Shown here one piece after another: positions 1 to 64,000 of a stretch of 64,000 bases of DNA. Source of the DNA: Novosphingobium sp. CECT 9465 (GTDB taxonomy: Bacteria; Pseudomonadota; Alphaproteobacteria; Sphingomonadales; Sphingomonadaceae); the NCBI RefSeq assembly GCF_920987055.1, contig NZ_CAKLBX010000003.1:1-64000 (forward strand), given 5' to 3'. The notes under the pieces were generated by a model. The model was given only the letters and a program-made list of their open reading frames with translations, did no database searches and was not told where the DNA came from. Numbering within the stretch: position 1 is the stretch's first letter; each line of letters opens with the position of its first letter. The position numbers were made by a program, and so were the translations under genes.

Positions 1-353
1 GGCGCGACAGTGTCTCCGGACACGAAACCCCGTGCTGGCAACAACAACCTATGTCATCGGCGAGGAACCGCTGACGCCGGCAGCGGTGCGATTGATCATC
101 AAGAGGGTCGCACAGCGGGCAGCAGACGATACCTCGTCAATCTCGTCGGCAAGGACCTCGACACGGCGATCGCGGCGCTCAGTACGCATTCGCTCAGGGT
201 CGGGTTGACCAGGATTTGTTCGCACCCGGCGAAGACGCCGGACCGATCGCGCAGGCGCTGCGGTGGACGTCGACGTCCACCGCTGCGATATGGCCGCAAG
301 CTGGCTCCGGCATCCAACGCAACGCGCGAATGCTGCGCGAGGTGAGGAGATAA
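1..353 (+). pseudogene. Tyrosine recombinase C-terminal fragment
   Basis: This is the catalytic C-terminal end of a phage-integrase-family site-specific recombinase; its beginning lies outside the window. Translating across frames gives a helix containing LTPAAVRLIIKRVAQRAADD, then STHSLRVGL, which supplies the HxxR box, and then ALRW followed by LRYGRKLAPASN, which carries the probable tyrosine nucleophile. The stop is TAA at 351-353. At least two frame changes are needed, near 140-220 and 270-290, so as written it is broken. It differs from the two related integrases at 440-1430 and 8697-9938 but shares their C-terminal architecture. Adjacent recombinase genes of this sort are common on mobile islands. 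The family assignment is fairly secure; the target site is unknown. Confidence 0.6.
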
Positions 354-439
354 TGGCCTCAAGCAGCCAATCCGTTGCCATCAATTATGGCAAGCGGGCC
401 TGAACTTGGCGTCAGGAATGATCGAAACTTTGGCAGCCG

Positions 440-1430
440 ACAACTGCCGGCCACGCCCGAGATCGTCGCCGACTATCTCGACGCGCGGGCAGGGCAGGGG
501 GCCAAGCCGCCTCGCTTGGCCGCTACAAGGCGTCGATCGCCAAGATCCATCAGCTGCTTGATCTCAAGGATCCCACCCAGGCTGATCTCGTGAAGCTGCG
601 GCTACGCGCGATCCGGCGCGAGAAGGGCACCGCGCAGGCTCAGGCGCGTCCCTTGCGCTTCAAGGGGCCAGTGCGAGACGTGGAGCGCGACAGTCCTCGC
701 GGACTGAATGTGCGAGCTTTGCTGGAGGCGTGCGCGGGCGATCTGCCAGGCCTGCGGGACGAGCCCTGTTGTCGGTGGCCTATGACACGGGGCTCCGTGC
801 ATCGGAGCTCGTCGCAATCAGCATCAATGACATTCTCGAGGCGCTTGATCCGAAGCGCGCCTCCTCGCCATCGCGCGAAGCAAAGGCGATCAGGAGGGCG
901 AGGGAGCCACAGCCTATTTGTCGCCCCGCTCTGTGCGGGCTGTCGCGGCGTGGAGAGAGGCCGCTGGGATCGACGCGGGGCCGTTGTTCCGGCGGGTGCA
1001 GGTACGGCGCTACAAAGCGCGGGCGGCTGTGAAGGGTCGTTCGATCGACAGCATATCGGGCCGTGAGACTTGGGATCTGCGCAAGACGCTGTCAAGCCCG
1101 CTGTGAAGGCGCGGGTCGAGTATGACATCGGCGCCGCGGCGCTCCATCCGGGATCGATCGGCCCGATCTGGCGGGCAATCATTCAGCGTGCGTTTCGATC
1201 GCGGCGCATTGGGCGACCTTACCGCTGACGATCTGGCCCGACTGCTGAAGGGAATAAGCGCTCATTCGACGCGGGTGGGTCTTAATCAGGACCTGTTCGT
1301 CGCGGGCGAAGATTTGGCCGGGATCATGGACGCGCTGCGCTGGAAAAGTCCCCGCATGCCGCTCGCCTATAATCGTAATTTAGCGGCCGAAGCAGGAGCG
1401 GTTGGTCGCCTGTCTCGCAAGCTGGAATGA
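440..1430 (+). pseudogene. Tyrosine recombinase copy A, N-terminus missing
   Basis: This is a frameshifted site-specific integrase, clearly related to the copy at 8697-9938. Successive frames give LPATPEIVADYLDARAGQG, then RPLRFKGPVRDVERD, then AYDTGLRASELVAI with the first catalytic arginine. After that come LFRRVQVRRYKARAAVKG, ISAHSTRVGLNQDLF with the HxxR box, and SPRMPLAYNRNLAAE with the tyrosine nucleophile. Compared with the second copy, about 80 N-terminal residues are absent; similarity begins abruptly near 440, just after the preceding recombinase fragment. At least five frame changes are needed (for example near 510, 760, 870, 1060 and 1200). Between breaks the amino-acid sequence is well preserved. 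It would not make an active enzyme as written. Confidence 0.7.
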
Positions 1431-1689
1431 CTGAGTTTGGGACATTCCTGCCGTTCCGACTGCGCGCGATGAACGGCCGCTCTTAGCAAGAGCAGCCGTC
1501 CATTATTCCATGTTCACTCTCGTACCTATAAACGGGACCTGGCCGTGTGCAGGCTGGCTCTCGCCCATAGGGTCCATCCTACCGCGTCGGAGAATCATTT
1601 CCGAGCCTTCTTGGCTATAGTGGATCTTGACTGGCTCCGCCGAGATGGCTCGGAGGAGCGACGACAGTATTCAATGGTCACTGTTCGCC
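1431..1689. other. Intergenic, nothing recognised
   Basis: No gene, repeat or RNA that I can support was seen between the integrase remnant and the next weak minus-strand ORFs. Confidence 0.4.
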
Positions 1690-2154
1690 TTACCCTGCTG
1701 GCGGAAGTGTCAACCCGAGCCAACTGGCGATCTCTTGTTCTGCTCTTGTATCAAGCGCCACGCCGACAGCTCCCGCTCGCTCGATCACTGCGTCCAGGAA
1801 CGCCCTTGCGATCTCCTGCGCACTCGGTGGAACCTCCGCGTCTAGACGGGCCCCTCCGAACTGACAGCCTCGCGCCACGTATCCGATCGTGGCGAGCGGA
1901 GGACGGACACACCATCGCGGGCAAGCGCATCGCGGCCCAGCGCGTCGCTTCCGTTAGGTTGAACTCGTTGGACGCGGCGAAGGTCGACAGGGCTCGAATA
2001 GCCTCGGCCAATGCTCTTGCTTAACTCGCGGCAGATCAAGGGCGTTTTGAGAGGAGTTCGACGGGCTTCGGTTGCTGAGCGGCTTCACCGGCCGTGGCGC
2101 CGGCGGAGGCTGGTGCCTGTCCTCATCCACAGTGGTGTTGCGAGAAGCGGACAT
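1690..2154 (-). pseudogene. Possible decayed unknown gene
   Basis: No family is recognised. On the minus strand two short stretches look protein-like: an Ala-rich helical segment (EAIRALSTFAASNEFNLTEA, about 1900-2010) and a second in another frame (SAQEIARAFLDAVIERAGAV, about 1720-1830) ending at 1690. Upstream, 2011-2154 reads as a Pro/Ala-rich region in the first frame but with stops. If these belong to one gene, at least one frameshift and two stop codons break it. The coding signal is weak and it may be noise in GC-rich DNA. Confidence 0.2.
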
Positions 2155-2180
2155 GCGGTAGCCCTAGGCGGCGACGGCCG

Positions 2181-2933
2181 CTAAAAAGCTACGTGCTCGT
2201 ACCAGCGAGAACGCTTGGCACCGGGAAGCGCCCGGGCCGCCTCCAGCGCGAGGGCAGCAAGGTTGAGCGGGGCGCTGGCCCCCTCATACCTCTTTCGCAC
2301 AAAATCGGCGAATGCAGTCTCGGGCCTCGGCATTCTTGTCGCCATCTGCAGCAACTTCAGAGCGGGCGGGCGGGTCCTCCTCGGTGGATTCTCCGTGTCT
2401 GCCGCGACGAGGGCACGAATAGCGTCGTACCCGACAATGCTATCTGCCAGAGCAGTGTAAGCGGATGAGAGGTATCCCGGCGATATGATCGTAATCCGGC
2501 GGTCCTCGGCACGCAGGCGCTGGAGCAACGGGGTAAAGTCGGAGTCCCGGAGGCGAGCACAAACTCGTCGAAACGAGTACGTGGCCGAGAAGATCGAGCG
2601 CGTCGATGACAATGCGAATGTCGGCCGCGTTCTTGCCCCCCGCGCCACTACGGGGCAGTCGATAACTTCGAACCCCGCACGTACGAGTCCCGGGCGAAAA
2701 CGGAGAGTACAGGCGGTCGTTGGTCTCGCCTACCGCGCGCAAGTAACCGGCGGATTGAGGTAGCAGCGCGCCACCAGCCAGCGCCGGGAATCGCCCGACA
2801 GGTGCGTGTTAGCGAGGACCTGAAGCCAGTCGGCGGGCTCGGAAGCGAACCGTAATGCAGCGTCGCGATCGAGATCCCAAAGGGTGATGAAAACGTTGTC
2901 GAAATCGACGAGAATCGCGCTTTTCGCAACCAT
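2181..2933 (-). pseudogene. NYN/LabA-like PIN-fold nuclease, frameshifted
   Basis: This gene would encode a NYN-domain protein (DUF88/LabA-like, PIN-fold family usually regarded as RNA nucleases). The start region, from 2933, reads MVAKSAILVDFDNVFITLW, with the conserved first aspartates in VDFDN. A second frame gives KNAADIRIVIDALDLLGHV, and a third gives DSDFTPLLQRLRAEDRRITI, the usual D-x-D-F box. A helical C-terminal extension of about 95 residues follows and stops at 2181. Frame changes are needed near 2740 and 2540-2560, so the reading is about 250 residues in three pieces. The acidic residues of the fold are all present, so the breaks may be recent or artefactual. There is no obvious operon partner. 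Family confidence is high; its role is unknown. Confidence 0.7.
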
Positions 2934-3198
2934 GTAAAATCTCCATTTAAAAGGTATCGCGCGGCCAATCCGCGAGATTCCCTGCCGCGACCGACAAGAT
3001 AATTCGTAGCAAAGGCTATGAATTTGCAGTTGGTTCGAAGCCCCCGTAGCATACGCTTATTGAGCGGCCTTGCAAGCGGGACACTACCGCCACAGCTGCA
3101 AGGACCCGACTGACTCGTCGCCTTCTCTCTAGCATTGCACTATCCAGCAGCACAGGCACGACTTAGCCTCACGGCTGCCACACTTTTGGAGTTCACGT

Positions 3199-3696
3199 AT
3201 GAATTTGGGCAAAGCAGTTGGGCTGTTTTGCTGTTCGATCACATGCAGCGGAAGCAATAATTATCACGAGATGGTAGACCGCCTGAATGGGCATATCAGC
3301 CGGTGGGAGGACATCAATTTCTCGTTTGGAATCCACGCAATCCAGAATATCGGACAGCATACACTCCAATAAGAAAGACTGGCAAAAGCGGAAGGTTTTC
3401 TGGAAAGGCAGCTGAGTCCGCCGTCACAGGAATGGGCACAGCGGCAAGAGAAGATTGCGACCACACATTCCCGTGAGGAGCGCAGAGCCGAGGCCGCTGC
3501 AAAATTGCTAGACTACCGCAACCGGGTTGCGAGCGCTGAGCAGCGTATCGTCAAACTACGTTCATGGATTGCAGAGGCGAAAGCCGGTGCGCGACATCAG
3601 TCGGAAAATTCCGACATCGAGTACAAAATTCGTACGCTCGAAGCAAAATTTGAAGCAAGTGTCTATTTGGCTGCCTCGCTCACGGACGATCCCTAG
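3199..3696 (+). pseudogene. Coiled-coil protein interrupted by in-frame stop
   Basis: An ATG at 3199 opens a 57-codon ORF (MNLGKAVGLFCCSITCSGSN...) that stops at TAA 3370-3372. The same frame then continues without another stop to TAG at 3694-3696. The downstream part is charged and heptad-like (LAKAEGFLERQL, LLDYRNRVASAEQRIVKLR, SDIEYKIRTLEAKFEAS), typical of a coiled coil. Ignoring the stop, the product would be about 165 residues: a short hydrophobic, Cys-containing start that might act as a signal or lipoprotein segment, then a helical stalk. No family is recognised. Possible readings are a point-mutated pseudogene or two small independent ORFs, the second starting at TTG 3505. Base composition is less GC-rich than the surroundings, suggesting foreign origin. 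Confidence 0.4.
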
Positions 3697-3936
3697 TGGC
3701 GCGTCAAGTTTGCCGGATTTTTTTGGAAGCCGTTTTGGAAGGGCTTGTTCCTTTATAGGCATCCCAAATCAAAAAAAGCGACCGCCCGGTGCCCATATTC
3801 TGGATCGCGCCCTTTTTTCCATCGTTCGTCACCGGACAGGCATGCCATCAGCGGGCGACCGCTCTTGGCAGTGCCTGTCCTTCCAACCGGCAACAGCGAG
3901 CGCCTTAAACTGGTCGTAAGCAGCCGCCAAATCGCC

Positions 3937-4206
3937 TCACGGATCAACGCCGTATCGCTGATGGGCCTGACGCATGTACTGCGCTGGCATTCGCACCGCC
4001 GCGAACGCGATCGTCGGCCGCGCGAGCAGGGACATGCCTCTCCTGATGATCCGTTCGCGATCGGCGAATGGCTTGACGAACAGGCGCCGCTCACGCCCTG
4101 GCGCCGGCCTGTTGCGAGGAAGGGTATTTCCTGAAACCGAGCGACGAGCGTTGGTCGACCGGAGCCAGTCTGGACGAATAGGGTCGGTTTTTTTATTCGG
4201 CGCCAC
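3937..4206 (-). CDS. Hypothetical small protein
   Basis: An 89-codon ORF starts at GTG 4206 (reading MAPNKKTDPIRPDWLRSTNA) and is rich in Arg and Pro. Its C-terminal part (ERIIRRGMSLLARPTIAFAA) looks helical. No domain is recognised. A neighbouring frame continues downstream to about 3753 with Arg-rich sequence, so this may be the 5' half of a frameshifted longer gene. Support is limited to ORF length and plausible composition. Confidence 0.22.
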   Translation of the reverse strand: MAPNKKTDPIRPDWLRSTNARRSVSGNTLPRNRPAPGRERRLFVKPFADRERIIRRGMSLLARPTIAFAAVRMPAQYMRQAHQRYGVDP

Positions 4207-4316
4207 AAAGCCGCAGGTTGACCAAATGTTTCCTATTGTGTTCTTCGTTATGACAACGGTTTTTAGCCGTTTCCATCAATCCGCCTGAGCCAGCGTGAGT
4301 CGAGGAGTCGATCCAG

Positions 4317-4395
4317 ATTTCTTTATTTCTGTCTTTCCAGATTTCAGGAATTCCTCTTTCCGGATTGCCAGAAAGGCGGAAATTCTGTATTTCTG
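4317..4395. repeat. Pair of 15-bp AT-rich direct repeats
   Basis: ATTTCTTTATTTCTG (4317-4331) and AATTCTGTATTTCTG (4381-4395) match at 13 of 15 positions, with starts 64 bp apart, in a locally AT-rich stretch just upstream of the small DNA-binding-like ORF at 4483. Related TTTC/TTCC words lie between them. They could be operator or iteron-like sites, but no function is demonstrated. Confidence 0.3.
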
Positions 4396-4482
4396 CCCAA
4401 ACCGAAGCAGCCGAGAGGGAACATGGCCGCAGTGGAGGGCGTATCTTGGCCAGCAGTCGAACCCATCCGGCGACGAGGAATC

Positions 4483-4634
4483 ATGGGGGCGACGGCGAGA
4501 AACAAGTCGCTCAATTTCAAGGTGAGTCCCGACTTCAAGAAAGAGTTCAAGGCTTCGCGGTCTCCCAAGGGATCACGATGACCGATCTGCTGAAGGAGGG
4601 CTTCGCGCGCTCGAAGAAGAAGCGGCAGAAATGA
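4483..4634 (+). pseudogene. Small ribbon-helix-helix-like protein, frameshifted
   Basis: ATG 4483 opens MGATARNKSLNFKVSPDFKK. After a single-base frame change near 4550 the sequence continues FAVSQGITMTDLLKEGFARS and KKKRQK to TGA 4632-4634. The composite, about 50 residues, has a short beta-like segment followed by two helices and a basic tail, as in small Arc/CopG-type ribbon-helix-helix repressors. Its stop overlaps the start region of the methylase gene (ATG 4631), so it may have been the regulator of the restriction-modification pair or a partition-type protein. As written, the original frame stops after about 33 codons. Family assignment is by overall pattern only. Confidence 0.4.
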
Positions 4635-7551
4635 TCGTGGTGCCGTTCGCCCTTCCATCCGCCTCGGTCCGAGGAGGGGATGTGACGCTCCACACACCCG
4701 GCGCTGCATTCGAAGGCGCTGAATGGCTTTTTCGCGATCGGGCGCGGGGGCGATCTGCCCGCCGTCGATGGCCTGGTCGCTGTCGATGCTATGTTCCGGC
4801 GGGGCGGCCCCCCGAGGAAGTCGCCTTCATCGAGAAGGCCGCGAGCTACGGCGCGCGCGCGGTATTTTTCGAAGCTGGCCGGCATGGTCGCGCATCGGTC
4901 GCGCAGGCCTTCGTTTTCGATGCTGCCGCGCATGCCGACGATCGGCTTTCGCTGAGCTGCACAAGCGGCTGTGGAGCTGGAGCGGCGTCCCGATCGTCTA
5001 CCGCGCCGGTCCGGGGCAGATTCAGCTCTTCCGCTGCGCGCATGCGCCCGATTTCGTCGGTCCCGACGACACGCCAATCTGCCGGCCGATCCGCACGCTG
5101 GCGATCGGCGCGGAGATCGCGGTGCAGGACGTATGGTGGGATGCCGCTCGCATCCGCAATGGCGCCATCTGGGACGACCCGATGCCTGCCGCCTGATGCT
5201 TTCGGCTCAGAAATCGGCCCATCGTAAACTGGTCGAAGAAGTCCGCGAGCTCGCTAGGCAGATGGGCGAGCGTAGGTTGCTCGATGGCGGGCTGCAGCGG
5301 CGATTACTGATCCTCTCACTGCTCATCGCCTATCTCGAGGAACGGTCGGTCCTTCTGCCGGACGACTTCGCTCGCGCCTTGCCTGGCGCCACCCACTTTT
5401 TCGAGGTTCTGGGCAATGGTCCGGCGTTGATAACATTGCTCGAAGCGCTCGAAGAGCGGTTCAACGGACATGTGTTCCGCCTGAAGGATGCAGAGCGCGC
5501 AGCGCTGGCCGACAGCACCGAACTCGCAGCTACGCGCGGTTGGTCGAGGGCTTCGAGGATTCGACGGGGCAGTTCAGCCTCTGGCGCCTCTACTCCTTCC
5601 GCGACCTGCCGGTGGAGCTTATCAGCAACATCTACCAGCTCTTCGTGAAAGACGCGGCCAGCTCGATCTACACGCCGCCGGCGTTGGTTCGGCTAATGCT
5701 GGAAGAGACGCTGAGCTGGGACCGTATCGACCGGCTCATGGCCGGGGACGGGTCATCCTCGATCCGGCCTGCGGATCGGGCGTCTTCCTGGTCGAGGCAT
5801 ACAAGCGGCTGGTGCTGCACTGGCGCTGGCGCAACGGCTGGGCGCGTCCGGATGTCGACGATCTGCGTCCGCTGCTCCAGCGCGTGCATGGGTGTCGATC
5901 TCGAAGAGGGGGCGGTCGAACTGGCCGCGTTCAGCCTGTGCCTGAGCCTGTGCGACGCTCTCCAGCCCGAAGAGATCCGCTCCAGCGTCAAGCTGTTTCC
6001 GCGGCTCGCCGACAACACGCTCCACTGGAGCTGCTTCTTCGAGGCCAAAGAGCGCGGCCTGGTCCAGGCGCCGGTCGCGGTCGTCGTAGGCAATCCGCCG
6101 TTCGAATCCGCTCTCACGACGGACGGCGCGAGGCGAAGCTATGCCGCCTATACCAAGGCGCATGGGGCGCTCGCCGACAACCAGCTCGCCTATCTCTTTC
6201 TCAGCGAGGCGATGGAGCTGCTTTCGCCGGGCGGCGTGCTCGCGATGGTCGAGCCCGCGGGCTTTCTCTACAACCAGCACGCTCTCACGTTCCGTCAGTC
6301 CTTCTTCAGCCGCTGGTCGGTCCGTGAGGTTCTGGACTTCGTCTCGGTTCGGGGCCTCTTCAAGAAGGGCGAGGCCGACCCGAAGGTCGTCGTGGTCATT
6401 GCCGAGGCGGTGCAGCCGACCGCCGACAGCCGCCTCCTTCATGCCGTGTTTCGCCGCAACGGCCGGGCGACGGCCGAGCAGGGCTTCGACATCGACTATT
6501 ATGACCTGCACTGGTTCGGCAACGCGATCGCGGAGAAGTCTCGCGACATCTGGCGGGCGAACCTGCTCGGCGGAAGCCGCGTCCACGACCTGATCCAGCG
6601 CTTGCGCGATTATCCGACTCTGCGGGATTTCGCGCAGAAGCATCAGTGGGATTTCGGCGAAGGCTATATCGCCGGCCGGAAGGGCATCTCGCGCCCAGCG
6701 GAGCACCTCGTCGGCAAGCCGCTGCTTCCGACCAGCAACCTGTCGCGTGATGGGCTCGATACGCGCTTTCTCGACGTCGTGCCCGACAAGCCGATCAAGG
6801 ACACCAAGACCGCGCGGCGTTTCACGCCGCCTTTGCTGCTCATCAAGGAGCACGAGGATCTGCACCATGGCGTGTGGAACGGCCACTACCTCGCCTACAA
6901 GCACGAGATCGTCGGCTTGGCGGCCCCGGCGGAGCAACTCGGTGCGCTGAGCGCGATCAACGATTGGCTCTTCCGAGAAGCGACGGTTCTGCGTGCCTAC
7001 GTGGCGGGGATCAGCGCTCGGCTCTTCACGCAGCGCGCCACCGCCATTCTGAGCGCCGACGTTCTGGCCGTGCCCTATCCCGAGGATCATGACCTCGACC
7101 TCAGCGAGAACGAGCGGATCGTTGCGGCGGATGTGGTCGAACACCAGCGCGAATTCATCCGCCTCGGCACCGGCGCCGCCGTCATGCGGCCCGCGCCGGG
7201 CGAAGCCCTTGCCGAATTCGACGACGTTTTCGCCCGGCAGATCAATGCGGTTTATCCGCGTACCGCCCTGAAGGCGCTGCCGGGTCAGCGCTGGCCTGGG
7301 GCGATCTGCAAGGCCTATGTCTTCGGTGATGGCGAGGTGGATTGGACCGGCGCGGATGGACTGCGCCAGAAGCTCGATGCGCTGCTCCAAGAGCGCCGGG
7401 GCACCAGCCTGACGATCACGCGGATTACCCGGTTGTACGACGACGGCTTCGTGTTCTTGTTGAAGCCCGATCGCCATCGTTTTTGGACGCCCCCATCGCG
7501 CTTCGGGACGCCGACGACGTGCTCGCCGACCTCAGAGCGCAGGGCTTCTGA
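4631..7551 (+). pseudogene. N6-adenine DNA methylase (Eco57I/type I-like), frameshifted
   Basis: This encodes a large class I SAM-dependent DNA methyltransferase of the N6-adenine type. The composite reading runs from an N-terminal unknown region (WSWSGVPIVYR, IQLFRCAHAPDFVG, about 4960-5080), through a helical segment (RRLLILSLLIAYLEERSVLL), to LYSFRDLPVELISNIYQLF. It then reaches motif I ILDPACGSGVFLVEAYKRL near 5755-5810 and motif IV VVVGNPPFES near 6085-6110. A long C-terminal target-recognition-like part follows and ends ...DDVLADLRAQGF at TGA 7549-7551. Frame changes are needed near 4800, 4950, 5195, 5525, 5755, 5890 and 7490. The stretch 5890-7490 is uninterrupted. Full length would be about 960 residues. 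It is followed directly by a nuclease-like gene (TGAGGTG junction), suggesting a restriction-modification operon. Confidence 0.75.
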
Positions 7552-7552
7552 G

Positions 7553-8269
7553 GTGCTGGCGGACGAAGGCGAACGCGGTAGACCGGCGGGAGCGCTGAGT
7601 GTCGGTATCCATCAGCCCGGAGAATGGCTGTCGGCGCTGGTCGGTTTCATCGGCGGTGCGCTGGCGGGCTGGCGCGATGATCCGGCGCGCGAAGCGGCGA
7701 CCGGCGAGACCAAGCTGACGGCGCAGCTCTGCTCGCGGCTGAATAGTCTCTCTCGCCACGCGCCAGGCTGGGATTTCATCCAGTTCAAGCGCGAGGAGCC
7801 TGATGAAGCTGATGGCCGCCGCGCGATCGACCTTGCCGTCGCCCCGAGCGGAGCCATCATCTGGATCGAAGGGCGCGAATACACCGAGTATCGCACCTTG
7901 CTCCCGATCGAATGCAAGCGCCTGCCCACGCCCGCAGCGGCGGATCGCGACGAACGCGAGTACCTGATCAGCCGGTTCAGTTCGACGGGTGGGATTCAGC
8001 GCTTTAAGGCTGGGCACCACGGTGGCAGCCATCGCCGTGCCGCGATGATCGGCTATGTCCAGGTCAACGACATCCCGCATTGGAAACAGCAGCTCGATAG
8101 CTGGGTTGATGCGATCGTAGGCGACACAGTGGAAAACTGGTCGGTCACGGATAAGTTGGCGCTGCTAGGCCACGATGCAGCGCAGCGCCTGGCGTTCCTG
8201 CGATCCCATCATCAACGACTCGCCGGCCTGTCTCCGATCCAGATCGATCATCTCTGGATCGAGATGTAG
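7553..8269 (+). CDS. PD-(D/E)xK nuclease-like partner of the methylase
   Basis: This is a 238-residue protein starting at GTG 7553, one base after the methylase stop at 7549-7551, so the two are probably translated as a coupled pair. Visible motifs are TKLTAQLCSRLNSLSRHAPG in the N-terminal third, RRAIDLAVAP, and LLPIECKRLP near residue 120. The Asp followed by Glu-x-Lys on a hydrophobic strand fits a PD-(D/E)xK nuclease core, which would make it the restriction or repair-type endonuclease of the pair. A C-terminal helical region follows (DKLALLGHDAAQRLAFLRSH). The gene is intact even though the adjacent methylase is broken. The same frame is also open upstream into the methylase, but that is a consequence of the frameshift near 7490. 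The nuclease fold is inferred, not proved. Confidence 0.55.
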   Translation: MLADEGERGRPAGALSVGIHQPGEWLSALVGFIGGALAGWRDDPAREAATGETKLTAQLCSRLNSLSRHAPGWDFIQFKREEPDEADGRRAIDLAVAPSGAIIWIEGREYTEYRTLLPIECKRLPTPAAADRDEREYLISRFSSTGGIQRFKAGHHGGSHRRAAMIGYVQVNDIPHWKQQLDSWVDAIVGDTVENWSVTDKLALLGHDAAQRLAFLRSHHQRLAGLSPIQIDHLWIEM

Positions 8270-8696
8270 AACGCGATTCCCGACCGGGCCGGCGAAGTCG
8301 TGACGTGGCCTCGGCCAGGGAACCGAAAGTCCTCGAAGATCGGGTTCGGCAAACGCCTTCGCGAATGATCGCTCATTCCCTTGCTGGGACGTAGCACTGG
8401 CATGAGCGGATCAGGGCCAAGATCAAAGACCGCTTCTCCATCTTGGCGAGTAAATCCGGACAGTCCCAAACGTCCGACTTTTCTGACATTGGGCGACCCG
8501 GAAGCAAGCGGGAAAACATGTCCGCATTTGGAAGTCGGAAACCGGCTTTGAATGACAATGATTGGTCGACTGCTGACGGCACTCCATGGTGCTAGATCGA
8601 GAAAACGCTTATTGCGATAATACAGTTATCACATAAGCAGATTTGACACCCCTTTATAACGTGCGGTACAAGCGCCGCCGAGCAGCTAGGCGTGTC
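8270..8696. other. Intergenic with a GATAA/TTATC dyad
   Basis: No supportable gene was found here. A less GC-rich stretch before the integrase contains a perfect 5-bp dyad GATAA-TACAG-TTATC at 8616-8630, which could be an operator or part of a mobile-element end. Short minus-strand ORFs (8248-8582) have no recognisable domain. Confidence 0.35.
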
Positions 8697-9938
8697 ATGG
8701 CTATCGAAACCGCCCAGGAAGGGCAGAAAACCGTTGTGGCGGCGCCTGAGGCGACCCTGCCGGTCGTCGGGGCTTCGGCCGACATTGCTTGGACGATCGT
8801 GCAGATGCGCGCCGGCGAGCGCATCACCGTCAACGAGGCGCTGATCGCCGCCTATCAGGGCGCCTCGTCGCCCCACAGCATCCGCGCGCTCAAATCCGAC
8901 GTCGAAGCGTTCGACGCGTGGTGTCGGGCGCACCAACCGGATCGCGCTGCCGGCGACGGCCGAGACCGTGGCCGATTATCTCGACGCGCGGGCCGGGAAG
9001 GGGAGCCGGCCGGCCTCGCTATCCCGCTACAAGGCGTCGATCGCCAAGATCCACCAGCTGCTCGAGCTCAAGGATCCGACGCCGGCGCCGCTGGTGAAGC
9101 TGCGGCTCCAGACGGTGCGCCGCGAGAAGGGGCTGCGCAGAAGCAGGCGCGGCCGCTGCGGTTCAAGGGCCCGGTGCGCGACGTCGAGCGCGACAAGGCG
9201 CGGGGGCTCAACATCCGCGCGCTGCTCGAGAGTTGTGGCGAGGATCTGCCGGGGCTGCGTGATCGGGCGCTGCTATCGGCCGCTTATGACACCGGGCTGC
9301 GCGCCTCCGAACTGGTGGCGGTCGCCATTGAGCATATTGAGGAGGCGATCGATCCGAAGCGCGGCTGCTGCAGATTTCTGCGTCATAAGGGCGATCAAGA
9401 CGACGGGGAGGGGGGCGACCGCCTACCTCAGCCCGCGCACCGTCGCGGCGATCGCGGCGTGGACCGAAGCGGCGGGGATCACGACAGGGCCGCTGTTCCG
9501 GCGGGTGCAGGTGCGGCGCTACAAGGCGCGGGCAGCCGTGCGCGGTCGGCCGATACAGCATCTCGGGCCGGGAGACGTGGGATCTGCGCAAGACGCTGTC
9601 CAAGCCGGCGGGGTGAAGGCGCGCGTCGAATATGACATCGGCACCGTGGCGCTGCACCCGGGCTATCGGACCAATCTTCGGTCGATCATCGGCCGGCGCG
9701 TTCGACCGTGGCGCCGCTGCCCGATTTGACGGCGGACGATCTGGCGCGGTTGCTGAAGGGGATCAGTGCGCACTCGACGCGGATCGGGCTCAATCAGGAC
9801 CTGTTCGCCAGCGGGGAGGATTTGGCCGGCATCATGGACGCGCTGCGGTGGAAGTCGCCGCGGATGCCGCTCGCTTATAATCGCAATCTCGCGGCAGAGC
9901 AGGGGGCGGCGGGGCGCCTTATGGCGAAGATTGGCTAG
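8697..9938 (+). pseudogene. Tyrosine recombinase copy B, frameshifted
   Basis: This is an essentially full-length site-specific integrase (about 410 residues) broken by single-base indels. ATG 8697 gives MAIETAQEGQKTVVAAPEAT and an N-terminal SAM-like domain (SSPHSIRALKSDVEAFDAWC). The shifted frames give TVADYLDARAGKGSRPASLS, RPLRFKGPVRDVERDKARGL, AYDTGLRASELVAV with the first catalytic Arg, LFRRVQVRRYKARAAV, ISAHSTRIGLNQDLF with HxxR, and SPRMPLAYNRNLAAE with the Tyr nucleophile. Frame changes fall near 8940, 9130, 9370, 9555 and 9700. Most breaks differ from those in the copy at 440-1430, so they arose independently. It lies immediately downstream of the restriction-modification pair in the same orientation as copy A. 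Confidence 0.75.
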
Positions 9939-10206
9939 TCATGACGGCCTAAATAGGTCTTTGGATGATGCCGTGCGACCACACGACGGCGGCAGGTAGA
10001 TCGAGGGATTTGCGCAGCGGCAAGAACCGGAGAAGGGAGGCTGAGCCCCCGGGGTCTTGAGCTACAACGTTAAGCCTAAGAAACGGGCAGGGGCCTGGTA
10101 GCGCGTAGTGTATGAGCGAAGCCACCATCGCTCAAACTCATCAGCACAGTCCAATTTCGAAGAGGAAACAAGAAAGTGGTTCCGGAACCGTATGGATCTT
10201 ATCCTG
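9939..10206. other. Intergenic, nothing recognised
   Basis: Spacer between the integrase stop and the left end of the transposon. I see no gene or motif beyond a short palindromic TTCCGGAA word near 10178-10185. Confidence 0.4.
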
Positions 10207-10252
10207 GTAAACGCTCGCGCTAAATGGCGGCGTTCTGATCGCGCTATTTGTC
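10207..10252 (+). repeat. Transposon left terminal inverted repeat (46 bp)
   Basis: It begins GTAAACGCTCGCGCTAAATG and ends GCGCTATTTGTC, matching the reverse complement of 13227-13272 at 44 of 46 positions. It overlaps the stop codon of the ATPase gene (10251-10253). Confidence 0.85.
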
Positions 10253-11127
10253 AGTTGCCGGGTCCGATGACGAGGCAATCGCGCGCGGCCTGAACGATGT
10301 CAGCGGTGACCTCCTCGACGCGGTTGAGGGTCATGATCCGCCGCATCTGCGCGAACAGGCGCTCCATGAGCCGGAAGTTGCCGCGCGTGATGCGGATCAC
10401 GGCTGCCTGCGCTTCGATCGCGTCGAGTTGGGCCGGGTCGAAGCTGATCCCGAAATCGCCGGCGTGGGTCGCGAGCAGCAGCCGCATTTCGGTCTCGGTA
10501 AGCGGTTTGAACTCGTGGACGAAGCCGATCCGCGAGTAGAGCTGGGCATAGCGGGCGAGGCGCTTCTCCAAGCCCGGCATACCCATCAGGATCAGCCCGA
10601 AGCCGTGGCGATCGGCCATGTCGCGAGATGTTCGAGCGACTTTATGGTCAGGCGGTCGGCCTCGTCGACGATGACGAGGGGCAGGCGATGCGGGCGGCGT
10701 CATGGGTGATTTCGTCCTGCGAGCCGCCCCGGACCGTCAGCCGGGCATAGCCCAGCTTAATGAGGTTGAGGCCCAACACCGCGTCGATCGTCTTGGGCGT
10801 GTTGCTGACCGACACGGTGTAGAAGACGGCGCGGCAGCGAGCGACCTTTTCGCCAAGGAGCGCGGCAATGGGACGGAGCGCGGCATATTCCCCCAGGTCG
10901 GGGAAGCTGGAAAACTCGCGCGCCGATCGCGTCTTTCCGACGCCCGGCCGGCCATGACACACGCCGATATAGCGGTAGTGCGCGCAGGCTTCGGCAAACT
11001 CGACGAACCGGGCATGTTCGCGGGTCGCCAGGAACGGCTGCTCGACCAGGAACTCAATCGTCAGCGGCGTAGAGCCGGAGCCCTCGGTAGGTGGTGGGCC
11101 GGGAAGCCGTATCCTCTTGGTCGCCAT
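10251..11127 (-). pseudogene. tniB: TniB-like transposition ATPase, frameshifted
   Basis: This is the AAA+ ATPase that helps a TniA-type transposase select target DNA. It starts at ATG 11127 (MATKRIRLPGPPPTEG). A Walker A motif CHGRPGVGKTRSAREF lies near residue 60. The frame is lost near 10650-10690, around the Walker B region, and resumes with LILMGMPGLEKRLARYAQLY and KPLTETEMRLLLATHAGDFG, ending LVIGPGN at 10251. Full length would be about 290 residues, normal for TniB/MuB-type helpers. It overlaps the 3' end of the transposase gene, implying coupled translation. One or two single-base breaks separate it from an intact gene. Confidence 0.75.
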
Positions 11128-12452
11128 CGAAGGTCTCCGTGGGGGCAGGCACCCTGCTTGTCGCGCTCCTTCGCGCCGCGCCGGGCGCGCTGGATCGCGC
11201 GCAACGACGGGTGCCCAGCGTGCTCGGAGCTGAGCGCACGGCAGACGAACCGGCCCTGGTGGTAGACGTGGATCTCGGTCAGGTCGCGGGGGTCATAGAC
11301 CGCCTCGACCTGCTCGCCGACGAAGGCCGCGAGCGTGGGTTCGACATAGCGCCTGCCCATCAGACGGATGCCGTCGCGCAGCACTTTACGGGGCTTGGGC
11401 ACGTGCACGAACAGCATGTCGAGCTGTTCAAGGCTGTCGGGCATTGCGGGCAGGAACCCGCCCTTCTGCCAGCGCGTGATCGGCGGTTCGCCGGTGCTGC
11501 CATGCGGGCGACGATGATAGACGCCGCACACGAACGCCTCGAAGCGGGCGCGCAGCTCGTCGAGCGTGAGCACTGGCGCCGACAGCGGCTTGCCCGCGAT
11601 CAGGTGGCCGGGCAGGTCGGGCAGGAACATGTCGTTGATGGTGCGGAACAGCCGCTCGATCTTGCCGCGCCCGCGAGGACGCCCCGGCAGCGAATGGATG
11701 AGGCGGATTTGAGGGCGATGCACGCCTGCTCGATATGCTCGGAGATGAAATCCGAGCCGTTGTCGACGTAAAGCTGTTCGGGAATGCCGCTGACGATCCA
11801 TTCGGGATTGGGCTTGCGCCAGATCGCCTGCCGCAAGGCGAGCGCCGTGTTGAGGGCACTGGGGCATCGAGGCTGAGGAAGTAACCGGCGATGGCTCGGC
11901 TGTGATCGTCAACGATGACGGTCAGCCAAGGACGCACCGGGGTTCCGGCATCATCGAGCACGAGAATGTCGAGAACGGTATGATCGGCCTGCCACATCTC
12001 GTTCGAGGTCGCGGCTTCGCGCCGATGCACTAGCTCGTGCTGGTCGCGGTAGACGGCCGGATCGGAGGCTGCGGCGATCTGGCTTGCCGGTATCGCCCTG
12101 ACGACACGCGCGACGGCCGCATAGCTGGGGGTTCGGTGTCCATGCGCGATGGCGAGTTCCTGCACCTTTCGGTGAATGGCGGCGACCGGGGGTCGCGGGC
12201 GCTTGGTGGCGAGAGTGCGGGTCAGTTCGACCAGATGTTCCGGCAGGTGCAGCCTGCCCCGATCGTTGCGCGGCAGACGCGCGAGACCGGCAAGTCCTTC
12301 GGCACGGTAGCGCCCGAGCCAGCGCTGCAACGTCCGCTCGCTCAGCGTGCCGGTGCGGCGAGGTCCGCGAGCGGGATGCCATCGGCGAGGTGCGGTTCAA
12401 GGACGCGGTAGCGCTCGATCGCCAGCGGCGGGACAAGCGCCGGATGCGTCAC
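11061..12452 (-). pseudogene. tniA: TniA/Mu-type DDE transposase, frameshifted
   Basis: This is the integrase-core (rve) transposase of the element. The probable start is GTG near 12452 (VTHPALVPPLAIERYRVLEP), followed by a helix-turn-helix region (TLQRWLGRYRAEGLAGLARL). The catalytic aspartates are visible in EMWQADHTVLDILV and QLYVDNGSDFISEH, and the glutamate in GRGKIERLFRTIND. A Mu-type C-terminal beta domain follows (MGRRYVEPTLAAFVGEQVEA). Frame changes are needed near 12345, 11845 and 11720. The 3' end overlaps the ATPase start; the exact stop is uncertain because the last stretch is open in two frames. Full length of about 450 residues fits smaller TniA relatives. Confidence 0.75.
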
Positions 12453-12642
12453 CGCCGACGGTCCGTGTCGCAGGTAAGGAAAACGGAGATTTGCTGCCCA
12501 TCGCCATGCGAGTCCGCTCGCGTTGCCAAACCGGCCTGTTCGACGTAAATCTACCCGGTAAAGAAAACTAGGGCAACATAGACCTGCCGATGACGACTTT
12601 CTTCCCAAACCGCGCCCGATCGGGGCGCCACCGGCCCTACGC

Positions 12643-13235
12643 ATGAAAATCGGTTACGCCCGCGTATCGACCGCCGAGCAGAACCTGGACCTCCAGCGTG
12701 ATGCGCTGAAGGCTGCCGGCTGCAGAAGGTCATCACCGACAAGGCCTCCGGGGCGACTGCCGCTCGCCCTGGATTGGAAAAGGTGAAGGAGCTGCTTCGC
12801 GCCGGCGACACACTGGTGGTCTGGCGCCTCGACAGGCTCGGCCGCTCGCTCCGTGATCTGATCGGATGGATGACCTACCTCGACGAGGAAAAGGTCGGGC
12901 TGCTGAGCCTGCACGAGGCGATCGACACGACCACCACGTCGGGCAAGCTTACCTTCCACCTGTTCGGGGCATTGGCGGAGTTCGAGCGCAACCTGATCCG
13001 CGAGCGGACCCAGGCCGGTCTCACCGCAGCCCGCGCTCGCGGCAAGAAGGGTGGCCGGCCGGCCGCACTCGGCAAGGACAAGCGCGACCTGCCCGTCAGG
13101 CTCTACCACGAGAACACGATGCCGATCGCCAAGATTTGCTCGATGCTCGGCATCTCCAAGCCAAAACTCTACGCCTATGTGCGAGTCGGCCGAGACCAAG
13201 CCGGTAGCCGCGTAGCGACGCTCGCCGACAAATAG
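12643..13235 (+). pseudogene. tniR: Serine resolvase, one frameshift
   Basis: This is a small serine recombinase of the resolvase/invertase family that would resolve transposition cointegrates. ATG 12643 gives [20 protein letters not shown], with the nucleophile Ser in ARVST. A one-base gap near 12722 moves the frame to [55 protein letters not shown] and a C-terminal helix-turn-helix (PIAKICSMLGISKPKLYAYV). All conserved arginines of the family are present. Length is 197 residues. The last codons (TLADK, TAG 13233-13235) lie inside the right inverted repeat. It is transcribed opposite to the transposase and ATPase genes; the 190-bp gap between them is the likely site of the promoter and res sites. 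Confidence 0.8.
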
Positions 13236-13272
13236 CGCGATCAGAATGCCGCCACTTAGCGCGAGCGTTTAC
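13227..13272 (-). repeat. Transposon right terminal inverted repeat (46 bp)
   Basis: It begins GACAAATAGCGCGATCAGAA and ends GCGCGAGCGTTTAC, the mirror of 10207-10252 with two mismatches. The resolvase stop codon lies within it. Confidence 0.85.
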
Positions 13273-13403
13273 ACCGTTCGCGTCCCGATCGGCCCAGCGT
13301 CCCCGGAACCGTTCGTTATCGGGAAGGCATCTAAGCGGTCTGCACCATCCTTCATCTAAAGTTCTCCAAGCGCTTCTGGGATTTTCGGGCGCACCAAAAG
13401 CAC

Positions 13404-13434
13404 TTGCTCCTCCAGTGGCTGGAGCATGTAACCG
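13404..13434 (+). promoter_or_regulatory. MerR-family-type promoter with perfect dyad
   Basis: TTGCTC (-35, 13404-13409) and TAACCG (-10, 13429-13434) are separated by 19 bp containing the perfect dyad CTCCAG-TGG-CTGGAG (13410-13424). An over-long spacer with a dyad inside it is the signature of MerR/ZntR/CadR-controlled promoters. It lies about 70 bp upstream of the retropepsin/PDZ gene. A related but imperfect dyad precedes the CDF gene at 15135-15149, and a MerR-type gene lies in between. Confidence 0.5.
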
Positions 13435-13501
13435 CAATTTGCTCTCCTGCGGACGGGGGGCTGGAGGTGGCTTTTTGACGGCCCGTGTTGAAGCAATCGG
13501 T

Positions 13502-14687
13502 ATGTCTCGACGCTCATTAGTGGCGCGGCTGGTGGCCTGTGGAACCGGCTTGGTGCTCGGTTCTCCAACGCTCGCGCGACAGACTTCCCGGTCTGCGGCG
13601 TGGAACTTCGGTGCGGCTCACCTCGAATGGGAGCCGCTGGAAGTCGCACGGGTGATACCCTCCTTGTTTCGGCACAAGTGCGCGGAGTGCCGTGTGCGGG
13701 CGGTGCTCGACAGTGGCAGCGCGCGTCGATCATGCACGGCGCTCGCGGCGAAGCTCGGCTTGAACGATGGTGACGCGCATGATTAGCGGGCTGAGCGCCA
13801 AGGCCCGGGTGCTGCTGGTCCGCGACATCGACGTACAGCTTCGCCCGCGAACCCGTCGCTTACCCTTTGCCGTCGTTGGTGATCTGAGTTCAGTGTCGGC
13901 GGCCTTCGGACGACCGATCGATATCCTCCTCGGTGCCGATATGTTCACGGGTAGCTGCATCGCGCTCGATTTCGCGAAAAGGCGTATGGCGGTCGTCAAG
14001 TCAGGCACGTTTCTCGCCGGTCCCGACTGGCGCGCTGTCGCGCTCGGGCGCGGTGCCAAGCAGGAGCTGTTCATTCGAGCTTCCGTCTCGGGTTTGCCTC
14101 CCGTGCCCTTGATGATCGATCTTGGCAGCTCGGCCGCGCTGATGCTCTCGTCGGCCTATGCCCGCGATCAAGGCTGTTGAACGGGAAGCTCGTCTCGACC
14201 GCGGCGATCGCGGCGTCGATGTGTGCGTATCAACGATGCTTTCACGATCCAGAACATCAACTCGAAGGCTTGGCGTCTCGAACGTCCCCACACTCGGATG
14301 AGAGCTTGGCTCTCCACCAGCACGGTTGGCAATGTCGGCCTACCGCTGATCGCTCAATTCGACGTGGTGTTCGACGTGACCGCCGGATTCGTGTGGCTCC
14401 GGCCACTCGGTCCTCGTCGTCGCCTGCCGATGCTGAAGGACCGTAGCGCCTTGGCCTCGCAGCCTCACCACGGCGCTCACCGTTGTTTCATGTGGCGGCG
14501 AACAGTCCCGCGGAAAAGGCTGGCTGGGCGTCGGCGACCGGATCGTGGCGGTGAACGGCCATTCGATCGATGCGAACTATACGCGTGGGGAGCTCTGGCA
14601 AGTGCGCTCCCGTCCTGCTGGCACCCTCGTAAAGCTGACGATGGCCTCGGTGATGTGCGCGAGCTCAGGCTGGCCGATTATTATTGA
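13502..14687 (+). pseudogene. Secreted retropepsin-like aspartic protease with PDZ domain, frameshifted
   Basis: ATG 13502 gives MSRRSLVARLVACGTGLVLG, an export signal with an Arg pair. The composite reading then shows a retropepsin-like fold: VLDSGSAR (catalytic D-S-G) near 13710, PFAVVGDLSSVSAAFGRPID, ILLGADMFTGSCIALDFAKR and a second half MIDLGSSAALML near 14113. A C-terminal PDZ domain follows (SPAEKAGWASGDRIVAVNGH; KLTMASGDVRELRLADYY). At least five frame changes are needed (near 13725, 13760, 14175, 14450 and 14515). Full length would be about 390 residues. It sits behind a MerR-type promoter and next to a MerR regulator and CDF exporter, suggesting a periplasmic role in metal stress; that is inference. 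Confidence 0.6.
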
Positions 14688-14689
14688 TC

Positions 14690-15101
14690 GGCTTGAGGTG
14701 GCCTTTGCCGATCGCCTTCATGATCCGACAATCGCCATGCGCGCCTTGGTGCAGCTCTGGCTGAGCATTGCCAACTCATCCCGCAACACCGCGAGTTGCG
14801 CCAGTCTCTCCTCCACATCCTTGAGGTGCTGAGCAGCGATAGCTGAGGCGGCCCACATCCTGGTCCGGTTCTGCTCCGCCCCATCAACGAACGGATCTCG
14901 TCGACGGAGAAGCCAAGCCGGCGACCGTTGCGGATGAAGTGCAAACGCTCAATGTCACTGGCATCGTAGGTTCTGCGACCCGACGCCGTGCGAGGGCGGA
15001 TCGGAGCAACCCGATCGACTCATAAAAGCGGATCGTCGTCACCTTCGTCGAGGTCTCGCTGGCGACTGCCCAATCATCACCGCTTCATCATGCCATCCTT
15101 G
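14690..15101 (-). pseudogene. MerR-family regulator, frameshifted
   Basis: This is a metal-responsive transcription factor of the MerR family. Composite minus-strand reading gives TSTKVTTIRFYESIGLL (winged-helix recognition region, about 15015-15065), SGRRTYDASDIERLHFIRN, GRRLGFSVDEIRSLMG and then a dimerisation helix LKDVEERLAQLAVLRDELAM. Frame changes are needed near 15000-15010 and 14880. No Cys-rich metal site is resolvable at the C-terminus, so the metal is unknown; the neighbours and operator shape suggest Zn/Cd/Pb-type sensing. It is divergent from the CDF gene, and a MerR-type promoter lies in the gap. Confidence 0.6.
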
Positions 15102-15128
15102 CTTATGCGAACGTGTCGCACATTTCGC

Positions 15129-15158
15129 TTGCTTCTACAGCGACTGGAGTGGTAAGAA
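15129..15158 (+). promoter_or_regulatory. MerR-type promoter candidate for the CDF gene
   Basis: TTGCTT (15129-15134) and TAAGAA (15153-15158) flank an 18-bp spacer with the imperfect dyad CTACAG-CGA-CTGGAG. It resembles the site at 13404-13434 (shared TTGCT and CTGGAG words) but is one base shorter. It is positioned between the divergent MerR and CDF genes, as expected for an autoregulated metal-export operon. Confidence 0.4.
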
Positions 15159-15164
15159 GGCCGC

Positions 15165-15788
15165 ATGAATGCTTCTACCGAAAGCTGCGGGTGCCACGGG
15201 GAGCCCGCGCGCGCGCAACCGATCCGGCCTATCGCCGTGCGCTGCTGACCGTCCGTGGTGCTCAACCTCGGCTTCGGAGTCGCCGAGCTGTTCGGCGGTT
15301 CATCGCCGATAGCCAAGCGCTGAAAGCGGATTTCCCTCGATTTTCTCGGGACGGGTCGATCAGCCTTATCGGTCTCTCGCGCTTGCCTGGTCCGCACGGG
15401 CGAGGGCAAAGGTCGCGCTGACGCAGGGGTTGTTTCTCGGTGCGCTTGGCGTGGGCGTAATCGGTTTCGCGATTTGGCGCGCCCTGAACGCAACCGCGCC
15501 CGATGCCGAACTGATGGCACAATCGGCGTTGTCGCGCTCGCGATCAATGTCGTGTCCGCCTTGGTGCTTGCGCGTTTCCGGGAAGGGGACGCCAATGTTC
15601 GCGCGATCTGGCTGTTCAGCCGCAACGACGCGCTCGCCAACGTGGCGGTGATCGCCGCGGCCGGTCTGGTGGCGTGGACAGGAAGCGCCTGGCCGGACCT
15701 CGCCGTCGCCGGCCTCATCGCCCTCCTGTTCCTCCACTCCGCTTATGAAATCGTCACTGGCGCTCGGCGCGAATTGGGAGAGCGGTAG
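15165..15788 (+). pseudogene. Cation diffusion facilitator (CzcD-like), frameshifted
   Basis: This is an inner-membrane metal exporter of the CDF family. ATG 15165 gives MNASTESCGCHGEPARAQ, a Cys/His-containing N-terminus. Shifted frames give LNLGFGVAELFGG, ADSQALKADSLDFLGDG (the metal-site DxxxD of helix 2) and SLIGLLALAWSARARAKVAL. Next come LTQGLFLGALGVGVIGFAIW and the second CDF motif SRNDALANVAVIAAAGLVAW, ending ARRELGER with TAG 15786-15788. Breaks fall near 15250, 15300, 15335 and 15525. It is about 207 residues with no C-terminal domain, matching the short CDF at 25945. Its stop overlaps the GTG start of the FTR1 fusion (TAGTG). Confidence 0.7.
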
Positions 15789-17749
15789 TGCGTCTGCTCG
15801 CGTTGATCCGGGCAATGCTCTCGTTGCGGCTGCTCTCCGCGCTCGCGGCGCTGCTGATCCCTGCTGCGGCAATCGCCGAACCCGGCGACGTGCAAACCGC
15901 ATGGCGGCTGCTCGACTATATGGCCGTCGATTATGGCGGCGCGTCGCCAACGGTCGGATCAAGAGCACGTCGGAATATGCCGAGATGACGGAGTTCGCCG
16001 CGTCGGTCTCGACACGGCTTCAGGGCCTGCCGGCGAAGCCGGAGCGTCAAGCCCTCATCCAGCGGGCTGCCACCTCCAGGCGGTGATCGCGAAAAGGGAC
16101 CGACTGAACAGGTGGCAACATTGGCGCACGGGCTCGCGGCCGATCTGTTGCGCGCCTACCCGGTGCCGCTCGCGCCCGATAAGGCTCCGAACCTCGTCTC
16201 CAGCGATGCCCTGTTCCGACAATCCTGCGCGTCCTGCCACGGGATGACGGGCAACGGCCGTGGCCCTGACGCCGCCAAGCTCGCTACGCCCCCGATTGCT
16301 TTCACCGATGCCGAGCGCGCGCGCCAGCGCAGCGTGTTCGCGCTCTATCAGGTGGTGACGCAAGGCATCGACGGGACCGCGATGCAGAGCTTCGCCGATC
16401 TGCCCAACGATCAGCGCTGGGCGTTAGCATTCCGAGCCGGGAGCTTCGCCTTCACGGATGCGCAGGCGCGCGAAGGCGAGCGGCTTTGGAAATCCGACCC
16501 GACCCTTCGCCGGCGCATTCCGGACCTGAAAACCCTGGTCGCGCTCACCCGGCCGCGCTCGGCGCGGCGATCGGCGACGCCAAGGCTGACCCAGTGCTCG
16601 CGTTCCTGCGTCGTCATCCCGAACAGGTGATACAACAGGCTCCCGGCTCGCTCGCGGTCGCCCGCGCCAAACTCGCCGAAAGCGTGGCGGCTGCGCGGCG
16701 CGGCGATGCGCGCATGGCGAAAGAGCTGGCGCTGTCGGCCTATCTCGATGTGGTTCGAGCCGATCGAGCCAACACTCACCGCGCGCGACGCGACGCTGAT
16801 GGGTCGAATCGAGGGCGCGATGGGGGAGTTCCGCGCCTCGATCGACCGGGGCGCGTCGCCCGATGATCTCGCGGAGAAGGTCGCAGTACTGGGCGGCCTT
16901 TTCGACGATGCGGAAGCGGCGCTCGCGCCTGATGCCGCCACCGAAGCGTCCACGTTCCTGGGCGCGTTCACGATCCTGCTGCGTGAAGGGCTCGAAGCCC
17001 TGCTCATCGTTGTCGCCATGATCGCGTTCCTGCGTAAAGCCGAGCGCGGCGAGGCGCTGCGGTACGTGCATGGCGGCTGGGTCAGCGCGATCATCGCGCG
17101 GGATCACCTGGGCGGTCGCCACCTATGCGATCGGGATCAGCGGTGCGAGCCGGGAGCTGACGGAAGGGTTTGGCTCGCTGTTCGCCGCGGTCGTGCTGCT
17201 CTCGGTCGGGATTTGGATGCACGGCAAGGCGCAGGCCGATCAGTGGCAGCGCTATATTCGCGAGAAGATGTCGCGGGCGCTCTCGGGCGGGTCGGGCTGG
17301 TTCCTGTTCGGCTGGCGTTCGTCGTAGTTTATCGCGAGGTCTTCGAGACGATCCTGTTCTATGCCGCGCTTTCGGCGCAAGGTGACAACGGGATGCTTCT
17401 CGCGGGGGCCGGGTCGGCGATTGGACTGCTCAGCCTGATCGCTTGGGCCATGCTTCGCTACAGTCGCAAGCTGCCGATCGCGCAGTTCTTCCGCTATAGC
17501 TCCTGGCTCATGGCGGTCCTGACCGTCGTGCTGGCGGGTAAAGGCGTCGCCGCGCTCCAGGAAGCCGGCCTTATCAACATCGCACCGCTCGCGGACGTGC
17601 CACGGCTGTCGATGCTCGGCGTGTTTCCCACTTGGCAATCGGTGCTGGCGCAACTCCTGATGGCGGTCGCCATTGCGGTCGGGTTCGCCTGGAACGGGCG
17701 CGACCGATCCCGCTCGGGTTCCGGCTCAGTGACCCTTGGTTCGAATTAG
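15788..17749 (+). pseudogene. Cytochrome c-FTR1 iron permease fusion, copy 1, frameshifted
   Basis: This is a second copy of the intact gene at 52467-54419. It starts at GTG 15788 with a signal peptide (LSALAALLIPAAAIAE), then a periplasmic helical region and a c-type haem site SCASCHG near 16225. The C-terminal FTR1 permease contains both RExxE motifs, REGLEALLIV near 16983 and YREVFETILF near 17330. Using the intact copy as a ruler, single-base breaks fall near 15943, 16070, 16550, 16752, 17097 and 17312. Between breaks the protein sequence is highly similar to copy 2, including silent differences, so loss of function is either very recent or an assembly artefact. It probably imports iron (or another metal) using a periplasmic electron-transfer domain. 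Confidence 0.75.
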
Positions 17750-17789
17750 TGCAATGACATGAAAACCCTTCCGTGATAGAGGCAAGCTA

Positions 17790-18119
17790 GTGCGAGCCTT
17801 TTTGCCTCTCCTGACATGCCTGATGCTGGTCCTCACCAGTTTCTCCGGCATGGCTCACGCCGCCGATCTGGCGGGGGGGAGCATCGCGGGCGTCGAGTTC
17901 ACAATCCATACCGATGGCGACATCGATCAAGTGCCATCGGATTCGGACAAGAACGTCCCGCACCATCACAATTATTGCCACGGGCATGACGTTGGTGCGC
18001 CTGCGCGCACGACGATGGAATATACCCACGTCCTCACGATGCCCAAGCCGACTATCTCCGCCTCTGCGTCGCTCGATGGCCGCACCGGCACGGTCCATTT
18101 GAGACCCCCCCAAGCCTGA
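17790..18119 (+). CDS. Small His-rich periplasmic protein, CzcI-like
   Basis: This is a 109-residue exported protein starting at GTG 17790 (read MRAFLPLLTCLMLVLTSFSG), with a clear signal peptide ending near MAHAA. The mature part contains a metal-ligand cluster VPHHHNYCHGHD around residues 56-67. It is the first gene of the czc operon, 60 bp before czcC. In Cupriavidus czc clusters the equivalent position is held by CzcI, a small periplasmic protein thought to tune efflux. Homology to CzcI is by position, size and composition only. The coding frame is intact, unlike everything upstream. Confidence 0.55.
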   Translation: MRAFLPLLTCLMLVLTSFSGMAHAADLAGGSIAGVEFTIHTDGDIDQVPSDSDKNVPHHHNYCHGHDVGAPARTTMEYTHVLTMPKPTISASASLDGRTGTVHLRPPQA

Positions 18120-18179
18120 CGTCCGATTTGGGCGCGCGTTGGCGCGCCCCTGTCGATCATCGTCAGGAGTCCTATTTTC

Positions 18180-19457
18180 ATGCATCGTATCCTCGCGGCC
18201 ATGCTGGCCGCAGCGTCGTGCGCCACTATGGCGCAGGCGCAGGTCGGACCGTCCGCGCCTTTTGCGCAGGACGCGCCGGTCTACACGCTTGACCAAGCGG
18301 TCAGTGCAGCGGGCGGTTCGGCCCCTGCTGCCGAAGCGGCAACAGCCGCGATCGATGCGGCCCGCGCGGGCCGCACGGTCGCCGGACTGCGGCCCAACCC
18401 GGTTGTCCAGGGCCAGGTTGAGAACGTCATCGGCTCGGGTCCGTATCGTGGGGTCCGCAGCGCGGAATCCACGGTCGGCTTTGCGATCCCGATCGAGCTA
18501 GGCGGCAAGCGCGGCGCCCGCGTCGCGGTCGCCAATGCGCAATTATCCCGGGCCGAGATCCAGGCCGCGATCATCGCGGCGGATGTCCGGCTTCAGGTGA
18601 CGCAGCTTTATGTCGAAGCGGTCGCGGCCGATCGCCGGGTGGCGACGGCGCGGGATCAGGCCCGGATCGCCAGCGACGCGCTGCGGGCTGCGAGCGTTCG
18701 CGTGCAGGCGGGGCGCGCCTCCCCGCTCGAGCAACAGCGCGCAGATGTCGCGCGCATCAACGCCGACGCCAATGTGGAGCGGCAGCTTCGCTTGGCTGAG
18801 GCGGCGCGGGCCAATCTGGCGCGCCGGATCGGGCGACCGATTGACGGTGCGCTCGATGACACGCTGCTCGATCGCCTCCCGGGGGCGAACGTCTATGGGC
18901 CGATCGCGCCGGCTGACACGACCGGCACGCTGGCGCTGGCGGCGGCCAACGCGGATTTCTCGATCGCCGAGGCCGGCGTGCGGCTCGCGCGCGCTAATCG
19001 CGTCCCTGACCTGAACGTCGGACCTGCGATCCGCCGACTGGAAGCGACCAACGACATGGCGGCGGTGTTCACCGTGTCGATCCCGATCCCGGTGTTCAAC
19101 AACGGTCGCGCGGCGATCGCGCAGGCGACCGCGCAGCGGACGCAGGCGGATGCACAGCGCCGCGTGACCGCGCTCGACATCGAACAGGCCATCACGGACG
19201 CGCAGGCACAGGCGGCCAATGCCGCGACGACCGCACGCGCGGCGTCGGGGCCGGCGCTGGCGGCTGCGCAGGAGGCCGCCCGCATCGCCCGGATTGGCTA
19301 TCGCGAGGGCAAGTTCGGCCAGCTCGAATTGCTCGATGCGGAACGCACCCTCGCCGAGACGCGGGTCGCCGCGATCGACGCGCTCGCCAACTATCAAAAT
19401 GCCCGCGCGCAGGTGGAGCGATTGACCGCTCCTGCGCCCAATGGGGGAAACCAGTGA
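18180..19457 (+). CDS. czcC: Outer-membrane efflux channel CzcC
   Basis: This is a 425-residue TolC-family outer-membrane component of a tripartite RND metal pump. The signal peptide is MHRILAAMLAAASCATMAQA. It shows the paired Ala-rich coiled-coil repeats of the family: IELGGKRGARVAVANAQLSR and RVQAGRASPLEQQRADVARI in the first half, and IPIPVFNNGRAAIAQATAQR and ARIGYREGKFGQLELLDAER in the second. The motif YREGKFGQLELLDAERTL is typical of CzcC. It overlaps the next gene at TGATG (19455-19459), so the two are translationally coupled. With CzcB and CzcA it would export divalent cations (Co/Zn/Cd) from the periplasm and cytoplasm across the outer membrane. Confidence 0.9.
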   Translation: MHRILAAMLAAASCATMAQAQVGPSAPFAQDAPVYTLDQAVSAAGGSAPAAEAATAAIDAARAGRTVAGLRPNPVVQGQVENVIGSGPYRGVRSAESTVGFAIPIELGGKRGARVAVANAQLSRAEIQAAIIAADVRLQVTQLYVEAVAADRRVATARDQARIASDALRAASVRVQAGRASPLEQQRADVARINADANVERQLRLAEAARANLARRIGRPIDGALDDTLLDRLPGANVYGPIAPADTTGTLALAAANADFSIAEAGVRLARANRVPDLNVGPAIRRLEATNDMAAVFTVSIPIPVFNNGRAAIAQATAQRTQADAQRRVTALDIEQAITDAQAQAANAATTARAASGPALAAAQEAARIARIGYREGKFGQLELLDAERTLAETRVAAIDALANYQNARAQVERLTAPAPNGGNQ

Positions 19458-20632
19458 TGAAGAACTTCTATCTCGCGGGCGTCGCATCGCTCGCCCTGCT
19501 GCTGGCTGCCTGTGGCGGCAAGGATGCCGGGAACGAGGCGACCGCCAATGCCGCAGCCGGTAACGAAGCGGCAGGCACGGAAAAGGGCGGTGCCGAAGGC
19601 GGTCATGCCGATGAAGGCGTGGTCACGCTGGGCGCCGATCAGATCGCCGCAGCGGGCGTGCAGATTGGACGGCCGATCATCGGCGGGGCCGGGACGATCG
19701 AGCTGCCCGCGATCATCGAGGGCGACCCACAGGGAACGCAGGTCGTCTCGGCCGCAATTGCGGGACGCGTGGTCGCGCTCACCCGTAACCTCGGCCAATC
19801 GGTCGGACGCGGCCAGACCATTGCGGTCATCGAAAGCCGCGAGGCGGCGCAGATCAAGGGCGAGGTCGAGGCGGCGCGGGCGCGGCTTCAGCTCGCTAAT
19901 TCGAACCTCGCGCGCGAACAGCGGCTGTTCGCGCAGAGAGTCTCCCCTGAACAGGATCTGATCGCCGCCCGCACAGCGGCGACGGAGGCGCGGATCGCCC
20001 TGACGCAGGCGCAGAGCATGGTTTCGGCGGCGGGTGTCGGCGGCGGCGGGCTCAACCGGCTCGGCATTGCCGCGCCGATCTCGGGCCAGATCATTGCGCG
20101 CCCCGTGACGCTGGGACAAACGGTCGCGGCGGATGCCGAACTCTATCGCATCGCCAACCTGAGCCAGGTGTCGATCGCGCTTAATCTCAAGCCCGAGGAT
20201 GCGGGCCGGGTGCGTCCCGGCAATACGGTGCTGGTGAAGGCGGCAGGCCGTCAGGCGACCGCCCGCGTGACCTTCGTGTCGCCGGCGCTTGATCCGCAGA
20301 CGCGGCTCGTGCCTGCGCTCGCCACCCTCGACAATCGCGGTGGCGAATGGCGGGTCGGCGAGCCTGTGACGGCAGCCGTGCAGCTCACGGGCAGCGGCGG
20401 GAGCGGGGCGGTCCGCGTGCCGACGACGGCGGTCCAGAGTTTCGAGGGCAAGTCGGTCGTGTTCGTGCGCACGCCCACCGGCTTCAAGGCGACCCCGGTC
20501 CAGCTCGGCGATGCGTCGGGCGACACGGTGATCGTCCGGTCGGGCCTGACCGGCAACGAACAGATCGCCACCACCGGAAGTTTCACGCTCAAGGCCGAGA
20601 TCGGCAAGGGCGAAGCGAGCCACGAGGATTAA
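19457..20632 (+). CDS. czcB: Periplasmic adaptor CzcB (lipoprotein)
   Basis: This is the membrane-fusion protein linking CzcA to CzcC. I prefer ATG 19457 (MKNFYLAGVASLALLLAACG) because it gives a clean lipobox LLAAC; a GTG three bases earlier is possible. The mature N-terminus is low-complexity and acidic (GGAEGGHADEG). A barrel-sandwich half (VVALTRNLGQSVGRGQTIAV), an alpha-helical hairpin (EVEAARARLQLANSNLAREQ), the second lipoyl half (APISGQIIARPVTLGQTVAA) and the beta-barrel (VRVPTTAVQSFEGKSVVFVR) follow in the usual order. About 391 residues is normal for the family. It overlaps czcC and lies 3 bp before czcA. Confidence 0.9.
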   Translation: MKNFYLAGVASLALLLAACGGKDAGNEATANAAAGNEAAGTEKGGAEGGHADEGVVTLGADQIAAAGVQIGRPIIGGAGTIELPAIIEGDPQGTQVVSAAIAGRVVALTRNLGQSVGRGQTIAVIESREAAQIKGEVEAARARLQLANSNLAREQRLFAQRVSPEQDLIAARTAATEARIALTQAQSMVSAAGVGGGGLNRLGIAAPISGQIIARPVTLGQTVAADAELYRIANLSQVSIALNLKPEDAGRVRPGNTVLVKAAGRQATARVTFVSPALDPQTRLVPALATLDNRGGEWRVGEPVTAAVQLTGSGGSGAVRVPTTAVQSFEGKSVVFVRTPTGFKATPVQLGDASGDTVIVRSGLTGNEQIATTGSFTLKAEIGKGEASHED

Positions 20633-20635
20633 GCC

Positions 20636-23600
20636 ATGATCGCCCGTATCGTAACCTGGGCGGTCGAGAAGCGCTGGCTAGTCCTGCTCCTCACCGTCAT
20701 CGTCGCCGCCATCGGCGCCTTTTCCCTCTACCGGCTACCGATCGACGCGGTGCCGGACATCACCAACAATCAGGTCCAGATCAACGTCCGCGCGCCTGCC
20801 CTCTCGCCCGAGCTGGTCGAGAAGCAGGTGTCGTTTCCAATCGAAACCGCGCTCGCCGGCACCCCCGGCCTGGAATATACGCGCTCGTTGAGCCGCAACG
20901 GCTTCGCGCAGATCACGGCGGTCTTTTCGGACGCGACGGACATCTATTTCGCCCGCCAGCAGGTGGGCGAGCGTCTGCGGGGCGTGCAAGAGAATCTGCC
21001 CGACGGCGTGAACCCTGAAATGGGTCCGATCGCGACAGGCCTGGGCGAGGTGTACATGTACACCGTTCGTCTCGATCATCGCGAGGACGACAAGCACAAG
21101 CCCGGTGAACCGGGCCAACAGCCCGATGGCAGCTACATCACGCCAGAGGGCGAGCGACTGACGACCGAAGAGGACAAGGCGACCTACCTGCGCACCGCGC
21201 AGGACTGGATCGTGACGCCGCTTCTGAAGACCACACCGGGCCTCGCCGGTGTCGACTCGATTGGCGGTTACGCCAAGCAGTTCCTCGTCGTGCCCGACGT
21301 GCAGAAGCTGGCCTCGCTCGGCATCACGCTGACGGACCTGGGAAATGCGCTGGAGCGCAATAACACCAGCGTCGGCGGTGGCTTCGTCAATCGCAATGGC
21401 GAAGGTCTGGCTGTTCGCTCGGATGCGCTCGTTCGCAATGCCAGCGAGTTGGCCAGGACCGTGATCGCGACACGTAACGGCGTGCCGATCACGGTCGAAC
21501 AAGTTGCGACTGTGAAGACGGGTCAGGCGATCCGCATGGGTTCGGCATCGGAGAACGGTACCGAAGTCGTCGTCGGCACGGCGATCATGCGGATCGGCGA
21601 GAACAGCCGCATCGTGTCGACCGCGGTCGCTGAGAAACTGAAGACGATCAACGCTTCGCTGCCTCCTGACGTCGTAATTCAGCCGGTGCTGAACCGCACC
21701 GAGCTGGTCAATTCGACGATCAAGACGGTCGCGAAAAACCTGTCCGAAGGCGCGGTGCTGGTCATCGTCGTGCTCTTCCTGCTGCTCGGCAATTTCCGCG
21801 CGGCGCTGATCGCGGCGCTGGTCATCCCGATCACCATGATGCTGACCGGCTTCGGGATGCTGCGTGCCGGCGTCTCGGCGAACCTGATGAGCCTTGGCGC
21901 CTTGGACTTTGGTCTGATCGTCGACGGCGCTGTCATCATCGTGGAGAACGCGCTGAGACGGCTTGCCGAGCAACAGCATCATGAAGGTCGCTTGCTGAGC
22001 GTAAGGGAACGGCTCGCGACCGTGGCGGCCGCCGCGCGCGAGATGATCCGCCCCTCGGTATACGGGCAGGCGATCATCATCCTTGTCTATGTGCCGCTGC
22101 TCACGCTGACCGGCGTGGAGGGCAAGACGTTCGTGCCGATGGCGCTCACCGTCATCATCGCGCTCGCCTTCGCCTTCATCCTCTCGATCACCTTCGTGCC
22201 GGCCATGATCGCGATCTGGCTGTCGAAGAAGGTTGAGGAGAAGGACGGCCGCATCATCACGTGGCTGAAGAAGCGCTACGAGCCCGGTCTTGACCGGGCA
22301 ATGAAGCGCCCGACCCTGACGATCGGCGCGGGTGTCGGCAGCCTTGTCGTGGCGGCGCTCGCCTTCACGACGCTCGGCTCGGTGTTCCTGCCACAGCTCG
22401 ATGAAGGCGACCTGCTGATCCAATCGCTGCGCATCCCCGCCACGTCGGTCCAGCAAAGTCAGGCGATGCAGGTGCCGATCGAACGGATGATGTCGAAGCA
22501 GCCGGAGGTGGCGTTCGTCTATTCCAAGACGGGCACGGCGGAACTCGCTTCCGACCCGATGCCGCCCAACGCCACCGACATGTTCGTCATCCTGAAGCCG
22601 CGCAAGGATTGGCCAAATCCCGATCTTGCCAAGGAGGAGCTGGTCAGCCGGATCGAGGGAAATCTCGCAAAAATCCCGGGCAACGCCTATGAGATCACCC
22701 AGCCTATCCAAATGCGCTTCAACGAGCTGATCGCCGGCGTGCGCGGTGACATCGCGGTGAAGGTGTTCGGCGACGACTTCAACACGATGAACCGGACGGC
22801 CGAGCAAATCGCGGCGGTGCTGCGCAGAACGCAAGGCGCAGCGGACGTGAAGGTGGAGCAGACGACCGGTCTTCCCATGCTCGACATTCGCGTCAACCGC
22901 GACGCGATGGCGCGGTTGGGCGTTACGGCTCAGGATGTGCAGGACACCGTGACTGCGACGATCGGCGGGCGAACATCGGGCCAGATCTTCGAGGGCGACC
23001 GTCGCTTCCCCGTGGTGATCCGCCTGTCGGAGGCGCAGCGTGCCGACATCGGCCTGCTCCAACAGGTGCAGGTGCCGGTGGCAGGCGGCGGCTATGTACC
23101 GCTGTCCAGCGTCGCCGAGATCAAGGTGGTCGATGGTCCGAACCAGATCAGCCGCGAGAACGGCAAGCGGCGCGTGGTGGTGCAAGCCAACGTGCGTGGC
23201 CGCGACGTCGGATCCGTCGTGGCGGATGCGCAGGCGGCGATCGGCAGCCAACTCCGGCTGCCTGCCGGCACCTATCTCGAATGGGGCGGCCAGTTCGAGA
23301 ACCTCCAATCGGCAAGCGAACGGCTGAAGCTGGTCATTCCGGCTTGCTTCATCTTGATCCTGCTGCTCCTCTACGGGGCGTTGGGATCGGTCCGCGACGC
23401 CGCGATCGTGTTCACCGGCGTGCCTTTCGCGCTGGTGGGCGGCGTCCTGTTGCTGTTCCTGCGGGGCATGGACTTCTCGATCTCGGCGGCAGTGGGCTTC
23501 ATCGCCCTCTCGGGCATCGCGGTCCTCAACGGCCTCGTCATGGTCAGCTCGATCCAAGATCTGATCCGATCAGGGATGAGCCGCGAGGAAGCCGCGCATG

Positions 23601-23881
23601 TTGGCGCGATGCAGCGTCTGCGACCCGTCATCATGACCGCGCTAGTCGCCAGCCTCGGCTTCGTGCCGATGGCGCTGGGCGAAGGCGCCGGCGCAGAGGT
23701 TCAAAAGCCTTTGGCGACGGTCGTCATCGGCGGTCTGATCTCGGCGACGCTTCTTACGCTGTTCGTGCTGCCGACACTCTATGCCCGGTTCGGGCAGAAA
23801 GTGATCGAGAAACCCGAGCACTACAATGAGGAGCATGAAGGGGACGACCACGGTCAGACCTTCGTGAACAACTTGGCCTGA
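20636..23881 (+). CDS. czcA: RND heavy-metal efflux pump CzcA
   Basis: This is a 1081-residue inner-membrane proton/metal antiporter of the HME-RND family. It starts MIARIVTWAVEKRWLVLLLT in the first membrane helix. The divalent-cation signature DFGLIVDGAVIIVEN in helix 4 (about 21907-21951) carries the essential Asp, Asp and Glu residues and points to Zn/Co/Cd rather than Cu(I)/Ag(I). A His-containing insertion in the periplasmic loop (DHREDDKHKPGEPGQQPDGS) may bind metal. Twelve membrane helices are expected, and the second half repeats the fold. A C-terminal acidic/His tail (PEHYNEEHEGDDHGQTFVNN) is present. It is intact and full length, third in the czcCBA set. A 15-bp-stem hairpin follows the stop immediately. 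Confidence 0.95.
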   Translation: MIARIVTWAVEKRWLVLLLTVIVAAIGAFSLYRLPIDAVPDITNNQVQINVRAPALSPELVEKQVSFPIETALAGTPGLEYTRSLSRNGFAQITAVFSDATDIYFARQQVGERLRGVQENLPDGVNPEMGPIATGLGEVYMYTVRLDHREDDKHKPGEPGQQPDGSYITPEGERLTTEEDKATYLRTAQDWIVTPLLKTTPGLAGVDSIGGYAKQFLVVPDVQKLASLGITLTDLGNALERNNTSVGGGFVNRNGEGLAVRSDALVRNASELARTVIATRNGVPITVEQVATVKTGQAIRMGSASENGTEVVVGTAIMRIGENSRIVSTAVAEKLKTINASLPPDVVIQPVLNRTELVNSTIKTVAKNLSEGAVLVIVVLFLLLGNFRAALIAALVIPITMMLTGFGMLRAGVSANLMSLGALDFGLIVDGAVIIVENALRRLAEQQHHEGRLLSVRERLATVAAAAREMIRPSVYGQAIIILVYVPLLTLTGVEGKTFVPMALTVIIALAFAFILSITFVPAMIAIWLSKKVEEKDGRIITWLKKRYEPGLDRAMKRPTLTIGAGVGSLVVAALAFTTLGSVFLPQLDEGDLLIQSLRIPATSVQQSQAMQVPIERMMSKQPEVAFVYSKTGTAELASDPMPPNATDMFVILKPRKDWPNPDLAKEELVSRIEGNLAKIPGNAYEITQPIQMRFNELIAGVRGDIAVKVFGDDFNTMNRTAEQIAAVLRRTQGAADVKVEQTTGLPMLDIRVNRDAMARLGVTAQDVQDTVTATIGGRTSGQIFEGDRRFPVVIRLSEAQRADIGLLQQVQVPVAGGGYVPLSSVAEIKVVDGPNQISRENGKRRVVVQANVRGRDVGSVVADAQAAIGSQLRLPAGTYLEWGGQFENLQSASERLKLVIPACFILILLLLYGALGSVRDAAIVFTGVPFALVGGVLLLFLRGMDFSISAAVGFIALSGIAVLNGLVMVSSIQDLIRSGMSREEAAHVGAMQRLRPVIMTALVASLGFVPMALGEGAGAEVQKPLATVVIGGLISATLLTLFVLPTLYARFGQKVIEKPEHYNEEHEGDDHGQTFVNNLA

Positions 23882-23884
23882 TGG

Positions 23885-23917
23885 ATGGGCGGGGCGATCC
23901 GCGATCGCCCCGCCCAT
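23885..23917 (+). terminator. Perfect 15-bp-stem hairpin after czcA
   Basis: ATGGGCGGGGCGATC (23885-23899) and GATCGCCCCGCCCAT (23903-23917) are perfect inverted repeats around a 3-nt loop, starting 4 nt after the czcA stop. There is no T-run downstream, so it is either a weak or factor-assisted terminator or an mRNA-stabilising or attenuating element between czcCBA and the following genes. Confidence 0.55.
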
Positions 23918-23934
23918 CTCTGGGAGATGGGGAT

Positions 23935-24423
23935 ATGCCTCGCACCATAACCAGCTCGATGCTTCACGGCGGGCCACTGCGCATCTGGTCGGCACTCACC
24001 GATCCGGATCATCGCCGGGCGTGGAGTCCGCTCGTATTTCTCGATGATCCGTCCCGGCTCGGCGACACAGAATGCACCTTTGCGATCCAGGGCATCACCC
24101 GGCCAATTCGGACGCCAGCACGGATTGATCGATTCGATAAACCGCACGCCTTCGCTTGGTCCTGCGGCATCCCCTATCTGTTCACGCTCGAAGAGCGGTA
24201 CGAGCTGGCGGGGGACGATGGCGGCACCAGGCTAACGCATAGCTGCACGCTGCGCGGGGCGCTCTCCCTGCCGTTCGCGGCGATGATGTTGCGCCGCCTG
24301 CGATCCCTGATGGTCGAATCTGACGATCGCCTCGCAACCTATCTCCGCTGGCGGGTAGGTCAGCCTGCCCGGGCTATCAATCGTCAGCGCGTCCCCTTCC
24401 GCTACAGGAGGAAGGCGCGATGA
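23935..24423 (+). CDS. SRPBCC (START/AHA1-like) family protein
   Basis: This is a 162-residue soluble protein starting at ATG 23935 (MPRTITSSMLHGGPLRIWSA). The pattern of an N-terminal helix with PLRIWSALTDPDHRRAWSPL, a central beta-sheet (TFAIQGITRPIRTPARIDRF; FAWSCGIPYLFTLEERYELA) and a C-terminal helix (AAMMLRRLRSLMVESDDRLA) is that of SRPBCC ligand-binding domains. The ligand is unknown. It follows the czcA hairpin and overlaps the next gene by 4 nt (ATGA at 24420), so it is part of the metal operon. Its presence between an RND pump and metal transporters is unusual and unexplained. Confidence 0.65.
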   Translation: MPRTITSSMLHGGPLRIWSALTDPDHRRAWSPLVFLDDPSRLGDTECTFAIQGITRPIRTPARIDRFDKPHAFAWSCGIPYLFTLEERYELAGDDGGTRLTHSCTLRGALSLPFAAMMLRRLRSLMVESDDRLATYLRWRVGQPARAINRQRVPFRYRRKAR

Positions 24424-24797
24424 TGATGCACTGTAAGCGGGTGCTGCCCGCCGTCATCCTCGTTGTCGGGCTCGCGGCGTGCTCGGAAAGAAAGCCGCCA
24501 GCCCCGCCAACGGAGCAGCAGATCCATTCGTCCGACAGCGCCGTGGCGACCGGGGAAATGGGGCGGCATAGATATCGCTGTTCCGACGGGGAACCGCTGT
24601 TCGTCGATTACAAGGACAACGGCCTGCAGATCGATTTGCGGCGCTCCAACGGGGGACCGCCGATGATGCTGACCGCGCCAGCGCAGGGCCTGCAATATGT
24701 CGGCGAAACAGCCACCGCGACCTTCAAGGGGTCGCAGCTCACCATCGTGGAAGGCGATGGCCGTACCCGGATCTGCGAGCGGGAAGGCACGCGATGA
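24420..24797 (+). CDS. MliC-like periplasmic lipoprotein 1
   Basis: This is a 125-residue lipoprotein. ATG 24420 is the first of three consecutive ATGs overlapping the upstream stop. The signal region MMMHCKRVLPAVILVVGLAA is followed directly by C, giving lipobox GLAAC. The mature domain RYRCSDGEPLFVDYKDNGLQ ... LQYVGETATATFKGSQLTIV ... RTRICERE has the paired-cysteine beta-barrel pattern of the membrane-bound lysozyme inhibitor of C-type lysozyme (MliC). It is followed by a second related gene, overlapping by 4 nt. Whether it inhibits lysozyme or has been recruited to metal stress is unknown. Confidence 0.6.
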   Translation: MMMHCKRVLPAVILVVGLAACSERKPPAPPTEQQIHSSDSAVATGEMGRHRYRCSDGEPLFVDYKDNGLQIDLRRSNGGPPMMLTAPAQGLQYVGETATATFKGSQLTIVEGDGRTRICEREGTR

Positions 24798-25258
24798 ACT
24801 GCCCTGCCTTCGAACGCCACAGGGCGCTTCGTCGGAAGAGACCGATGTCTGACACGTCGATTTCAAATGTGACAACCTTGTGCGGCCTGAATCGGGCCGG
24901 TCTGGCGATCGCGCGCCTCGGCGTCGTTCTCGTCTCCGGGGCGGTTATAGGGGCGTGTAATCCAGCGCCGACCCAGCCTACCGAGCCGGCGCATGAAAAG
25001 CATCTGACGTCGAAACTAATCGCGCAGCGCATCATGTACTGCGACGACGGCACACGCGCCGATGTCGACTTCATCGATGACGGCTTGAAAATGGCCGTCA
25101 CCTGGCTGCCGAAGGGCAGGACCGAGATCCTGCGCGCGCAGCGAACCGGTGACGAGTTTCGCGGCGACCATTCGCGGGCTGTCGTGGCGGGCGGATCGAT
25201 CGCGTTCACGCGACGCGGGAAGATCCGCGTCTGCCACCGAACCCCGGAGGAGTCCTAG
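24794..25258 (+). CDS. MliC-like periplasmic lipoprotein 2
   Basis: This is a second MliC-pattern protein: MYCDDGTRADVDFIDDGLKM, then EILRAQRTGDEFRGDHSRAV and a terminal GKIRVCHR supplying the second Cys. ATG 24794 overlaps the previous stop (ATGA) but gives a long N-terminus before the lipobox (SGAVIGAC). An internal ATG at 24845 (MSDTSISNVTTLCGLNRAGL) gives a more normal lipoprotein signal and may be the real start. It is diverged from its neighbour, so the tandem pair is an old duplication. It is followed after 3 nt by the ZIP transporter gene. Confidence 0.55.
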   Translation: MNCPAFERHRALRRKRPMSDTSISNVTTLCGLNRAGLAIARLGVVLVSGAVIGACNPAPTQPTEPAHEKHLTSKLIAQRIMYCDDGTRADVDFIDDGLKMAVTWLPKGRTEILRAQRTGDEFRGDHSRAVVAGGSIAFTRRGKIRVCHRTPEES

Positions 25259-25261
25259 GAA

Positions 25262-25948
25262 ATGCAGGCACTGCTCTATACGCTTGCGCCTGTGCTGGCG
25301 GTCGTGCTCGGCGCGATTGTCGCGAGCCGCACCAAGTTGAAACCTGGCCTCGTGGCGGGCCTACAGCATCTCGCTGCCGGCGTCGTGTTCGCGGCGGCAG
25401 CGACCGAAATCCTGCCGCAGGTCAAGCATGAGGCATCGCCCAGCGCGACGTTGATCGGCGGGGCGGCGGGCGTCGCGACCATGCTGGGGCTCAAGGCTCT
25501 TGAGGCCCGCTTCAAGGGGCCGATGGCGCTACTCGCCGCGATCGGCATCGACATTCTGGTCGACGGCCTGGTGCTCGGCCTCGCTTTCGTGGCGGGCGAG
25601 AAGGCAGGTCTCCTGCTGACGATCGCGCTCACTCTGGAAGTGTTATTTCTGGGACTGACGCTGACCGACGAGCTGGCGGAAACCTATCGCTCGCGCTTGC
25701 GCATCATCGTGATCGTCTCGGCATTGGCCCTGCTGCTGCCGATCGGCGCGCTCGCTGCCGTGCCGGTCGCCGCGCTGTCGCCGGTGATGATCGCCGGCTT
25801 CCTCAGCTTCGGGCTGATGGCGCTGCTCTACCTCGTCACGGAGGAGTTGCTGGTCGAGGCGCACGAGAAACCCGACACCCCGCTCATCAGCTCGATGTTT
25901 TTCGTCGGCTTCCTGGCCCTGCTGACACTTGAGGAGATGATGGGATGA
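25262..25948 (+). CDS. ZIP-family metal transporter
   Basis: This is a 228-residue inner-membrane protein starting MQALLYTLAPVLAVVLGAIV, with about seven to eight predicted membrane helices. ZIP features are the conserved HLAAGVVFAAAATEILPQV segment (H and E in helix 2) and IGIDILVDGLVLGLAF in the next conserved helix, where an Asp replaces the usual His. ZIP proteins normally move Zn or Fe into the cytoplasm; their occurrence in an efflux operon suggests either balanced uptake or an export-oriented ZIP. RBS-like GGAGG lies upstream (25247-25251). Its stop overlaps the ATG of the CDF gene. Confidence 0.8.
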   Translation: MQALLYTLAPVLAVVLGAIVASRTKLKPGLVAGLQHLAAGVVFAAAATEILPQVKHEASPSATLIGGAAGVATMLGLKALEARFKGPMALLAAIGIDILVDGLVLGLAFVAGEKAGLLLTIALTLEVLFLGLTLTDELAETYRSRLRIIVIVSALALLLPIGALAAVPVAALSPVMIAGFLSFGLMALLYLVTEELLVEAHEKPDTPLISSMFFVGFLALLTLEEMMG

Positions 25949-26553
25949 TCCCGGGCAACGACAACAATGGCGGGCAGGAGCGCCGCACACTGTGGATCGT
26001 CCTGCTGCTGAACGCGGCGATCGCTGCGGGCTTCTTCGTTTCCGGCTTCTTCGCGGACTCGAGCGCGCTGATCGCCAACGGCGTCGACAACCTGTCCGAT
26101 ACGGCTGTGTATGCGCTGAGCCTTGTGGCGCTCACCCGGGGCCAGACATGGAAGACACGCGCCGCGGTCGCTTCGGGCGTCATGCTGCTGATCTTCGCGG
26201 GCGGCATCTTGATCGATGTCGGACGGCGCTACGTGCAGGGCAGCGAGCCCATCGGACCTACCATGATGGTCATGTCCGCGATCGCCGGCGTCGTGAATTA
26301 CCTCTGCCTGCGGCTGCTCCAGCGCCTCAAGGATCCGGACGTCAATCTCCGGGCCGCAACCACCTTCAGCTTCAACGACTTCATTTCCAACGGCGGCATC
26401 CTGATCGCCGGCGTGCTGGTGCTGTGGTTGGGTACCAATTGGCCGGACCTGCTGGTCGGCTTCGCCACCGCCATCATCGCCATCAAGGGCGGTGTCGAAA
26501 TCCTGCGCGACGCGCGCGCCGAAACCAAGAAAAGCGAAAGGAGGTCGTCATGA
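25945..26553 (+). CDS. Short cation diffusion facilitator transporter
   Basis: This is a 202-residue CDF-family protein starting at ATG 25945 (MIPGNDNNGGQERRTLWIVL), overlapping the ZIP stop by 4 nt. Six membrane helices are expected. The first metal-site motif FADSSALIANGVDNLSDT places Asn and Asp where classical exporters have His/Asp pairs, and helix 5 has FSFNDFISNGGILIAGV. The C-terminal cytoplasmic domain is absent, as in the broken CDF at 15165. It is a probable exporter of Zn/Co/Cd-type ions by proton exchange. The stop overlaps the ATPase start. Confidence 0.8.
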   Translation: MIPGNDNNGGQERRTLWIVLLLNAAIAAGFFVSGFFADSSALIANGVDNLSDTAVYALSLVALTRGQTWKTRAAVASGVMLLIFAGGILIDVGRRYVQGSEPIGPTMMVMSAIAGVVNYLCLRLLQRLKDPDVNLRAATTFSFNDFISNGGILIAGVLVLWLGTNWPDLLVGFATAIIAIKGGVEILRDARAETKKSERRSS

Positions 26554-29051
26554 ACGACAAGCTCGAACTCGACATTCCAGTGTTGTTGCCGGACCTTCCT
26601 GACGCGGCCGATGCCTGCCTGGACCGTCTCGTATCAACCCTGTCAAAGCGCGAAGGTGTCGAGCGGGCGCATGTGATCTGTCTCGACGGCAACACGCCAG
26701 CGGCGCTGTGCATCCATTTCGATGCCGCCAAGCTGCCGCTGCCACGGTTGCGCGAAATGGTGCGCGCCGCAGGTGCCGAAATCACCGAGCGCTACGGCCA
26801 TGCGATCTGGCAGGTGACGGGGATCAACCACGAACGTCGGGCGCGCACGGTCAGCGATGCGCTGTGCGCCTTGCCCGGCGTGGTCCAGGCAAGCGCCAGC
26901 ACCAGCGGGTCTGTCCGGGTCGAATATGATCGCCGCGAAACCACCGAAGAGGAGGTGCGCGCTGCGCTTCGCAAGCTGAAGGTGAGGGTGGGCAAGCGGG
27001 TCGCTGCCGATGAACATGCCGGCCACGACCACGGCCCCGGGGGCCACGGCGCGGGCGAAGAGAAGCACGGCCCCGGCGATGGCCACGACCATAGCCACGC
27101 CGAATTTCTCGGCCCCAATACCGAGCTGATCTTCGCGCTCGCCTGTGGCGCGCTGCTGGGGATCGGCTACGCGATCGAGAGGCTGGTCGCTGGCGCGCCC
27201 GAATGGCTGCCGACCGCCTGCTATATCGCAGCCTATTTCTTCGGCGGATTCTTCACGCTGCGCGAGGCGATCGACAACCTCCGGATGAAGAAGTTCGAGA
27301 TCGACACGCTGATGTTGGTCGCTGCGGCCGGCGCCGCTGCGCTGGGCGCATGGGCCGAAGGTGCGCTGCTGCTGTTCCTGTTCAGCCTCGGCCATGCGCT
27401 TGAGCATTATGCAATGGGCCGCGCCAAGAAGGCGATCGAGGCGCTGGCGAAGCTCGCGCCCGAAACCGCGACCGTGCGACGCGGCGGGCAGACCAGCGAA
27501 ATCCCGGTCGAGCAGATGGTCGTCGGGGACATTGCCATCGTCCGCCCGAACGAGCGCCTGCCTGCCGACGGCTTCGTCATCAAGGGCACCAGCGCGATCA
27601 ACCAGGCCCCGGTCACGGGTGAAAGCATCCCGGTCGACAAGGTGCCGGTCGCAGATGCCGCAGCGGCACGCGCCAAGCCCGATGCAGTCGACGCGGAAAG
27701 CCGGGTTTTTGCTGGTACGATCAACGGCGGCGGCGCGATCGAGATCGAGGTGACACGCCGTTCCAATGAAAGCGCGCTTGCCAAGGTCGTGAAGATGGTG
27801 AGCGAAGCGGAGACGCAGAAGTCGCCGACGCAGCGCTTCACCGACCGGTTCGAACGGATCTTCGTGCCCGCCGTCCTGGTCCTGTCAGTGCTCCTGCTGT
27901 TCGCATGGGTGGTCGTCGACGAGCCGTTCCGCGACAGCTTCTATCGCGCGATGGCGGTGCTGGTGGCGGCAAGCCCGTGCGCGCTCGCGATCGCAACGCC
28001 GAGCGCGGTCCTGTCGGGCGTTGCCCGTGCAGCGCGGGGCGGCGTGCTCGTGAAGGGCGGTGCACCGCTCGAAAACCTCGGGTCGCTCAAAGCGATCGCT
28101 TTCGACAAGACGGGCACGCTGACCGAAGGTCGTCCGCGCATCACTGATGTCGTGCCCGTCGATGGCGCCGATGAAGGCGAGTTGCTGGCGCTGGCTGTCG
28201 CCGTCGAAGCGTTGAGCGACCATCCCCTGGCCCAAGCGATCGTCAAGGACGGCCGCGAACGTCTGAACGATCGTGCCGTGCCGACTGCCGGCGACCTCAA
28301 GAGCCTGACCGGTCGGGGCGTCACCGCGAGCGTGGATGGCGAGACGGTGTGGATCGGCAAGGCCGAGATGTTCGGAAGTGAGGGCATTCCGGCGCTGGGG
28401 CAGGGCGCGCAGGACGCAATCGCGAAGCTGCGCGAGAACGGCCGCACGACAATGGTGGTCCGCAAGGGGGACCGCGACCTGGGCGCGATCGGCCTGATGG
28501 ACACGCCTCGCGAAGCTGCCAAGACCGCGTTGCGTCGGCTGCACGAGATGGGCGTGTCGCGGATGATAATGATCTCCGGCGATCACCAGAAAGTCGCCGA
28601 AGCGATCGCCGACGAAGTCGGGATCGACGAAGCGTGGGGCGACCTCATGCCCGAAGACAAGGTTGCCGCGATCAAGAAGCTCGCCGGCGAAGACAAGGTC
28701 GCGATGGTGGGCGACGGCGTGAACGATGCGCCGGCGATGGCAAGCGCCACGGTCGGCATCGCGATGGGCGCGGCGGGGTCGGACGTTGCGCTGGAGACAG
28801 CCGACGTGGCGCTGATGGCCGACGATCTGGCGCACCTGCCATTCGCAGTCGGTCTTAGCCGCCATACCCGTGGAATCATCCGGCAGAACGTCTTCGTCAG
28901 CCTGGGTGTCGTCGCCTTCCTGGTGCCTGCTACCATCCTCGGCCTCGGCATTGGGCCAGCGGTGGCGGTTCATGAGGGATCGACGCTGCTCGTCGTCATC
29001 AATGCGCTCAGGCTGCTCGCCTACCGCGATCCGGCAGGGAAGGCGGCATGA
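26550..29051 (+). CDS. P1B-type metal ATPase with SPC motif and His-rich linker
   Basis: This is an 833-residue heavy-metal-exporting ATPase. I place the start at ATG 26550 (overlapping the CDF stop, AAAGGAGG at 26537-26544); an open frame further upstream is only an overlap with the CDF gene. The N-terminus has two ferredoxin-like HMA-type folds without CxxC (HVICLDGNTPAALCIHFD; VSDALCALPGVVQASASTSG), then a His-rich linker (HAGHDHGPGGHGAGEEKHGP; GHDHSHAEF). The membrane metal motif is SPCALAIATP, and the last helices contain HEGSTLLVVINALRLL, both typical of the P1B-4 (Co/Zn/Fe) group rather than CPC-type CadA/CopA. Phosphorylation site DKTGTLTEG, actuator TGESIP and hinge [10 protein letters not shown] are all present. 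Confidence 0.85.
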   Translation: MNDKLELDIPVLLPDLPDAADACLDRLVSTLSKREGVERAHVICLDGNTPAALCIHFDAAKLPLPRLREMVRAAGAEITERYGHAIWQVTGINHERRARTVSDALCALPGVVQASASTSGSVRVEYDRRETTEEEVRAALRKLKVRVGKRVAADEHAGHDHGPGGHGAGEEKHGPGDGHDHSHAEFLGPNTELIFALACGALLGIGYAIERLVAGAPEWLPTACYIAAYFFGGFFTLREAIDNLRMKKFEIDTLMLVAAAGAAALGAWAEGALLLFLFSLGHALEHYAMGRAKKAIEALAKLAPETATVRRGGQTSEIPVEQMVVGDIAIVRPNERLPADGFVIKGTSAINQAPVTGESIPVDKVPVADAAAARAKPDAVDAESRVFAGTINGGGAIEIEVTRRSNESALAKVVKMVSEAETQKSPTQRFTDRFERIFVPAVLVLSVLLLFAWVVVDEPFRDSFYRAMAVLVAASPCALAIATPSAVLSGVARAARGGVLVKGGAPLENLGSLKAIAFDKTGTLTEGRPRITDVVPVDGADEGELLALAVAVEALSDHPLAQAIVKDGRERLNDRAVPTAGDLKSLTGRGVTASVDGETVWIGKAEMFGSEGIPALGQGAQDAIAKLRENGRTTMVVRKGDRDLGAIGLMDTPREAAKTALRRLHEMGVSRMIMISGDHQKVAEAIADEVGIDEAWGDLMPEDKVAAIKKLAGEDKVAMVGDGVNDAPAMASATVGIAMGAAGSDVALETADVALMADDLAHLPFAVGLSRHTRGIIRQNVFVSLGVVAFLVPATILGLGIGPAVAVHEGSTLLVVINALRLLAYRDPAGKAA

Positions 29052-29797
29052 AGTGGCTGATCGCCTTCGACCTCGACGGCACGCTTGCCGAGAGCAAGCG
29101 GCCGTTATCGGAGGATATGGCCGCAATCCTCGCCCGATTGCTCGCCATCACGGATGTGGCGGTGATCTCGGGCGGGGACTGGCCGCAGTTCGAAAAGCAG
29201 ATCGCCTCGCGCCTTCCTGCCGGCGTCGCGCTCGACCGTCTCTGGTTGATGCCGACCACAGGCACGAAACTCTATCGGTTCATCAATGGCGCTTGGCGCG
29301 CGGTCTATGCCGAACTGTTCGACGACGCGGAGAAGGCGAAGATCCGCACGGCCTTCGATCAGGCGCTGACCGATGCCGGTCTCGCCGACGAACGTATCTG
29401 GGGCGAACGGATCGAGGACCGGGGCAGCCAGATCACCTTTTCGGGCCTGGGGCAGGCAGCGCCGCTGAAGGAAAAGGAAGCGTGGGATCCTGACCGAAAG
29501 AAGAGGACCGCGTTGCAGGCCACGTTGCGCGCGAAGCTGCCGGAGCTCTCGATCAATCTCGGTGGCACGACATCGATCGACGTGACCAGAGCAGGGATCG
29601 ACAAGGGCTATGGCCTGAAGCGCCTGAGTGCCGAGAGCGGTGTCCCGCTCGACGGGATGCTGTTCATTGGGGATGCGATATTCCCCGGTGGGAATGACTA
29701 TCCCGCTGCTGAAATCGGCCTCGACACAGTGAGGGTGCGCGACGTCGCGGAAACCACCGCCGTCGTGACCGCCATCATCGCGTGTCTGCACCGATAG
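29048..29797 (+). CDS. HAD-IIB phosphatase, phosphomannomutase-like
   Basis: This is a 249-residue cytoplasmic HAD-superfamily enzyme. ATG 29048 overlaps the ATPase stop by 4 nt. Motif I is AFDLDGTLAESKRPLSEDMA, motif II VAVISGG, motif III around GIDKGYGLKRLSAESGVPLD and motif IV LFIGDAIFPGGNDYPAAEIG. The FPGGNDYPA signature resembles eukaryote-type phosphomannomutases. It may act on a sugar phosphate, or be a housekeeping-type hydrolase captured by the operon. It is the last gene of the run, and no clear terminator was seen after it. Function in metal resistance is unexplained. Confidence 0.7.
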   Translation: MKWLIAFDLDGTLAESKRPLSEDMAAILARLLAITDVAVISGGDWPQFEKQIASRLPAGVALDRLWLMPTTGTKLYRFINGAWRAVYAELFDDAEKAKIRTAFDQALTDAGLADERIWGERIEDRGSQITFSGLGQAAPLKEKEAWDPDRKKRTALQATLRAKLPELSINLGGTTSIDVTRAGIDKGYGLKRLSAESGVPLDGMLFIGDAIFPGGNDYPAAEIGLDTVRVRDVAETTAVVTAIIACLHR

Positions 29798-29965
29798 GAT
29801 CAAGATACATGGTCGGCTCCATCGCGGAATGCCGCATTGTCAAAGCTCTGGCTTCTGTCGCTTAGGGCAGCGCTTCCTAAAACGAAAAGAAGGCAATGTG
29901 CGCGTCTCCGCGAACAAAGCCTCCAGCGATCAATCTAAGAGATTCCGCCGCGCTTCTCAATCGTA

Positions 29966-30003
29966 GGGGGCGTTTGCGGGAGGGGGCGGAATCCTACGCT
30001 AAG
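29966..30003 (+). repeat. Tn3-family 38-bp terminal inverted repeat
   Basis: A 38-nt stretch beginning GGGGGCGTTTGCGGGAGGGG and ending ATCCTACGCTAAG has the form of a Tn3/Tn21-type end: a G-run outside, ACGCTAAG inside. The transposase stop codon lies inside it (29994-29996). The matching partner end was not found in the window. Confidence 0.75.
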
Positions 30004-31948
30004 GATTTGGGCCAGCGATATTCCCCGGTTAGATTGATGTGTTCCCATCCCAACGGCGAGACGTGGGCGAGTAGATCAGGCGCGATATGGGTACCGCTGG
30101 CGGCCCGGGTATTGACGACCTCGCCGAGCTTCATGGTGTTCCAGAATATGATGATGGCGGCGAGCAGGTTCATTCCGGCGATGCGATAGTGCTGGCCTTC
30201 GCCGGATCGATCCCGGATTTCACCTCGGCGGTGGAAGCTGATGGCGCGCTTTAGGGCGTGGTGGGCCTCACCCTTGTTGAGGCCGATCTGAGCCTGGCGC
30301 TGGAGGCCGGCATCAAGAATCCAGTCGATCATGAACAGGGTTCGCTCGATGCGGCCCACCTCTCGCAATGCGAGGGCCAGCTCATTCTGGCGCGGGTAAG
30401 AGGCGAGCTTGCGAAGAATCTGGCTGGGGGCGACGATCCCCGCTGCGATCGTCGCCATGATGCGCAGGATGTCGGGCCAGTTGCGCTCGATGAGCGGTTC
30501 ATTGATCTTACCTCCGACCAGCGCTCGCACATTGGCCGGCGTCGCGTTGGGCGTGAAGGCATAGAGTCTTTTCTGAGGGAGATCGCGGATACGGGGGGCG
30601 AACCTGTAGCCGAGCAAGGCGCAGGCGGCGAACACATGATCGGTGAAGCCGCCCGTGTCGGCAAAATGCTGGCGAACGCGGCGGCCCGCGTCATTCATGA
30701 GCAGCCCGTCCAGGATATAGGGAGCCTCGCTGACCGTTGCCGGGATCACCTGGGTTGCGAACGGCGCATATTGATCGGACACATGGCTGTATCCCTTGAG
30801 GCCCGGGACGTTGCCATATTTCGCGTTGATCAGATTCATCGCCTCGCCCTGCTCGGTAGCAAGGAAGAACTGCCCGTCGCTGGATGCCGATTGCCCTTGT
30901 CCCCAGAAGGCGGCCATGGGCAGGGCGGCGTGGGCCTCCACGATCATGGCGAGCGCCCGATCATAGGCGCTGCCTTCGACATGCCAGCGCGCGATCCGCA
31001 GCAATTCCCAGAAGCTGTGCGTGTTGGTCGCCGCCGCCATCTTGCGCAAACCGAGATTGACGCCTTCCGCCAGCAACACGTTCATCAGGCCGATCCGGTC
31101 GCTGCAGGGCGCGCCGGTGCGCAGATGCGTGAACGCCTCGGAAAATCCGGTTCGCTCATCGACTTCCAGCAACAGATCGGTGATCCTCGCGGGCGGGAGC
31201 TGTTGATAGAGATCGAGCACGAGATCCTCGGCCCCTTCGGGCGTGTCGGCCCTCAGCTTGTCGATGTGCAGCTTGCCGTTCTCGATGATGCCGCCTGGGA
31301 TCGTGCCGGTTCGCGCCGCGCGGCCAAACTCCTTCAGCCGTGTATCCAGTCGAGCCCTGCGCTCGGCCAGCCATTCGCCGGGTCGCAGCGGCACGGCGAG
31401 CCGCGCGGTCTGCTCTATCGCCTGTGGCGGGACCAGAAGCTGCTTGAGGTCGCCATAGCGGCGCGATCCCGCCAACCATATGTCACCGGACCGGAAGGCG
31501 TCGCGGATGTGGAACAGCACCGCGATTTCCCAAAGCCGGTGGTCGCCGCTGGGCTCAGCGCGAAGATGACGATGCCATTTCGAGTTGGGACGTAGAAAAT
31601 CCACCGGCGGATCGACCTTGATCCCGTTACGCAGCATCGCAACGGCCGCCAGAAGAGGCGTGGCGATCGGCGCCGCCTGCATGTCGAGCAGGCGCAGCAT
31701 CCTGGGCGCGTAGAGGCGGAAACGGTGATAGCCGTCCAGCACACGGCTGAGCGGGTCGGCCGCGAGCACGTTGGTCAGCGCGGAGGCCGTGGCGACAAGG
31801 GGTCTGAACCGTTCCCAGCCAGGCCCGGTGGCGATTATCCCGTCCAGGGCCGTGCCATCGTCCTGCGCTCCAAGCAAAGCACCACCGATTTCGGCAAAGG
31901 ACTGTCCGTCGTCAGAACATTCGGCACAACTCGCGGCGTAGATTAGCG
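29994..31948 (-). pseudogene. tnpA: Tn3-family transposase, 5' truncated
   Basis: This is the C-terminal 650 residues or so of a Tn3-family DDE transposase; family members are about 950-1000 residues. The frame is open back to about 31948, where an IS3-family element interrupts it. Catalytic residues are visible: SASSDGQFFLATEQGEA (first Asp), FADTGGFTDHVFAACALLGY (second Asp) and LNKGEAHHALKRAISFHRRG (Glu). The usual ends INLTGEYRWP and NTMKLGEVVN are present. The stop lies within the 38-bp inverted repeat. The N-terminal DNA-binding region is missing and was not seen on the other side of the insertion, so a deletion probably accompanied it. Confidence 0.9.
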
Positions 31949-31976
31949 GAGTGCGGACCTCGTCAGGGGGTTGATG

Positions 31977-32518
31977 TTAGGCGGCGAACTTGCGGTGCTG
32001 CAAGCGCCGATGTTCGATGGTCTGTCGCTTGATCCTTTCGCGCAGTTTGATGATTGCCGGAGCCCTGCCGAAGTAGGCGTCGGCAGGCGTCACGTTGGCC
32101 AGGCTCTCGTGGTATCGCTGGTGATTGTAGTGCTCGACGAAGGCCTCGATGTGGGCTTCGAGGTCGCCGGGCAGGAAGTAGTTTTCCAGCAAGATGCGGT
32201 TTTTCAGGGTCTGGTGCCAGCGCTCGATCTTGCCCTGGGTTTGGGGATGACACGGGGCGCCGCGGACATGGCTCATCTTCCGGGCCTCGATGTATTCCGC
32301 CAGCTCACCCGCGATGTAGCTGGGGCCATTATCGCTGAGTAGCCGGGGTTTGTGCAGCACCGTGGCGCTGTCGCAACCAGAAGCCGCCAGGGCGAGGTTC
32401 AGCGTGTCGGTGACGTCCTCGGCTCGCATGTTGGTGCACAGCTTCCAGGCGATGATGTAGCGCGAGAAGTCGTCGAGCACGGTCGACAGATACATCCAGC
32501 CCCACCCGATGATCTTGA
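31977..32518 (-). CDS. IS3 transposase OrfB, 3' exon
   Basis: This is the C-terminal part of the rve-type integrase, downstream of the intron. It reads KIIGWGWMYLSTVLDDFSRY (second strand and LDDFSR), LLSDNGPSYIAGELAEYIEA (second catalytic Asp), QTQGKIERWHQTLKNRILLE (catalytic Glu) and LANVTPADAYFGRAPAIIKL, ending RKFAA at 31977. Joined to the exon at 34759-35197 it gives an uninterrupted DDE domain with FTY-FKIIGWG at the junction. It is intact as an exon; it is active only if the intron splices. Confidence 0.85.
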
Positions 32519-32553
32519 GTGGAGTAGGAAGCGCATAAGCGCTTCCCCTCCCC

Positions 32554-32587
32554 GAACCGTACGTGCACCTTTCAGCGCATACGGCTC
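32554..32587 (-). ncRNA. Group II intron domain V
   Basis: Minus-strand GAGCCGTATGCGCTGAAAGG followed by TGCACGTACGGTTC folds into the highly conserved catalytic hairpin with GAAA tetraloop. This is the most diagnostic RNA element of the intron. Confidence 0.9.
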
Positions 32588-32592
32588 TCTAT

Positions 32593-34122
32593 TCAACCTT
32601 GGTCCAAGGCCATGGCGACATCACGATAGCGGGAGGTGACGGTGTTTCGGAGCTCGTCCCGATAGATGTAGGGATTTCGCTCCGGATTCCGCCACCGGAA
32701 CTGCATCTTCTGGCTTGTGACCAGTCGTCGCAGCGCCTTGCCGACGGCATTGCCCTGATTGCTTCGACCGTAGACCAGCCACGTCTTCGATTGGCCGGTT
32801 TCCGGCATGCGGTACCATTTACGCATCAAAGGCTTGATACGGGACCGGTACTTCTGCGCCAACCAGTGCGCCATTTTCCAGAACACGACGGTGTCGATGC
32901 GCCGGAATGTGCGCGCCGTGAAGTCGGTGAACCTGTAGAACGCAGCCCATCCCGCCAGCTGGCGGTTCAGACCGTCGATCATGTCCACCGCGGCAACCTC
33001 ATGATTGCCGGAGAGAGCCTCGACCAATCGGCGAGCGAAGGTCTTGGCCTTCTCCTTGGGTATCGTTGAGACCACGGACATGCGTCCGCTCGATCCCCGC
33101 CTGCGGATAATCCGGTGCCCGAGGAACACGAACCCGTCGTCGACGTGGGTGATATGGCTCTTGTCCATATTCAACGTCAGCTTCAGGTCGTCTTCCAGAA
33201 AGGCCCGGCATTCCTCGCGGATGGCCTCGGCATGTGCCTTGGTGCCCTTGACGATGACAACGAAGTCATCGGCGTAACGGCAGTAGGCGACAGCAGGTTT
33301 CCATTGCCGGTTCTCGCGAACCGTGATGGGGCGCCCCTGCTGGATGCCGAAGTTCCATGCCCAGCGATCCTTTCGCGCCTTGTCGCTCAGGTATTTCGCC
33401 TCCAGCCACGCATCAAACTCATGGAGCATGATGTTGGACAGGAGCGGCGACAGCACGCCGCCTTGCGGTACACCTTCGCTTGAGGCGACGAACAGGCCAC
33501 GGTCGACGTGGCCCGCCTTCAGGAATCGCCAGAGCAGATCAACAAACCGATCATCCCGGATTCGCCGCCGAACGCAGCGAAGCAGAAGCCGGTGGTGGAC
33601 CGTATCGAAGTAGCTCGCCAGATCACCTTCGATGATCCAGCGGCCCCGCGCTCCGGCACCACTATCCTGCAACTGTATCTTCACGGTCCGGACAGCGTGA
33701 TGCACGCTGCGTTCCGGCCTGAAGCCGTAGGAGAGGCGATGGAAGTCGCTTTCCCAGATCGGCTCCATGGCCATCAGCATCGCGCGCTGGACGATGCGGT
33801 CTTTCAGGGTCGGGATACCAAGTGGTCGTTTCTTGCCATTGGCTTTCGGGATATAGATTCGCCTGACCGGCTGCGGGTGATAACTCCCCGTCAGCAAGTC
33901 CGTTCGCAGACTGGCCAGCTGTTCTGCCAGTACGGCCTGCATCCGTCGCTTGTCCATTCCGTCGATGCCCGGCGTATTGGCGCCACTCGACGCCAGCACG
34001 ATCCGAGCCGCCTCGGCAAGCCACGCCCGATCGGCAATGAGCCGGAGAAGGCGATCGAACTTGCGGTTCTGGTCGCTCTCGGCCCACGTCGCGAGCTTGT
34101 GCTGCATTTCGCTGATTATCAA
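32593..34122 (-). CDS. ltrA: Group II intron reverse transcriptase/maturase
   Basis: This is a 509-residue intron-encoded protein that helps splicing and mobilises the intron by target-primed reverse transcription. It starts MIISEMQHKLATWAESDQNR. Reverse-transcriptase blocks are visible in order: PGIDGMDKRRMQAVL, PVRRIYIPKANGKKRPLGIP, SYGFRPERSVHHAV, WIIEGDLASYFDTVHHRLLL, GVPQGGVLSPLLSNIMLHEF and the catalytic AYCRYADDFVVIVKG (YADD). A maturase (X) domain follows (LNRQLAGWAAFYRFTDFTAR). No HNH endonuclease motif is evident at the C-terminus, so retrohoming would rely on other routes. It is full length and uninterrupted. Confidence 0.92.
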   Translation of the reverse strand: MIISEMQHKLATWAESDQNRKFDRLLRLIADRAWLAEAARIVLASSGANTPGIDGMDKRRMQAVLAEQLASLRTDLLTGSYHPQPVRRIYIPKANGKKRPLGIPTLKDRIVQRAMLMAMEPIWESDFHRLSYGFRPERSVHHAVRTVKIQLQDSGAGARGRWIIEGDLASYFDTVHHRLLLRCVRRRIRDDRFVDLLWRFLKAGHVDRGLFVASSEGVPQGGVLSPLLSNIMLHEFDAWLEAKYLSDKARKDRWAWNFGIQQGRPITVRENRQWKPAVAYCRYADDFVVIVKGTKAHAEAIREECRAFLEDDLKLTLNMDKSHITHVDDGFVFLGHRIIRRRGSSGRMSVVSTIPKEKAKTFARRLVEALSGNHEVAAVDMIDGLNRQLAGWAAFYRFTDFTARTFRRIDTVVFWKMAHWLAQKYRSRIKPLMRKWYRMPETGQSKTWLVYGRSNQGNAVGKALRRLVTSQKMQFRWRNPERNPYIYRDELRNTVTSRYRDVAMALDQG

Positions 34123-34758
34123 AGGTCTTCACCTCGTTTGGTCAGGTAGTTTGCACTTCAAGCTGATTGAACTGTCCCCCTTCGCCATGTGACAGGCTTT
34201 CCCTGTCGCGGACTACTACGGGGACTCCGCCAGCACGGTGGACATCGGGGCCAACTCCCTTGGCATTCCATCATGCCTTCCCTCGTTCATATGCTGGACT
34301 TTCGCGCGCTGGGGAGGCTGCCGGTCGCAGTCCTTGTCCTTGCGTCCCGCAAGTCGATGCCGATGCCATGGCCTGGCTGCATTCTCTCCATGGCTCCATG
34401 CGGACGGGCTACATTTCCGGCCACATTCGGATGTCGCCGACATACGTCTCCGGCGCCATCATCAGCATTCCGCCTGTTAAGCCGTGTAGGCGAAGGCGAC
34501 ATTTCAGCCCTCGGATGCGGATTAACCGGTTCGTGTTCCTCAACCTTCCAGCGCTACAGCCTCGGGGACCATCTCGGCGTAACGGCTTCGCCTCAATCCC
34601 CTTTACCTGCGGGCTACGTCACCCTGCCAGTTGACGGCAGGTCACCGCCGCTTGGGCTCATGCCCCCTCACAGCAGAGGGCAAGGCATTCGTTCAGTTCC
34701 TCCTTTCTCCTTTGCATTCCAGTCATATGCACCCCGGACCATCCGGGACGAGGCGCAC

Positions 34759-35197
34759 AGTAGGTGAAGTCGGTCTGCCACATCTCGTTCGGCCGCGTGG
34801 TTTTCGTGTGGAACTGATCGGCAGCCTTGATCACGACATAGGCCGGGCTGGTGATCAGGTCGCGGGCCTTCAACAGGCGGTAAACCGTGGATTCCGACAC
34901 GAAGTAGCGCTGCCCATCGGTGAAGCGCACGGCCAGTTCCCGGGGGCTCAGCTCAGACTGTTCCAGCGCCAGCTCGATGATCTGGTCGTGGATGCCCGCC
35001 GGGATGCGGTTCCATACCCGGCTCGGCGCCGATGGCCGATCTTCCAACGCCTCCGGCCCGCCTTCGAGGTAGCGATCATACCAGCGGTAGAATGTCCGAC
35101 GAGGGATGCCGAGTTGGTCCAGCGTGCGCTTGGCCGACAGGTGCGACTGCTCGACGGTTCTGATGATCTCGAGCTTCTCGGATGCGGGATACCTCAT
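34759..35197 (-). CDS. IS3 transposase OrfB, 5' exon
   Basis: This is the N-terminal part of OrfB. ATG 35197 overlaps the orfA stop (ATGA), so translation is probably coupled rather than frameshifted. It starts MRYPASEKLEIIRTVEQSHL and includes a helix-turn-helix (TLDQLGIPRRTFYRWYDRYL). It ends at the first catalytic aspartate, RPNEMWQTDFTY, just before the intron. Residues beyond that in the genomic frame (CAPRPGWSGVHMTG) are intron sequence. Confidence 0.85.
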
Positions 35198-35580
35198 TCG
35201 TCGTTGCCCCCATCCGCGATCATGCTTTTTTTGAGCAGACGGTTTTCCAGTGTCAGATCGGCCACGCATTCCTTCAGGGCCCGGGTTTCGCGGCGCAGGT
35301 CCTGGACCTCTCCGGTGGTCGCGGCACGGGCGGTGTCGCCGGCCAGGCGGCGCTTGCCAGCTTCCATGAACTCCTTCGACCAGGTGTAATACAGGCTCTG
35401 GGCAATGCCTTCCTTGCGGCATAGCTCGGCGATGCTGTCTTCCCCGCGCAGGCCATCCAGCACGATGCGGATCTTGTCCTCGGCCGAAAAGTGGCGCCGG
35501 GTCTGTCGGCGGATGTCCTTCACTACCCGCTCTGCTGGGGCCTTGGCGGGCGATTTTACATTGGAGGATCTGGGCTTCAT
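35194..35580 (-). CDS. IS3 transposase OrfA
   Basis: This is a 128-residue DNA-binding subunit starting MKPRSSNVKSPAKAPAERVV. The core RRHFSAEDKIRIVLDGLRGE ... ELCRKEGIAQSLYYTWSKEF is the helix-turn-helix of IS3-family OrfA, followed by a leucine-zipper-like segment (EVQDLRRETRALKECVADLT; LENRLLKKSMIADGG). The last codons overlap orfB. It is intact. Confidence 0.9.
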   Translation of the reverse strand: MKPRSSNVKSPAKAPAERVVKDIRRQTRRHFSAEDKIRIVLDGLRGEDSIAELCRKEGIAQSLYYTWSKEFMEAGKRRLAGDTARAATTGEVQDLRRETRALKECVADLTLENRLLKKSMIADGGNDE

Positions 35581-35665
35581 CTTCGTTCCTTCGTCACTAC
35601 GACGAAGCCCAGATCCTCCTTAAATCACAACCTCAAATCTGTGCCATTGGTGCTGACGGCGGACA

Positions 35666-35839
35666 CGACATACCCACAAGGACGGCTTCAGCCCCACCGC
35701 TTGATCCTACCGGCGTCAGCCGGTCAGTGATTCAGAGAGCAAGTCAACGGGCCTGACAGCGACCACCCCGAAGGGCTATTGCGACGCACTCTCAAATCAC
35801 CTATTGCGTTGGTGAGAGAGATTCGCAAAAGGGTCAACG
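35666..35839. other. Intergenic before the TonB receptor gene
   Basis: No gene was seen. A loose dyad TTGCG (35804-35808) / CGCAA (35824-35828) lies just before the receptor start and might be regulatory; it does not look like a canonical Fur box. Confidence 0.3.
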
Positions 35840-37984
35840 GTGAGAAATCTTGGTATTGGAACTGCACTCGGCTTCGGGCTGCTCACCGTCCCGGCAATGG
35901 CTCAAGACCAGTTCCTGCCGGGACCCGGCAGCACCTCGCAAACGATCATCGTGACCGGCGTCCGCGACGGCTATCAGATCGATGCGACCAGCACCGCCAC
36001 GCGCACACCGACCGAGCTCAACGATGTCCCCCAAGCGGTCTCGATCATCACGGAAACGCAGATCGACGACCAGGCGATGCGCTCTATTGCCGATGTACTA
36101 CGCTATGTCCCCGGCGCCGTAATCTCTCAAGGTGAGGGACACCGCGATCAGATCATCCTGCGCGGGAACAGCAGCACCGCAGACTTCTTCGTCGATGGCT
36201 TGCGGGACGACGTGCAATATTATCGCGGCCTCTACAATGCAGAGAGGATCGAGGTTCTGAAAGGTCCCAACGCGATGATCTTCGGGCGCGGCGGCGGCGG
36301 GGGCGTAATCAACCGCGTCACCAAGCGCCCTGTCGCCAACGCCTTCATCAGCGGCAGCGGTTCGGCGGACACATATGGCGCATGGTATGTCGACGCCGAC
36401 ATCAGTCAGCCACTCAGCGAGTCCGTCTCCACCCGGATGAACGCCGTTTACGAGGAGTTCCGAAACAATCGCGACTTCTATGACGGGCGCCGGGTTGCGA
36501 TCAACCCGACCGTCGCGCTCTCGCTCGGCGGTGCGACTCGGATCGATCTGGGCTTCGAATATAACAGCGACAAGCGAACGATCGACCGAGGCGTCCCCTC
36601 GGCCGTTCAGGGCTCGCTGACGAGCCCGTCACGCCCGCTCACCGGCGCCCGCGACACCTTCTTCGGTGTGCCGGGATTCAACGTCAGCGATTTCGAGGCC
36701 AAGGTCCTGAATGGGCGCGTCGAGCACCGCTTCAGCGACAATCTGACCCTGACCAGTCGGGTCCTGTATGGTGATTACGACAAGCTCTATCGGAACGCCT
36801 TTCCGGTCACCCCGGTCACGTCGCGCGGCGGCGTCCAGAGCGTCGGCCTCGAAGCGTATAGCGATCCCACGACACGCAAGAACCTGCTCAACCAGAACGA
36901 CCTTGTTTGGAGGGTCACCACTGGACCCGTCCGCCACGTGCTGCTCGCTGGCTTCGAAATTAGCGACCAGCGCACGCGCAACCAGCGGATCAACGGCTTT
37001 TTCGGGGGTGGTGATATCGTCAACGGGGGGCGGCGCGTCTTTGTCGGGTTGGCCGACCCGATCACGGTGCCGCCGGTCACGCTGCGCACCACTCCCAATA
37101 CCGGCTACCGGTCAATCCGCACGAACGCCGACGCCGCCGCCTTCTATGTGCAGGACCAGATCTCGATCGGCGACCATGTCGATCTGATCGGCGGCGTTCG
37201 CCGCGACCGCTTCACGCTTAACGTCGACGACCTGGTTGCCGGGCAGAGCTATCGCCGGACCGACACGCTTTGGTCTCCCCGAGTGGGCGTGGTGCTCAAG
37301 CCGGTGCAACCTGTCTCGATATACGCCAGCTATAGCCGGTCCTTCCTGCCGCAGTCGGGGGATCAATTCTCATCGCTCGATGTCACCAGCGCCGCGCTGG
37401 AGCCGGAGAGGTTCGACAATTACGAGCTTGGCCTCAAATGGGATATCCGCCCGACGCTGAACCTGACCGCCGCCATCTACCAGCTTGACCGCACCAACAC
37501 CCGCGCGGCCGACCCCAATGACCCCGCACGGACGGTGCTCACGGGCGCGCAGCGCAGCAAAGGGCTCGAACTCGGCCTTAGCGGCGCGATCACACCCCAG
37601 TGGCAGATCAGCGCGGGCTATGCGCTGCAGGACGCGACAATTCGCAAAACGACGAGTGCCGCCCCGGCCGGGCGCGAGGTTCCGCTGGTTCCCAAACAGC
37701 AGGCTTCGCTGTGGACCCGCTACGACCTCACCCCTCGCCTTGGGGCCGGGGTCGGGGTCTATCACCAGTCGAGGAGCTTCACGTCCATCAGCAACACCGC
37801 CATCCTGCCCGCCTTCACCCGCGTCGATGCCGCCGCATTCTTCAAGCTCACCCCCCAGATCGAGGCGCAAATCAACGTCGAGAACCTCCTCAACAGCAAC
37901 TATTTCTCGTCCGCCTACAACGACAACAACATCATGCCCGGTGCGCCGATGACAGTGCGAGCGACGGTTAGAATGAGCTTTTAG
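35840..37984 (+). CDS. TonB-dependent siderophore-type receptor
   Basis: This is a 714-residue outer-membrane receptor, started at GTG 35840 (read MRNLGIGTALGFGLLTVPAM), with a signal peptide cleaved near MAQ. The plug domain has PTELNDVPQAVSIITETQID, QIILRGNSSTADFFVDGLRD and YNAERIEVLKGPNAMIFGRG, typical of the Fiu/FhuE-like siderophore subgroup. The beta-barrel ends with QINVENLLNSNYFSSAYNDN and terminal MSF (aromatic C-terminus). It imports a ferric chelate or other metallophore using TonB energy. It is complete and lies directly after the IS insertion, so its original promoter may have been lost or replaced. Confidence 0.9.
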   Translation: MRNLGIGTALGFGLLTVPAMAQDQFLPGPGSTSQTIIVTGVRDGYQIDATSTATRTPTELNDVPQAVSIITETQIDDQAMRSIADVLRYVPGAVISQGEGHRDQIILRGNSSTADFFVDGLRDDVQYYRGLYNAERIEVLKGPNAMIFGRGGGGGVINRVTKRPVANAFISGSGSADTYGAWYVDADISQPLSESVSTRMNAVYEEFRNNRDFYDGRRVAINPTVALSLGGATRIDLGFEYNSDKRTIDRGVPSAVQGSLTSPSRPLTGARDTFFGVPGFNVSDFEAKVLNGRVEHRFSDNLTLTSRVLYGDYDKLYRNAFPVTPVTSRGGVQSVGLEAYSDPTTRKNLLNQNDLVWRVTTGPVRHVLLAGFEISDQRTRNQRINGFFGGGDIVNGGRRVFVGLADPITVPPVTLRTTPNTGYRSIRTNADAAAFYVQDQISIGDHVDLIGGVRRDRFTLNVDDLVAGQSYRRTDTLWSPRVGVVLKPVQPVSIYASYSRSFLPQSGDQFSSLDVTSAALEPERFDNYELGLKWDIRPTLNLTAAIYQLDRTNTRAADPNDPARTVLTGAQRSKGLELGLSGAITPQWQISAGYALQDATIRKTTSAAPAGREVPLVPKQQASLWTRYDLTPRLGAGVGVYHQSRSFTSISNTAILPAFTRVDAAAFFKLTPQIEAQINVENLLNSNYFSSAYNDNNIMPGAPMTVRATVRMSF

Positions 37985-38000
37985 ACAAGGCGCCGGAGAG

Positions 38001-38501
38001 ATGGATGTGAACACAGAGCGCGTAATCGAAGGCGCTGTGACGGGCGCGGCGGCGGGGTTGGTGGCCTCGTGGGTAATGTCCGAGTTCCACGAAGCCTGGA
38101 AAGCCGCTTCGGGCGATAGGGATGTCGGAGACGAGCCCAACACCGTCAAGGTGGCCGACGCTGTAACGGAAGCTACCGTAGGGAAACCGGTACCGGAGGG
38201 ATATCGTGAGCCTGCGGGAGCAGCTGTTCATTACGGCTTTGGGGTGTTTCTCGGCGCTCTCTACGGAGCCGCGGTGGAGGTTCGCCCAGAGACCAGCGCT
38301 GGGTTCGGAACCGCCTACGGAGCGGCGGTGTCGCTGGTCGCCGACGAGATGGCGATGCCGGCGTTGGGCTTTAGTCCCCCCGCTTCGGAGGTCGCGGCTT
38401 CGACGCACCTGCGCGGCTTTGTCTCGCACCTAGTTTTCGGCGTGGCTCTCGAAGTGGCGCGGAGGCTCCTAATTGCGGGTGTCAGAGCAAAGATTGCCTA
38501 A
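38001..38501 (+). CDS. DUF1440-family inner-membrane protein
   Basis: This is a 166-residue protein starting MDVNTERVIEGAVTGAAAGL. It has three to four hydrophobic segments (VTGAAAGLVASWVMSEFHEA; GAAVHYGFGVFLGALYGAAV; FGTAYGAAVSLVADEMAMPA; HLVFGVALEVARRLLIAGV). The pattern matches DUF1440, a family of small membrane proteins found in proteobacteria, with no settled function. It begins 16 nt after the TonB receptor stop and is probably co-transcribed. Confidence 0.7.
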   Translation: MDVNTERVIEGAVTGAAAGLVASWVMSEFHEAWKAASGDRDVGDEPNTVKVADAVTEATVGKPVPEGYREPAGAAVHYGFGVFLGALYGAAVEVRPETSAGFGTAYGAAVSLVADEMAMPALGFSPPASEVAASTHLRGFVSHLVFGVALEVARRLLIAGVRAKIA

Positions 38502-38599
38502 AGCCGCACGCCCGCGACCTTCTCCGTACTCTTGCGTGTCAGACGCGTTGTCACTCTTCAGAAGTGACAACGGCGCGGTGGCCCGCGCCGTTGTGCATC

Positions 38600-38929
38600 C
38601 TAGTGGTTGTAACCATGCTCGTTGTACCGGCGCGCGTCGCGACGCGCATGACGTACTTCCCGGCGGTAGTCCCGACGGGCGTGCCGGTTCGAGGCGTAGC
38701 CATAGTTGCCGTAATTGGAATAACCGTTACCGTAACTGCTATGCCCTTGGCCTTGGTAAGAGCCGTAACTTCGGCCGTGACCCTGCGGTTCAACATAGCC
38801 ATAGCCTTGGCTGTAGTAGCTCTGGTTCTGATACCCATGGCCGTTGGATTGGCCGGCATGGGCCGGCGGTTCGGCGAGGGCCGGTGCGGCTACGATGAGT
38901 GCCAATCCGGCGATCGCGAGCTTGAACAT
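38600..38929 (-). CDS. Small secreted His/Tyr/Gly-rich protein
   Basis: This is a protein of about 109 residues, started at ATG 38929 (MFKLAIAGLALIVAAPALAE) for the best signal peptide; an ATG 15 nt upstream is possible. The mature part is low-complexity: GQSNGHGYQNQSYYSQGYGY, GQGHSSYGNGYSNYGNYGYA and a basic His/Arg tail (RHARRDYRREVRHARRDARR). No enzyme domain is seen. Such exported Gly/Tyr/His-rich proteins may bind metal or matrix, but nothing here proves it. RBS-like AGGAAC lies upstream of the ATG. It is convergent with the DUF1440 gene. Confidence 0.55.
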   Translation of the reverse strand: MFKLAIAGLALIVAAPALAEPPAHAGQSNGHGYQNQSYYSQGYGYVEPQGHGRSYGSYQGQGHSSYGNGYSNYGNYGYASNRHARRDYRREVRHARRDARRYNEHGYNH

Positions 38930-38944
38930 GTTCCTTCTCCACAA

Positions 38945-39881
38945 CTACGCTCGTCGTACCGCGAGTGGCCGATCGGGCTGGAGAGATGTGTGCGCCGAAC
39001 GTGCTGAACCGGGTTTGAATAGTCTCGGCAGCTCGCGTGAAGACGGGACGGAAGCACCTTACGCCGGGAACTCGTCTCAGCTCGGAAGTCGAAGCTTACC
39101 AGGCGCGCGGAGCCGTCCGCGGCACCCTTTTGCCCCTTTCCCCCATATCCTAAGCCGTTTCCCTCTCGCTGTCCTGCGGGCTTAAAGTCGGCTCCGCGGT
39201 CCGGCTTATGTACCTGATCCGGTGGCGGGCACCGGACGGGCTTTCCAGAGTCTTCGGGACAAACCCAGGCTGAGCACGACGGCGAATGCCGCCAGAACGC
39301 CGGGAAAGACGAACGACGCGACCCTCACCGTCAGGCCGAACTCTAGCTCCAGCTGGAGGAAAAGACGGCGGTCAGGGCATTTGAAATGTGGGGCGTCAAG
39401 GATTGCTCGGGCGCTTTTCGCAGGGTAAGTGCCGTCCCCTCAACGAGCTACCAGGCTCGACTCGGTGACGCGCTCATCCGTGCCCGCGCAATTTGAACGC
39501 TAACGTCATCGGAAATAGCAAACATCGCGCCGTCGCCCCAGCCCGTTCACTGGCCTCAGGCCGGCCTTGGGGGTGGGTTGATATCAAGGCGTGGCCGCCC
39601 GATTGGGCCGCCCTCATCGTTCTGAACGGGGGTTCTGCGACGGCGAGGCCGCGGAACCGCATCGATTGCCGGTCTGCGTGTCATCCGACCGATTTTGACC
39701 TCCCATAAAACAGGGAATTCGAACAGCGGGACGCGTGTGCCCGGCCTGTCTAGCGAGCTGCGAGCGATTGGACGCAATGGAAGAGTGCGCAGCCGCGTCC
39801 GGGGGGTGTGTGACATTCGCTCGCTTCGGACTCGAGGGGTGTTCACCGGCCGTGCGTAATGGATGTGAGGACGGCGGAGGA
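38945..39881. other. 937-bp region without a supportable gene
   Basis: I see no complete gene. On the minus strand, about 39200-39390, one frame reads FGLTVRVASFVFPGVLAAFA followed by VVLSLGLSRRLWKARPVPAT before a stop. This looks like the C-terminal membrane helix of a lost protein. Short ORFs at 39493-39708 have no recognised domain. The end of the region should hold the promoter of the CnrYXH-like cassette, but I could not define it. Confidence 0.35.
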
Positions 39882-40172
39882 ATGAACATGGACATGAATT
39901 TAGACAGCGCGTTGCGCCGCCTTGCCGAGCAACCGCTTCATCCACGGCTTGCTGAACTGGAAGGCGATGTCATGCGGTTGATCGCGGCGGAGCGGCGCGC
40001 GGGCGGCGGAGTTACGCTGCGATCCGGCATGCTGGCAGCGCTAGGCGCAGTCGCCTTGGGAGTGGTGGGCGGCGGATTGTCGTCCGCAGCGACGACTGCG
40101 CAGGTGCCGACGCTAACACCCTTCGGGCCTGCCATGCCGCTAGCGCCTTCGACCTTACTCGCGTTCCAGTGA
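39882..40172 (+). CDS. CnrY-like membrane anti-sigma factor
   Basis: This is a 96-residue protein; ATG 39882 is preceded by GGCGGAGG. It is a short N-terminal cytoplasmic helix (MNMDMNLDSALRRLAEQPLH) followed by one membrane segment near residues 48-66 (MLAALGAVALGVVGGGLSSA). This is the architecture of CnrY/NccY-type anti-sigma factors that hold an ECF sigma at the membrane. The assignment rests on size, topology and position: it is immediately followed, with 4-nt overlaps, by a CnrX-like sensor and an ECF sigma gene, the same order as cnrYXH of Cupriavidus. Sequence similarity to CnrY is not claimed. Confidence 0.6.
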   Translation: MNMDMNLDSALRRLAEQPLHPRLAELEGDVMRLIAAERRAGGGVTLRSGMLAALGAVALGVVGGGLSSAATTAQVPTLTPFGPAMPLAPSTLLAFQ

Positions 40173-40612
40173 CGAGCGGCGCCCGGAGGACGATGCTGAT
40201 CGCCATCGTCGCGTTCGTGGCGGCGGTCGCAGGCGTGTGGGCTGGACGTGAGTTATTCCCCTCCCCGCCAAGCCCGGGCGTTGAGCTTCACAGCTTGCTC
40301 CACGACGGGCTCGAGCTGGACGAAGCTCAACAGACCAAGCTCCAGATGCTGGAGTCTCACTTCACCGTTCGAAGGCGTGCCTTGGAGCTGGAACTCAGAG
40401 CCGACAACGCCCGGCTCGCCGCCGCCATCGAGGCCGAACATGGTAACGGGCCGCAGGTCGCGGCCGCCGTCGATCGTTCGCACGGCGCGATGGGTGAGCT
40501 CCAGAAGGAGACGTTGAACCATATGTTCGCGATGCGGCAGATCCTGCGGCCCGACCAGGCGAGGACGTTTGACCGCGCGGTGGTGAAGGCGCTGACCGCA
40601 GACGCGCGGTGA
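40169..40612 (+). CDS. CnrX-like periplasmic heavy-metal sensor
   Basis: This is a 147-residue membrane-anchored protein (TM about residues 8-26, MLIAIVAFVAAVAGVWAGRE) with a periplasmic helical hairpin of the CnrX/Spy/CpxP type: VELHSLLHDGLELDEAQQTK, FTVRRRALELELRADNARLA, AAIEAEHGNGPQVAAAVDRS and QKETLNHMFAMRQILRPDQA. His and Glu residues in the hairpin (HSLLHDGLE, EAEHG, HMFAM) could form the metal site. In the CnrYXH model, metal binding by X releases sigma H from Y. It overlaps both neighbours by 4 nt (ATGA at 40169, GTGA at 40609). Confidence 0.75.
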   Translation: MTSGARRTMLIAIVAFVAAVAGVWAGRELFPSPPSPGVELHSLLHDGLELDEAQQTKLQMLESHFTVRRRALELELRADNARLAAAIEAEHGNGPQVAAAVDRSHGAMGELQKETLNHMFAMRQILRPDQARTFDRAVVKALTADAR

Positions 40613-41181
40613 GCCTTGATCTCGCGGCCTGCACGGACGGCGAACTCGCCGCCTTGACGCTCGCCGGACGTCAGGCTGCGTTCGCTGAGATCATGCGGCG
40701 GCACCAAAGACCGGTCTACCGCCTGATCCGCTCGCATATCGGCGACGCCGAAGAGGCGCTTGACCTCACTCAGGAATGCTTCGTGGCCGCCTTTCAGAAC
40801 TTGCGAAAGTATGACGGAGATCGGCCGCTCGCTGCGTGGCTGACCCGCGTGGCGATCAACAAGAGCCGCGACTGGCACAGGCGGCGGCGCATACGCCAGA
40901 TACTATCGTTCGCCTCTTCGCTGCCGCCCGACACCATGGAGAGTGAGCGGGACGAGGCGCCGGGTGCCGACGCCATCACCTTCGATCGCGCAGAGCTTGC
41001 GCGGCTTTCGCGCGCGGTGTCCGAGCTGCCGGCCACGCTCAAGGAGACGCTTTTGCTGCGGACCGTGGAGGGCTTGTCCCAGGCGGAAACCGCCGCCGCG
41101 CTGGGGATCAGCGGAAAGGCCGTGGAGACGCGGCTCCGGCGTGCGCGTGAAAGATTATCGAAAATTCTCCACTTCGCGTGA
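40609..41181 (+). CDS. ECF sigma factor, CnrH-like
   Basis: This is a 190-residue RNA polymerase sigma factor of the extracytoplasmic-function group, started at GTG 40609. Region 2 is visible as AFAEIMRRHQRPVYRLIRSH, IGDAEEALDLTQECFVAAFQ and AWLTRVAINKSRDWHRRRR. Region 4 is visible as SELPATLKETLLLRTVEGLS and AETAAALGISGKAVETRLRR. It is the last gene of the anti-sigma/sensor/sigma cassette and probably directs transcription of the neighbouring copper genes (41278 onward). The target promoter was not identified; a 13-C run lies in the gap. Confidence 0.85.
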   Translation: MSLDLAACTDGELAALTLAGRQAAFAEIMRRHQRPVYRLIRSHIGDAEEALDLTQECFVAAFQNLRKYDGDRPLAAWLTRVAINKSRDWHRRRRIRQILSFASSLPPDTMESERDEAPGADAITFDRAELARLSRAVSELPATLKETLLLRTVEGLSQAETAAALGISGKAVETRLRRARERLSKILHFA

Positions 41182-41224
41182 GGGGATGGGCCTATTTGCG
41201 CGTAATGAAAGATAAGGTCGGCGG

Positions 41225-41237
41225 CCCCCCCCCCCCC
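41225..41237 (+). repeat. Run of 13 cytosines
   Basis: A homopolymer C13 lies between the sigma gene stop (41181) and copA (ATG 41278), about 40 bp upstream of the copA start. Such tracts slip during replication and can alter promoter spacing; they are also classic assembly-error sites. Confidence 0.9.
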
Positions 41238-41277
41238 GCCGCCGGCCGCAAGCATTGAACTGGAGCGAAGGAAAGGC

Positions 41278-43284
41278 ATGAGCCGCAATCTAAACCGGCG
41301 CGACGTAATGCGCGGAACCGCCATGCTTGGCGGCACGCTGGCCATGTCGGCCTACCTGCCGGCTTGGGCGCAACCTGTGTCGCGCGGCATCGCCAGGCCC
41401 CTGCCGACCGTGTCGGGCACAAACATCGCGCTGACGATCGACAGGATGAAGCTCGTCATGGACGGGATCACGACGCCGGCAATCGGCGTCAACGGCACCG
41501 TGCCCGCACCGCTCGTCCGCCTCCAGGAGGGCCAGAACGTCCGTCTCGCAGTGACCAACAATCTCGACGAGGATAGCTCGATTCACTGGCACGGGCTCAT
41601 TCTGCCGTTCCAAATGGACGGCGTGCCCGGCATCAGCTTCCCTGGCATCAAGGCGCGTTCGACCTTCGTATACGAATTCCCGATCTTGCAGTCGGGCACC
41701 TACTGGTATCACAGCCATTCGGGCGAACAGGAGCAGGCAGGGCTCTACGGACCCATCGTGATTGATCCGGCCGGTGCCGACCCGATCGCGTTCGACCGCG
41801 AGCATGTGATCGTCCTCTCCGACCATAGCGAAATGACGGGCGAGGAAATTTTCCGCAAGCTCAAGCAGATGGGCGGCGCCTATTTCAACTATCAGCGCCC
41901 GACGCTGAGCGGGCTGCTCGCCGGCCGCGAGATGCGCCTCAAGGATCGGATGGAATGGGGCAAGATGCGCATGGACCCGGCCGATATTGCGGATGTTACG
42001 GGGTCGACCTACACCTTCCTCGTCAATGGCTTTGGCCCTTACGACAACTGGACGGGCCTCTTCCGACCGGGCGAGCGGGTTCGGCTGCGCATCGTCAATG
42101 CTGCGGCGCAAACCAACTTCAACGTGCGCATCCCTGACTTGCCGATGACGGTGGTGCAGGCCGACGGCCAGAACGTCCGGCCGGTAACCGTGGACGAATT
42201 CCAGATCGGCGTCGCGGAAACCTTCGACGTGATCGTGACGCCCGAGGACCGCGCCTACAGCTTCGTTTCCGAGGCGATCGACCGATCCGGCATGGGGCGC
42301 GCGACACTGGCCCCGCGCGAGGGCATGATCGCCCCGGTCCCGCCGCTCCGCCCGCGCACGTTGCTGACCATGACCGACATGGGCATGGACATGAGCGGGA
42401 TGGAGGGGATGTCCGGTATGGCGGACGAGAACCCGGTCGCAAAGCGCGGGCCGGATCCCACGTTGATGCAGAATGCCTCGCGCAACCTGTGGAAGCTCAC
42501 CGGGTGGAAAGAGCCCACCGATCACGGAACGAAGGCGGTAGGCGCTGCGATGGCCGGCATGGCTGGGATGGGGGGCGACCAGATGAGCGGCGCTATGCCA
42601 GGGATGGACCATAGCCAAATGGCGGCGGGCGCTGCCGGGATGGCGGGCATGGACCATGGTCAGATGAGCAGCGGCGGCATGGCCGGGATGGATCATGGGT
42701 CAGGCGGCAGCATGGACATGAACATACGCAACCCCAAGAACGCGCCCGGCGTCAAGATGGGGCCGGGAGTGCAGACCATCTCGCCGATGCCGAAGGACCG
42801 CACGGGCGAGCCGCCGCAGGGGCTGGAGGACGCGGATCATCGCGTGCTCACTTATCGCGATCTTGTCGCGCTCGACCGCAACCCGGACGTTCGCGCCCCG
42901 TCGCGTCAGTTGGAGATCCACCTGACGGGCAATATGGAGCGCTACATGTGGGGCTTTGACGGCCAGAAGATGAGCGACCCTGCCGACCCCATCCCGTTCC
43001 GCAAGGACGAGCGCGCGCGCGTCACCCTGGTCAATGACACGATGATGCCGCACCCAATTCATTTGCACGGCCACTTCTTCGAGCTGGTGACCGGACATGG
43101 CGACTTTGCGCCTCGCAAGCACACGGTGAATGTGGCGCCCGGCGGTAAGATGACATTCGACGTAACGGCCGATGCGCCCGGCGACTGGGCGTTCCACTGC
43201 CACAATCTCTATCACATGACCGCGGGGATGATGCGTGTCGTGACGGTTCGCCCGATGGGCGAGGAGAATCGCGATGCAGCCTAA
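41278..43284 (+). CDS. copA: Multicopper oxidase CopA (PcoA family)
   Basis: This is a 668-residue periplasmic copper-resistance oxidase, oxidising Cu(I) and binding copper. The Tat signal is MSRNLNRRDVMRGTAMLGGT. Cupredoxin copper ligands are visible: SSIHWHGLILPF, GTYWYHSHSGEQEQAG, HPIHLHGHFFELV and the type-1/trinuclear motif WAFHCHNLYHMTAGM. Between domains 2 and 3 is a long Met/His-rich segment with repeated GMDH units (MAGMDHGQMSSGGMAGMDHG), typical of CopA/PcoA copper-storage loops. An RBS-like GAAGGAAAGG precedes ATG 41278. It overlaps copB by 11 nt, so the pair is co-translated. Confidence 0.93.
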   Translation: MSRNLNRRDVMRGTAMLGGTLAMSAYLPAWAQPVSRGIARPLPTVSGTNIALTIDRMKLVMDGITTPAIGVNGTVPAPLVRLQEGQNVRLAVTNNLDEDSSIHWHGLILPFQMDGVPGISFPGIKARSTFVYEFPILQSGTYWYHSHSGEQEQAGLYGPIVIDPAGADPIAFDREHVIVLSDHSEMTGEEIFRKLKQMGGAYFNYQRPTLSGLLAGREMRLKDRMEWGKMRMDPADIADVTGSTYTFLVNGFGPYDNWTGLFRPGERVRLRIVNAAAQTNFNVRIPDLPMTVVQADGQNVRPVTVDEFQIGVAETFDVIVTPEDRAYSFVSEAIDRSGMGRATLAPREGMIAPVPPLRPRTLLTMTDMGMDMSGMEGMSGMADENPVAKRGPDPTLMQNASRNLWKLTGWKEPTDHGTKAVGAAMAGMAGMGGDQMSGAMPGMDHSQMAAGAAGMAGMDHGQMSSGGMAGMDHGSGGSMDMNIRNPKNAPGVKMGPGVQTISPMPKDRTGEPPQGLEDADHRVLTYRDLVALDRNPDVRAPSRQLEIHLTGNMERYMWGFDGQKMSDPADPIPFRKDERARVTLVNDTMMPHPIHLHGHFFELVTGHGDFAPRKHTVNVAPGGKMTFDVTADAPGDWAFHCHNLYHMTAGMMRVVTVRPMGEENRDAA

Positions 43285-44566
43285 GTTCCTCCTGATCGCT
43301 GGCGGCGCGGCGCTTGGCCTCGCAACGCCGGTGGCCGCGCAGATGGACCATTCCAACATGCCCGGCATGAAGATGCCGCCGCCAAAGACGCCAGCGGTGA
43401 AAAAGCCTGCCGCCAAGCCCGCAGCGACCAAGCCCGCCGCGCGCAAGTCCGCGAAGCCTGCCGCTAGGTCGACACCGCGCGCGAAGGCGGGATCGGCGGC
43501 CAAGCCCGCCGCAAGTCGGTCCGCCAAGCCTCCGGTCGGTGAACCGGCCGTTGCCGATCCTCACGCCGGTCATGACATGTCCGCCATGCCCGGTATGAAT
43601 ATGCCTGAAGCCAAACCTGATGCCAGTTCGGGGCACGACATGTCCGCAATGCCAGGTGCGTCCGGCGGCGCCAACCCCGCCGAGCCAGGCGCTATGCAGG
43701 GCATGGATCATGGATCGATGCCGGGAATGGGCCAAAGTTCGGGCGCGATGCAAGGCATGCCGGGATACGACATGGGAAGCATGCCCTCAGGCACGGGCGC
43801 GGCGATGATCGGCACCAACCTGCAGGCCGGCACCGCTCCGCCGCCCCCCATTCCGACGGATCGTGCCGCGGACCAGGTCTACTCTGCCGCTGCCATGGCG
43901 CATTCGCAGCAGCATCTGCGGTCGATGCACGGCGGGCAGAATTTCTCGCAGGTCATATTCAACCTGGCTGAAGTCCAGATCCGGGATGGTCGCGATGCTT
44001 ATCGTTGGGATGGCAGCGCCTGGTACGGTGGCGACGTTAATCGTCTGGTTCTTAAAACCGAGGGCGAAGGGAACTTTGGGAGAAGCTTGGAAAGGGCGGA
44101 GCTGCAGGCGCTCTACGCACGGGCAATCGGACCCTATACCGATTTTCAGGCAGGGATCCGGTACGACTTCAAGCCTAATCCCTCGCGTGTTTACGCGACA
44201 GTCGGTTTTGAGAGCCTGGCTCCGGGTTTCTTCGATGTCGAGGGCGCACTGTTCTTGTCTAGCAAGGGAGACGTGCTGGGCCGCGTTGAAGGCTATTACG
44301 ATCAGCGCATCACCCAGCGGCTGATTCTCCAGCCTCGTGTCGAAGCTGAGTTTGCGGCGCAGGACGTTCCGGCAGACCGGATCGGTTCGGGCTTGTCGGA
44401 TATCGAGCTTGGCTTGCGGCTGCGCTACGAGGTGAAGCGAGAGTTCGCCCCCTATATAGGTGTTTCGTACGAGCGCAGAGTGGGCCGTTCTGCTCGTTTT
44501 GCACGCGAGGATGGCGAGGATGCGATATCCACCAGCCTCGTTCTGGGCATTCGCACATGGTTTTGA
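43274..44566 (+). CDS. copB: Outer-membrane copper-resistance protein CopB (PcoB)
   Basis: This is a 430-residue protein starting MQPKFLLIAGGAALGLATPV with a signal peptide. The N-terminal 170 residues are low-complexity: Lys/Ala/Pro-rich (KKPAAKPAATKPAARKSAKP), then repeated Met/His motifs (GHDMSAMPGMNMPE, MQGMDHGSMPGMGQSSG). The C-terminal beta-barrel is the PcoB domain: QVIFNLAEVQIRDGRDAYRW, DGSAWYGGDVNRLVLKTEGE, GPYTDFQAGIRYDFKPNPSR and RYEVKREFAPYIGVSYERRV, ending RTWF with a terminal aromatic. It probably binds or exports copper across the outer membrane together with CopA. Confidence 0.92.
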   Translation: MQPKFLLIAGGAALGLATPVAAQMDHSNMPGMKMPPPKTPAVKKPAAKPAATKPAARKSAKPAARSTPRAKAGSAAKPAASRSAKPPVGEPAVADPHAGHDMSAMPGMNMPEAKPDASSGHDMSAMPGASGGANPAEPGAMQGMDHGSMPGMGQSSGAMQGMPGYDMGSMPSGTGAAMIGTNLQAGTAPPPPIPTDRAADQVYSAAAMAHSQQHLRSMHGGQNFSQVIFNLAEVQIRDGRDAYRWDGSAWYGGDVNRLVLKTEGEGNFGRSLERAELQALYARAIGPYTDFQAGIRYDFKPNPSRVYATVGFESLAPGFFDVEGALFLSSKGDVLGRVEGYYDQRITQRLILQPRVEAEFAAQDVPADRIGSGLSDIELGLRLRYEVKREFAPYIGVSYERRVGRSARFAREDGEDAISTSLVLGIRTWF

Positions 44567-44613
44567 GACCAACGAGTCTTGTTGCGTTGGCCGAGGCCAA
44601 GAAGGAGAAAACG

Positions 44614-44997
44614 ATGTTCAAGGCAGTAACACTTCTGGCTCTGGCCGCGATGTCGGCGAGCCCCGCTTTGGCTCAGCAGCAGATGCAGGGCATGGACCAC
44701 TCGAAAATGCAAGGCATGAACCACGACAACATGCCTGGCATGAACACGCCTTTCATGCCCGCCGAAATGGCGATGCATGAAAAGATGATGAAGGCCAAGG
44801 GCGCTAATGCGAGCGAGACGTGGGTCCGCAAGATGATCGAGCATCACCGCGGTGCGATCGCCATGTCGCAGATCGTTCTCCGCCAGGCGCCAGATGCGAA
44901 GACCCGGCAAATGGCTCAGAAATCGATTGCCGAGCAGAACAACAGCATCGGTGAGCTCCAGGCGATGCTTCGATCGATGGGCAAGCGTCCTCAGTAA
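44614..44997 (+). CDS. DUF305 secreted metal-binding-type protein
   Basis: This is a 127-residue periplasmic protein starting at ATG 44614 after AAGGAG, with signal peptide MFKAVTLLALAAMSASPALA. It has a Met/His-rich lead (QQMQGMDHSKMQGMNHDNMP) then the DUF305 four-helix core with WVRKMIEHHRGAIAMSQIVL, the family's conserved M-I-x-H-H motif, and a second helix pair KTRQMAQKSIAEQNNSIGEL. DUF305 proteins recur in copper clusters and are presumed copper binders. It lies 47 nt after copB and is likely in the same operon. Confidence 0.85.
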   Translation: MFKAVTLLALAAMSASPALAQQQMQGMDHSKMQGMNHDNMPGMNTPFMPAEMAMHEKMMKAKGANASETWVRKMIEHHRGAIAMSQIVLRQAPDAKTRQMAQKSIAEQNNSIGELQAMLRSMGKRPQ

Positions 44998-45004
44998 TAA
45001 GCCT

Positions 45005-45041
45005 CGTTCCTCCCGCCCCCAGCGAGGAGACGGGAGGAACG
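45005..45041 (+). terminator. 11-bp-stem hairpin between DUF305 and DUF411 genes
   Basis: CGTTCCTCCCG (45005-45015) and CGGGAGGAACG (45031-45041) are perfect inverted repeats separated by 15 nt. There is no T-run, and the RBS of the next gene (AAGGAG) follows within 10 nt, so it may be an attenuator or mRNA-processing element rather than a simple terminator. Confidence 0.45.
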
Positions 45042-45058
45042 ACCAAGGAGATTTTTCC

Positions 45059-45508
45059 ATGAAGTCAGCGTTGCGATTTGCGCTTACTGCCGCAGCCTTG
45101 TTGGTTCCGGTTGCCGCCAGCGCGGCTACCCCGATCGTTATGCACCGCGACCCCGGCTGCGGCTGTTGCGCCAAGTGGGCGGCGCAGGTGCAGCAGCAGC
45201 TCGGCCGTCAGGTGCGCGTCGTCGATGATTCTAACCGCCCGGCGCTGCAGAAGCGCGCGGGCGTTCCCGCGGACCTCTCGTCCTGCCACACCGCGATCGC
45301 CGATGGCATGGCTTTCGAGGGCCACGTGCCGATCGCCGACATGAAGCGGGCTCTCGCGACCCGGCCCAAGGGCGTGCGGGGCCTCGCGGTCGGCGGTATG
45401 CCGCTCGGCTCGCCGGGAATGGAAGTGCCGGGCGTCAAGGCGCAGGCCTATGACGTGGTCGCCTTCGGCACCGGCGGACGCCGCTTGTTCGCCCGCCACG
45501 GCAGCTGA
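45059..45508 (+). CDS. DUF411 periplasmic metal-binding protein
   Basis: This is a 149-residue exported protein (signal MKSALRFALTAAALLVPVAA) starting 9 nt after AAGGAG. The mature domain starts VMHRDPGCGCCAKWAAQVQQ, the CxCC cysteine cluster of DUF411, and continues ADLSSCHTAIADGMAFEGHV, VPIADMKRALATRPKGVRGL and VGGMPLGSPGME. The thioredoxin-like fold with clustered Cys is thought to bind copper; CopG-type names are used for relatives. It is part of the cop cluster. Confidence 0.85.
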   Translation: MKSALRFALTAAALLVPVAASAATPIVMHRDPGCGCCAKWAAQVQQQLGRQVRVVDDSNRPALQKRAGVPADLSSCHTAIADGMAFEGHVPIADMKRALATRPKGVRGLAVGGMPLGSPGMEVPGVKAQAYDVVAFGTGGRRLFARHGS

Positions 45509-45686
45509 TCGGCCGATGTTTTTTGGCGGAGTGGCATGACGCGGTCGCCGCAGCCAGCGTAGCTGTGGCGTCCAGTCCGTCTTGAAGAGCAGACGGAAAG
45601 TTTCACAAAGGAAGCTGGGCAGGTGAGGGAAGAAGGCGCGGCGTGCGTAAACTGGATTGAAACAACACGGTTCAAGGGGTTGGGTG

Positions 45687-46412
45687 ATGGGCGGTAAACG
45701 AGGCGGGGCTTTCGCTCTACTCCTTGCGGTTGCAATCTCGGTAAGCACGTCGGCATCGGCGCACGAAGATCACGATGCGCTCGGGGCCGGTCCCGGGCCG
45801 GCCGCTAGCAGCGCAGCCGAGACGCAGAAAGCAGATGGGGCGGACGCTGGCGACGGCCACATGGGCATGGGCTCTATGTCGACCGTGGACATGAACATGG
45901 GCGGCCGCGACATCGCCGGCGACGACATGGACATGGGCGGCATGCACGAGGAGACCGCCAACAAGAACAAGACTTTCGGCGAACGGCTTGTGAGCTGGCT
46001 GGGGCGGGTGCATACCATGGTCATTCATTTTCCCATCGCCCTGTTCATCGGTGCGTTCGGGGTGGAGCTGTTCGGGTTGTGGCGCCGCAACCGGGATTAT
46101 CAGCATGTCGCACACATAATGCTGGTCGTCGGCGCGCTGGGAGCGATCGTGGCGGCGTTCCTGGGCTGGTTCGCAGGCGGGTTCTACCTGACCGACCGCA
46201 ACCCTATCCTGATGACGCATCGCTGGCTCGGGACATCGATCGCGGTCTTCGGCGTCGCGCTGGCTTGGATGGCAGCGCGCCACCGCAAGGGTCCCGAGCG
46301 GTCGCGGTCGTTGTACTGGGCGGTGCTTGGCCTGATGACACTCGCGATCTCAATCCAGGGGTTCCTCGGCGGAACCTTCATGCACGGCGGAATAAACCAC
46401 TTGGCGTTCTGA
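45687..46412 (+). CDS. DUF2231 membrane protein with Met/His/Asp-rich loop
   Basis: This is a 241-residue protein with signal segment MGGKRGGAFALLLAVAISVS and a periplasmic Met/His/Asp-rich stretch (GDGHMGMGSMSTVDMNMGGR; DDMDMGGMHEE). A four-helix membrane domain of the DUF2231 type follows (GRVHTMVIHFPIALFIGAFG, AHIMLVVGALGAIVAAFLGW, LMTHRWLGTSIAVFGVALAW). His residues in the first helix (VHTMVIHFP) are conserved in the family and may bind haem or metal. It ends FMHGGINHLAF. Its role in copper handling is inferred from context. Confidence 0.75.
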   Translation: MGGKRGGAFALLLAVAISVSTSASAHEDHDALGAGPGPAASSAAETQKADGADAGDGHMGMGSMSTVDMNMGGRDIAGDDMDMGGMHEETANKNKTFGERLVSWLGRVHTMVIHFPIALFIGAFGVELFGLWRRNRDYQHVAHIMLVVGALGAIVAAFLGWFAGGFYLTDRNPILMTHRWLGTSIAVFGVALAWMAARHRKGPERSRSLYWAVLGLMTLAISIQGFLGGTFMHGGINHLAF

Positions 46413-46548
46413 GGGGCCCCGACGCTTAGTAGCCGGTCGCGTGTTGGCGCGCTGCGAAGGAGAATGCGACAAAATGCGGCAGCGCCGACCTTCGTGCCGT
46501 AGGCCTTTTCAAGCATAGCGTCGGATGCCGCCGGCGAGCCCGGCCCCG

Positions 46549-46758
46549 CTAGGGCGTGTCGAGCAACCCCCGACGCTGGTAATAGCACACTGTCTCGATG
46601 CACTCCCGCGCAAGCCTCGGGATCGTGGTGCGGGATCATCGAACGGAGGAAGGCCGTGTCGCCGATCGTCGTGTGGATACGAATAAGCGCGAAGCAGCCG
46701 AAGAAGATGACAAGCGAGCCGGCGATCAGCGCTTTGTTGGCGGCTTTCGCTCGGTGCA
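46549..46758 (-). pseudogene. DUF305-type protein fragment
   Basis: Minus-strand reading from GTG 46758 gives ANKALIAGSLVIFFGCFALI (membrane helix), RIHTTIGDTAFLRSMIPHHD (the DUF305 MIPHH motif) and, after a frame change near 46620, ARECIETVCYYQRRGLLDTP with a stop at 46549. The N-terminal membrane part of the family is missing. It is a truncated, frameshifted relic next to the flavoprotein gene, and independent of the intact DUF305 gene at 44614. Confidence 0.5.
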
Positions 46759-46774
46759 CCGCCAGTGGCTCCCA

Positions 46775-47785
46775 CTACGTCGGCGGTACGCTCCGAGCGG
46801 GATACAGCCCGGCGATGGCGGACGACAATCCACTGTCGCGGTCGCGCAACATGTTATGAATTGCGGTCGCAGCGATCGCCGCTTGTCCGGCTGCGACGCT
46901 GATCTGATCGAGCCCTTCCACGGCGTCGCCGACTGCGTAGAGACCCTTAACCGAGGTTTGTTGATGGGCATTGGTCAGCACGCACCCCGATTCGCTGAGC
47001 TGTGCTCCGAGCAAAGAGGCAAGCCGCGTCCGAGGCGACGAGCCGAGCGCGGGGTAAAGCGTGTCGAATTGTAGCTCCAGGCCATTGGCCAGCCTCACCT
47101 CGACACAGTCGCCAAGACGCAACTGCTCGACAGGCGAGGGGGCGACATCAATGCCCTGCTGGTCCAGCTTGGCAAGTTCGGTCGGCCCAAGATCGAGCGA
47201 GTGTTCCGCCAGAAGCGTGACCTTGGCTCCATAAGCCCTCAGGAATTCGGCTTCTTCAGCGCCGTGACCACTGCCGCCGAGCACCGCCACGTTCATCCGC
47301 CGGGCCTCATAACCATCGCAGATCGGACAATAGCGGAGAAGCCCACGCGCCACGCCGATGTCATGCATCGCATCAGGCATCTCGGGACGCCGATTGACGA
47401 CGCCCGTCGCAAGGACAACGGTCCGCGCATACAGGACGTTCAGTTCGCAGCTTGCCGAGAAGTGGTCGCCTGACGCGACGATTGCGTCGATCTCACCGCT
47501 CTGGATCGTCCCGCCATATTCGCGCAGCTGAGCCTGCAGGCGGGCAAGAAACGCGACGCCGGAAATGCCGCCGGGAAATCCTGGCAGGTTGTGCGAGCGC
47601 GGGATGGACGCGGCGCGCCCTGCCGCCGCATCGTAGACGACGCAGCTCCTGAGAAACCGCGACAGATAGATCGCGGTCATGAGGCCCGCTGGACCGCCGC
47701 CCACTATCAGACAGTCGATGACCTCCTCAGGATCTCCAGTCCAGCCCTGATCGGTCAACCGCAACCTCATCATTACCCCGCGCAT
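46775..47785 (-). CDS. Thioredoxin-reductase-like FAD/NAD(P) oxidoreductase
   Basis: This is a flavoprotein of about 336 residues. I place the start at ATG 47785 (MRGVMMRLRLTDQGWTGDPE) because the Rossmann motif VIDCLIVGGGPAGLMTAIYL follows at once; an in-frame extension to 47965 is unlikely to be translated. It has a CxxC-like redox pair in RYCPICDGYEARR, a second nucleotide site VAVLGGSGHGAEEAEFLRAY and the C-terminal FAD motif VKGLYAVGDAVEGLDQISVA. This matches TrxB-like reductases. Whether it reduces thioredoxin or a metal-bound disulfide in the copper cluster is unknown. It is transcribed opposite to its neighbours. Confidence 0.8.
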   Translation of the reverse strand: MRGVMMRLRLTDQGWTGDPEEVIDCLIVGGGPAGLMTAIYLSRFLRSCVVYDAAAGRAASIPRSHNLPGFPGGISGVAFLARLQAQLREYGGTIQSGEIDAIVASGDHFSASCELNVLYARTVVLATGVVNRRPEMPDAMHDIGVARGLLRYCPICDGYEARRMNVAVLGGSGHGAEEAEFLRAYGAKVTLLAEHSLDLGPTELAKLDQQGIDVAPSPVEQLRLGDCVEVRLANGLELQFDTLYPALGSSPRTRLASLLGAQLSESGCVLTNAHQQTSVKGLYAVGDAVEGLDQISVAAGQAAIAATAIHNMLRDRDSGLSSAIAGLYPARSVPPT

Positions 47786-47986
47786 GCGCCCGTCCAGGCC
47801 CGCGGCCACAGCTCGTTTAAGGGGAGACGCAGTGAAAAAGCGCTCCATGCTCCTTCTGAATACGCGCCGACGCCGCCGACCCCTCATCGAGAGTTCGAGC
47901 GTCGGCACGGAAAAAAAGATCGTGAGGGGTGACCCGCCCGGCTGCGTAATAACAGGTGAGCCCAATTGAAATGGAGATTATCCTAA

Positions 47987-48355
47987 ATGCGCCGCTTGTT
48001 CATCACGACTGCCGCCGCCGCCCTGTTCTTCGCAGGCGGCGTGGCGAACGCGCATCCGAAGCTGGTGTCCGCCAGCCCCGCCGCCAACGCGGCCGTCGCG
48101 ACCCCCGAGAAGATCAGCCTTCAGTTCAGCGAGAAACTCGTGCCGGCTTTCTCCAAGGCCGACCTTACCATGGCAGCGATGCCGGGCATGGCGGCCATGA
48201 AAATGCCCAGCAGCGCCGCAGTCGGCGCCGATGGCCGGACGCTCACCATCACCCCGAAGCAGCGCCTCCCGCGTGGGCGCTACAGCGTCGGCTGGCAGGT
48301 CGTCTCTAGCGATACACACAAAATCACCGGCAGCTACAACTTCACGGTGAAGTGA
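47987..48355 (+). CDS. copC: Periplasmic copper chaperone CopC
   Basis: This is a 122-residue protein with signal peptide MRRLFITTAAAALFFAGGVA. The mature N-terminus begins after NA with HPKLVSASPAANAAV, placing the Cu(II)-binding His at residue 1 as in CopC. The Met-rich Cu(I) loop (MAAMPGMAAMKMP) is present, and the C-terminal strand has SSDTHKITGSYNFTVK with the second conserved His. It is followed after 4 nt by copD. It is full length for the family. Confidence 0.9.
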   Translation: MRRLFITTAAAALFFAGGVANAHPKLVSASPAANAAVATPEKISLQFSEKLVPAFSKADLTMAAMPGMAAMKMPSSAAVGADGRTLTITPKQRLPRGRYSVGWQVVSSDTHKITGSYNFTVK

Positions 48356-48359
48356 GCGA

Positions 48360-49286
48360 ATGCTCGACTGGCCGACCGTCGCCATCCGCTTGGCGTTATA
48401 CCTGGTCCTGGCGGCGCTGTTCGGCCTGTCGGCCTTCAGCCTCTATGGTCTTCGTCTTGGCGAGCGCGATGATGCCATCGCGCTGCGGCCTTGGCTCACG
48501 GCAAGCGCAGCGCTCGGGTTGCTGCTCTCAGCCGTTGGCCTGATCCTTATGGCCTCGGCGATGGCCGGTTCTGCATTCTGGCCGATCGACCAGGCAGCGG
48601 TGGCCGCGCTGCTCGGGGGGCCACCGGTTGGCACCGCCTGGAAGGTGCGTATGGTGGCGCTGGTCATCGCCGTCGGTGCAGCCCTGCTGGCGCGAGGCAG
48701 AGCATCGTGGCTGGCTATCGCCATGATTGCCGCCGCCGCGGCATTGGCGACACTCGCGTGGAACGGGCACGGCGCCATGGACGAGGGAAGCACCGGATGG
48801 CTTCACCTCGGTGCGGACATCCTCCATCTCCTTGCCGCCGGTTTGTGGGTCGGGGCGCTGTTCGGATTGCTTCTCCTGATGGCGCGCCGCGCCGAGGAGA
48901 TCGATGCTGCGCACCTTCGGCTGACCCATCGCGCCCTGCACGGGTTTGGCTCCGTTGGTACGCTCGTTGTTGTTACCCTGGTGGTAACTGGTTTGATCAA
49001 TAGTTGGCTGCTCGTCGGGCCAGCCAATTTCGCGGCCTTGGGGACGACGCTCTACGGCCTGCTGCTGCTCGCCAAGCTGGTTTTGTTCGCAGCGATGCTG
49101 GGGCTCGCTTCGCTCAATCGGTTCCGCCTCACGCCGGCCTTCGAGCGCTCGATTGCCATGAACGACCATGGCGGGGCGCTTACGGCGCTGCGGGTCAGCC
49201 TTGCGGTCGAGACAGCCTGCGTGATCGGCATCCTGGCGCTCGTGGCATGGCTAGGCACCCTCGCGCCACCCGCGTCGGGCATGTAA
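48360..49286 (+). CDS. copD: Copper transport membrane protein CopD
   Basis: This is a 308-residue inner-membrane protein with about eight hydrophobic segments, starting MLDWPTVAIRLALYLVLAAL. It has the CopD/YcnJ-type features HGAMDEGSTGWLHLGADILH and LLAAGLWVGALFGLLLLMAR (conserved His and Trp), then GFGSVGTLVVVTLVVTGLIN and LLLLAKLVLFAAMLGLASLN. CopD works with CopC and is thought to bring copper into the cytoplasm. It is intact. A 228-bp spacer follows, with no gene seen. Confidence 0.88.
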   Translation: MLDWPTVAIRLALYLVLAALFGLSAFSLYGLRLGERDDAIALRPWLTASAALGLLLSAVGLILMASAMAGSAFWPIDQAAVAALLGGPPVGTAWKVRMVALVIAVGAALLARGRASWLAIAMIAAAAALATLAWNGHGAMDEGSTGWLHLGADILHLLAAGLWVGALFGLLLLMARRAEEIDAAHLRLTHRALHGFGSVGTLVVVTLVVTGLINSWLLVGPANFAALGTTLYGLLLLAKLVLFAAMLGLASLNRFRLTPAFERSIAMNDHGGALTALRVSLAVETACVIGILALVAWLGTLAPPASGM

Positions 49287-49514
49287 GCGCTATGGACCAA
49301 CCGTCCACGCAAGCGCCGCTCAGGCCTTCCACCTTCTTTTACCCACTTACGCGGCTTAACCCTCGCCTCCCAAGACACCCCCCGCTTGGACTGAGCTTAC
49401 GTGTCCGACGCCCTAAGTCGCCCACAGGCGCTTGCGGGAAGGCCGCGTCGCGCTGCAAAGCTGGGCGTGCGAGAGGGTTGGTCCGGGTGGGCCTGTCAGT
49501 GTTTTCAGAGATGA

Positions 49515-52220
49515 ATGAACAAGGGTGGCAAAGTCATGACCGATGGCAAACGCAGTGAAGCCGGCAGCGGCCAGGGTGGCGAAGTCGTCCTCATCACGGG
49601 TGCGAGCGGTTTTATCGCCGCAGCGCTGATTGCCCAGCTCGGCGAGCGCTACACGGTCGTCGGCCTTGATCGCGCCGGCCCTCCCGACCCACCGCCGCCC
49701 GCGGCGGCGATCGACATAGACCTCGGGTCAGACGAAGCGGTCCGAGTTGCGCTTGACGAGGTGCGCGCACGGTACGGCAACCGCATCGCCTCGGTGATCC
49801 ACCTCGCCGCCTATTATGATATCACGGGTGACCCCAATCCGCTCTACGACAAGGTCACCGTGCAGGGCACCCGCCGGCTGATTGACGGGCTGCAATCGTT
49901 CGAAGTCGGACAATTCGTCTTCGCCAGCACGATGCTCGTTCATAAGCCGACCCCCACACCCGACGAGCGCATCAACGAGGACTCGCCGATCGGCGCGTCC
50001 TGGGCCTATCCGCAGTCCAAGGTCGACGCCGAGACATTGCTGCATGAGCGCCACGGAAACATCCCCGTCGTTTATATGCGCGCCGCCGGAGTTTACGACG
50101 ACGACGGACGCTCGGCTTTTCTCGCGCAGCAGATATCGCAGATTTACGAGCACCGCCTGATTTCGCATTTTTATCCCGGCATGCTGTGTGCGGCGCAGTC
50201 ATCGGTGCACCGCGACGACTTGGCTGACGCCGTGCTGCGTCTGGTCGATCGGCGGCACGAACTGCCGTCAGAACTGCCGCTGCTCATCGGCGAGCCCGAC
50301 GCACCCGGCTATGCCGAGATCCAGGACATCGTCGGCGAGGCGCTCCACGGCGAGGGCTGGAAGACGATCCGGATTCCGCAGCCGCTCGCGAAAGCCGGGA
50401 TCATCCTGCAGAACGAAGCGCTCGGCAGCGACGACTTCATCCAGCCCTGGATGATCGACAGCAGCAACGACCACTATATCCTCGATATTTCACGCGCCCG
50501 CTTGCTGCTCGGTTGGGAACCGAAGCATCGCCTCCGGGACACGCTGCCGACGATCGTCGCCGCGCTGAAGCGCCACCCGCGGGCCTGGTATCGGAACAAC
50601 AAGCTTAACGAGAATCTGGTTGCCTGGCACGATAAGCTAAAGGCCGAACCTGTAGCGCCGGGCCAACAACCCGCAGCGGCAGGCGGTGGAATGGCCGACA
50701 TGGATCACGGGGCTGCGGACCATAGCAGCATGGACCATGCTGCCATGGGGCACCGACCTGGCGCGGCGGACATGGCGATGACCGGTCACGGTGCACACGG
50801 CGATCACATGGCCATAATGGACCGCGACGAGCGCCGTGCGCGCTGGGCTCTTTACGCAAACATCGGTCTTGGGCTGTGGCTCGCCTCCAGCCCGCTTATC
50901 TACGACTCCGTGACCACTCACAGTGTCGGCGAGGCGGCGCGCTTCGTAACTATTGATCGCGGGCTGCCGTCGATCGAGTGGCGGGCGAACGCGCTGGCCA
51001 TCAGCGATGTCGTCAGCGGCCTCGCCATCGTGCTGTTCGGCGCGCTGTCGCTCGTTCCGCGCACCAAGACATGGGCGCAGTGGGCGGTCGCGTTCGTCGG
51101 CATCTGGCTGTTCTTCGCCCCGCTGATCTTCTGGAGCCCGAGCGCCGCTCAGTACAACAACAACCTGCTCATCGGCTCGGCCGTGATCGCCCTGTCGGTG
51201 CTCGTGCCGATGATGCCGGGCATGAGCATGGCGGGCATGATGGACCCCAAGAACATCCCGCCCGGCTGGACCTATTCGCCATCCACCGACGCACAGCGGC
51301 TGCCGATCGTCGCCATGGGTCTGATCGGCCTTCTCACCTCGCGCATCCTCACCGCCTACCAACTGGGGCATATTGACGGCGTTTGGGAGCCGTTTTTCGC
51401 CGGCTCCCTGAGCGATCCACGCAACGGCACCGAGGAGATCATCACCTCGGACATGTCCAAGGCCTGGCCGATTCCCGATGGTGGGCTCGGCACGGTCAGC
51501 TATGTCCTCGAGATCCTGATGGCGGTAATGGGCACCCGCGACCGCTGGCGGACCATGCCGTGGATGGTGACCTTCTTCGGCATCCTTGTCATCCCGCTCG
51601 GCGTCATCAGCATCTATTTCATCATCAGTCAGCCCATCGTCATCGGCACATGGAGCACGCTGGCGCTGATCGCCGCGCTCGCCATGCTGATCATGATCCC
51701 CTTCGCGCTCGACGAGGTGATTGCGATGGGTCAGTTCCTTCTCTGGGCGCGCCGGCAAGGCAAACCGCTGATCCGCACCTTCTTCCAGGGTGACGCGATA
51801 GAGGCGGGAGCGGTGGACGCGTCGGACGCGATGGCCTCGCCAAGCACCTTCTGGGCGGACGCAAAGAAGGGACTGACCCTGCCATGGACGCTGACTGCGA
51901 GCATCGTCATCGGCGTCCTGCTGATGCTGACCCGAATACTGTTCGGCACGGAAGGCGGTATGGCGAACAGCGATCACGTTGTGGGTGCGCTGGTCATAAC
52001 GGTCGCGATCATCGCCACCGCAGAAGTTGCCCGCGCGCTGCGGCTGATCAACGTCGCGTTCGGAGCCTGGCTTGTGGCCGCGCCTTTCCTCCTCGACGGC
52101 GTTGGTCACCTTGGGGCCGTGGCCTCGGTCGTAGCCGGCATTGCGCTCGTCGGCCTCAGCTTTCCAAGGGGAAAGCGCAGCGCCGAGCATTATGCAAGCT
52201 GGGACAAGTACGTGATCTGA
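49515..52220 (+). CDS. Epimerase-like domain fused to copper-style linker and membrane domain
   Basis: This is a 901-residue fusion. Residues about 20-375 are an extended short-chain dehydrogenase/epimerase: NAD site VLITGASGFIAAALIAQLGE, active-site region FVFASTMLVHKPTP and ASWAYPQSKVDAETLLHERH (the expected Tyr-x-x-x-Lys is YPQSK). Residues about 395-430 are a Met/His-rich linker (MADMDHGAADHSSMDHAAMG). The remainder is a polytopic membrane domain of about 12 helices with SPW-like repeats (GLGLWLASSPLIYD; GIWLFFAPLIFWSP; FGAWLVAAPFLLDG). A central part (VAMGLIGLLTSRILTAYQLG; ILMAVMGTRDRWRTMPWM) recalls DoxX/vitamin K epoxide reductase-type proteins. The linker resembles that of CopA/CopB. 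Start choice: ATG 49515; ATG 49536 (MTDGKRS) is possible. Confidence 0.7.
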   Translation: MNKGGKVMTDGKRSEAGSGQGGEVVLITGASGFIAAALIAQLGERYTVVGLDRAGPPDPPPPAAAIDIDLGSDEAVRVALDEVRARYGNRIASVIHLAAYYDITGDPNPLYDKVTVQGTRRLIDGLQSFEVGQFVFASTMLVHKPTPTPDERINEDSPIGASWAYPQSKVDAETLLHERHGNIPVVYMRAAGVYDDDGRSAFLAQQISQIYEHRLISHFYPGMLCAAQSSVHRDDLADAVLRLVDRRHELPSELPLLIGEPDAPGYAEIQDIVGEALHGEGWKTIRIPQPLAKAGIILQNEALGSDDFIQPWMIDSSNDHYILDISRARLLLGWEPKHRLRDTLPTIVAALKRHPRAWYRNNKLNENLVAWHDKLKAEPVAPGQQPAAAGGGMADMDHGAADHSSMDHAAMGHRPGAADMAMTGHGAHGDHMAIMDRDERRARWALYANIGLGLWLASSPLIYDSVTTHSVGEAARFVTIDRGLPSIEWRANALAISDVVSGLAIVLFGALSLVPRTKTWAQWAVAFVGIWLFFAPLIFWSPSAAQYNNNLLIGSAVIALSVLVPMMPGMSMAGMMDPKNIPPGWTYSPSTDAQRLPIVAMGLIGLLTSRILTAYQLGHIDGVWEPFFAGSLSDPRNGTEEIITSDMSKAWPIPDGGLGTVSYVLEILMAVMGTRDRWRTMPWMVTFFGILVIPLGVISIYFIISQPIVIGTWSTLALIAALAMLIMIPFALDEVIAMGQFLLWARRQGKPLIRTFFQGDAIEAGAVDASDAMASPSTFWADAKKGLTLPWTLTASIVIGVLLMLTRILFGTEGGMANSDHVVGALVITVAIIATAEVARALRLINVAFGAWLVAAPFLLDGVGHLGAVASVVAGIALVGLSFPRGKRSAEHYASWDKYVI

Positions 52221-52253
52221 AAGTATCTTCAATCACTGCTTAGCCTCATCGAA

Positions 52254-52293
52254 AACCTTGATCGTGCATCGCACACCGTCACGCGCCTTCGCT
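52254..52293 (+). repeat. 40-bp direct repeat, upstream copy
   Basis: It contains CGTGCATCGCAC and ACGCGCCTT. It matches 54459-54498 at about 33 of 40 positions without gaps (more with a small indel). The pair flanks the FTR1 gene. Read on the minus strand both encode a similar short tail (KARDGVRCTIKVFDEAKQ here, before a stop), so they may be 3' remnants of a duplicated small gene. Confidence 0.5.
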
Positions 52294-52466
52294 GCCGCTT
52301 TTCTACCCCCCCGATCGTCTCCGGGTTCGCGGTCACGATCTTGTCGCCGGAGACGATCGCCCGCCAGCTCTCCGGCGGCGATGTTCATCATCCTGCCATT
52401 GGTGGTCGCGCACGCTGCCCAATACTGCTAATGAGAGTTGTTCGCATAGTCCGCGACGAGTGAAGC

Positions 52467-54419
52467 TTGGAATCGATCACCCATATGCCGTCACCTCTGG
52501 TCGCGCTGGTCGCGTCGCTTATGCTGCTGTTGATCCCCGCTGCGGCGATGGCCGATACCCGCGATGTTCAAACTGCTTGGCGTCTGCTCGACTATATGGC
52601 GGTCGATTATGGCGGTGCGGTCGCCAACGGCGCGGTCATAAGCGCGTCCGAATACGCGGAGATGACGGAGTTCGCCGCTGGGGTGTCGACGCGCCTCCGC
52701 GCACTTCCCGCGACGCCTGAGCGGCAATCTCTAATCCAAAGCGCTTCGCAGCTCGAAGCCGTGATCGGCCGCAAGGGATCGTCCCGAGAGGTCGCGACAC
52801 TCGCGCATGGCCTCGCCGCCGATCTGCTCAAGGCCTATCCGGTGCCGCTCGCTCCCGCCAAGGCACCCGACCCCGCCATGGGAACAAGGCTATACGTCCA
52901 AAGCTGCTCGTCCTGCCACGGCCTCACCGGCGACGGACATGGGCCTGACGCTGCCAGACTCGACCCGCCGCCGATCGCGTTCACCGACGCCGAACGGGCG
53001 CGCCAGCGCAGCGTGTTCGCGCTCTATCAGGTGATAAGCCAAGGCATCGACGGGACCGCGATGCAGAGCTTCGCCGATCTGCCGAACGATCAACGCTGGG
53101 CGCTGGCGTTCCGCGCTGGCAGCTTCGCCCTGACCGACGCGCAAGCGGTCGAAGGCGAACGGCTGTGGAAGTCCCAGCCGAGCTTGCGGGCGCGGATCCC
53201 CGATTTGAAAACCCTGGTCGCGCTCACCCCCGCCGCGCTTGCGGGCAGCATCGGGCAGGCGAAAGCCGACGCGGTGCTCGCCTATCTGCGGCGCCACCCC
53301 GATCAGGTGATGCAACAAGCCCCGGGCTCGCTCGCGGTCGCTCGCTCCAAGCTTGCGCAAAGCCTCGCCGCGTTCCGGCGCGGCGACCGGCGCGGCGCAA
53401 AGGAACTGGCGCTGTCCGCCTATCTCGACGGGTTCGAGCCGATCGAACCGACGCTCTCGGCGCGCGACCCGACGCTCATGTCCAGGATCGAAGGCGCGAT
53501 GGGAGAATATCGCGCCGCTGTGGAGAGCAGCACGTCGGCCGATGATGTGGCCGAACGAGTGGCAGTGCTGGGCGGCCTGTTCGATGATGCCGAGGCGGCG
53601 CTCGCGCCCGACGCCGCGACGCAGGCGTCCACCTTCTTGGGGGCCTTTACGATCCTGCTGCGTGAGGGGCTGGAAGCTCTTTTGATCGTGGTCGCCATGA
53701 TCGCGTTCCTCCGCAAAGCGGAACGGCCAGAAGCCTTGCGCTATGTGCATGGCGGGTGGATCGGGGCGCTCATCGCGGGCGGGCTTACCTGGGCCGTCGC
53801 CACCTATGCGATCGGGATCAGCGGCGCGAGCCGGGAGCTGACCGAAGGGTTCGGCTCGCTGTTCGCCGCGATCGTGCTGCTCTCGGTCGGAATCTGGATG
53901 CACGGCAAGGCCCAAGCCGATCAGTGGCAACGCTATATCCGGGAGAAAATGTCACGGGCGCTATCGAGCGGGTCGGGATGGTTCCTGTTCGGGCTCGCAT
54001 TCCTGGTGGTCTATCGGGAGGTCTTTGAAACGATCCTTTTCTACGCCGCGCTCTCGACACAGGGTAACACCGCGATGCTGCTGGCCGGCGCCGGCGCAGC
54101 GATCAGCCTTCTCGCCGTCATCGCCTGGGCCATGCTCCGCTACAGCCGGACGCTGCCGATTACGCAGTTCTTCCGCTACAGCTCGTGGCTGATGGCCGCT
54201 CTGACGGTCGTGCTGGCCGGTAAGGGAGTCGCTGCCCTCCAAGAGGCGGGGATCATCGACATAGCGCCGCTCGCCAGCGTGCCACGTATCTCGATGTTGG
54301 GCCTGTTCCCGACATTTCAGTCGGTGCTGGCACAACTCCTGATGCTTGCCGTGATCGTGATCGGGTTTGCCTGGAACCGCCGCGCCAAGCCGCGGGCGGG
54401 CGGGCCGCTAGCCTACTAG
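52467..54419 (+). CDS. Cytochrome c-FTR1 iron permease fusion, copy 2 (intact)
   Basis: This is a 650-residue membrane protein. TTG 52467 opens the frame; ATG 52485 (MPSPLVALVASLMLLLIPAA) is a plausible start and gives a cleaner signal peptide. A periplasmic helical region (TAWRLLDYMAVDYGGAVANG) is followed by a c-type haem site YVQSCSSCHGLTGDGHGPDA near residue 150. A second helical region leads to an FTR1 permease with seven membrane helices and both RExxE motifs: LREGLEALLIVVAMIAFLRK and VVYREVFETILFYAALSTQG. FTR1 proteins import iron after oxidation; the fused haem domain could replace the usual partner oxidase. It shares most of its sequence with the broken copy at 15788-17749. Confidence 0.85.
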   Translation: MESITHMPSPLVALVASLMLLLIPAAAMADTRDVQTAWRLLDYMAVDYGGAVANGAVISASEYAEMTEFAAGVSTRLRALPATPERQSLIQSASQLEAVIGRKGSSREVATLAHGLAADLLKAYPVPLAPAKAPDPAMGTRLYVQSCSSCHGLTGDGHGPDAARLDPPPIAFTDAERARQRSVFALYQVISQGIDGTAMQSFADLPNDQRWALAFRAGSFALTDAQAVEGERLWKSQPSLRARIPDLKTLVALTPAALAGSIGQAKADAVLAYLRRHPDQVMQQAPGSLAVARSKLAQSLAAFRRGDRRGAKELALSAYLDGFEPIEPTLSARDPTLMSRIEGAMGEYRAAVESSTSADDVAERVAVLGGLFDDAEAALAPDAATQASTFLGAFTILLREGLEALLIVVAMIAFLRKAERPEALRYVHGGWIGALIAGGLTWAVATYAIGISGASRELTEGFGSLFAAIVLLSVGIWMHGKAQADQWQRYIREKMSRALSSGSGWFLFGLAFLVVYREVFETILFYAALSTQGNTAMLLAGAGAAISLLAVIAWAMLRYSRTLPITQFFRYSSWLMAALTVVLAGKGVAALQEAGIIDIAPLASVPRISMLGLFPTFQSVLAQLLMLAVIVIGFAWNRRAKPRAGGPLAY

Positions 54420-54458
54420 CGGCAGGGCAGACAACGCCCCTCTCTAAAGCGTTGCCGC

Positions 54459-54498
54459 AACCCTGACCGTGCATCGCACCGTCTCACGCGCCTTGGCT
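54459..54498 (+). repeat. 40-bp direct repeat, downstream copy
   Basis: Partner of 52254-52293, lying 40 nt after the FTR1 stop and before the terminator hairpin. Shared words are CGTGCATCGCAC, TCACGCGCCTT and GGCT. Confidence 0.5.
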
Positions 54499-54513
54499 CG
54501 CAATGTAACGGGA

Positions 54514-54536
54514 GGGCGGCGGGGAAAGCGCCGCCC
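54514..54536. terminator. GC-rich hairpin between convergent genes
   Basis: GGGCGGCG (54514-54521) and CGCCGCCC (54529-54536) form an 8-bp stem with a 7-nt loop between the stops of the FTR1 gene (+) and the copper-binding protein gene (-). No T-run is present. The position suits a shared bidirectional terminator. Confidence 0.55.
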
Positions 54537-54545
54537 TCGGGCCAT

Positions 54546-54878
54546 TTACGCGGCCATCTTGTCGCAAGCCTCGGCGCACTTGCGACATGCGGCGACGCAA
54601 TCCTCCATGCCGTCCAGCCCTTCGCAGCTCGACGCGCACGCCCGGCAAATCTCGGCGCACTCGCGGCAGATATGCCGGTGGTGTTCGGACTTGCGCGCCA
54701 TGAAGTCGATCGCGACGCTGCAAATCTGGGCACAGTCCAGCATCAGCTTCATGTGCTGCGGCTCGGCGTGCCGCCCTCCCGCCTCCAGGCAGTGATTCAT
54801 CGCCATGTGAAGGCAGGTGATGTGGCATTCGTGGCAGGCGTCGATGCACGCCTTCATCTCGGGATCGATCTGATGCAT
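54546..54878 (-). CDS. csp: Four-helix-bundle copper storage protein (Csp-like)
   Basis: This is a 110-residue cytosolic protein (no signal peptide). ATG 54878 (MHQIDPEMKACIDACHECHI) is preferred over an ATG 15 nt upstream. Cysteines recur on helix faces: CIDACHECHITCLHMAMNHC, LDCAQICSVAIDFM, HHRHICRECAEICRACASSC and DCVAACRKCAEACDKM. This is the DUF326/Csp3 pattern, in which four helices line a core with Cys residues that bind many Cu(I) ions. It is preceded by its own CueR-type promoter, embedded in the 3' end of cueR. It is likely a Cu(I) store or buffer. Confidence 0.88.
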   Translation of the reverse strand: MHQIDPEMKACIDACHECHITCLHMAMNHCLEAGGRHAEPQHMKLMLDCAQICSVAIDFMARKSEHHRHICRECAEICRACASSCEGLDGMEDCVAACRKCAEACDKMAA

Positions 54879-54963
54879 TGTCTTTCCTTCCATATGCGCC
54901 CCGCTCCCCTCATAGATACGCGGTACTTGGCGCTATCCCTCGCCGCGGTTTGGACTTCACCGT

Positions 54964-54994
54964 CCTTACGGCTCGGACCATCGTCCAAGGTCAA
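54964..54994 (-). promoter_or_regulatory. CueR-type promoter of the Csp gene
   Basis: On the minus strand TTGACC (54994-54989), a 19-bp spacer containing GGAC-GATG-GTCC, and GTAAGG (54969-54964). The -35 hexamer straddles the cueR stop codon (TGA 54993-54991). It matches the copA and copZ promoters at 57912-57989 in the -35 and the over-long spacer. Confidence 0.6.
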
Positions 54995-55419
54995 CCCTTT
55001 TCTTGCGCACAACGGAGAGTAACATGTTGAACTCCGACCGCAAGATCGTCCAGGATAGGGCAATCTGGCCGATCTCCGCCCGCGCAGCGACGCGCCAGAT
55101 CTTCGAGCGACTTGCGCATCGCTCGGAGCTCGTGCTCCTTGCGCTCCATCTCCGCGGCTCGTGCAAGCGCGAGGGCCTTGACCTCACCACTCGCCCGATC
55201 GCCGTCCTGCCACAGCGCAACGAGCTGGCCGATCTCCGAAATTGGGAAGCCGAGATCGCGCGCGCGTCGGATGAAACGCAGCATGTGCACCTCGCGTTCG
55301 TCATAGTCGCGGTAGCCGGAATCACGCCGCGTGGCCTTGGGGATGAGGCCGATCGCCTCATAATGGCGGATCATCCGCTGGCTGACGCCCGAAGCTTTGG
55401 CAGCTTGTCCTATATTCAC
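54991..55419 (-). CDS. cueR: Copper-responsive MerR-family regulator CueR
   Basis: This is a 142-residue activator starting at GTG 55419 (read MNIGQAAKASGVSQRMIRHY), 8 nt after GAGGAG and 11 nt after the copper-ATPase stop. The longer frame starting at 55452 would overlap the ATPase gene. The DNA-binding winged helix is followed by RDYDEREVHMLRFIRRARDL and the dimerisation helix (EMERKEHELRAMRKSLEDLA). The metal loop CAGGDRPDCPIL has the two Cys of Cu(I) sensors. It probably controls the three 19-bp-spacer promoters in this region. Confidence 0.9.
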   Translation of the reverse strand: MNIGQAAKASGVSQRMIRHYEAIGLIPKATRRDSGYRDYDEREVHMLRFIRRARDLGFPISEIGQLVALWQDGDRASGEVKALALARAAEMERKEHELRAMRKSLEDLARRCAGGDRPDCPILDDLAVGVQHVTLRCAQEKG

Positions 55420-55430
55420 GTATTGTCTCC

Positions 55431-57884
55431 TCAAGCCGCTGTCGGACGCCAACGGCGAAGCGTCAGCGCATTGGCAGCGACGCTGACGCTCGACAGCGCC
55501 ATCGCCGCGCCGGCGATCACCGGGCTTAGATAACCGAACGCCGCCAGCGGAATGCCGATCAGATTGTAGATGAACGCCCAGAACAAGCCTTGGCGGATCT
55601 TGGCATAGGTCCGCTTCGAGATGTCGATCGCGTCCGCCACCAGGCGTGGATCGCCCCGCATCAGCGTGATGCCCGCTGCGTGCATGGCGACGTCAGTGCC
55701 AGTCGACATGGCGATGCCGACATCCGCTGCAGCGAGGGCAGGGGCATCGTTGACGCCGTCGCCGACCATGGCGACCGTGCGGTCCTCGGCCCGCAACGCC
55801 GCTACCGCATCCGACTTTCCTTCCGGCAGGACATTGGCGACGAAGTCGTCGATGCCGAGCTTGGCTGCGGCTGCGCGGGCGCTTCCCGCATTGTCTCCGG
55901 TCAGCATCACGCTGCGTATGCCGCGGCCATGCAGCGCCGCCACGGCGGCCGCGGCGGAAGCCTTCACCTCGTCGCCGAACGCCAGCAGGCCGAGGAGGCG
56001 GCGTTCGGGCGCGCGCTCCGCAACCCAGGAGACCGTCCGTCCCTCGGCTTCCAGCCTGGCCGCCTCGGTGGCCAGCGGCGTCAGTGCGATAGCTTCGTCC
56101 TCCATCAAGCGCGTGCTGCCGAGGATCAGGTCGCGGCCGTTGACGTCTGCAGCAACCCCGCGGCCGGGCAGGCCGCGCATCCCGCTGGCGCGGGCGGGTT
56201 CGACGCCTTCCGAGCTGGCCCACGCCATGACGGCCCGTGCGAGCGGATGCTCGCTTCCGGCCTGAAGCGCCGCGGCGAGCGCGATGAGATCGGTGCGCTC
56301 GACCCCGGCGGCGGGCAGTCCGGCCAGCAGCGAGGGCTTGCCTTCGGTCAGCGTGCCGGTCTTGTCGAACGCAACGACATTGATGCGGTGCGCGGTCTCC
56401 AGCGCCTCGGCATCCTTGATGAGCACGCCGGCCCGCGCGGCAACGCCCGTACCGGCCATGATCGCGGTCGGAGTGGCTAGGCCGAGCGCGCACGGGCAGG
56501 CGATGACGAGCACCGCGACCGCGTTCAGGATCGCGACTTCCACTCCGGCGCCGGCGATCAGCCATCCGGCGAGGGTAAGCGCGGCTATGACGAGGACGAT
56601 TGGCACGAACACGGCACTGACTTTGTCGACGAGCCGCTGGATCGGAGCCTTGGCGCCTTGCGCGCTTTCGACCAGGCGCACGATGCGGGCGAGGGTGGTC
56701 TCAGCCCCCACCGCCGTCGTCTCGACCAGGATGAGCCCGTCCGCGTTGATCGATCCGCCGGTCACTGGGTCTCCAGCGGCCTTGGCGACCGGAAGGCTCT
56801 CTCCGGTGAGCATGGATTCATCGACATGGGTCGCTCCCTCGATCAGTCGTCCATCGACGGGGATGCGCTCCCCGGGCCGGACGCGGACGCGGTCACCCGA
56901 GCGCACCTCCGCCAGGGCAATCTCTCGTTCGCTGCCGTCGGTGCCGACAACGCGAGCCTGGTCGGGCCGCAGCGCCATCAGCGCGCGGATCGCCTCTCCG
57001 GTCTGACGCTTGGCGCGGCCTTCGAGCCATTTGCCGAGCAGGATAAGGGTGATGACGACGGCCGAAGCCTCGAAGTAATAATGCGCGTCCATGCCGTGCA
57101 TCGGCGCGAACAGCAGCTGGTAGAGGCTGAGCCCATAGGCGGCCGATGTGCCGATCGCGACCAGCAGGTCCATATTGCCGGTTCGGGCGCGCGCGGCCTT
57201 CCAACCCGCGCGATAGAAGCGCGCGCCCAGCCAGAACTGCACGGGCGTCGCGAGCAGCAGCTGGATCCAGCCCGGCACGGCCACCTCGATACCGAACGGG
57301 GCCAGCAGCATCGGAAAGACAAGCGGCAGCGACAGCGCCGCGGCGATCAGCACATGGCGGAGCTCTCTTGTTGCGGCGGCGTCGCGCCGGGCGTCCTCGG
57401 CGCCGCGTTCCGCCTCCGCCGATCCGGTGCGCGCCGATGCAGTGTAGCCAGCACTTTCGACAGCCTCGACCAAGACATAAGCGGGGACGTCACCCGCCGT
57501 TTCGATCCGCGCCGTCTCGGCCGCCAGGTTGACACTCGCGGAGCGGACGCCGGGCACTTTCAGCAGCGCCTTCTCGACCCGGGTGACGCAGGAGGCGCAG
57601 GTCATGCCGGTGATCGTCAGCTCGGTCGTCTGTGTCACCGGGGTGTAGCCCGCCGCAAGAACCGCATCGGCTACGGCAGCGACATCGGATCGTCCATCGA
57701 CGAACTCGACATTCGCGCGCTCCGTCGCGAGATTGACCGAGACGCCGGCAACGCCCTGCACCCCGGCGATGGCGCGCTCCACCCGCCCGACGCACGTCGC
57801 GCAGGTCATGCCATCGATGGCCAGCGACAGCCTTTCGTCGCTTCTCGTCTGTGCCTGCATTGGCAGCTGCGCCCGGGCGTTCAT
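55431..57884 (-). CDS. copA: Cu(I)-exporting P1B-1 ATPase
   Basis: This is an 817-residue copper-exporting ATPase. I place the start at ATG 57884 ([20 protein letters not shown]), just after GGAGACG; the open frame extending to 57926 would cover the promoter. Two N-terminal metal-binding domains have GMTCATC and GMTCASC (near residues 28-31 and 96-99). It has eight membrane helices, the metal motif [13 protein letters not shown], phosphorylation site [17 protein letters not shown] and the hinge [10 protein letters not shown]. The end has [10 protein letters not shown] with the helix-8 MxxSS element (ALSSVSV). It is transcribed with cueR downstream and divergent from copZ. Confidence 0.93.
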
Positions 57885-57911
57885 GGTCGTCTCCACTACT
57901 GAGTCGACGGC

Positions 57912-57942
57912 CTTATGGTCCCTCACATTGTGTCAAGGTCAA
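57912..57942 (-). promoter_or_regulatory. CueR-type promoter of copA (ATPase)
   Basis: Minus-strand TTGACC (57942-57937), 19-bp spacer TTGACACAATGTGAGGGAC with dyad GACACAATGTG, then CATAAG (57917-57912), about 28 nt before the ATG at 57884. Long spacer plus central dyad is diagnostic of MerR-family activation. Confidence 0.7.
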
Positions 57943-57958
57943 CAGCTAAATTCACCTC

Positions 57959-57989
57959 TTGACCCTGACACAGTGTCAAGCCCCATATT
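57959..57989 (+). promoter_or_regulatory. CueR-type promoter of copZ
   Basis: Plus-strand TTGACC (57959-57964), 19-bp spacer CTGACACAGTGTCAAGCCC with perfect dyad GACAC-A-GTGTC (57967-57977), then CATATT (57984-57989), 30 nt before the copZ ATG. It is arranged back to back with the copA promoter; the two -35 boxes are 16 bp apart. Confidence 0.7.
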
Positions 57990-58018
57990 TGTTTCATCCA
58001 CCTTATGGGAGAACGAAG

Positions 58019-58213
58019 ATGATCGACTTCAAAGTTCAGGGAATGACCTGCGGAGGCTGTGCGCGCGGTGTGACCAACGCGCTTCAGCGCGTCGATGCCA
58101 ATGCCGTCGTCAACATCGATTTGGCGAGAAAGACCGTTTCGGTAAACTCGACGGCCGATGTACAGCAGCTCAAGCAGGCCATCGAGAAAGCCGGCTTCGC
58201 GGTGACGCAATAA
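58019..58213 (+). CDS. copZ: Copper chaperone CopZ
   Basis: This is a 64-residue cytosolic HMA-domain protein starting at ATG 58019 after GGGAGAACG. It has the copper site GMTCGGCARGVTNALQ (CxxC), then the ferredoxin-like strands VVNIDLARKTVSVNS and helix VQQLKQAIEKAGFAV. It would deliver Cu(I) to the divergent ATPase or to the Csp store. It has its own CueR-type promoter. It is complete. Confidence 0.92.
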   Translation: MIDFKVQGMTCGGCARGVTNALQRVDANAVVNIDLARKTVSVNSTADVQQLKQAIEKAGFAVTQ

Positions 58214-58330
58214 AGCCCCATTTTGCCTAAGGGATTTGCGGGGCGGGCGCGTAAAACAATTGTGCGGTGATCCGCACGCGCCCGCCTCGCGATCATAAGT
58301 ACAGGGGGACTGTATGCGTTCCGCAGCACA

Positions 58331-59270
58331 ATGAATGAGGGTGGCAGATTGATGACCGACGGTGAGCGCAGTGGGTCAGGGAGCGACAAGGACGCCCTCG
58401 AAGTCGTCCTCATCACAGGTGCGAGCGGCTTTACAGCCGCCGCGCTAGTTGCCCAGCCGAGGGAACGCTACACGGTTGTCGGCCTGGATCGTGTCGGTCC
58501 TCCAGACCCGCGGCCGCCCGCGTCGGCAATCGGCTATGACATCACGGGCAACCCCAATCCGCTCTACGACAAGGCCACCGTGCACGACACCCGCCGGCTG
58601 ATTGACGGGCTCCGGTCGTTCGACGTCGAGCAATTCGTCTTCGCCAGCACAATGCTGGTTCATAAGCCTGCCGCCACTCCGGAAGAGCGCATCAGCGAGG
58701 AGTCGCCAATCGGTGCGTCCTAGGCGTATCCACAGTCGAAAGTTGTTGCCGAAGCACTGCTGCACGCGAGGCGCGGTAAGATTCCCGTCGTCTTCCTCCC
58801 CGCCGCCGGAGTTTACGACGGCGACGGGCGCTCGGCGTTACTCGCGCAGCAGATATCCCAGATCTACGAGCATCGCGTGATCTCGCACTTTTATCACGGG
58901 ATGCTGCGTGCGGCATCGGCGCACCGCGACGACTTGGCCGATGCCGTGCTTCGCCTGGTCGATCGGCGGCACGACCTTTCGGCCGAGCTGCCGCTGCTCA
59001 TCGGCGCGCCCGGCTATGCCGAGATCCAGGACATCGTGGGCGAGGCGCTCGACGGCGAGGTCCGGAAGACTATCCGGATTCCGTAGCCGCTCGCGAAGGC
59101 CGGGATCATCCTGCAGAACGAAGCGCTCGGCAGCGACGACTTCATCCAGCCCTGGATGATCGACAGCAGCAACGACCACTATATCCTCGATATCTCCCGC
59201 GCGCGTTCGCTGCTCGGATGGTAGCCGAAACACAGTCTCCGCGACACGCTGCCCGCGATCGTCACCGCTC
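58331..59270 (+). pseudogene. Epimerase-domain pseudogene with three in-frame amber codons
   Basis: This is a partial duplicate of the epimerase part of the fusion at 49515. The start region matches (MNEGGRLMTDGERSGSGSDK against MNKGGKVMTDGKRSEAGSGQ), as do VVLITGASGFTAAALVAQPR and ITGNPNPLYDKATVHDTRRL. About 35 codons are deleted after PASAI. The frame then stays the same throughout, interrupted only by TAG at 58721 (W in the intact gene, GASWAYPQ), 59084 (Q, IPQPLAK) and 59222 (E, GWEPKH). Similarity ends near 59270; linker and membrane domains are absent. It lies between copZ and the MFS gene. Confidence 0.85.
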
Positions 59271-59289
59271 GCTTTCACACTCACTGCCG

Positions 59290-60624
59290 CTACTGGATCG
59301 GCCAGCGTGGATGCAGCTCGTCGATCACGAACGCGTGGCGGGCGCGACCGCCCGGATGCCCTTCGAGAAGATGGGGATGATCGAGTGGCAGATCGTCATG
59401 CCTGTGTGCTACCACTTCGGCGTCTTCACTGGGCCAGATGCGGAACGCAATCACCGTGCCGATTAGCGCCAGCACAGCGGCCGCAGCGAACGCGGCGCCC
59501 ATGCCGCCGAATGCGCCGATCTGACCTGCCAGTGGATAGGCAATTAGCCAGCACACATGGCTAAGCGCGAATTGCGCTGCAAACAGGGCGGGCCGATCCT
59601 GCCCGCCCGAAGAGCGGCGTAGCAGCCGGCCACCAGGCGTAATGCTGGCCGAATAGGCAATGCCAAGTGCTAACCAGCCCACGAGGATCACGCCCCAATA
59701 ATGGGGGGCGGCGTGGTCCTGCCAAGACAAGGCGAGCGCCGCCAGCGTGACCGTCATAGCCGAAGCGGCCGACAGCATCACTGTCCGATCGGAGAGCCGT
59801 TCAAGCAAACGCGGCAGCAACAGCGCCGCCAGCATCGAGCCGCCACCGAAAGCGGCGAGCGTGATCGCCATCGCGCTCTGTCCACGCCCAAGGGCCGACT
59901 GTACCAGCACTGGCGTATTAACAATCACCATCGCACTGGCCGCGGCGGCTGCAAGAGTCACGGCGAGCAGGCCACGAAGCCGAGGCGTTTTGAGGTAAAG
60001 CCGGGCGCCGCGCGTGGTATTATAATAGATGCCGCCCGTCGGCCGGCTGGCAGCGGCCCGCGGAAGCACGGTCGTCAACACAAGAAGGGCCGAACAGGCA
60101 AAACCGATTGCAGTGCCTGAGAACAGCCAGTGGAAGCTCATAACCGTAAGCAGCGCGGCAGCGAGCATCGGGCTTGTCAGGCTTTCCATGTCATAGGCGA
60201 GGCGAGAGAGGGACAGCGCCTTAGTATAGTCCTGTTCCTCGGGCAGCACGTCAGGGATGGTCGCCTGGAAGGTCGGCGTGAACCCTGCCGAAGCCGATTG
60301 CAGCACGAAGATCAGTACGTAGATTTGCCACACCTGATCGATGAAGGGCAGCGCGAGCGCGACCAGGCAACGGATCAGGTCCATCGCGATGAGGAAACTA
60401 CGGCGCGGCAATCGGTTTGCATAGGCGCCGACAATCGGGGCCACACCGATATAAGCGATCATCTTGATCGCCATCGCTGTGCCCAGCACGGCACCCGCGT
60501 CAGCACCAGCGATGTCATAGGCGAGCAGGCCCAACGCGACGGTAGCGAGGCCGGTGCCGATCAGCGCGATGATCTGGGCCAAGAACAGATGGCGATAGGT
60601 TCGGTTGGCCAATATTTTGAGCAT
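59290..60624 (-). CDS. MFS metal exporter with His-rich C-terminus (NreB-like)
   Basis: This is a 444-residue major-facilitator protein with 12 hydrophobic segments, starting MLKILANRTYRHLFLAQIIA. The loop 2-3 region reads GVAPIVGAYANRLPRRSFLI, a MFS-like basic loop. The cytoplasmic C-terminus is His-rich (AHRHDDLPLDHPHLLEGHPG; ARHAFVIDELHPRWP), as in NreB-type nickel exporters. Export of Ni or Co is a reasonable inference, not proved. It is downstream of the YqaA-type gene in the same direction, 37 nt apart. The pseudogene at 58331 ends just before its stop. Confidence 0.75.
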   Translation of the reverse strand: MLKILANRTYRHLFLAQIIALIGTGLATVALGLLAYDIAGADAGAVLGTAMAIKMIAYIGVAPIVGAYANRLPRRSFLIAMDLIRCLVALALPFIDQVWQIYVLIFVLQSASAGFTPTFQATIPDVLPEEQDYTKALSLSRLAYDMESLTSPMLAAALLTVMSFHWLFSGTAIGFACSALLVLTTVLPRAAASRPTGGIYYNTTRGARLYLKTPRLRGLLAVTLAAAAASAMVIVNTPVLVQSALGRGQSAMAITLAAFGGGSMLAALLLPRLLERLSDRTVMLSAASAMTVTLAALALSWQDHAAPHYWGVILVGWLALGIAYSASITPGGRLLRRSSGGQDRPALFAAQFALSHVCWLIAYPLAGQIGAFGGMGAAFAAAAVLALIGTVIAFRIWPSEDAEVVAHRHDDLPLDHPHLLEGHPGGRARHAFVIDELHPRWPIQ

Positions 60625-60661
60625 GGCTACCTCGTTGGGCCCGTGAGACTGGTCTGCAGCC

Positions 60662-61180
60662 TCATGCGGTCAGATAACCATGCGCCACCATCAGCACTAG
60701 ATAGCGTCCGGATTTGGCGATCGTGACCAGCAGGAGGAAGCGGGAAAGCGGCGTGCGCAAGACGCCGGCGATAAGCGTCAGGGGATCGCCGATGATGGGC
60801 AGCCATGAGAACAGCAGGGAAAGCGCGCCGAACCGGCGATAGCGCCTTTCCGCTTTCGCCATTGCGGTCTCCGAGACCGGGAACCAGCGGGCGCCGCGAT
60901 GATGCGCGAGAAAGCGGCCAAGCGCCCAGTTGAGTGTTGAGCCCAGCACATTGCCCACCGACGCGGCCAGGAGCAGCGGGACCGGCTCGAACCTTCCGGA
61001 AGCCAGCATGGCGAGCAGCAGCAGTTCGGATTGTGCCGGCAGCAGGGTTGCAGCAACCAGCGCAGCCAGAAACAGGCCAGGATAACCCAGCGCGAGAAGA
61101 TCGATGTCCGGCAGCTGAAAACTCTCCGGTAAAACGCATGACGCCGACGATCCCACCGCGCTGTTCATGAGGGCTCGCAC
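60662..61180 (-). CDS. YqaA/DedA-type membrane protein
   Basis: This is a 172-residue protein starting at 61180 (MRALMNSAVGSSASCVLPES), with membrane segments (YPGLFLAALVAATLLPAQSE; LLLAASVGNVLGSTLNWALG; FGALSLLFSWLPIIGDPLTL; FLLLVTIAKSGRYLVLMVAH). The motif FSWLPIIGDPLTLIAGVLR is characteristic of the YqaA branch of SNARE-associated/DedA-like proteins. A later start (MNSAVGSS) is possible. It lies between the anchor protein gene and the MFS gene. The function is not established; relatives affect membrane homeostasis and metal tolerance. Confidence 0.7.
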   Translation of the reverse strand: MRALMNSAVGSSASCVLPESFQLPDIDLLALGYPGLFLAALVAATLLPAQSELLLLAMLASGRFEPVPLLLAASVGNVLGSTLNWALGRFLAHHRGARWFPVSETAMAKAERRYRRFGALSLLFSWLPIIGDPLTLIAGVLRTPLSRFLLLVTIAKSGRYLVLMVAHGYLTA

Positions 61181-61212
61181 GGCGGGATTCGATCGGACGA
61201 GATGCAGCGATG

Positions 61213-61866
61213 TCAGACAACCCGCTTGATCTCACTATAGGCGCCCTCGGTGCGTAGCATGATCGTCACCGGGGCACCCGAACGGTTGCGCCAGAACCAG
61301 CCGTGGCTGCCGTCGAATGCGGCGACGAGATCGCCTTGCTCGCCGGTCGACGCTCGGCCCTTGCCATAACCATGATAGGAGATGCCCGGAGCGTCCGCGT
61401 GGGTGTCGTAATTGACGTGGCCGCCCTCTACCGACCAGTTGAAGACGACACGGGCGCCCTTACTGGCCTTGAACTTGACCTCCGCGCCTTCGCCTGGCGC
61501 AAGTGTCAGGCGCGTCGTGTCGGTGCGCCCATCGGCTTCGCTCGCGAGGGGCACCTTCGGGGGCGCGGCTACCGGTTGCACGCTGCCGCCTGCAGCCTGC
61601 TCCACCTTTGCGAGGGCTGGCGCCTGCGCCGCCACTGCATCGGCGGCGGCGTTCTGTGCTGTTTCTTCAGCCAGCTGGACTTTGATTTCGCCCATCTGGG
61701 TAAGGCCCAGCGCGCGGCCGGCTCCGGTGGGATCGACACCATATTCCGAGGGCAGAATGACCGCGACGAGAAGGGCGCTGGCGGAGATGGCGGCAACGAG
61801 TGTCGCCCGGATCAATTGCCGATTGGTGGGCAGGTCGTCGAGATTGGGACGTTGGGCGTTGAACAT
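61213..61866 (-). CDS. Transmembrane anchor protein of a metal-efflux cluster
   Basis: This is a 217-residue protein. ATG 61866 (MFNAQRPNLDDLPTNRQLIR) is chosen for its RBS-like AAGGAGG; the frame is open a little further upstream. One membrane helix (ATLVAAISASALLVAVILPS) is followed by an Ala-rich periplasmic linker and a C-terminal beta domain with LTLAPGEGAEVKFKASKGAR, VEGGHVNYDTHADAPGISYH and FDGSHGWFWRNRSGAPVTIM. Such proteins are annotated beside czc-type pumps in sphingomonads; their role is unknown. It begins 19 nt after the HupE gene. Confidence 0.6.
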   Translation of the reverse strand: MFNAQRPNLDDLPTNRQLIRATLVAAISASALLVAVILPSEYGVDPTGAGRALGLTQMGEIKVQLAEETAQNAAADAVAAQAPALAKVEQAAGGSVQPVAAPPKVPLASEADGRTDTTRLTLAPGEGAEVKFKASKGARVVFNWSVEGGHVNYDTHADAPGISYHGYGKGRASTGEQGDLVAAFDGSHGWFWRNRSGAPVTIMLRTEGAYSEIKRVV

Positions 61867-61885
61867 GGTCGAAACCTCCTTGAAA

Positions 61886-62608
61886 TCAGGCGACGGCAAA
61901 GCCGACGAGCTGGTAGCCGACCAGCACGAAGCCGGCGGCCATCAGGATGGTGTTGGCGGCGAAGGCGTGGCGCATGAAACTTGAGGTCCGGCGCCAGTAG
62001 CCCATCAGGATCAGGATGGCGCCGAGCGCGAGAAGTTGCCCGATCTCGACGCCGATATTGAAGGCGATCAGGTTGGCGAGCAGGCCGTCACTTGAAATCT
62101 CGAACTCAAGAATCTTTGTCGCCAGGCCGAACCCGTGGAAGAAGCCGAACACCAGCGTCGCGACCTTGGTATTGGGTTGGAAGCCGAACCAGCGCTGGAA
62201 CGCGCCAAGATTGTCGAGCGCCTTATAGACAACCGACAGGCCGATGATTGCGTCGATGAGATAGGCGTTGGCGCTGATCCCCATCAGCACGCCGAACAGC
62301 ATGGTCGTCGAATGGCCGATCGCGAACAGCGTCACGTAAAGACCGATGTCCTTCATCCGGTAGAGGAAGAAGATCACGCCGAACAGGAACAGCAGATGGT
62401 CGTAGCCCGTGACCATGTGCTTGGCGCCCAGATACACGAACGGGAGAAACAGGACGCCGCTGCTTTCCTGGATATAGCCCTTGTCGCCTTCCGCGACATT
62501 GTGGGCGAACGCCTCGACCCTGAGGCAGAAGGAAAAAGCAAGCAGCCCGAGGGCGATCATCAGCCTGCTTCGTGAGATATGCTGGGTAAGGGTTGCGTAT
62601 AAGCTCAT
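61886..62608 (-). CDS. HupE/UreJ-family metal permease
   Basis: This is a 240-residue inner-membrane protein starting MSLYATLTQHISRSRLMIAL. It shows the HupE/UreJ signature LGAKHMVTGYDHLLFLFGVI (His and Asp in the first conserved helix), a later ALFAIGHSTTMLFGV-like motif (LFAIGHSTTMLFGVLMGIS) and GFFHGFGLATKILEFEISSD. HupE proteins take up nickel or cobalt; His residues in these helices are expected ligands. It sits 60 nt downstream of the czcA-like gene in the same operon and next to a single-pass anchor protein, so it may serve export regulation or metal re-uptake. Confidence 0.8.
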   Translation of the reverse strand: MSLYATLTQHISRSRLMIALGLLAFSFCLRVEAFAHNVAEGDKGYIQESSGVLFLPFVYLGAKHMVTGYDHLLFLFGVIFFLYRMKDIGLYVTLFAIGHSTTMLFGVLMGISANAYLIDAIIGLSVVYKALDNLGAFQRWFGFQPNTKVATLVFGFFHGFGLATKILEFEISSDGLLANLIAFNIGVEIGQLLALGAILILMGYWRRTSSFMRHAFAANTILMAAGFVLVGYQLVGFAVA

Positions 62609-62668
62609 CGGAGAACTCCTTGGCCGGTCTCTCGCGCGCCGCCGGGCGCAGGCGGGAGCGGCAACGGT

Positions 62669-64000
<1,332 letters not shown>

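Follow-up and report, generated by a model that had tools for sequence, protein, structure and literature searches.

Within the window (the whole 64,000-nucleotide stretch analysed), positions 49515 to 52220 of the plus strand form a single uninterrupted reading frame encoding a protein of 901 amino acids, as had been claimed in an earlier note made from the letters alone. The gene belongs to a cluster with the order multicopper oxidase, CopB, DUF305, DUF411, DUF2231, TrxB-like FAD protein (on the minus strand), CopC, CopD, fused gene and cytochrome c/FTR1 permease. Beyond the permease, and all on the minus strand, are a four-helix copper-binding protein, a MerR-type regulator and a heavy-metal P-type ATPase with two HMA domains. 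The placement of the gene between copCD and an iron permease, also made in the earlier note, is therefore correct. The closest neighbours are:

46775..47965, minus strand: TrxB-like FAD oxidoreductase (Pyr_redox_2; the thioredoxin-reductase model was matched below its cut-off)
47987..48355, plus strand: CopC (PF04234)
48360..49286, plus strand: CopD (PF05425)
49515..52220, plus strand: fused SDR - Met/His linker - SPW/VKOR-like/SPW membrane protein, 901 residues as called, 894 from the probable start at 49536
52467..54419, plus strand: cytochrome c/FTR1 permease (PF03239, PF13442)
54546..54893, minus strand: four-helix-bundle copper-binding protein (Csp-like; PF03860; the equivalent gene in NZ_CP018821 carries this annotation)

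On a conjugative plasmid of Sphingomonas koreensis, the genes between CopB and the four-helix copper protein, these two included, follow each other in the same way, apart from an inserted IS110 transposase gene. Elsewhere in the window, a second cytochrome c/FTR1 pair, present as two reading frames (16112-17749), and an RND efflux (ACR_tran) gene for 1081 amino acids (20636-23881) make up a further metal-resistance-like block.

The opposite strand also has a long open frame (531 amino acids, 50637-52232), which covers the second half of the gene; minus strand frame 1 has stops within the first half. As homologues begin at the second methionine (MTD...), the true start is probably at 49536, 7 codons downstream of the called one, which would give a protein of 894 residues; AAGGGTGG lies directly upstream of 49536. 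The genome (4.39 Mb) contains one full copy of the gene. The window also contains, at 58331-59341 (plus strand), the decayed remains of another copy, limited to the SDR half: two pieces with 72% and 79% identity to residues 1-69 and 100-372, the second of which is interrupted by three in-frame TAG codons.

Databases name the gene 'vitamin K epoxide reductase' or 'epimerase'. No description of, or experiment on, an SDR-SPW/VKOR-SPW protein was found in the papers searched, in agreement with the earlier remark that no function had been described for this architecture, and the term 'SPW repeat' was not found in that literature either. The protein is composed of the following parts:

49587..50624, plus strand: extended SDR (epimerase-type) domain, residues 25-370 (PF01370, conservation, Foldseek)
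50628..50828, plus strand: Met/His-rich disordered linker, residues 372-438 (composition, pLDDT)
50823..51203, plus strand: membrane helices 1-4 with the N-terminal SPW repeat (Pfam stretch 492-561), residues 437-563 (PF03779, model helices)
51204..51287, plus strand: Met-rich loop VPMMPGMSMAGMMDPKNIPPGWTYSPST, residues 564-591, with 6 Met, which marks the copper type (see below)
51303..51707, plus strand: VKOR-fold domain without VKOR cysteines, residues 597-731 (PF07884, VIA-align)
51654..51665, plus strand: site of the canonical VKOR TM4 CXXC, here Ser714-Thr-Leu-Ala717 (alignment)
51894..52160, plus strand: C-terminal SPW repeat, helices 9-12, residues 794-882 (PF03779, model)

Pfam matched Epimerase (PF01370, residues 25-249, 66 bits) and VKOR (PF07884, residues 597-731, 75.5 bits) above their curated cut-offs, as well as SPW (PF03779) in three stretches (68.7 bits, for a cut-off of 31.5). 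The SPW repeats are on both flanks of the VKOR part, and each flank searched alone exceeded the PF03779 cut-off (49.5 bits for the N-terminal one). This arrangement recalls SPW repeat proteins, from which the window protein differs by the fusion of SPW to VKOR and SDR. Of the membrane repeats proposed in the earlier note, the SPW-like and VKOR-like ones were thus recovered, but the DoxX-like one was not, as the 901-residue protein gave no Pfam match to DoxX at E ≤ 1. An AlphaFold2 model of the whole protein (75-sequence alignment; mean pLDDT 84.8, pTM 0.58) contained 12 membrane-length helices, as counted by eye, consistent with the 'about 12' announced previously.

The NAD-dependent epimerase-like domain of the earlier note is an extended SDR. 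Like UDP-glucose 4-epimerase and dTDP-glucose 4,6-dehydratase, it has a Rossmann fold, a TGxxGF motif, the Ser/Thr-Tyr-Lys catalytic set (S138/T139, Y165 and K169) and an Asp after strand 2, a sign of NAD preference in SDRs. It differs from these enzymes by its fusion to a 12-helix membrane domain and by scores far under every listed NCBIfam cut-off: none of the 17 families listed was reached, the best being galE (36.9 bits, for a cut-off of 262.3). Besides the catalytic set, the residues recognized were T28-G-x-x-G32-F-I-A35 and D52. In the nucleotide motif TGxxGxxG, which reads TGASGFIA in the window protein, the first two Gly are present and the third is replaced by Ala; among 235 fused sequences this position is Gly in 169, Ala in 56 and a gap in 10. 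Tyr165 and Lys169 are conserved in 232 of the 235 fused sequences, the three exceptions being Cupriavidus-type copies (L113, L161, L177) with Leu/Met at these sites, which represent an SDR pseudoenzyme within the family.

We considered the possibility that the membrane part acts as a VKOR/DsbB-type disulfide generator, or as a quinone reductase, by means of cysteines. According to PMC11208910, the hallmarks of VKOR are a CXnC pair in the loop between TM1 and TM2 and a CXXC at the start of TM4. Aligned with VIA-align, the VKOR part matched Synechococcus and human VKOR, and the four-helix VKOR fold is present. Furthermore, the TM4 CXXC is retained in 145 of 336 relatives, some of which may therefore perform quinone-thiol chemistry. 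Yet, the loop cysteine pair was found in none of the 336 VKOR domains (335 have no Cys at positions 614-658 and the remaining one has a single Cys). In the window protein, the CXXC site, as placed by alignment to CTLC-keeping relatives and to one canonical VKOR-DsbA protein, is Ser-x-x-Ala, and the sole cysteine, Cys 225, lies within the SDR domain. The VKOR part of this protein can thus have no thiol redox chemistry, despite the database name, and the cysteine-based reading as a whole appears very improbable.

What is shared with VKOR and VKOR-DsbA proteins (PF07884) is the four-helix fold with the location of the loop and of the TM4 site. The differences are the lack of the loop pair throughout the family and, in the window protein, also of the TM4 CXXC, the embedding between SPW repeats and the lack of a thioredoxin-type domain. 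The family has its own invariant residues in this fold (Q616, S648, D655, R677, R679, W683, Q706 and E734, with E666 nearly always present). It offers a way to study how the fold of a membrane enzyme is put to another use once the catalytic cysteines are gone.

The Met/His-rich linker with MDH units described in the earlier note was confirmed. Residues 372-438 comprise 16 Met or His out of 67, compared with 4.9% over the remaining residues (binomial p = 1.2e-7), with two MDH motifs and one MGH, and residues 376-428 have a pLDDT below 50 in the AlphaFold2 model. Judging from composition and from the HMBD homology of relatives, the linker and the Met-rich loop are putative copper-binding elements. 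An HMBD (PF19335) precedes the membrane part in one relative (P0194) and, judged by CPMHP motifs, is present in the linker of another (L215), whereas the window protein has Met/His units in its place. As to orientation, the loop of bacterial VKORs faces the periplasm. Together with the lack of a signal peptide on the SDR, as judged by reading, and with the Arg/Lys found in short inter-helix loops, this suggests that both termini are in the cytosol and that the linker and the Met-rich loop are on the cytosolic side.

A search of 5.8 billion proteins yielded 7998 candidates that were scored and 1867 relatives. Epimerase, VKOR and SPW were all present in 119 of the 120 homologues listed, as read from the table. 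Fused forms are thus common, which argues against a join made by assembly between what would always be two genes. The membrane half is sporadic: it was found in 5 of 289 genomes of the class, 21 of 249 of the family and 6 of 398 of the phylum, the window genome being counted each time, and, with P0194 as the query, in 4 of 399 genomes of the order of G826. Among 72,556 plasmids, 136 carry it at E ≤ 1e-20, 73 of them from Sinorhizobium; pSymB of Sinorhizobium meliloti 1021 has a homologue. Forms lacking the SDR also occur, some with an N-terminal HMBD (P0194) and some possibly cut by contig ends. Separate, unfused genes are annotated on plasmids of Stutzerimonas, Ca. Manganitrophus, Pontibacter and haloarchaea. 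On plasmid pBIL of Paraburkholderia fungorum (L176), the match is in two pieces and the annotation covers the C-terminal part only, so that the gene looks broken there.

The genomic context was assessed on the best 80 of 342 confirmed loci, 50 of which are at least 18 kb long, with 40 segments of 20 kb, drawn from four of the carrier genomes, as controls. At least one of eight copper genes was present at 43 of the 50 long loci, compared with 3 of the 40 controls, and still at 32 of 39 long loci after exclusion of the near relatives of the window (L001-L016). The TrxB-like FAD oxidoreductase recurred near 14 of the 50 and at none of the controls. Because the best 80 loci are biased to the clade of the window, we also used 36 genome-sampled loci, taken from the usable matches in the above samples of class, family, phylum and order, leaving out the window's own copy, one G468 fragment and a G826 repeat; 14 of these had a copper gene. 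Loci encoding at least 4 Met in the loop (residues 560-591) had copper genes in 12 of 13 cases, compared with 2 of 23 for those with fewer (Fisher p = 8.7e-7, a value inflated by relatedness; the threshold of 4 Met was chosen after inspection of the sequences). L215 (16 kb), the one Met-loop locus at which no copper gene was detected, has a linker with two CPMHP modules of the HMBD type. The separation was less sharp in the wider, biased set of fused genes, short contigs included: copper genes were found for 80 and not for 17 members with a Met-rich loop, as against 2 and 23 for those with a poor loop.

The linkers followed the same division. Those of the 13 Met-loop members have 39-133 residues with at least 8 Met+His in ten of them, and 5-6 in the other three (L196, L198, L199). 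Those of the other 23 are shorter (10-30 residues, in most cases 23), contain no more than 1 Met and never reach 8 Met+His. By these sequence features, the family consists of two types, copper-linked Met-loop members and members mostly without a copper link. The co-occurrence with copper genes that the earlier note had put forward as a check is therefore real, but chiefly a property of one type.

This coincidence of metal-binding modules with a copper context would also fit a copper sink or chaperone, in which Cu(I) is retained at the membrane by the linker and the Met-rich loop to serve CopD, FTR1 or the P-type ATPase, the SDR being a passenger. The loss of the SDR Tyr/Lys in the Cupriavidus-type copies and the occurrence of unfused forms beside copper genes point in this direction. 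If the SDR were a passenger, however, its Tyr and Lys would not be expected to persist in nearly all fused copies, nor would the type devoid of metal modules be expected to keep the same SDR and membrane residues, as it does. We regard a sink or chaperone as unlikely.

Cytochrome c oxidase subunit I genes were found near 6 of the 23 second-type loci, but at none of the 13 Met-loop loci or 40 controls, and near only one (L078) of the best 80 loci of 342. The six loci are L183, L190, L205, L210, L211 and L216, five of which also have CtaG and coxB (neighbours identified with Pfam COX1, COX2 and CtaG). These neighbours would fit a scheme free of cysteines, in which electrons or hydride pass from NADH by way of the SDR and the VKOR-type cavity to quinone and so keep respiration going when it is poisoned by copper. 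The VKOR fold is one of quinone enzymes, as stated in PMC11208910, and an NDUFA9-like SDR is encoded among some haloarchaeal neighbours. No close relationship of the latter to the fused SDR was detectable, however, and Pfam and NCBIfam searches of the window protein found no domain able to carry single electrons. Such a transfer seems quite unlikely.

GH15 (trehalase-like) genes were present near 9 of the best 80 loci (of 342) and PRK07109-type classical SDR genes near 2, compared with none of the 40 controls for either. A looser cluster of proteins, read as classical SDRs, is encoded directly behind the fused gene in Microvirga, Falsiroseomonas and others, often with GH15 next. On haloarchaeal plasmids, GH15, VKOR and SDR genes are adjacent in 6 of 7 records, and a gene for the four-helix copper protein is located upstream in 5 of the 7 (a second Haloprofundus plasmid and one more Natrinema plasmid are excluded from the seven). 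In the set of loci, L171 and L219-L223 show this GH15 - SPW/VKOR - SDR cluster, with the four-helix copper protein upstream in 5 of 6. The Haloprofundus plasmid also encodes the NDUFA9-like SDR, a multicopper oxidase and a P-type ATPase. The order is four-helix copper protein - GH15 - SDR - fused gene on two Cupriavidus plasmids, four-helix copper protein - VKOR - SDR - GH15 in Stutzerimonas, and SPW/VKOR - GH15 - SDR, among P-type ATPases, in Ca. Manganitrophus. In Pontibacter, VKOR is followed by a gene annotated as trehalase-like, which turned out to encode an MGH1-type hydrolase rather than GH15, with the four-helix copper protein and a copper ATPase further along.

If the SDR epimerised a sugar nucleotide or a lipid-linked sugar, with the GH15 protein acting in the same pathway, this company would be explained. 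Foldseek, run with the whole model, matched RmlB/GalE-type structures (best E 5.7e-13), and the SDRs among the 50 matches listed are mostly of sugar-nucleotide types, although the best sequence match is an SDR of unnamed substrate. Yet, GH15 was not found in the window cluster, the sole match in the genome (33% identity) being on another contig, and it was present at only 1 of the 36 genome-sampled loci; the Pontibacter neighbour does not count in its favour either. The GH15 module thus describes part of the company of the family and not the window gene itself, and this sugar-modifying role is, in our view, also unlikely.

More speculatively, the fused gene could represent, in mobile bacterial form, a copper-tolerance module that has not been described before and is shared across domains, from haloarchaea to Proteobacteria, being composed of the four-helix copper protein, GH15, the SPW/VKOR membrane protein and SDRs. 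In this scheme, which is conceivable but doubtful, the VKOR fold would have given up its disulfide relay and gained an active site served by the SDR, one branch having acquired copper-binding modules that gate it.

The reading that we tentatively prefer, while holding it to be possible rather than probable, is that of a copper-tuned, membrane-tethered, NAD(H)-dependent extended SDR, an oxidoreductase or epimerase acting on a putative membrane substrate. The SDR would face the cytosol, and the VKOR-type cavity, open to the bilayer, would hold a lipid-like substrate (isoprenoid, quinone or lipid-linked sugar), which the SDR would oxidise, reduce or epimerise. In the copper type, Cu(I) would be bound by the linker and the Met-rich loop on the inner side of the membrane and would thereby govern how active or stable the enzyme is, or where it is placed; the outcome would be an adjustment of the envelope or of the respiratory chain under copper stress. 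Glycan modification and metal sensing, the functions proposed in the earlier note, are possible. The anatomy of the window protein and its loss of VKOR chemistry are far more certain than any mechanism.

What is new here is the VKOR fold without its chemistry, the division into two types and the unfused forms that neighbour GH15 and SDR genes on haloarchaeal plasmids. Plasmids of diverse bacteria carry this conserved protein, and those of diverse haloarchaea its unfused form. With a sequence signature that largely separates the copper-linked from the other members, it makes a side of copper tolerance that has gone unstudied accessible to testing.

Individual copies were also observed in other surroundings. 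A second-type copy on a Sphingomonas paucimobilis plasmid (L174), in which the CXXC is lost as well, is part of a stress island with Hsp20, YfdX, a universal stress protein, K+ efflux and GH130. The Sinorhizobium medicae copy has catalase, DNA ligase and a ZIP transporter as neighbours. In Microvirga sp. VF16 (L175), the fused gene adjoins CcdA, DsbA, SCO and TlpA-type genes, i.e. a neighbourhood of oxidative folding and copper delivery.
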